The notes below the pieces were generated by a model. The model saw only the letters and a list, made by a program, of their open reading frames with translations, was not told the DNA's origin and did no database searches. A stretch of 26,499 bases of DNA, from IMG/VR virus record IMGVR_UViG_3300004477_000129, positions 1-26,499 of that record; one strand, 5' to 3'. The translations under genes and the position numbers were made by a program. Shown here in pieces: positions 1-26,499 of this stretch; positions within the stretch are counted from its first letter, which is position 1, and every line of letters begins with the position of its first letter. The DNA is from a virus.

Positions 1-1897
1 GGTGACCTGGGACCGGATAAGCAAACACGGCGGTATGCGCATCGGTGTGTATCGGGGCTGCGAAGTGAAGAACCTTTAGCTTATTCGGATCGATTAGGGT
101 ATCAGAAGACCCTAAGAACTCGGCTTCGAACTCTTGACGGAACTGAAGCTCCGAAGTGTTCTTAATCGTTTCATCTTTCCACTTTTCATCGCGGCCAGGG
201 ATCTGCTGCCATTTGACATCAATTCGCGCATATGAATTGCGCTTCTCTTCGCTATCGGTCCAAATCTTGTAGAACAACTCGAAACCTTTTGGTGTCGAGG
301 TGATCATCACTTTGGACTTCTGACCAGACGAAATAGTCGGATATACGGACGTGAAGAATTCATCTTGCAGCGTGCGTTGAATGTGGGCGAACTCATCGAG
401 GTAAATCAGATTGAACGAACCACCACGGACGGCCGACGACGACGTAGCGGCCGCTAAAATGCGAGACCCATTCTCTAAGGCGATATCGCCTTTATTCCAG
501 CCCTCGACTCCCTGTTGAAGCCACTTCGGTAGATATTGATACGCCGTTTGGATACGGTGCATAATTTCGCGGGCTTGGCGATCTTTGTTCGCTAGAATGG
601 CAATATTGAACTGCTCGTTGAACACAGCATACCACAGCAACAACGCCGCAACAACTGTCGTGTTGTGAGTTGGAATTAGGGTCGTGCCGGCAAGAAACAA
701 TTTAGAAGCGTTGTCCACCTGCAAACAACGAACGGGTACCGAATCGACGGGGACGATTTTCTTGATGTATAGACGGGAATTCTTCGGGTGGCCGGCACAG
801 TGTTGTCGCTCCAGTTTCCGGACCAAACGGAAAACCGGCAGATTAGTCGTAAAGCTCACCGTCCAATAGCGGCAATCGTTTAACATACGATAACGCTTTC
901 TGCTCTTGATTCCCAAGGACGCCAATAGCGTGCGGAAATTATCGACTAATACCTCGTTTTTTTGGTAGAACTCGCACCATCCCTTAGAGCGGCTGACGGA
1001 TCCGTCTGTGTCCATCAATCCTTGAAGCAACGCCAGTCGTTGTTTGCAACTTGAAGTCAAATATTCGATAGGGATGTGCTTGTTGCCAAATACGCCTACA
1101 GCTTTTAGATTGTGTTGGCCGGCCGGCAACGTGAAATAACGGACATTACTGTTATTGACGTCTGTCCATACTTTCCCGATTTTCATATGGGCGCTGTAGG
1201 TCGGTAAATCATCTAGGTGACACGTGATGGCGGCACCATTGGTAGCGCCGTCTCCCAACCACACGCCCAACTGATACGGATCGACCTTCAAATCGTCACG
1301 ATGAGAAAAGTCAACTGCTTGAGTGAAATCGATATATGGTTTGTTGCTGTGAGTTAGAAACGGAATTAGTTCTTCAGTAGTCAGAGTGCGGTGACCGGCG
1401 ATCCAATTGGTGCTATTAACAGTCCACAAATGCTCCGCATCTGCTACCAAGCTGTCTCCATTATCAAACTCTACACGATAACACGGCCGATCGTTCATCA
1501 CTTCCGTAATGAATTGGACGCGGGTAGGCTTGCCGTCAGGGCCAAAGATGTGATCGCCCACCTTAATGTCACCGACAGTAGTAAAGCCTTTATGCGGTGT
1601 TAATATGGGGGTATCAAGCGCCAACGCCTTCCCGGCTTGCCGCGGGGTGCGCGCAATGACGAAACGCTCATTGACAAACGTGTTGACCATATTCCGTTGG
1701 TAGTCATACAGCTTGAACGGTACTAATCCGTGATCGATATTGACGATCTTGATATACTTTTCAATAAAGTAGATTGGATCGCTTGCGCATTTGTCCCATT
1801 CCAGCATTTGAGCACGGGTGAACCCGTGCTTGACCCCAGACCGCTTGAGAAGCGGATTGCCGAGGTAGGAAGTCTTTTCGTCGCCTGCTTTACTCAT
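1..1897 (-). CDS. gp17: Terminase large subunit (gp17-like) with an in-frame intein; 3' end outside the window
   Basis: This is the motor ATPase and nuclease that packages DNA into the prohead. The ATG lies at 1895-1897 and the frame is open to base 1 (632 codons seen). Residues 1-90 form the N-extein, ending in RTPRQAGK. Residues 91-412 are an intein, and the C-extein resumes with TTVVAALLLWYAVFN. Joined, the exteins give RQAGKTTVV, a close match to the T4 gp17 Walker A region. Walker B is LIYLDEF (Asp501 and Glu502 of the precursor) and the coupling motif is ITSTPKG, near residue 530. The frame leaves the window in the linker before the expected RNase H-like nuclease domain, so that domain is not visible. 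The precursor lysine is residue 90 against about 166 in T4, so the N-terminus is shorter. The start overlaps the end of gp16 by 8 bases, implying translational coupling. Identity is secure; only the nuclease half is unseen. Confidence 0.95.
   Translation of the reverse strand, partial: MSKAGDEKTSYLGNPLLKRSGVKHGFTRAQMLEWDKCASDPIYFIEKYIKIVNIDHGLVPFKLYDYQRNMVNTFVNERFVIARTPRQAGKALALDTPILTPHKGFTTVGDIKVGDHIFGPDGKPTRVQFITEVMNDRPCYRVEFDNGDSLVADAEHLWTVNSTNWIAGHRTLTTEELIPFLTHSNKPYIDFTQAVDFSHRDDLKVDPYQLGVWLGDGATNGAAITCHLDDLPTYSAHMKIGKVWTDVNNSNVRYFTLPAGQHNLKAVGVFGNKHIPIEYLTSSCKQRLALLQGLMDTDGSVSRSKGWCEFYQKNEVLVDNFRTLLASLGIKSRKRYRMLNDCRYWTVSFTTNLPVFRLVRKLERQHCAGHPKNSRLYIKKIVPVDSVPVRCLQVDNASKLFLAGTTLIPTHNTTVVAALLLWYAVFNEQFNIAILANKDRQAREIMHRIQTAYQYLPKWLQQGVEGWNKGDIALENGSRILAAATSSSAVRGGSFNLIYLDEFAHIQRTLQDEFFTSVYPTISSGQKSKVMITSTPKGFELFYKIWTDSEEKRNSYARIDVKWQQIPGRDEKWKDETIKNTSELQFRQEFEAEFLGSSDTLIDPNKLKVLHFAAPIHTDAHTAVFAYPVPGH
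662..1627 (-). mobile_element. Class 3-type intein with LAGLIDADG homing endonuclease, in the gp17 Walker A loop
   Basis: This is a 322-residue in-frame insertion between Lys90 and the following Thr-Thr of the P-loop. It begins ALALDTPILT, a standard intein block A but with Ala in place of the Cys/Ser nucleophile. Block B is VADAEHLW, with His66 and Trp68 in intein numbering. Block F is VRCLQVD (Cys301), and block G is IPTHN followed by extein Thr+1, with Thr320, His321 and Asn322. Trp, Cys and Thr at these places are the WCT signature of class 3 inteins, which use the block F Cys instead of residue 1 for the first acyl shift. Two endonuclease motifs are present: LGVWLGDG (about 120-127) and LLQGLMDTDGS (about 200-210), each with its acidic residue. 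No stop or frameshift is seen, so both splicing and homing look potentially active. A class 2 (Ala1, direct +1 attack) reading is less likely because the complete triad is there. Confidence 0.93.
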
Positions 1898-2339
1898 TCA
1901 CTTCGGCTCCGGCTCGCAAATCTCTCAACATCTTCTGCATATCTGCGGTGCTACCAAAGAACACTTGATTATTGGCACCACCTCCTTCGGGGTTCAACTC
2001 CTGTGCAGCTTTTTCCACTTTAGTGATGTCTTTGATGGTTTTGCTAAGAGTCAACAGCTCCTTGTTAGTCGCCGTGAGCTGGCTAATAAGGGTGGCCACC
2101 ACTTCATACGCTCGCGGGTGTTGGCTTTGCTTTGCGAAGTCCAGCATATCTTCCAGGGCTTGAGCGCCTTTTTCGGCGAGATCCATCAAGTTGGTTCTGG
2201 CGTACTCGTAATCATTAGTCGCATTGGAATTGCGCGTATCGTCCGCTCGTTCCGCGACCGTCGTTAAAGGAGATGCTGAAAGAACTTCAACTATTGGAGC
2301 TGGGTCAACTCCCAATCTATTCGCGATTTCATTGGCCAT
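1890..2339 (-). CDS. gp16: Terminase small subunit (gp16-like)
   Basis: A 149-residue protein in the T4 gene 16 slot, directly upstream of gp17 and overlapping its start by 8 bases. Small terminase subunits assemble as rings, recognise or hold concatemeric phage DNA and regulate the large-subunit motor. The central part, about residues 42-110, holds DYEYARTNLMDLAEKGAQAL and then a long predicted helical stretch (MLDFAKQSQHPRAYEVVATL onward). This is the pattern I know from the DNA-packaging gp16 family of T4-like phages. The N-terminus (MANEIANRLGV) and the Gly/Asn-rich stretch near residue 118 look flexible. The length is close to T4 gp16 (about 164). The assignment rests on position plus the helical core. 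The 19 bases between gp15 and this gene show no clear promoter. Confidence 0.9.
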   Translation of the reverse strand: MANEIANRLGVDPAPIVEVLSASPLTTVAERADDTRNSNATNDYEYARTNLMDLAEKGAQALEDMLDFAKQSQHPRAYEVVATLISQLTATNKELLTLSKTIKDITKVEKAAQELNPEGGGANNQVFFGSTADMQKMLRDLRAGAEVNE

Positions 2340-2358
2340 AATCGATTCTCTTATTTCT

Positions 2359-3168
2359 TCACTGGGTCGTTGTGTTGATTATATAGCCGAAGTCTGAATT
2401 GGCGCTAATTTGTGCGGCTGGAATGCTTAGGGAGGCGTTCGCTGTTGGTTGACCGTTTGCCGTCAGGCCTGGGAGAACTTCCGTCGTGGAAACTGCCGAG
2501 TTTCCAGGAACAGTGGCGTTCGCAAAGAAATTGGTATTGGCATCCAAGATAATCGCAGAAGTATGAATCGGTCCGTAGAAGAATGCCTTCATCTCAAAGT
2601 TCAGCGTCCAGATGATAGCTCGCTTGGTGTTGAAATCCACATCGTAATTGTCTTCGATGTTTACGGAACTCAGGATCACTGGAATGTCCTTCTTTTCCAA
2701 CATTTCAGGAATCAAAGTGACGTCCGAGATCGTCCAGTCTGGTGTGAAGTACGGCAGAATCTGCTCGATAATTTGAGCGCCATCTTCGGCGTTGCGAACA
2801 AGGATCGAAAGCTGGAAGCCAATGTTATACGGGACTGGGGCGTATTGCGACTTTTGAGATTTGGAAGAATTCGGGAGCGGCTGAACGCTCTTGTTCATTG
2901 TGTTCATCTTACGAGATGCATCATATGTGAACGATGTGATCACAAACGACATTCTCGGAAGAACCTGATCGATGGTGCGCTGGAAGTCGGGATCCGTAGT
3001 AATACGAACCAGATACCGTTCCTTCGGTCCATAAGAAACAGGGACTTTGAGTGTTTGCAGCGGCTGATCGTTCTCATCAAAACGCTGGATGCTGATTCGG
3101 GAGAACATGCTCCCGAACAGCGACACGTATTTCTTCATCAAGCGATTATAGAAGATTTGATCAAACAT
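2359..3168 (-). CDS. gp15: Tail terminator / sheath stabiliser (gp15-like)
   Basis: A 269-residue protein matching T4 gp15, which caps the finished tail tube and sheath and forms the surface that joins the neck. It opens with MFDQIFYNRLMKKYVSLFGS, followed by SIQRFDENDQ and KVPVSYGPKERYLVRI. These are the recognisable N-terminal features of the family: a short amphipathic helix, then IxIQR, then PxSYxPK. A later segment around residues 100-130 (APVPYNIGFQLSILVRNAED) is also typical. The C-terminal 60 or so residues are rich in Asn, Ala, Ser and Thr and look like an extension beyond the folded core. The ATG lies 3 bases after the gp14 stop codon. The gene lies between gp14 and gp16, as in T4, which supports the call independently of the sequence. 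Confidence 0.92.
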   Translation of the reverse strand: MFDQIFYNRLMKKYVSLFGSMFSRISIQRFDENDQPLQTLKVPVSYGPKERYLVRITTDPDFQRTIDQVLPRMSFVITSFTYDASRKMNTMNKSVQPLPNSSKSQKSQYAPVPYNIGFQLSILVRNAEDGAQIIEQILPYFTPDWTISDVTLIPEMLEKKDIPVILSSVNIEDNYDVDFNTKRAIIWTLNFEMKAFFYGPIHTSAIILDANTNFFANATVPGNSAVSTTEVLPGLTANGQPTANASLSIPAAQISANSDFGYIINTTTQ

Positions 3169-3171
3169 GCG

Positions 3172-3900
3172 TTAATACTTCAGGTTCTCGTTGAAGGGAT
3201 CAGATTCTTTAAAGTCCGTGTATTGAGTCACAGCCTTATCAAACAGGTTATTCTGGATCTCAAACGGCTCGATCGCATCCAAGTCAAACTCCGCGAATAC
3301 GATCCTATCGCCTTCGGTGGTCACAATCGTGGAGCCATCGGATGCTAGGATTAACCACTGAGACGTGTCGGTGCTATGTTCAATAAAGACCGCATCGATC
3401 TCAGCCACCCCGGTAGCGAAGAGCTCGTTTGAATATTCGAATTTCTCTAGCGTCAGCTCATAGAACTGCAAAGCTCCGCGCTGGTAGAAAGACGATTCGT
3501 GTTCTACGAACGTGATTTCCATCAATTCGTGGGTCATCGGGAACCAAATCAAATCCCCTTCCCGAGGCCGGGCCGAGTTGATAACGCTCCCGATTACTTC
3601 CGAAAACCGAGTACGGGAAACGCAAACAGACAATTGGTCATTCTGCGACAAGCCGAACTTCGTCATAATATCACCGGCGCCACCGAAATTATCAAACTTC
3701 TTGATATACATTTCGAGGACAAACGTGGTAGTAAATTCAGATGCGGCATCTTCAGTGAACGTCTGACTTAGACCACGATGCGTTCGGGGCAAATAGGTGA
3801 AGTCATAGCCAAACGTCTGAATCAGCTCTGTGGTTAAGGCTGCGATCAGATCCTGTTCGGGCGTATACGCAAAATTATTGATCCACGGATTCGTTGCCAT
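3172..3900 (-). CDS. gp14: Neck protein (gp14-like)
   Basis: This 242-residue protein is a homologue of T4 gp14, which with gp13 forms the neck that closes the DNA-filled head and receives the tail. Visible family features are TFGYDFTYLPRTHRGL (about residues 30-45), VLEMYIKKFDNFGGAGDIMT followed by KFGLSQ (about 61-86), and SRTRF (about 95). I chose the ATG at 3898-3900 (MATNPWINNF) rather than the TTG at 3901-3903, because the TTG adds only one residue and the ATG has a GGGG ribosome-binding match about 6 bases upstream. The start follows the gp13 stop by only 3 bases. The C-terminal half (NNLFDKAVTQY near residue 220) is acidic. The gene order gp13-gp14-gp15 is that of T4. Confidence 0.93.
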   Translation of the reverse strand: MATNPWINNFAYTPEQDLIAALTTELIQTFGYDFTYLPRTHRGLSQTFTEDAASEFTTTFVLEMYIKKFDNFGGAGDIMTKFGLSQNDQLSVCVSRTRFSEVIGSVINSARPREGDLIWFPMTHELMEITFVEHESSFYQRGALQFYELTLEKFEYSNELFATGVAEIDAVFIEHSTDTSQWLILASDGSTIVTTEGDRIVFAEFDLDAIEPFEIQNNLFDKAVTQYTDFKESDPFNENLKY

Positions 3901-3903
3901 CAA

Positions 3904-4644
3904 TTACCCCATAAAGTCGATTGGAGGCAGCGAGTATTCGTTCTTCATCAGGTCTTCCAGTCGACGCAATTCTGCAGTAGCATCGTTATACATTTCTTTG
4001 CCGCTGAATTGAACGCCGCCGGGCATCGTGACTCCAACGAATTTGCTGAGATTTGTACCTTGCTGCTGCTTGACTAGCTGCTCGGCATACTGCAGCAACC
4101 AACGATCGGACCAGACGCGGGTGTACATATCAACATCGACGATTTGGAAGCACTCGACTACGAGGTAAGACCCCGTGACGATCAGATCCCAGTTGCAATC
4201 TAAATGAAGCTGATTGGTTTTACGATTGTATCGAATCGGGACTTGGCCGACGAGAATCTCTTCCATGAATTGAATGTTCTGCATTGATTGGTAATACGGC
4301 ACCATCGAAACAGATGTCAAGTCGTAGAGGTCATTCAACGCGATTTGGTACCGGATATTGAACATATTATTCGTCGATAGAGCATCGCCGGGCGGGAACA
4401 CATGAATGGCGCCGATAACGTTGTCTGGCAGCGTGATATAACGGTTTGCCACGTCCGCATCTTGGACTTGGTATTTGTAGTAGGCGCGTTCCGTTCCATC
4501 GAAGTGCCAGTCGAAGAAATACTGCACGGCCAGATTGATGCAATCGTCGATTTGATCATCGGTCGCGTTGATTTGCAACACGGGGTAACCATTGCGGCGA
4601 AGAATGTAATCTTTGAATTCGGCGCGGGATGTCGGCAAAGCCAT
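3904..4644 (-). CDS. gp13: Neck protein (gp13-like)
   Basis: A 246-residue protein equivalent to T4 gp13, the head-completion protein that binds the portal side of the neck. The opening MALPTSRAEFKDYILRRNGY and then DDQIDDCINLAVQYFFDWHF with a following DGTER are typical of gp13 in T4-like cyanophages and their relatives. Further family-type features are LPDNVIGAIHVF (about 75-86), NIRYQIALNDLYDL (about 98-111) and the conserved C-terminal part around WSDRWLLQYAEQLVKQQQGTN. The protein ends in an acidic helix, LRRLEDLMKNEYSLPPIDFMG. The ATG lies 5 bases after the stop of the preceding small membrane protein. There is no truncation or frameshift. Confidence 0.93.
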   Translation of the reverse strand: MALPTSRAEFKDYILRRNGYPVLQINATDDQIDDCINLAVQYFFDWHFDGTERAYYKYQVQDADVANRYITLPDNVIGAIHVFPPGDALSTNNMFNIRYQIALNDLYDLTSVSMVPYYQSMQNIQFMEEILVGQVPIRYNRKTNQLHLDCNWDLIVTGSYLVVECFQIVDVDMYTRVWSDRWLLQYAEQLVKQQQGTNLSKFVGVTMPGGVQFSGKEMYNDATAELRRLEDLMKNEYSLPPIDFMG

Positions 4645-4649
4645 GAGAT

Positions 4650-5021
4650 TTAGCCCTTCTTCGCTAATTTAGCCAGGCATCGGGCTTTCACACCACAATA
4701 GAACATACGGCGAACAGAAAGGTTCCGGAAAATGATAAGGCCGACGAGGACTTCGAACGTTTTCCAAAGCACGTCGTGGCCAACAGACGCGTATTGTAGT
4801 GATCCTTCGGAAACCCAGTCGATTTTGAGGCCGATGTAGAACAGGCAGGCAATAATGGCGAGAATAGTGTCAACGATTTCGCGACGGAAGTGTCGGCGAT
4901 GCCAAATTGCTGGCAGAACGAAAACGCCTTCTAAAAACACAGAGGCGTAAACGAATACTGCCATTAACGATCCAGCCCAACTAATATATGCGTTAGTGCT
5001 CATGTGCAACAGATCGCCCAT
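4650..5021 (-). CDS. Small membrane protein with three predicted membrane segments (possible holin)
   Basis: I do not recognise a named family. The 123-residue product has three hydrophobic stretches at about residues 14-37 (WAGSLMAVFVYASVFLEGVF), 48-67 (EIVDTILAIIACLFYIGLKI) and 84-101 (VLWKTFEVLVGLIIFRNL). Basic residues flank them (RRHFRR at about 42-47, KAR and KLAKK at the C-terminus). The size and segment number fit many phage holins, but no endolysin gene is visible in this window, so a lysis role is only an inference. The start has a GGGGG ribosome-binding match about 6 bases upstream. An internal ATG at residue 7 (MSTNAYIS) could give a second, slightly shorter product, as in some dual-start holins, but I see no strong separate binding site for it. 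The gene sits between a coiled-coil membrane protein and gp13. Confidence 0.6.
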   Translation of the reverse strand: MGDLLHMSTNAYISWAGSLMAVFVYASVFLEGVFVLPAIWHRRHFRREIVDTILAIIACLFYIGLKIDWVSEGSLQYASVGHDVLWKTFEVLVGLIIFRNLSVRRMFYCGVKARCLAKLAKKG

Positions 5022-5022
5022 T

Positions 5023-5538
5023 TTATTCCCCCGTCACATTCGGAATAACATTCTTCCATTCCAAATCATCGGGCAATCCAAGCTTTCGGCGAAATTCTTG
5101 ATTCTCGGTCTGCAAGCGACTGTATGCTGTTTGGATTTTTGATAGAAGAATTCGCGTCTCTGCTCTAGTATCTCTCAATTCATCGACGATGGCGCGGAGT
5201 TCGGTGACTTCTTTTTCGAGCTTATTGGCCCGATCTTTTTCGCTAGCGACTTCTGCTTCCAATTTAGCAGCCTTCAAAACTGCATCATTGCGATCCTTCG
5301 CAAAAACGTCCAAACGAGCTTCGAGTTCCTTAACTCTCTCCATTAGTCCATCTGTCCAATCATCCGCGCGCTCAGCCCGTGTGTCAGTTCGATTATCCTG
5401 CTTTAGTCTACGGTAAAAGCCGTAGGCAGCCATCAAAAGAACGCCACCGACGCCGCCAGCCCCAAATGCTGAACCTGTTCCGCCAGAAGACCCACCGGAT
5501 GACACGGCTTCCGCGGCCGTAGAAGCTAATTCGAGCAT
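5023..5538 (-). CDS. Membrane-anchored coiled-coil protein of unknown function
   Basis: The 171-residue product is modular. Residues 1-27 are Ala/Ser/Gly-rich and residues about 28-42 (GVGGVLLMAAYGFY) could span the membrane once. RRLK follows immediately, and a long heptad-type coiled coil runs from about 65 to 155 (ELEARLDVFAKDRNDA, KLEKEVTELRAIVDEL). The C-terminal end is ENQEFRRKLGLPDDLEWKNV. The positive charges after the hydrophobic segment predict that the coiled coil lies in the cytoplasm, the opposite of a lambda Rz-type inner spanin, so I do not call it a spanin. It might be an anchor partner of the neighbouring membrane protein, or a virion whisker-like protein, since its map position is close to that of T4 wac. 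Ribosome binding is good (AAGGTGG 5 bases before the ATG), and the start abuts the preceding stop. Confidence 0.6.
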   Translation of the reverse strand: MLELASTAAEAVSSGGSSGGTGSAFGAGGVGGVLLMAAYGFYRRLKQDNRTDTRAERADDWTDGLMERVKELEARLDVFAKDRNDAVLKAAKLEAEVASEKDRANKLEKEVTELRAIVDELRDTRAETRILLSKIQTAYSRLQTENQEFRRKLGLPDDLEWKNVIPNVTGE

Positions 5539-5733
5539 TTATGCCACCTTACCTAAAACTGAATCCATTTTATTTAGCATGTTTTTAATCGCCACAACTA
5601 ATTCTCTGGCCTGTTCCTCTTCGCGGAACATATGCTCGACTAAAGACTGCTCTAGCTCTGTAACTCTTTGGGTGTTGGAAGCGAGAGTTTCTTCCAATTT
5701 TCTAATTCGATCGTCTAAATCGGGCAGCGACAT
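5539..5733 (-). CDS. Small coiled-coil protein of unknown function
   Basis: A 64-residue acidic protein that is almost entirely one predicted helix with heptad spacing (DLDDRIRKLEETLASNTQRV, ELEQSLVEHM, VVAIKNMLNKMDSVL). It has no membrane segment and no cysteines. Its layout resembles the soluble part of small phage helical proteins such as XhlA or SlyX-like proteins, but I see no diagnostic motif and give no function. It is the first gene after the only exact T4-type late promoter match in the window, 36 bases downstream of it, and has an AAGGG ribosome-binding site about 8 bases before the ATG. Its stop is directly joined to the start of the next gene (TAA then ATG), so the two are probably translated together. 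Confidence 0.6.
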   Translation of the reverse strand: MSLPDLDDRIRKLEETLASNTQRVTELEQSLVEHMFREEEQARELVVAIKNMLNKMDSVLGKVA

Positions 5734-5817
5734 TTTTTGACCCTTGTGGAAAGTGGGCTGGTTAACAAGTATTTATAGATTGCAGCCGCGCACTTACCAG
5801 TTGGTAGATATCGCGTT
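5734..5817. other. Intergenic region carrying a late promoter
   Basis: At 84 bases, this is the longest gap between genes in the window. It contains the exact TATAAATA element on the minus strand at 5770-5777 and a ribosome-binding site for the next gene. A hairpin covering the upstream stop lies at its right edge. No further ORF or RNA gene is seen in it. Confidence 0.6.
5770..5777 (-). promoter_or_regulatory. T4-type late promoter element TATAAATA
   Basis: The minus strand reads TATAAATA exactly, the -10 consensus of T4 late promoters used by the gp55/gp33/gp45-modified host polymerase. It is followed by 36 bases to the ATG of the small coiled-coil gene. It lies in the largest gap of the window, directly after the hairpin at 5821-5845. 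It probably starts the transcript for the small cassette and gp13-gp17. The late sigma and coactivator genes are not in this window, so use of this system is inferred. Confidence 0.65.
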
Positions 5818-6057
5818 TTAGAGGCCGTCTGCTATGACGGCCCTCGACCCAACATTATTCTCGATCGCCTTATCGCAATGACCTTTCTGGAACAAGTCTA
5901 AGAACCGGCACAAAACGCAGCCCCATACGCGCTTATTGGCTTTCGCCTTCGCTGCGCGGGAGCTGATTGTTTCTTGAGGATCCCCGAACGTTAAAGTGTT
6001 GCCGACTTCATCCAAGACAATCAGCAAATTCCATCCATATCGTTTGAAGTCTAGCAT
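5818..6057 (-). CDS. Small conserved phage protein with CxxC...HC cysteines
   Basis: A 79-residue protein. I recognise the general type from many tailed phages (a WNLL...LD opening, then GDPQETISSR, a basic stretch, and CVLCRFLDLF...GHCDKAIE) but know no function for it. The cysteines at about residues 47, 50 and 61, plus the His at 60, form CxxC-x9-HC, which could bind a metal or be structural. The middle (SSRAAKAKANKRVWG) is basic. In other phages such genes often lie near tail-fibre or lysis genes, and here it sits between the DUF4376-like protein and the membrane-protein cassette. The ATG follows the preceding stop by 1 base. The stop is covered by the hairpin at 5821-5845. Confidence 0.6.
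   Translation of the reverse strand: MLDFKRYGWNLLIVLDEVGNTLTFGDPQETISSRAAKAKANKRVWGCVLCRFLDLFQKGHCDKAIENNVGSRAVIADGL
5821..5845 (-). terminator. Hairpin overlapping the stop of the preceding gene, possible terminator
   Basis: On the minus strand GAGGGCCGTC and GACGGCCTC form a stem of about 9 pairs with one bulged G and a 6-base loop. The last arm ends next to the TAA stop at 5818-5820. There is no T-run after it (TAAAACGCG), so intrinsic termination would be weak. It may instead act as a processing or stabilising structure. It coincides with the boundary between the host-recognition genes and the next late promoter. Confidence 0.4.
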
Positions 6058-6058
6058 T

Positions 6059-6580
6059 TTATACCGGCCACCCTGTAGTAATGTCGATGGCGGTCAGGCC
6101 GACCACATCTCCTGTGGCGACGGCATTCACTCGATTTTTCAATGTCCACGAAGTATTCATAATGGACGACCCTTTTGAAGCCATCGCAATCATCAACGCT
6201 AGTGCAGTGGATGCTGGCATTTCAATGTCAATGTTGGCTTCGGTCCGCACTTTAACCATTACCGAACCGTTGCCAGATGAAATGAGCGCCTGAGCAATCG
6301 ATTGCAGGATTAGCCAATTAATCTGATCGCCGACTCCTCTATTTTGCAGAATCTGAGTTCCAACGCCAAACGCGGATGCGTCGAAAGAGAATCCAGCAGC
6401 GATCTTTTCGTCCCGAAGAGATTCGATGGCCGCAATTTTAGCGGCCGCCTGAACATCAAAAGGAATTGACCAAGTTGCTCCGTTCCACACACTAGCTGGA
6501 TCTGGGCGTTCGGGGACAGCAATGTCCCCGAACTCCATATCTCCTTGGCAATAGATGCCGTCTCTTAGAAAAAACGCCAT
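6059..6580 (-). CDS. DUF4376-like protein, probable tail-fibre accessory or assembly protein
   Basis: The 173-residue product starts MAFFLRDGIYCQGDMEFG and continues with VPERPDPASVWNGATW. After that comes a helical segment, AAAKIAAIESLRDEKIAAGF with SFDASAF following. That Pro-rich, WxGxxW, then RDxKIAAGF pattern is what I associate with DUF4376-type proteins found next to phage tail fibres. The C-terminal half is helical with Ala/Met-rich segments (MPASTALALMIAMASKG). I chose the ATG at 6578-6580. A TTG 13 codons upstream would overlap the preceding gene by 37 bases and adds nothing recognisable. The start lies 2 bases after the stop of the large propeller protein, which suggests the two are made together. 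A fibre-assembly role is inferred from position and family. Confidence 0.65.
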   Translation of the reverse strand: MAFFLRDGIYCQGDMEFGDIAVPERPDPASVWNGATWSIPFDVQAAAKIAAIESLRDEKIAAGFSFDASAFGVGTQILQNRGVGDQINWLILQSIAQALISSGNGSVMVKVRTEANIDIEMPASTALALMIAMASKGSSIMNTSWTLKNRVNAVATGDVVGLTAIDITTGWPV

Positions 6581-6582
6581 GA

Positions 6583-9500
6583 TTAGAAAGCCCTCTTTGT
6601 CTTGAATCGATATGCCCAACTGGCAGCAGTCAAACTGTTGCCAGTGGCCCCAGAAGTCGCCTGACCGATTACCGCCGCAGTAGACCCAGTCGTAATCTGA
6701 ACAGAATTGCGTCTCTTGGTTTTAGGATAAGGGGAGTACACTGATGTCTGAACATATGCCCACGGTTCTGTCACAATATCCCCGACTACAACGGACGTGT
6801 AATTAGTGTCGGGAATCAAGCACATGATTTCAAACGAGGAATCATATAGCGTTGTTCCAAGATTATGGGCCTGTGATAATGTAACACCAGTAGACGGCAG
6901 GGTGTTGGTCCACGGCGAAACAAAGGCGCCATTGAGCGCATACGATATTACCGAAGTGGTTCCACCAAAGTTAGTCGCAATTTCGCCGATGTACTGCTTC
7001 AATGAAGGAGTCATCTGAGGCGGACCACCAGTATTAGTTCCGCTGACCGACCCGTTGATTCCCGAAATTGAGTACATCAAGTATGTCGACGTGTTGAACC
7101 AATCCGAAGCATAGCCAGGCGTAGTAATAGACGACGCAGCTACTGGAGCAGTATATGCAACACCACCTGGGTTTTTACAATATGGCAGTAGTTCGAATTC
7201 GTCGAATGAACCCGTAAAATACGTCAACACTGTGGCTAGGTTGGCCTGGCCAAGGGTCATTGACGTGATGCCACAAATGCTCTTCGTTGACGTTGCAATT
7301 GTTGAATCCAGCACACCATTGAAGTATGCGTAATATTTACCGGAGATCGGATCGAACGTTACTTCGAGGAAGCCCCAAGTTGTGGCGGACACTGTATTGC
7401 TGCCAACAACTGCAGAAGCGATGTCCCATGAGGAACCCGTCGAGGATAGGTAATAAACGAATTTGCCCGATGAGTTGATGGTAACAGTCAAGCCGTAGCC
7501 AGCCGCATTCACCGCGCTCATTAGGCCATAAGCGGTCGTGGCTGAGTTTGGGTACACCCAAGTGCGCAGGGCCCAACCACCGATGCCGTTTCCGTAACCG
7601 TTGCCGAGCGATGTGAACGCTGTCGATTTCGCGTATTCCGTTGTGCCGTTTAGAACGGCGCCAGTGCCGCTGCCACCGAGGCAGGATAACCCGAATTTGC
7701 CTGCGGGCACATTCGACGAGCCGGCATATCCCGTTGTCGTCCACAGATTACCGAAGTCGTCTGTGATTGTTCCGGTCAAATCAAACTCGAAATGCAGCAG
7801 CGATTGGGCAGACTGGTTCCATGTTGGTCCAACCTGAGGCGGAGCCTGTGTGGTTCCAAGTGTGATGGCAGTCGGCGATACATATGTGGCGTACACGAAG
7901 TTCGTCGCGTTGTACGCCAATGCGCTGCCGGTCTGGTTGGTTGTGATCTGCGAATATAGATCAACCGCACCAGTGGAATTCTGGCCGGCGGCGAATGTGA
8001 TCACGAAGTTGGGATTGTTGCCGCCCGCGTAAAGCTGGAAGGATGTTCCACCAGTTGGCGAATATAGATATGCCGCCTTACCCGTGGAATCCTGCTTGCC
8101 TTGAATTACAGTCTGACGGACATCTGCTGGGTTATTGGAAATCGGATTCACGACTTCCCAACGATTGTTCGTCTTGTTGAGAATTGCAATCACTTCTTGG
8201 TTCGGATTGATGTCATACGACTCAATCGGATTGCCACCAAACTTCGTGACGGTATTGGCGCCATTGCCATCTGGATTGAACTGTAGAGGATAGTTGTTGC
8301 TGAACGAGTCGGCGACTGTCACATATCCACCAGAACCAGCGATGCCGGTGCTTGGGAACATGATGACTTGACCGGAGCTGTTAGCGCCGACCGCAATGCT
8401 GGTATACATCGGATTGAAATTGCTGGTATATGTGTAGTTCGTCCAGGCGTATCCATCCTTGGAGATCATGTACTTATTCGAAGAACCACCAGCAATCGCC
8501 AAGAAGTAAGAACCAGTCCACTTAACCATGTTAACAGCAATTGACGTCGGCAACACACGCTTGACCCATGTTACTCCGTTGTCCACCGATAGAGCATAGA
8601 AGCTCTGAGCAGTCGATGGGAAGCAAACGAATACGCCATTTGCGCCATAATCACCAGCACACCAACCAACAGTGTTGTCCGGCATTGTGCGAAGAACCCA
8701 GTTGGCAGTCAGGCCAGTCGTTGAAGAGGCTGCGATGTTGTTGGCACTAAGAGCCACGAATGTGCCGTTGCCTTGAATCAACCCCTGCCAATACGCGGAG
8801 GCCGGCATATTGGCTGCAGTCCACGAGCTACCATTCGACGAATATTGGAACACGCCAGTATTCGCCGGAGCGCCTAACTGATTCTGAATGGTTCCGAAGA
8901 TCGAGCCGTTGAACGAGCAGAAGTCCCAGTTGTTCGTATTGGCCCCGGCCATGCCGGCGTTCGCCCACACTTGACCGTTGGCTGAATACATGCAGGTGTT
9001 ACCGCCATTGGGAGTAGCTACGAATACGCCGTTGCCGTATTGCACCTGACGGATACCCTGGGCGCCATTGAACGTAGTAGCGGATTGAGTCCACGTATTA
9101 GCATCGGCCGACCACCATGCAGTCGGAGTGCCAAGGCCAGCGTCTGAAATGGCAACGAACGTGCCGTTGCCGTACGCGACACTAAAATTGGTCGTGTTGG
9201 AGATAGTGGTGTTACCAGGAACGAAGGAAACCGCGACGTTCGTTGAGAAATTGGTGGTAACGGTATTAGTCGAACGGAACGAAAGAGCTAGGCCATCATA
9301 AAGAGTGGCGTAGTTTGATGGGGCGTATGTGGCCTGAATATACGAGGTGTTGCTGTTCGTGGAATTGGCGACTACCCAAGGCTCCTGGATAGACGATGGA
9401 TTTAACACTTCCGCATATGATGGAAGCGCGTGAGACGATTCAATTACAACTTCGTATTCGCTGCTACCCTGAAGATCGCCCCCAGAAAGCGGCAATCCAC

Positions 9501-10806
9501 CTTTTTTAGTCAACGGATAAGAATTGCCAATAGCAGATACTGGAACAGGAGCAAACGCGAGCATCGTCGTGGTTGCGTTAGCCGTCTTGCCTCCGACAAG
9601 AATTGTATTCGACGAGACAATTGTCGAAAAATTCTGAAACACTGTAGGGTTGGCCAAATATCCAGTAACAGCCGATGGAATAACACGGGAGAACCAATTG
9701 CTGCCATTGTCTCGGCTGATATACATCAATTGGGTATTACCGTAACTCGAGCTGGTTACAGTGGCATAGAACACTCCATTTGCTCCAACCAAATTCCAAC
9801 CGGGACCAGTCGAATTAGTTGCAGAAACCGATGGGAAATTCGCGACACCGTAACTATTTCCAATTTGGTAAGCAGCACTCTTGGTGGTCCAAGCTGCTCC
9901 TCCGGTCGGATTAGAGGAGGTTGCTACAGTCTGGTTGTTGGAAAGGGCGAGCCACACGTTTCCGTTCCAAGCAATAGCTTGCCAATTGCCAGAAGGTGGC
10001 GTTCCAGCAGGTGCCCACGCTGCGCCATTGGCAGTATATGCAATCAGTCCATTTGCAGAAAAGGCAGAGTTGGTGGAAGCCACGGCAACTGCAAACGTTC
10101 CATTGCTGGCACAAATCCACCCAGGGCGAGCCGAGGTAGGCATAGTGGCTGAACACTGGGCCCAGGTAACTCCACCGTTTTGGGTATAGTTGGCGGCAGA
10201 CCCAGCATACTCAACGATTGTAACGTTGGAACCAACGGCGGCGATTCCGCCCCACGTCTTTCCGGAGTTAAACGTCTGGCCACCAGCAGTCCACGACGTT
10301 CCATTCGATGAATACATTGTGTTGGTGGAAGCGCCGGTTGAAACAGCCACAAGAGTTGTGCCGTTGGAACAGACCCAGCCCCACGCGAGGTTGCCAGCAG
10401 GGGTCTGCGCAGTCCACGACGTTCCATTCGAAGAAGTAGACACAGTTCCGTTGCCAGAAGAATTCGCTCCAACAACAACGAATACGCCGTTATGATTCAC
10501 GGCCGACGGATAAACATACCCGCTATAGGTATTGAATTGGCCGACCTGATTCGAGCTGACACCAAGATTATAAGTCGTGGTGCCATTCAACACCAACCAA
10601 GCGTTATTAGAAGTATTGGTATTCGGAATACGAACCAGAAGCTGCTGACCGTCGTTCGGAACCAATGTGTTATTTGATGCTAGGTAATAATCGCCACCAT
10701 CCCACGTGCACTTCGCAAATACAGCGCCGTTAGACGAACCGCTGCTGCCGCTGCCCAGCGGAGTTCCTAAAGTTTGTCCAATGAAGGCACCCGAACGATC
10801 AGTCAT
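6583..10806 (-). CDS. Large tail protein with two beta-propeller-like regions and a LamG-like domain
   Basis: A 1407-residue protein, probably a virion adhesin. Residues about 100-425 and 540-830 each contain about six imperfect repeats of the form NGxFVAxx...YSSNGxxWT. Examples are HNGVFVVVG, SSNGTSWTAQTP and YISRDNGSNWF in the first, and GNGTFVAIS, YSSNGSSWTA and SKDGYAWTN in the second. Repeats like these resemble Asp-box/BNR-type blades and suggest two tandem beta-propellers. Residues about 1003-1221 look like a concanavalin/LamG fold: LLHFEFD, DDFGN, FGLSCL, WVYPNS, a repeat-free beta core, GKYYAYFNG, then GSFDEFELLP. The C-terminal 185 residues are unrecognised. Propellers and LamG domains often bind glycans, so binding of a host surface sugar is a fair inference. 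The gene follows a small beta protein by a double stop (TAATAA) and precedes the DUF4376-like protein. No catalytic set is visible. Confidence 0.75.
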   Translation of the reverse strand: MTDRSGAFIGQTLGTPLGSGSSGSSNGAVFAKCTWDGGDYYLASNNTLVPNDGQQLLVRIPNTNTSNNAWLVLNGTTTYNLGVSSNQVGQFNTYSGYVYPSAVNHNGVFVVVGANSSGNGTVSTSSNGTSWTAQTPAGNLAWGWVCSNGTTLVAVSTGASTNTMYSSNGTSWTAGGQTFNSGKTWGGIAAVGSNVTIVEYAGSAANYTQNGGVTWAQCSATMPTSARPGWICASNGTFAVAVASTNSAFSANGLIAYTANGAAWAPAGTPPSGNWQAIAWNGNVWLALSNNQTVATSSNPTGGAAWTTKSAAYQIGNSYGVANFPSVSATNSTGPGWNLVGANGVFYATVTSSSYGNTQLMYISRDNGSNWFSRVIPSAVTGYLANPTVFQNFSTIVSSNTILVGGKTANATTTMLAFAPVPVSAIGNSYPLTKKGGLPLSGGDLQGSSEYEVVIESSHALPSYAEVLNPSSIQEPWVVANSTNSNTSYIQATYAPSNYATLYDGLALSFRSTNTVTTNFSTNVAVSFVPGNTTISNTTNFSVAYGNGTFVAISDAGLGTPTAWWSADANTWTQSATTFNGAQGIRQVQYGNGVFVATPNGGNTCMYSANGQVWANAGMAGANTNNWDFCSFNGSIFGTIQNQLGAPANTGVFQYSSNGSSWTAANMPASAYWQGLIQGNGTFVALSANNIAASSTTGLTANWVLRTMPDNTVGWCAGDYGANGVFVCFPSTAQSFYALSVDNGVTWVKRVLPTSIAVNMVKWTGSYFLAIAGGSSNKYMISKDGYAWTNYTYTSNFNPMYTSIAVGANSSGQVIMFPSTGIAGSGGYVTVADSFSNNYPLQFNPDGNGANTVTKFGGNPIESYDINPNQEVIAILNKTNNRWEVVNPISNNPADVRQTVIQGKQDSTGKAAYLYSPTGGTSFQLYAGGNNPNFVITFAAGQNSTGAVDLYSQITTNQTGSALAYNATNFVYATYVSPTAITLGTTQAPPQVGPTWNQSAQSLLHFEFDLTGTITDDFGNLWTTTGYAGSSNVPAGKFGLSCLGGSGTGAVLNGTTEYAKSTAFTSLGNGYGNGIGGWALRTWVYPNSATTAYGLMSAVNAAGYGLTVTINSSGKFVYYLSSTGSSWDIASAVVGSNTVSATTWGFLEVTFDPISGKYYAYFNGVLDSTIATSTKSICGITSMTLGQANLATVLTYFTGSFDEFELLPYCKNPGGVAYTAPVAASSITTPGYASDWFNTSTYLMYSISGINGSVSGTNTGGPPQMTPSLKQYIGEIATNFGGTTSVISYALNGAFVSPWTNTLPSTGVTLSQAHNLGTTLYDSSFEIMCLIPDTNYTSVVVGDIVTEPWAYVQTSVYSPYPKTKRRNSVQITTGSTAAVIGQATSGATGNSLTAASWAYRFKTKRAF

Positions 10807-10809
10807 TTA

Positions 10810-11175
10810 TTAAGCGCTCCGAATCACATAGCCGGTGATATTAACAGTGTTAGCAGTGTCTGTGGCGGCCCAAACCCCCAGAGTATTAGCAAGCATGATG
10901 CCGGCCATGACCTGTACCGTGGAATTGGAGGCCAACGTGAACCGCTGGATATTGGTGTTGGTCGTAGCTCCGGCACTCGACGCCCCGACCGATAGGGTCA
11001 GCGTATGAGAAGATGTATCAAAATTACAGGCATAGAGAACAATCTCGTCACCCTGACCGACAGCGTTATTAGCGCTGGATACGTGAATAGCTGTTCCGGT
11101 TGTGATCGTAGTGTTGGAGACCAGCACCGGGGCGCCGTATGGTCCGGCCGAAAGTGCGATTTTCTGAATTGACAT
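10810..11175 (-). CDS. Small beta-rich virion protein of unknown function
   Basis: A 121-residue protein predicted to be nearly all beta strand. It has DEIVLYACNFDTSSHTLTLS at about 43-62, a middle strand ending in STVQVMAGIMLANTLGVWAA, and a final VNITGYVIRSA. I have seen this arrangement (LYA.N.....TLT, a short loop, GYV.R at the C-terminus) in small hypothetical proteins next to phage tail-fibre and structural genes, but know no function. It may decorate a fibre or the capsid. Its own late-promoter-like element lies at 11199-11206 and a good AGAGGG ribosome-binding site is 6 bases before the ATG. It could therefore be expressed independently of the giant fibre gene upstream. Confidence 0.6.
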   Translation of the reverse strand: MSIQKIALSAGPYGAPVLVSNTTITTGTAIHVSSANNAVGQGDEIVLYACNFDTSSHTLTLSVGASSAGATTNTNIQRFTLASNSTVQVMAGIMLANTLGVWAATDTANTVNITGYVIRSA

Positions 11176-11198
11176 AGTCTACCCTCTATTGAATGCTT

Positions 11199-11206
11199 TA
11201 TTTAGG
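11199..11206 (-). promoter_or_regulatory. Late-promoter-like element CCTAAATA
   Basis: The minus strand reads CCTAAATA, six of eight bases matching TATAAATA. It overlaps the stop of the giant fibre gene and ends 23 bases before the ATG at 11175, a spacing similar to that of two other elements in the window. Confidence 0.45.
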
Positions 11207-14200
11207 AGTACCAAATCATCGCAAGCCGCGGATTGGCCGTGATTTGAGCGCCTTGAACGAATAGGTTGCCTGAGCTATCGATTGAAGTGTTGCCGGCAAA
11301 CGTAGCGGCAGCGGTAACCGTAACGTTGGCTGCTGTGAATGTGTTGGCCTGTAAGTTGCCGACGACATTGGCAGACGCCAAAGTGTTATTAGCCCCAGTC
11401 AAGTACGTGTTCGAAGCAACAGACAACAACGAACCATTTAGGCCCAAGCCCTGGCTAAACACAATGTTAGCTGCCGAAGCCCCGCCATCCATTGACAAGA
11501 TTTGGCCGACACCACTGAACTTCAGGTTGGCGCCTGAGAACACCACGTTCGATGAAATTGTCTGAGATGGAGCACTAGCCAGCAACACATAGTTGCTTAG
11601 GTTGGCTGTTAACTGGGCGGAGTTCACAAAGTTGGCGGCGGCCTGTCCACCCAAGTTCGTGGCGTTGTTCGCCGTCAGGTTAGCCGCACCTGATACGGTG
11701 ATGTTGGTGAATGTTCCGTTAGCAGCGGTTAGAGTATTAGCTTGGAAGCTTGTTTGAACGTTGGCCGAGACAAACGTCACATTCGCCCCAGTAAAGGTCA
11801 CGTTTGCGCTAATGGTCTGGTTGACTGCCCCTGCCAACAGATGGTAGTTGCTCAAGTTCGATGTCAACTGCGCCGAGTTCACGAAGTTGGCAGCAGCTTG
11901 GCCACCTAAATTTGTGGCATTGTTGGACGTTAAAGCAGCTACGTAAGTGGCGAAGTTGCTATTAGCGGTATAGAATGCAGGAAGCTGACCACCAAAGTTG
12001 GTGGCGTTGTTCGCAACCAAATTGGCCGTTCCCGAAACGTTGATGCCGCTGAAGGTAACGTTGGCTCCAGAGAACGTGACGTTGGAAGTCACGGCCTGGT
12101 TCGTGCCGCCGCCGAGCAACATATAATTGTTCAAGTTCGACGTCAACTGCGCCGAGTTCACAAAATTGGCGGCAGCCTGTCCACCTAAGTTCGTTGCGTT
12201 GTTCGCTGTTAGAGCCGCCACATAGGTTGCGAAGTTGCCGTTCGCGGTATAGAATGTTGGGAGCTGACCGCCGAAGTTGGTGGCATTGTTCGCTGTGATA
12301 TTTGGCTGCGATGCTGTCTGAAGTGTGCCGAACAAATTATTCGAGTACACATTCGCCCAATTGTTGGTGGCAGCCCCCAAATTCAACGTGTTGTTGGCGG
12401 CTGGTGTGATGGAAATGTTCGGCTGCCAGGAGGTCGTCGCATTATTATACAAGAACGTATAAAGAGCAACGCCCGCGTTATTGCCTAACTGCAGACCGCC
12501 ACCGTTCAAAGCGACTGAAGTATTGGAATTCCAACCGATATCCAGAACCAAATCGTTGGTCATCACAGCAGTAGAATTCAGGATCGTTGTGTTGCCTGTC
12601 AAGTACAGGTTGCCAGTTACCACCAAGTTGCCACCAACGGTAGCGCTTCCGGAAATCGCCAAGTTAGCTGCCGAGACAACACCGGAAGCCGTCACGTTGG
12701 CCGCAACGATGGTGTTGGCTTGGAAATTGGCAGTCACGTTGGCCGAAGCAAACGTAACGTTGGCGCCTGAGAAGGTGACGTTGGCACTGATAGTCTGATT
12801 GACTGCACCTGCCAACAGATGGTAGTTGCTCAAGTTTGATGTTAGCTGAGCAGAGTTCACAAAGTTGGCAGCAGCCTGGCCGCCAAGGTTCGTGGCGTTG
12901 TTCGCTGTCAGTCCTGCTACGTAAGTTGCCAAGGATCCGTTTGCGGTATAGTACGCAGGGAGCTGACCACCAAGGTTCGTGGCGTTGTTCGCGACCAGAT
13001 TGGCCGCCCCAGTGACGGTCAACGCGGCAAGAGTAGCAGCATTCGCTTGGAAAGTGGATGTAACGTTGGCCGAAGCAAACGTGACGTTGGCCCCTGAGAA
13101 AGTGACGTTTGAAGACACGGCCTGGTTTGTGCCGCCGCCCAACTGAACAACAGCCGCGTTGGATGCATAGTACGTTGCTGCCTGGCCGCCCAAATTCGTG
13201 GAATTGTTGGCCAGCAACACGGTTCCAGAAATCGTGCCAGCCACCACCAAGTTGCCAGCGACGTTTGCGTTGGAATTGAACTGGACAGTATTGGCGCCAC
13301 CATCAACCGATAGAGTGACCGTGTTGGCGTGGAATGTAATAGCGGTCACAGTGGCATTCGAAAACACATTTGCGATCGGCGCAGCAGTGTTGCCAACCGT
13401 AATTGAATTATTGACAATGACGTTGCGGCTGGACCAAATATCGCGACCAAACACATCAGCGCCATTGGCTGTGATGTTGCCTGTGGTAACAATCGTGCCA
13501 TTGACTGTGACGCTTCCGTTGACGACGCCACCAGTGTTGGAATTCAATGGAGTATAGGTCAGAAGAGGCTGATATCCATTGGCCGCAACACCACCGAGGT
13601 ACAACGAATTGTTAGCTGTGATGTTCGTGTTGCCAGTAACCGACAAGTTGCCGCTGACCAACAGGTTGCCGGCAACGTTGGCGTTCGATGTGATCTGAAC
13701 GGCATTAGCTGCTCCATCCACACCGATCGATACAACGTTGGCGTGGATAATGAACGCGGTATTCGTTGCGGTGTTGACGTATACGTTCGCAACCCACGAA
13801 GACGACGACGCGTTAATCAAGCCGAGCTGAGCAACGTTATTGGCTTGGAAAGTATTGGCAGTTACCGTGGCGGAGCTGATAGCAGAGACGTTGGCTGAAC
13901 CCGGATTCCATGAATTGGTGTTGCCGTTATAAACCATCAACTGGCCATCAACTGGCTTCGTGTTAGCTACGATTGTATTGCCAGGCAGAACAAGCACAGC
14001 AGTATTGCTTAACGTCACATTGCCCGAATGGGCTGCGGTTCCAACAAATGTGGTATTCGCCGTCACATTTAGAGTCGTGCCAGTGATATTCGCTGTAGCA
14101 GAAGATACCGTGAACGCGGTTGTGTTGATAGTTGCCGCAGCACCAGTGATCAACGATGTGCCTGTCAGGGTCGCGTTGGATAGCTGTGCGTTAGCAAGCG

Positions 14201-16991
14201 AAACATTTGCGCCGGTGAAGGATACGTTGCTGGACACCGACATCGTCGAACCATTGACGAACAGGTTGGTGCCGTTCAGAATCACGTTGGCCGAGAATGT
14301 TGCCGTTCCGGAATGAAGTGTGGTATTCGCAATGGTGACCGCACCATTCAACGTCGTCGTTGTATTGGCGCTGGTAGTGAAAACGTTGCCATTCAGAGTC
14401 GTGTTTGCCGTCGCGTTGATAGACGCGCCAGCCAACACACCCACGCTCAAGTTGGCGACATACGCGACGTTAGCAGTGATATTGACGTTCGACGTCACGT
14501 TGAAAGCACCACCTCCAATCGTGGTATTGCCGACCGACAGCGCGACGTTGGAGCTCTGAATCGACACATTAGACGTGGAATTCAACGATGTGCCACTGAT
14601 ATTTGCTGTGGCCGTGGTGACAGTGAACGACGCTGTAGAATTGCTTCCAGTAAAGGTCACGTTGGATGCTGTTACAGAGGCATTCGCCGATACAGTCAAC
14701 GGAGCGTTAATAGCCACGTTACCGCTGAATGTTGCATTGGCGGCAAATGTAGCAACACCGGTGTGAGCCGTCGACCCACCAAACGTAGCGGCGGTATTGC
14801 TGCTGGTAGCGAAGACGTTGCCGTTAATTGTGGTGTTGGCGGAAACAGCCAACGATGGCCCAGCTACGGATCCCGATACGGTGACCGAGTTCAGAGCGAC
14901 ATTAGCAAAGTTCGTTGTGTTTGCTGTGAACGTAACGTTGGCACCAGCAATGGTAAACGTATTTGCTGTAACCGACAAAGTGTTGCCAGAAAGCGTTGTA
15001 TTTGCAGAGGAAATTAACGCGGCAACGCCCGAAATTGTCAGGTTACCGGCAATGGTAGTGTTGCCGGCAGTAACATAGACATTCGCGCCGGAAAGCGACG
15101 TATTTCCGTTGAGAGTCGCTGTAGTATTTGCGGTGAATGCGCCAGCAACGCTCAACGCTCCGTTCGCTACGGTGTTCGCGTTGATAGTGACGCCGGCCGT
15201 GGCGGTGATTGCTACAGTGTTGGATGCGATCGTTGTCAGCAGACCGTTCAAGGTCGTGTTGCTGTTATGAATGACGGCGCCACCAAACGTCGCTGTAGTA
15301 TTAGCGCTTGTAGTGAAAACGTTGCAATTCAGAGTCGTGTTGGCTGTTACAACCAATGCTGGGCCGGCAACAGTTCCGGATACGGTCATGGAATTCAAAG
15401 CGACGTTGGCAAAGTTCGTGGTATTCGCTGTGAACGTGACGTTGGCGCCAGCGATCGTTAGGGTATTCGCTGTGAATGTAACATTGTTGCCGGAGAAATT
15501 GGTGTTTGCAGACGTGATGCTGGTCACTGGGCCAGCAGCAGTCGTATTTCCCGCGAAGGTAGTGGCTGTCGATGTCACATAAAGGTTAGCACCGGCAATC
15601 GAGGTGTTGCCGTTCAGAGTCGCTATGGTATTTGCCGTGAACGCACCAGCAACACTCAGTGCTCCGTTTGCAACAGTATTGGCAGTGATTGTGACTCCAT
15701 TAGAGGCTGCCACGACCACAGTATTCGACGACACATTCGTCAACAGTCCGTTAAGAGACGTGTTGCCGTTGTGAGTCACATTGCCGTTAAAGGATGCAGC
15801 AGTATTGACACTGGTAGTGAAGACATTGCCGTTGAATGTGGTGTTAGAAGCCACGATGAGAGCTGGGCCAGTGACGGCCCCAGAAACCGATACGGAATTC
15901 AGAGCGACGTTGGCGAAGTTCGTGGTATTCGCTGTGAACGTAACGTTGGCTCCAGCGATCGTCAGGGTATTAGCAGTGAACGTGACGTTGTTGCCAGAGA
16001 AATTGGTGTTCGTTGATGAAACAATAGTGGCCGGGCCACTCAGCGCAACGTTGGCAGCGAAGGTAGTGGCTGTTGATGTCACATAAAGGTTAGCACCGGC
16101 AATCGAGGTGTTGCCGTTCAAAGCTGTTGTCGTGTTGGCGACGAATGCCCCAGCAACAGAGAAGGCTCCGTTTGCGATCGTATTGGCAGTGATCGTCACG
16201 CCATTGGAAGCTGCCACGACTACAGTATTCGACGTCACCGTGGCAGTCTGGCCACTAATCGCGGTGTTACCAGTAATCGTTACGATATTCGAAGCGACAA
16301 CCGGGCCAGCGAAATTGGCGTTGGATGTTGCTGTGAAATTTCCGTTGACTGTGATTGAATTAGCTGAGACAATCGCATTGTTGCCCGAAAAATTGATATT
16401 AGCGGCTGCGATGTTGATCGCTTGGCCATTCAGACCGATCGTAGTAACGGTTGCGTTGCCGGATACCACAATTGCGTTGGCAGTGTTGCCGGACGACAAA
16501 ATGTAGGACGGAGTGTTGATGGTATAGCTATTGCTAGTGGCCGCGACTACATTAGCTGTTAGCTGCGCAGACAACGTATTGATAGAATAGCTGGAATTAT
16601 TAACACCAACGTTGGCTGTAATCGTTAGTGTCGGCCCAGCCACGTTGGTGTTAGCATTGAATGTGGCTGTGTTGTTAAAGGCTGCTGCGCTGTTGACAGT
16701 AACGCTAGCGCCAGTGAACACAACATTTGATGTGATGGCTAAATTCGCGGAATTCGCGACGGTACCGCCGCGAAGGGCAGTGGGGACAGCAATCGTATCC
16801 GCAGCAAAGATGCCTTGGACGTAAGCGTTGCCAGATGTCCATCCATACGTATTAGACCCGGACTGGCCAGTCGTGATGACTGTAGTTCCAAGCTCATACG
16901 ACAACTGGTTGGTACGATCCAACCAGTTGCGGAATGTTGCGGATTGAACTTGGATGTTTCCCGAAGGTCCAACGTATGCTGTATTAGCCAT
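11202..16991 (-). CDS. Giant repetitive tail fibre protein
   Basis: A 1929-residue protein very rich in Asn, Ala, Thr, Ser and Val, probably a long trimeric beta-helical fibre. Residues 1-90 (MANTAYVGPSGNIQVQSATF, GNAYVQGIFAADTI, TALRGGTVANSANLAITSNV) look like the virion-attachment end seen in related phages. Residues about 250-755 are three tandem units of 168 residues. The C-terminal third holds eight copies of an NNATNLGGQ-type motif (variants S for A and F for L), typical of phage tail fibres. Interspersed is a module with NDLVLDIGWNSNTS, then NTLNLGAATNNWANVYSN. The protein ends in PRLAMIWYS without an obvious intramolecular chaperone. The start overlaps the preceding small gene by 8 bases and its ribosome-binding site is weak, which fits coupling. 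Receptor contact at the C-terminus is inferred. Confidence 0.8.
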   Translation of the reverse strand: MANTAYVGPSGNIQVQSATFRNWLDRTNQLSYELGTTVITTGQSGSNTYGWTSGNAYVQGIFAADTIAVPTALRGGTVANSANLAITSNVVFTGASVTVNSAAAFNNTATFNANTNVAGPTLTITANVGVNNSSYSINTLSAQLTANVVAATSNSYTINTPSYILSSGNTANAIVVSGNATVTTIGLNGQAINIAAANINFSGNNAIVSANSITVNGNFTATSNANFAGPVVASNIVTITGNTAISGQTATVTSNTVVVAASNGVTITANTIANGAFSVAGAFVANTTTALNGNTSIAGANLYVTSTATTFAANVALSGPATIVSSTNTNFSGNNVTFTANTLTIAGANVTFTANTTNFANVALNSVSVSGAVTGPALIVASNTTFNGNVFTTSVNTAASFNGNVTHNGNTSLNGLLTNVSSNTVVVAASNGVTITANTVANGALSVAGAFTANTIATLNGNTSIAGANLYVTSTATTFAGNTTAAGPVTSITSANTNFSGNNVTFTANTLTIAGANVTFTANTTNFANVALNSMTVSGTVAGPALVVTANTTLNCNVFTTSANTTATFGGAVIHNSNTTLNGLLTTIASNTVAITATAGVTINANTVANGALSVAGAFTANTTATLNGNTSLSGANVYVTAGNTTIAGNLTISGVAALISSANTTLSGNTLSVTANTFTIAGANVTFTANTTNFANVALNSVTVSGSVAGPSLAVSANTTINGNVFATSSNTAATFGGSTAHTGVATFAANATFSGNVAINAPLTVSANASVTASNVTFTGSNSTASFTVTTATANISGTSLNSTSNVSIQSSNVALSVGNTTIGGGAFNVTSNVNITANVAYVANLSVGVLAGASINATANTTLNGNVFTTSANTTTTLNGAVTIANTTLHSGTATFSANVILNGTNLFVNGSTMSVSSNVSFTGANVSLANAQLSNATLTGTSLITGAAATINTTAFTVSSATANITGTTLNVTANTTFVGTAAHSGNVTLSNTAVLVLPGNTIVANTKPVDGQLMVYNGNTNSWNPGSANVSAISSATVTANTFQANNVAQLGLINASSSSWVANVYVNTATNTAFIIHANVVSIGVDGAANAVQITSNANVAGNLLVSGNLSVTGNTNITANNSLYLGGVAANGYQPLLTYTPLNSNTGGVVNGSVTVNGTIVTTGNITANGADVFGRDIWSSRNVIVNNSITVGNTAAPIANVFSNATVTAITFHANTVTLSVDGGANTVQFNSNANVAGNLVVAGTISGTVLLANNSTNLGGQAATYYASNAAVVQLGGGTNQAVSSNVTFSGANVTFASANVTSTFQANAATLAALTVTGAANLVANNATNLGGQLPAYYTANGSLATYVAGLTANNATNLGGQAAANFVNSAQLTSNLSNYHLLAGAVNQTISANVTFSGANVTFASANVTANFQANTIVAANVTASGVVSAANLAISGSATVGGNLVVTGNLYLTGNTTILNSTAVMTNDLVLDIGWNSNTSVALNGGGLQLGNNAGVALYTFLYNNATTSWQPNISITPAANNTLNLGAATNNWANVYSNNLFGTLQTASQPNITANNATNFGGQLPTFYTANGNFATYVAALTANNATNLGGQAAANFVNSAQLTSNLNNYMLLGGGTNQAVTSNVTFSGANVTFSGINVSGTANLVANNATNFGGQLPAFYTANSNFATYVAALTSNNATNLGGQAAANFVNSAQLTSNLSNYHLLAGAVNQTISANVTFTGANVTFVSANVQTSFQANTLTAANGTFTNITVSGAANLTANNATNLGGQAAANFVNSAQLTANLSNYVLLASAPSQTISSNVVFSGANLKFSGVGQILSMDGGASAANIVFSQGLGLNGSLLSVASNTYLTGANNTLASANVVGNLQANTFTAANVTVTAAATFAGNTSIDSSGNLFVQGAQITANPRLAMIWYS
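11640..13210 (-). repeat. Eight NNATNLGGQ-type fibre repeats
   Basis: In the C-terminal third of the giant fibre, the motif NN(A/S)TN(L/F)GGQ occurs eight times. It is usually followed by AAANFVNSAQLTSNLSNY or by LPAYYTANGSLATYV. The copies are unevenly spaced and share nearly the same DNA in places, so they form short recombinogenic repeats. Modules of this type are common in phage tail fibres. Confidence 0.75.
14733..16244 (-). repeat. Three tandem 504-base repeats in the giant fibre gene
   Basis: The same sequence word recurs at 15073, 15577 and 16081, exactly 504 bases apart, matching 168-residue protein units anchored on NTS(I/L)(A/S)GAN(L/V)YVT at residues 294, 462 and 630. Each unit also contains TIAGANVTFTANTTNFANVA, NGNVF and GVTI(T/N)ANTVANGALSVAGAF. 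The two units nearest the N-terminus are the more alike; the third has drifted. The ends are approximate. Confidence 0.8.
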
Positions 16992-17205
16992 TCTTTGTTC
17001 CGTTTTGCTGCAATATCTGAGTCAAAAGCATCTTGATGTCCCCCAACTCACTCTTCAGTCCATCTACGTCTTGAGCGAGTTGGTCCAACTTCGTCATATG
17101 CTTCCGCTGTTGGATATAGGCCTTATAAGCCGACACGTCAGTATTTAGCAGTGCTCCTGAACGATTGTCTCGCATATAGCTGGGATTATCTGTTGGACTG
17201 AGCAT
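16984..17205 (-). CDS. Small coiled-coil virion-associated protein
   Basis: The 73-residue product reads MLSPTDNPSYMRDNRSGALL, NTDVSAYKAYIQQRKHM and then an amphipathic coiled coil (LDQLAQDVDGLKSELGDIKM, LLTQIL). The layout YxRDxxSGALxNxDxxxYxxYxxxR plus a C-terminal coiled coil is one I recognise from small proteins in the baseplate and fibre region of T4-like cyanophages. No function is known to me. It joins the preceding gene without a gap (TAA then ATG) and overlaps the giant fibre start by 8 bases. It is therefore translationally linked to both and could help attach or assemble the fibre. Confidence 0.7.
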   Translation of the reverse strand: MLSPTDNPSYMRDNRSGALLNTDVSAYKAYIQQRKHMTKLDQLAQDVDGLKSELGDIKMLLTQILQQNGTKNG

Positions 17206-19257
17206 TTATACCGACAATGCAATCGCGCGAATGTCTTTGATGGCTGGAACAATGGATGTAGACGATGAAGTCAAATCGACTTTTAGGGCAAACGTCTTGA
17301 ACGAGTCGTAAACCGCTCCGCTTTGGCTGATGTACCGAACGATCCCAGAATTGGTCGGATTCGTATAAGCTGCATGCGGTGTTGTGACTGTGGAAACGAC
17401 GGTGGCAATATCCGAGAAGGTGGAGTTGGTAGCCAACGCAATAGATGTGTCGGAATTAACGGTAGTGATTTTTGCGACCTGGGCGACTCCGCCGCTACTC
17501 GTCAGCTCAATCAAATCGCCATTGGCGAACGCAGTCGTGAACGAAGTATTTGTTCCGAGAACAGTGTTGCCGGTGGTGGATACCACCACGGTTCCAGGCT
17601 GCTGGACACCGGGCAACGAAGAGGCCAAACCATACTGGAATTCATAGAAGTCTGAAGCGTTCAACGGATTCGAAGTGATGTTCGACGATGTAGTCTGCTG
17701 CAAACGAGTCCAATCCTTTGAGTCGAATGGATCCGGATCCGACGCATTGAGCAGCTTGGCGTATACAGCCAAATCTGTGCCGGCTGGCTTGTGGGCTGTA
17801 ATGAAGACTTGAAGATCCTCAGAGTCCAGGCCATCCGCCAATACCACCGTCTTCGAAACATATCGAGACACAGCATTACCGTTCTTCGAATTTTCTGAGC
17901 TGGTATCGTTGTTAATCGAGTTATGGTAAACAACTAAATTCTGAGAAGTCAAGTCTACGATCGGCGTCACTTTGTTTGAGTTTGAAGTGAGCGTCAACGT
18001 TGCCTGTAGAGACTTGGCTCCGCTTAGTCTAGCAATCTCGTTAGACTTGGAGAACACAGCAACTTCATTATTGAGGATCAATGCCGTCGAGTTGAAGTCG
18101 TAATTCTGGGGAGCCACAGAAGCGTTGGCCGTGGTTGTCGTTGAAAGAGACAACTGAACGCCAGTTCCCTGGACCACTGTGCGGGAGACGAAAGGCTGCA
18201 ACCGGTTGATGATTTTGTTATCGACCGACGCAATAGTGGCTTTGCATCCCGACGTGGCTCCAACGAGATTATTGTTGGCTAAGAACAAGGATGAATTAGC
18301 AGCAGTGGATCCCTCGAGGTAAAGGAGACCAGCACCCGGAGAGAAGAAGCTAACTTGGCCGAGCGGCACGACCTGAATCTGTGCGTTGTTGCTTGTGAAT
18401 GACGGGGAACCGAACACCGTGAAGAAGACATTCGAAGTGGTCGATGTAGAACCGACGTTCACAACTGTGTTGCCAACATTCACGTGATTGATCGTCACGA
18501 CGGAGCTGACAGCGATGTTAGCTACATTTCCTGTCAACACGACTTTCTGTCCAGCCGAAAGTCCAGCGAAGGATGTATTGCCTTGACCGATGACATATGA
18601 ATTGCCGGCCACAACGTATAGAGAGCCATTGCCCGTTCCAGGCTGGTACACGTATTCGCCGGCCACGAATGTGGAAGTGACGTTTGCTACGGTCAGATAT
18701 TCAGTATCGTCGTTCACTAGCGTAATTGTTCCAGTTTGACTGGAGAAATCAGCGCGATATAGATTGAACTTCAATGTTTCTGTCGGCAATGGGACAGGAG
18801 TTGCCCCGTTCGTGGACTGGAAAAGCTGGCCGCTTCCCCAATTGTTGACAATCTTCTGTTGGGTGCGGACATCCGTGCCACCAACTTTGGCGCTCCACAA
18901 CGCGTAATTCGGATTGAATCCATCAGGCTGAACCGCAATCGCGTACATATTGCCGGCCGTCAAATATGCCATATTGTCGAATACGAATGTCGTGCCGACA
19001 GAAGAATCTCCACTAATTTGAATCGGGCTAGTATTCTGCAACACGTTGCCGACCGAAATCGGGGCAAGACGCTTCGATGCTAACGGGGCCGACACGAAAT
19101 CTGGCGCCCCATTGGAAGTCGGAACAATTGAAACGGTGACCCCTAGTGTCGGGTCACATGATTTCAGATAAAGATCAACAGCCTTTACGAATAGCCCAGG
19201 CTGTCCGCCCGTAATGTTTGAATCAATGGCAAAAGTCTGGGCTAGCGGCGATGTCAT
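17206..19257 (-). CDS. Baseplate/fibre structural protein, like the C-terminal part of DUF4815-family cyanophage proteins
   Basis: A 683-residue protein starting MTSPLAQTFAIDSNITGGQP with GLFVKAVDLYLKS after it. The PLAQTF...G.F...VDLYF pattern is well known in T4-like structural proteins, where it usually lies inside one much longer DUF4815-type protein. Residues about 163-170 read LKFNLYRADF. A later block near 470-560 has RYVSKTVVLADGLDSEDLQV, then ITAHKPAGTDLAVYAK and DPDPFDSKDW, also typical. The last 70 residues hold YTNPTNSGIVRYISQSGAVYD and KDIRAIALSV. Two Gly/Val segments of the form NTSF...G..V.LT look like repeated small beta modules. It has a good GAGGAAC ribosome-binding site and its own late-promoter-like element. 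It probably forms a baseplate-peripheral or short-fibre attachment part; the exact role is inferred. Confidence 0.75.
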   Translation of the reverse strand: MTSPLAQTFAIDSNITGGQPGLFVKAVDLYLKSCDPTLGVTVSIVPTSNGAPDFVSAPLASKRLAPISVGNVLQNTSPIQISGDSSVGTTFVFDNMAYLTAGNMYAIAVQPDGFNPNYALWSAKVGGTDVRTQQKIVNNWGSGQLFQSTNGATPVPLPTETLKFNLYRADFSSQTGTITLVNDDTEYLTVANVTSTFVAGEYVYQPGTGNGSLYVVAGNSYVIGQGNTSFAGLSAGQKVVLTGNVANIAVSSVVTINHVNVGNTVVNVGSTSTTSNVFFTVFGSPSFTSNNAQIQVVPLGQVSFFSPGAGLLYLEGSTAANSSLFLANNNLVGATSGCKATIASVDNKIINRLQPFVSRTVVQGTGVQLSLSTTTTANASVAPQNYDFNSTALILNNEVAVFSKSNEIARLSGAKSLQATLTLTSNSNKVTPIVDLTSQNLVVYHNSINNDTSSENSKNGNAVSRYVSKTVVLADGLDSEDLQVFITAHKPAGTDLAVYAKLLNASDPDPFDSKDWTRLQQTTSSNITSNPLNASDFYEFQYGLASSLPGVQQPGTVVVSTTGNTVLGTNTSFTTAFANGDLIELTSSGGVAQVAKITTVNSDTSIALATNSTFSDIATVVSTVTTPHAAYTNPTNSGIVRYISQSGAVYDSFKTFALKVDLTSSSTSIVPAIKDIRAIALSV

Positions 19258-19283
19258 TCTTTAGTTCCTCGTGTGATTTTCAA

Positions 19284-19291
19284 TATTTAGT
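19284..19291 (-). promoter_or_regulatory. Late-promoter-like element ACTAAATA
   Basis: Minus-strand ACTAAATA matches six of eight bases of TATAAATA, overlaps the stop of the glycine-rich gene and ends 26 bases before the ATG at 19257. Confidence 0.45.
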
Positions 19292-20513
19292 TCACCAATG
19301 GGCCGAGGACTGTTCCCGGGCCTGACAGAAGGGCTTTAGCATATCCTTGGATCGCTGTTCCGGCTGCGCCACCGGCCACGTTGGAGTCTTTACCAGCTTG
19401 GCCAGGAGCGCCGCCATCGCCACCAGCTCCTACACCAGCAGATGGGCCGCCAGGGCCGCCAGCAGTCAAGGTGCCGTCAGTTCCCGCATACGCGCCGCCC
19501 CAACCACCGCTATTGACGAACGGGCGGCCAGGACCGCCCTTACCTGGAACAGAACCAGCGCCACCGCCACCGCCACCAGTTTCGCGATAACCGTTGTTGC
19601 CATTTCCGCTACCACCACCGCCGCCGCCACCTTGAATGACGCCGGCATTAACAATGGTTGCTTGGTTCAGCAATTGAAGTGCAGGGCCACCCGCAGACGG
19701 GGTCGGAGCGCCACATTGACCGCCGTAGCCACCTGCGCCTGAAATATAGCCGTTATTGATGATGGTGATGTGGGACCCAGTCGGAAACTGGGGGATCTTC
19801 AGGGCGGGAGCTGAAGTGTTCGCTGAGCCGATGACGACGCCGGAATCCACAACGACGTTGAGATTGACGGCAGATTTGCCGTCCCACTTCAAGGCTAACG
19901 CTGTCGACCAAATATCCGGATTGAGTACATTTGAAGAATACTCAACAGTCAGACTAGTGACTCCAAGCAGATTGACAATCTGCGATGGGATGGAAGATGT
20001 ATTGGCTGCCGGTAGAATTGTTGTGGGAGATGGAGCCGAAGCAACGGTCACTGAATTTGCGTTGAATGCGTTGAAGACTGTTGATGCGTAGGTGGTTTCT
20101 GCTGTCAACGCACTGATGAAATCAGAATCAGACAACATCAGTTGTCTCGAACCTGTTAAAAACACGCCTTGAGGAACATTAAAGATAGCGTAAAACGATC
20201 CGTCGGCGTTAGCTGTCAGGGCAGCCCCGAGTGCGCCAGTTGCAACCAAACCGCCACCCACAGACGCAGAAGGTAACATCGCTGGTTGAACAAACTGTTG
20301 ATCTACTCGTTGGCCATCGAAGTACACGAAAATCTGAGAATTCGGCCGCATTCCGAAAGCAATGATATCAACGTTTTGAGGACGGATGAATGTCTGTAGC
20401 CGGGAATCTTTATAGAAATCGCCGACCGGCACATTGAATGCGTTCGAACTTGCGGCCACAGATGCGGTGATAGCATCCACGACTGTATTTGAAACTAGAG
20501 ATGTGCCGGCCAT
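19287..20513 (-). CDS. Glycine-rich putative receptor-binding protein
   Basis: A 408-residue protein in two parts. The N-terminal part has FYKDSRLQTFIRPQNVDIIA followed by FGMRPNSQIFVYFDGQRVDQ (about residues 33-72). This resembles the conserved FGLKP...FFDG segment of DUF4815-associated structural proteins and should tie it to the virion. From about residue 250 (NNGYISGAGGYGG) to 395 it becomes strongly glycine-rich, with a run of eight glycines and another of seven, and blocks such as AGSVPGKGGPGRPF and AGGPGGPSAG. Alternating Gly-rich stretches with short variable loops recall the polyglycine-sandwich tip of T-even gp38 adhesins, which sets host range. That parallel is my inference; the fold is unproven. 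It has an AGGA ribosome-binding site 6 bases before the ATG. Confidence 0.7.
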   Translation of the reverse strand: MAGTSLVSNTVVDAITASVAASSNAFNVPVGDFYKDSRLQTFIRPQNVDIIAFGMRPNSQIFVYFDGQRVDQQFVQPAMLPSASVGGGLVATGALGAALTANADGSFYAIFNVPQGVFLTGSRQLMLSDSDFISALTAETTYASTVFNAFNANSVTVASAPSPTTILPAANTSSIPSQIVNLLGVTSLTVEYSSNVLNPDIWSTALALKWDGKSAVNLNVVVDSGVVIGSANTSAPALKIPQFPTGSHITIINNGYISGAGGYGGQCGAPTPSAGGPALQLLNQATIVNAGVIQGGGGGGGSGNGNNGYRETGGGGGGAGSVPGKGGPGRPFVNSGGWGGAYAGTDGTLTAGGPGGPSAGVGAGGDGGAPGQAGKDSNVAGGAAGTAIQGYAKALLSGPGTVLGPLVN

Positions 20514-20540
20514 ATTTTCCTACCAGAATGGGATGTTGAG

Positions 20541-20548
20541 TATTTAGC
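20541..20548 (-). promoter_or_regulatory. Late-promoter-like element GCTAAATA
   Basis: Minus-strand GCTAAATA matches six of eight bases of TATAAATA, lies in the 40-base gap before the glycine-rich gene and ends 27 bases before its ATG. Confidence 0.5.
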
Positions 20549-20553
20549 GACTA

Positions 20554-23500
20554 TTAGCCACCACTCATGCAATCGTTTATATAATCGCTTGGGGAAGTGT
20601 AGAACGAAATTGCCGTAACCTGCGCAGCGGTGTTAGCGGTTTTAGTCGAAGCCACGACCGCATTATTGGTCGTAGCAGGCACAGAGTTCGTCGTGATGTC
20701 GAAGAACGAATCAGAAGCAGGATATAGATACACAACACCAGTCCAATTCCACATTCCTTCGGCGGCGTTGTGGAATGTCGTGGCGCTTGGCTGAGAGAAC
20801 ACCGTAGCATACCCACATGCCAACGTACCGACAGAGCCGTTAGACGACACATAGGCGTTTGCGGAAGATTGGACCATCAAATTGATGTTATTCACATCCA
20901 TCTTAGGGACGATTGTGTTAGTGTTGGTATCGAACGCCGCCGTGAATTCCGAATCTGTGACGGCACATAGAGTCAAATCATTCATCGGATCTGCGAAGAT
21001 GCCATTCTTGAATCGATTCAACCCAGTGGAAGCGGATGGAATGACGGTGTCCGCCGACTTCTTTTCCAGAAGATTCAATGCGGTGTAGTACTCAATGTTG
21101 GTTAGGCGCTTGTCGATGGCACCAATATCTGCCATTGTATATCCGCGATGCTGATGGGAGTTGATTGCAATCGTGTAGTCCGGCCGATTTGCCTTCACCC
21201 CATCGAGGGTCGGCAACGACGGATAGGGAGGAATAACAGCAATCCCAAGTGTCATCGAGTGCGGAATGTCAGGAGGTGCCGACGGGTTGATAGCCGGATT
21301 GCCTTCGACATTGATGATGTTGCCGCTGGTATCCATGACAATCTTATCGACACGGTTCAAATAATATTGAATACCGCAGCTAAAGTTCTGATTCGGTGCC
21401 GGAAGAGTGAAATTGGACGAAGAGAATGTGACGTTCGCCCCAGACGTTATGCTCTTCGTGACGCTGTTGGCGACGCCGATGCACACGTCGATAGACGGAT
21501 TGATGTAGACGATATTAGCTGCCAATGTTCCCGATCCAATGACGTCCGTCAAAGTGTTGGCTAATGGAATGGTGTTAGCCACATATGGACGAAAGTCGAC
21601 AGAATCGCGAAGGTCGTACGTTTGGCCGTTTGTGGCCGTGTACAACGGAATTTGGCTTGTCGTGATCGTTGTGGTCGCAGCGTTGCTGGTATCGTCTATA
21701 GGATACGAATTCACGGTGAAGAACTGGTCGCCTGAAGTAGCTGGCACAAATGCGTCGAACTGTACCAACAGATGATCGCCAGTGTTGATGGTCAAGCCAG
21801 TCGTTGAAGCCAACTTCACATAGGATAGGCCATAGAACGCATCGCGCTGGCCAGAATCCAAGAGGAACGAACCAGTAACATTCAAGCTGGTATTCGGATT
21901 TGCGACGTTGCCTGCGGTATCTTTGTAGACCGCAGTAATGTTAAAGACGTCGGGAACGCCCAAGCACCACGGCCCATATTTGTCAGCAGGGTGGCCAGCC
22001 GTATCGATGTAAGCGTAACAATTGCGCTGAACGGTTTTTAGCGTCGACTGCGCCGGGCGTTTCAAGCTATTATAGATGACCGTGGTAGCTGGAGAGGTCT
22101 CAAGAGCGTTACCGAGACTAATCGTCGCCGTGGCGCTATTGCTGCTGATTGTGATTGTGGTGTTGGCCCGATTAGCAAACGGAACCGGAACACCGGCCGG
22201 ATAAGCCTTCTTGTGAGCGACGCCCGCAGTATTCGCTCCCCACGGGGCGTTCACGGTCATGTAGGTATTATTGGCGATGCTCTGAATGCGACGAATAACT
22301 TGGCCGCCGACGTTCGCTGTAACATAATCACCAGGCACGTAATCCGTTAAGAACGCAGTGCCCGAACCAGTAGCCACAGCATTTGCTGCTCCATTGGCGA
22401 CAATGATAGTTCCTGTCTTGGCAGTGCTGTTTGCGGATTGTGTTGGGATCACAATGATGTCCGCTTCCTGGGACGCATTGAGAACGCCGTTGCCATATGG
22501 GAACACAGCGTTGTTGCTCAATGTGATTACCAGCGATCCGGAAGTATTTGAAAAGGCAACAGTGGTATTAGCAGCCCGATACGTGAATGTCTGATTGCTG
22601 ACAGCAGCCAACGCTTTCTGGGGAGCTGGATAAACAAGAGATGTGTAACTTGGAGAATTCAGCACCGCAATCTGAGTGTTGACCCCAGACGTCTGAGTCA
22701 CTATGTCCGCCAAACCAAGAACAGTGTTGCTGGAGTTGTAGTACAAGCTACGTGCATTGGCGAAATTGCAACCCGGCTTCATTACGATGTTTGTCAAATA
22801 AGCGCGATACTGACAAGCATTCGCCCCCACAGTGCCATTGTCGTACGCATATGATAGCAAAGTGGCCGTGCCGATTTCGGCCCCTGGACCAGTGTTGGCC
22901 GGCGTATAGGTTCCGGACGTCAAGCTTGTGGCTGCGGTATCGCGAATCGACACAGGAGCCGCAGTATTGAATTGGAATGTGCCGGCGACTTCCTGAACCA
23001 ACGCATAGTTGCCAAAGTTGGTGCTGATCAACACGTTGCTATTGTTGGCTGTGTCGGTGCCACGACGAATGAAGCTAGTCTTCGCAGAATCGATTGGAAC
23101 GCGGAAGCCCTTAACGTACGCGGTACCAGCATTCACTTTAAGCTGAACGTGAGTGGTGTTTGCGACGTAAGCTGTGCCGTTGGACTGCTTGAAAGAGCTG
23201 GTCGTCATGACGAATGGGCTAACAGTGAAATCCCCAGCAGCGTCGGCGGTGCGCTGAGCTAGTTCGCGTTCAATTGAATTGAACTGAGTGAATTGGTTCA
23301 GCTTGGTGACCACGCCGCCAGTCCACTCAACCAACGACGCGAATCCATTTGCGTAGCTATCCTGCTTAGGAGCCACAGAAAGGGATGGTGTTAACTGAAG
23401 ACGAAATGCCCCAGGAGCGTTCAGATTTGAGTATCCAGACGCATTATCATTCAATGAAGTGTCTACGCTGTTATTAACAACGCTTTCAACGATAGTGAAG

Positions 23501-24147
23501 CCAACCGCAACGCTGTCTGGAAGATTGGTATACGGACTTACGATTACGGACTGGGCATCAACACGAATGAAATGCCCTTCCTGATAGATAATCCCCTTAC
23601 CGACACTGAACGCGTACGAACTACCCACCGGATTGACGAATGTATTCGAAGCCACGGTGAATTGATACGATGGAACAATGGTGCCCGTCGTATCGAGTAC
23701 ATCAACAGTATCGCCGGGAGCAAAAGTCTTGGCTCCATCAGTTCCTGTAGTGATGTACTTGATGAATAGCGTGTTCAGACTTGGGTCCTGAGATTCTAGA
23801 CCTGCCTGCTGATTAACGATCAGCGCGCGTAGACTTGTTGAAGTCTTCTGCAGCGTGAGATTCGCATACTGAGCAACACTCAACGGCTGGCCATCGATCC
23901 GAAGATCCGGAGTCTTGATGTATTGGACCCCAGGATCAAAGCTGAAGGCACAACCTTCGATGATCGACCCAGTCGCGTAGATGTTGTCGCCAAAACGCTC
24001 GATCTGATTCTGCAGAATCGATTGAACCTGCGTCAGCTCGCGGGCTTGCACCGGCACAGCAGGGCGGAACAAGATTCGATGATAATTTTTCGTCTCATCG
24101 AAATCATCGAAAAACGGAGCCACATTAAGATCGGTCTGGATAGGCAT
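20554..24147 (-). CDS. DUF4815-family baseplate/fibre structural protein
   Basis: A 1197-residue protein with a very recognisable start: MPIQTDLNVAPFFDDFDETK, NYHRILFRPAVPVQARELTQ, VQSILQNQIERFGDNIY. This is the DUF4815 N-terminus of large structural proteins in T4-like cyanophages and related phages. A second conserved block sits near residue 1000-1030: GYTMADIGAIDKRLTNIEYY, then TALNLLEKKSAD. Before it, near 930-980, lies YYLNRVDKIVMD with PDIPHSMTLGIAVIPPYP. Between the blocks are Asn/Thr/Val-rich beta regions with several Gly-poor repeats. It probably forms part of the baseplate periphery or short fibre, in the map slot of T4 genes 9-12; direct equivalence to any of those is not shown. 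It has a good AAGGA ribosome-binding site and follows gp8 with a 13-base gap. Confidence 0.85.
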   Translation of the reverse strand: MPIQTDLNVAPFFDDFDETKNYHRILFRPAVPVQARELTQVQSILQNQIERFGDNIYATGSIIEGCAFSFDPGVQYIKTPDLRIDGQPLSVAQYANLTLQKTSTSLRALIVNQQAGLESQDPSLNTLFIKYITTGTDGAKTFAPGDTVDVLDTTGTIVPSYQFTVASNTFVNPVGSSYAFSVGKGIIYQEGHFIRVDAQSVIVSPYTNLPDSVAVGFTIVESVVNNSVDTSLNDNASGYSNLNAPGAFRLQLTPSLSVAPKQDSYANGFASLVEWTGGVVTKLNQFTQFNSIERELAQRTADAAGDFTVSPFVMTTSSFKQSNGTAYVANTTHVQLKVNAGTAYVKGFRVPIDSAKTSFIRRGTDTANNSNVLISTNFGNYALVQEVAGTFQFNTAAPVSIRDTAATSLTSGTYTPANTGPGAEIGTATLLSYAYDNGTVGANACQYRAYLTNIVMKPGCNFANARSLYYNSSNTVLGLADIVTQTSGVNTQIAVLNSPSYTSLVYPAPQKALAAVSNQTFTYRAANTTVAFSNTSGSLVITLSNNAVFPYGNGVLNASQEADIIVIPTQSANSTAKTGTIIVANGAANAVATGSGTAFLTDYVPGDYVTANVGGQVIRRIQSIANNTYMTVNAPWGANTAGVAHKKAYPAGVPVPFANRANTTITISSNSATATISLGNALETSPATTVIYNSLKRPAQSTLKTVQRNCYAYIDTAGHPADKYGPWCLGVPDVFNITAVYKDTAGNVANPNTSLNVTGSFLLDSGQRDAFYGLSYVKLASTTGLTINTGDHLLVQFDAFVPATSGDQFFTVNSYPIDDTSNAATTTITTSQIPLYTATNGQTYDLRDSVDFRPYVANTIPLANTLTDVIGSGTLAANIVYINPSIDVCIGVANSVTKSITSGANVTFSSSNFTLPAPNQNFSCGIQYYLNRVDKIVMDTSGNIINVEGNPAINPSAPPDIPHSMTLGIAVIPPYPSLPTLDGVKANRPDYTIAINSHQHRGYTMADIGAIDKRLTNIEYYTALNLLEKKSADTVIPSASTGLNRFKNGIFADPMNDLTLCAVTDSEFTAAFDTNTNTIVPKMDVNNINLMVQSSANAYVSSNGSVGTLACGYATVFSQPSATTFHNAAEGMWNWTGVVYLYPASDSFFDITTNSVPATTNNAVVASTKTANTAAQVTAISFYTSPSDYINDCMSGG

Positions 24148-24160
24148 TTGTCTTCCTTAA

Positions 24161-25999
24161 TTAATTGTACTGCAGTACAAGCTTTAGCGTCTCTGATTGT
24201 GTATTTGCCCGCGCAATAGGCTGAACGTCTTCTATATAGACGATGTTTCCGGAGTATTTAACAAGTGCGGGTTGGACAACGCTCGTCACCTGAGCAACAA
24301 TTCCGGAATTGTTCTGGATCGTATATACGGTTCCAGAATTATTATCGGACGATAGAAAATTGCCCTTGACTTCTGTCAAATACATCACAGACGAATTGGC
24401 ATAATGAATTCTACCGTAAGCAGATGTATCAGGCTGCGACACAAACTCATTCTGGGAAAAGAATGGGTATAGCGTAGATGTTCCAGAAGTGTTGGCGATG
24501 CCGATCACAGTTCGCTGGTCGAATGTAAGCATTGACGTGCCGATGGAGGCCACAACACCAGTAGCCGCCGAATTGGCCCCGATGATAGTTTCGTTGGCGA
24601 CAAAAGCGGCCGCCACATTTGCCACGATGATTCCGACGTTGCTTCCATTATAGGTGATGTTGGAAATATAGCCAGATGAATTTGACGTCGTTCCAGTAAC
24701 CTGTTCGCCGGCGGCGAAAGTTGATGTCACGTTAGCGAGTGTGACATTAGCGGCTGCGAACAGTGGATTGACGATCAGGCCGACTTGTCTGTAATCAGAA
24801 TACGCTGGAATTGTGCCGTTTTCAGTGTTGGCAAGAGTCACACTCACGCCAATAGACATTGCACTTAATTCATTAGGAACATCAAAGCCATGGCCGCCCG
24901 GCGGGCTGATAATCACGCGACAATTCGCGGATACAGCGGCGATGGCTGCATTGGAATCCATCGCAATTAATCCGGTGTTGCCTGTCACAGCCACATTTGC
25001 GTAGGTATAGGAATCTCCACGGTTGATCATCTGAATCGAATATACGCTGTTAGACGACGCTGCATTTACCAAGGCTCGAGCCGTGGCGCCTTGTCCGTCG
25101 CCCATGATTGTAACGCGTGGACCGATTTCATAAGTGGTGTTGAAGTCTGGAAGCGGATTGAACGCATTGTCGAGTTCGATCTTTTTCTCGGTTCCAGAGA
25201 TAATGTAGTTGATGATGTTGCGAAGCTGTCCAGCACCGACCCCGGAATTCAAATAGATCGAAGACCCAACGTAGAAGCCATTATTAGCCGCAGCCGACGA
25301 GGCGATGCCATAGAAATACGTATTACCGCCCACAGCAACATCGACGAAATTTCCGGTGCTATAACTGTTGTAGGACGCTCCACCATAGTTCAGCAGGATT
25401 GTGTCAATCGACCCATTGGAAGCGAACATTGCGACATTCGCTGACGGCAAGCAAGGGATGTAATCGTTGGTCGCGAATTTAGCGAACGTTGCCCCTGGAA
25501 TAGTATACAGGAACTTCCAATGGTAAAGGTCCACCGGCTTGATATATGACTCATCGTATGCACTAGTTTCGGACAACAACGGCGGCTCTAACGAAGCGGC
25601 GCCATTGTTATTTGATAGACACTTAAAGACGTTGTAGTTGCCGTTCTCAGCGTTAACAACGAAGAAGTGCTTCATCATTAGAAGATCGGGATCCTGATCG
25701 TCGTAGGCATCGTACACTTGGCCAGCCGACCAATTATATCGCGGAACCATCAACACCGCGTCTGCACTGGTGACTTGTTTGCCGCTGATGATTTGATCGA
25801 AGGTCGTGTAGTCAGTGTTAAGGGTTGTTGACGCTGGGACCGGTGGATTGTCATCAGACACCGGATTGTTATTTGCGTCTACCCACGATGTGTGCTTCCC
25901 GGTGAACAGATAGTAATTTTCAGACGAGGTAGTTTGGAACGTGTTAAGCAAGCGCTCAGCAGTTTGAACGTGGAACTTATTTGTAATTGAACTTGGCAT
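24161..25999 (-). CDS. gp8: Baseplate wedge protein (gp8-like), with a long C-terminal extension
   Basis: A 612-residue protein homologous to T4 gp8, a wedge subunit of the baseplate. The N-terminal half shows the family pattern: NYYLFTGKHTSW (about 28-39), YTTFDQIISGKQVTSADAVL followed by MVPRYNW (about 64-90), VYDAYDDQDPDLLMMKHFFV, NVFKCLSNNNG and DLYHWKFLYTIPG (about 159-171). T4 gp8 is 334 residues, so the C-terminal part is additional. It is beta-rich with small repeated modules such as VTSTFAAGEQVTGTTSNSSG and AAFVANETIIGANSAATG. These modules resemble decorations in the neighbouring structural proteins. It has a GAGGCGG ribosome-binding site about 7 bases before the ATG. Gene order (wedge protein, gp8, DUF4815 protein) agrees with cyanophage-type baseplate clusters. 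Confidence 0.88.
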   Translation of the reverse strand: MPSSITNKFHVQTAERLLNTFQTTSSENYYLFTGKHTSWVDANNNPVSDDNPPVPASTTLNTDYTTFDQIISGKQVTSADAVLMVPRYNWSAGQVYDAYDDQDPDLLMMKHFFVVNAENGNYNVFKCLSNNNGAASLEPPLLSETSAYDESYIKPVDLYHWKFLYTIPGATFAKFATNDYIPCLPSANVAMFASNGSIDTILLNYGGASYNSYSTGNFVDVAVGGNTYFYGIASSAAANNGFYVGSSIYLNSGVGAGQLRNIINYIISGTEKKIELDNAFNPLPDFNTTYEIGPRVTIMGDGQGATARALVNAASSNSVYSIQMINRGDSYTYANVAVTGNTGLIAMDSNAAIAAVSANCRVIISPPGGHGFDVPNELSAMSIGVSVTLANTENGTIPAYSDYRQVGLIVNPLFAAANVTLANVTSTFAAGEQVTGTTSNSSGYISNITYNGSNVGIIVANVAAAFVANETIIGANSAATGVVASIGTSMLTFDQRTVIGIANTSGTSTLYPFFSQNEFVSQPDTSAYGRIHYANSSVMYLTEVKGNFLSSDNNSGTVYTIQNNSGIVAQVTSVVQPALVKYSGNIVYIEDVQPIARANTQSETLKLVLQYN

Positions 26000-26037
26000 T
26001 CTAAACCGCCTCAGCCATAATTGTGTTGTCTATCATC

Positions 26038-26499
26038 TTAGCTAATTGTCACATCGAAACCAGTCGTTGATACCTCGCATGGAATAACCGTGCTCTTAAC
26101 GACGCTTCCAAACATCTCGGTTCCAACCATATGAACAAGTGTCTTCAGAATATCAGCATACCGATCAATAGATAGGCCGGTCCGCACTTCATAGCTGAAT
26201 TCTTGGTAGTATTTATTATCGTGCACACACTTGTCGGAGTTTAAGAAACCATCTGTGTTTTTGAAATAACCCTCGCCAACGCCTTGATTCTGCAGGTTAA
26301 TATATCCAGAGATCGCTGTGTTTCCGTTGTCCGTGTTCAATTGCACATATTCGTTTTGCAAGAAGCCAAAACCAGACGAAATCACGTCGACGTCTGTTAC
26401 AATTCCGTTGGCGGTTTTGACGTCGGTGTGGATTTTGGCGTTTTCGCCCATCACGGTGGATTCGACGTTGGCGCTCACTCCAACGACCTGAGCGGTTGC
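26038..26499 (-). CDS. Baseplate wedge-type structural protein (gp6/gp7 position), C-terminal fragment
   Basis: Only the last 153 codons are in the window. The frame is open through base 26499 (ATAQVVGVSANVES...), so the true start lies outside and a GTG at 26478 is not the start. The visible part has a short beta repeat (NGIVTDVDVISSGFGFLQNE) and then AISGYINLQNQGVGEGYFKN, TDGFLNSDKCVHDNKYYQEF, SYEVRTGLSIDRYADILKTL and VGTEMFGSVVKS. The block G.GYFKN.DGFL..DK.IHDN.YYQ.YSYE is one I associate with large baseplate structural proteins that precede gp8 in T4-like cyanophages. Position fits gp6 or the gp7 slot and I cannot choose. The gap to gp8 is 38 bases and holds only its ribosome-binding site. 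Confidence 0.75.
   Translation of the reverse strand, partial: ATAQVVGVSANVESTVMGENAKIHTDVKTANGIVTDVDVISSGFGFLQNEYVQLNTDNGNTAISGYINLQNQGVGEGYFKNTDGFLNSDKCVHDNKYYQEFSYEVRTGLSIDRYADILKTLVHMVGTEMFGSVVKSTVIPCEVSTTGFDVTIS

Follow-up and report, generated by a model that had tools for sequence, protein, structure and literature searches.

A predicted class 3 intein with a LAGLIDADG endonuclease domain in the Walker A loop of a T4-type large terminase

The window analyzed in this work is a stretch of 26,499 nucleotides from an uncultivated virus (IMG/VR record IMGVR_UViG_3300004477_000129). With a probability of about 0.94, its large terminase gene (terL) carries in the P-loop a class 3 intein of full length that contains a LAGLIDADG homing endonuclease and would be self-excising and homing, and the virus is a T4-like, probably aquatic myovirus.

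Position of the intein and its host gene

The intein is encoded by the minus strand at positions 662-1627, exactly 966 nucleotides or 322 codons, in frame in the terL open reading frame (2-1897), of which it forms residues 91-412 (Table 1); it starts with ALALDTPILTP, ends with IPTHN, and is present as a single copy in the 26,499-base virus record. The insertion bond lies between the Lys and the Thr of the Walker A loop (PRQAGK/TT, the slash marking the bond here and below), and removal of the intein yields the extein FVIARTPRQAGK-TTVVAALLLW, in which the Walker A motif is restored. The boundaries are exact, because the joined extein aligns without gaps across the junction with 77 intein-less TerL proteins (38-61% identity). 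An assembly error is excluded, given that the allele was found on three independently assembled contigs, i.e. the window and the contigs L002 and L003, which are identical to it at 2,688 of 2,688 and 5,106 of 5,107 nucleotides, respectively; L002 also contains the part of terL that lies past the window edge, and there the terL product has 808 amino acids, or 486 minus the intein. Nor is the intein match due to chance, since 755 phage records hold relatives at E ≤ 1e-5, the best of them with E=3e-79 across all 322 residues.

The extein matches Terminase_6N (PF03237, T4likevirus-type according to Pfam; E=9e-23) and its best PHROG is the terminase large subunit (E=7e-133); the ATPase domain match and the Walker A motif both place it among the T4-type terminases (Terminase_6N/gp17). 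The original prediction, which described an intein of this length at these coordinates, with the motifs HLW, VRCLQVD and PTHN followed by Thr+1, in a terminase of the T4 type, was correct on all these points. The neighboring genes, which encode the terminase small subunit and the tail sheath stabilizer, as well as head closure, head-tail adaptor, fibre and baseplate wedge proteins, are those of a typical T4-like myovirus. Among cultured phages, cyanophage S-PM2 (gp17), Methylophilales phage Melnitz and pelagiphage HTVC008M have the closest terminases (about 55-56% identity), and this identity suggests that the phage is an aquatic relative of the three. Elsewhere in the window, positions 11202-16991 (minus strand) encode a protein of 1,929 residues, most of which belong to repeats rich in Asn, Thr and Ser (ANTTLNGNVFTTSANTT and similar); the protein is probably a long fibre or is otherwise exposed on the virion surface.

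Table 1. Features of the terL region, with positions in the window
Feature	Position	Strand	Evidence or remark
terL, large terminase (T4 gp17-type), intein precursor	2..1897	-	PF03237, PHROG; 3' end past window edge
N-extein, 90 aa	1628..1897	-	ends ARTPRQAGK (Walker A through its Lys)
C-extein within window	2..661	-	starts Thr+1 (TTVVAALLLW); Walker B region LIYLDEFA
Intein, 322 aa, Ala1 to Asn322	662..1627	-	in frame within terL ORF
N-terminal Hint half, residues 1-72	1412..1627	-	phmmer match 1-71 to class 3 DnaB intein 6bs8
C-terminal Hint half, residues 292-322	662..754	-	phmmer match 295-322 to 6bs8
Ala1 (block A)	1625-1627	-	
His66 (block B)	1430-1432	-	
Trp68 (block B)	1424-1426	-	ADAEHLW ends at residue 68
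Cys301 (block F)	725-727	-	PVRCLQVD
Thr320 (block G)	668-670	-	PTHN = 319-322
His321 (block G)	665-667	-	
Asn322 (block G)	662-664	-	extein Thr+1 next
LAGLIDADG homing endonuclease domain, about residues 73-291	755..1411	-	PF14528 E=7e-9
Asp126	1250-1252	-	PYQLGVWLGDG, residues 117-127
Lys183		-	NKHIP, residues 182-186
Asp206	1010-1012	-	LQGLMDTDG, residues 201-209
Terminase small subunit (gp16-type)	1890..2339	-	phrog_445 E=1.5e-31; overlaps terL start
Tail sheath stabilizer	2359..3168	-	phrog_227 E=1.6e-74

Assignment to class 3

Class 3 inteins are defined by Trp at B:12, Cys at F:4 and Thr at G:5, by the lack of an obligatory nucleophile at residue 1, and by Ser or Thr at +1 (PMC5222942, PMC7664689, PMC5050341). 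The window intein shows all of these features, with Ala1, Trp68, Cys301, Thr320 and Thr+1. In an alignment of 25 relatives (30-58% identity), Trp68, Cys301, Thr320, His321 and Asn322 are invariant and residue 1 varies (A/P/R/L/K/G); the +1 residue is Ser or Thr in all tabulated class 3-type relatives. A phmmer search against the PDB placed the class 3 mycobacterial DnaB inteins at the top, 6bs8 with E=2e-30 and 6rix and 6riy to 5e-27, the next match being at 2.5e-4. The Pfam model Intein_splicing (PF14890) did not match the window intein and, when used to collect class 1 references, returned nothing from the window or from four mycobacterial genomes with related inteins; the small class 1 comparison set was formed by seven Cys1 inteins that do not have the W-C-T residues, taken from the fetched loci, all of them phage or environmental.

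The splicing-domain tree included 53 inteins and 102 columns, with these seven Cys1 rows and no class 2 rows. The seven form one side of a branch with a support of 100/99, the window intein being outside, and the split reached 100/100 after the five diagnostic columns were dropped; a class 1 reading is rejected. The original prediction of a class 3 (WCT, Ala1) intein had named such a tree beforehand as a test, a place among class 1 inteins being the outcome that would speak against it, and the assignment is now supported by the residues, the tree, the nearest solved structures and a structural model. The position within class 3 is not resolved by the 102 columns.

Predicted fold, endonuclease and mechanism

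The AlphaFold2 model of the intein, built with a 25-sequence alignment, has a mean pLDDT of 94.9 and a pTM of 0.92, and displays a confident Hint fold together with a LAGLIDADG endonuclease. In Foldseek comparisons the model gave target-normalised TM values of 0.78-0.84 with 6bs8, 6rix and 6riy, and query-normalised values of about 0.75-0.79 with most chains of whole PI-SceI; this fold, the terminal His-Asn pair and the seamless extein left upon removal are those of a Hint intein. The endonuclease domain has two LAGLIDADG-type motifs (LGVWLGDG and LQGLMDTDG), each with its catalytic acid, and it is probably active, judging from the PF14528 match and from Asp126, Lys183 and Asp206, which are invariant in the 25 relatives.

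We infer the splicing chemistry and the DNA cleavage from experiments on related inteins, the nearest ones with such data being TerL inteins of mycobacteriophages: that of Gaia spliced in vivo in a reporter, and that of Bethlehem, of class 3, has an active endonuclease that cut an intein-less allele (PMC5050341). By analogy, the Hint domain would excise itself after translation; Cys301 would attack the Lys-Ala1 peptide bond, forming the block F branch, the N-extein would then be transferred to Thr+1 (block G branch), and Asn322 would cyclise, so that the exteins are joined as PRQAGK-TT with the Walker A motif and the ATPase restored. During co-infection, a terL allele that lacks the intein would be cleaved within its Walker A codons by the endonuclease, and recombination would then copy the intein into the cut allele.

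The absence of a nucleophile at residue 1 can also be read as that of a class 2-type intein, in which Thr+1 would attack the N-terminal junction directly and Cys301 would not be the first nucleophile. Alanine at position 1 does occur in class 2; however, Cys F:4, Trp B:12 and Thr G:5 together are the signature of class 3, in which Cys F:4 is essential and Trp B:12 important (PMC5222942), the Trp and the Cys are invariant in 25 of the 25 aligned relatives, and the nearest structures are class 3, which leaves a class 2-type pathway hardly conceivable. We also consider it very unlikely that the element is a degraded class 3 intein, either unable to splice, with a broken terminase as the consequence, or with a dead endonuclease. 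Decay of this kind has a precedent, as a class 3-type intein of Arthrobacter is reported as a pseudogene (PMC3196547), and some relatives with a good sequence may be non-splicing. In contrast, the window intein retains an open frame, all the splicing residues and both LAGLIDADG aspartates; its predicted fold is confident, its GC content (0.486) is close to that of the extein (0.495), and the same allele is carried by three independently assembled contigs. Moreover, a non-splicing intein at this place should be lethal, given that TerL is required for packaging. The complete class 3 intein with its endonuclease is the preferred reading.

Distribution of the intein among terminases

The element is sporadic and probably homing, because in 77 of the 89 related terminases examined the same site is empty, these 77 having been retrieved with the joined extein as the query; the ratio is not an estimate of frequency, since the 12 intein-bearing TerL loci include the window allele and several phages picked for having an intein. 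In these 12 loci the insertion is at the same Walker A bond. On the terminase tree, which has long branches, that of the window among them, the presence of the intein requires at least five state changes, a pattern compatible with its sporadic gain and loss. The fetched empty alleles included no close relative of the window allele, the best match over the 48-nucleotide site being 27 of 48, so that no immediate homing target was found. The GC values given above do not support the idea that the intein came recently from a donor of different composition.

In the endonuclease-domain tree the window intein joins that of an IMG/VR relative (L004, 58% identical; SH-aLRT 97), and the two group with the RaK2-type and B23-type TerL inteins (SH-aLRT 90, with an open fork); the intein of Krischvirus ELT3, which has the identical insertion site, is placed elsewhere. 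It could be proposed, though with little likelihood, that the class 3 inteins at the P-loop of T4-superfamily terminases would be one site-specific lineage, persisting and exchanged among marine and cyano-myoviruses, jumbo phages of enterobacteria and the phage studied here; their splicing might even be conditional and set the time of ATPase activation and packaging.

Comparison with known inteins

The rarity that the original prediction implied was overstated, as class 3 inteins in large terminases have already been published (PMC5050341) and sequenced T4-superfamily terminases have them at the same site: in the deposited sequences of B23, RaK2, JNE01, Muenster and Krischvirus ELT3 the W-C-T set is complete and the insertion is at the identical Walker A bond. 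Our literature search found no paper that names the TerL inteins of the T4 superfamily as class 3, and for this group the label may be unpublished, though it is immediate from public records. With the window, the class 3 inteins known from mycobacteriophages, cyanophages and enterobacterial T4-like and jumbo phages gain a member from an uncultivated, probably aquatic myovirus; it supports the published view of class 3 inteins circulating in phage ATPases, a picture that is unchanged, and is a further case with which site-specific homing at the terminase P-loop can be mapped.

The mycobacteriophage inteins TerL1-c, -d and -e (e.g. Gaia gp2 and Bethlehem gp10; PMC5050341) share with the window intein Ala1, the W-C-T set, the LAGLIDADG endonuclease and a terminase ATPase as host, and that of Gaia is 40.5% identical to it over 100% of the length; in contrast, their host terminase is of the Terminase_1 type, and in the Gaia-type relative Nebkiss the insertion is at FIILNE/A and not at the Lys-Thr bond of the Walker A loop. 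The TerL intein of Synechococcus phage B23 (Kyanoviridae, MN695335) has the same site (PRQxGK/T), the W-C-T set and a T4-type terminase, and differs only in sequence divergence (44% identity over 100%); the gene that carries it is annotated merely as terminase. Those of RaK2 (Alcyoneusvirus), JNE01 (Asteriusvirus) and Muenster are also in gp17-like TerL proteins (ARQMGK/T, W-C-T, 39-42% identity), but these are jumbo enterobacterial phages and the Muenster intein has Leu1; Hint and LAGLIDADG domains in TerL of RaK2 and K64-1 have been noted (PMC5259590). Krischvirus ELT3 (Straboviridae) is a true T4-family phage, whose TerL intein (SRQLGK/T, W-C-T) has sequence divergence as the sole difference; the Krischvirus inteins are 37-38% identical to that of the window, other records of the genus, e.g. 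FL15 and ECD7, matching it similarly. For Salmonella phage Maynard, called T4-like, an intein-interrupted TerL has been reported, with class and site unstated (PMC3868846). The Mycobacterium DnaB inteins 6bs8, 6rix and 6riy, the closest solved structures, share the Hint fold and the catalytic set, whereas they are mini-inteins without endonuclease in a bacterial helicase. The inteins of Pectobacterium phage CB7 were dropped as a precedent, since they are located in a helicase and in NrdA/NrdB.

Several of the inteins retrieved have unusual residues. In the class 3-type TerL intein of Acidovorax phage ACF1 (L050:463-1512), Cys1 coexists with a complete W-C-T set, so that the first nucleophiles of class 1 and class 3 are found together. 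Among class 3-like inteins, Asn replaces Trp B:12 in Vibrio phage JSF3 (L056), and Ser replaces Thr G:5 in TerL of Gordonia phage Gmala1 (L059). The environmental virus contig L037 has, in an ORF from position 3410, a Cys1 intein by an ARGGGKS P-loop with Ala at +1 (VTHN/A), which should block normal splicing. The intein-bearing gene of Escherichia phage FL15 (L149:1709-4525) is annotated as 'replicative DNA helicase DnaB', and PQ306574 and PP358550 are labelled similarly; it is flanked by the genes of the terminase small subunit and the tail sheath, as terL is in the related ELT3, and the DnaB label is probably due to its intein.
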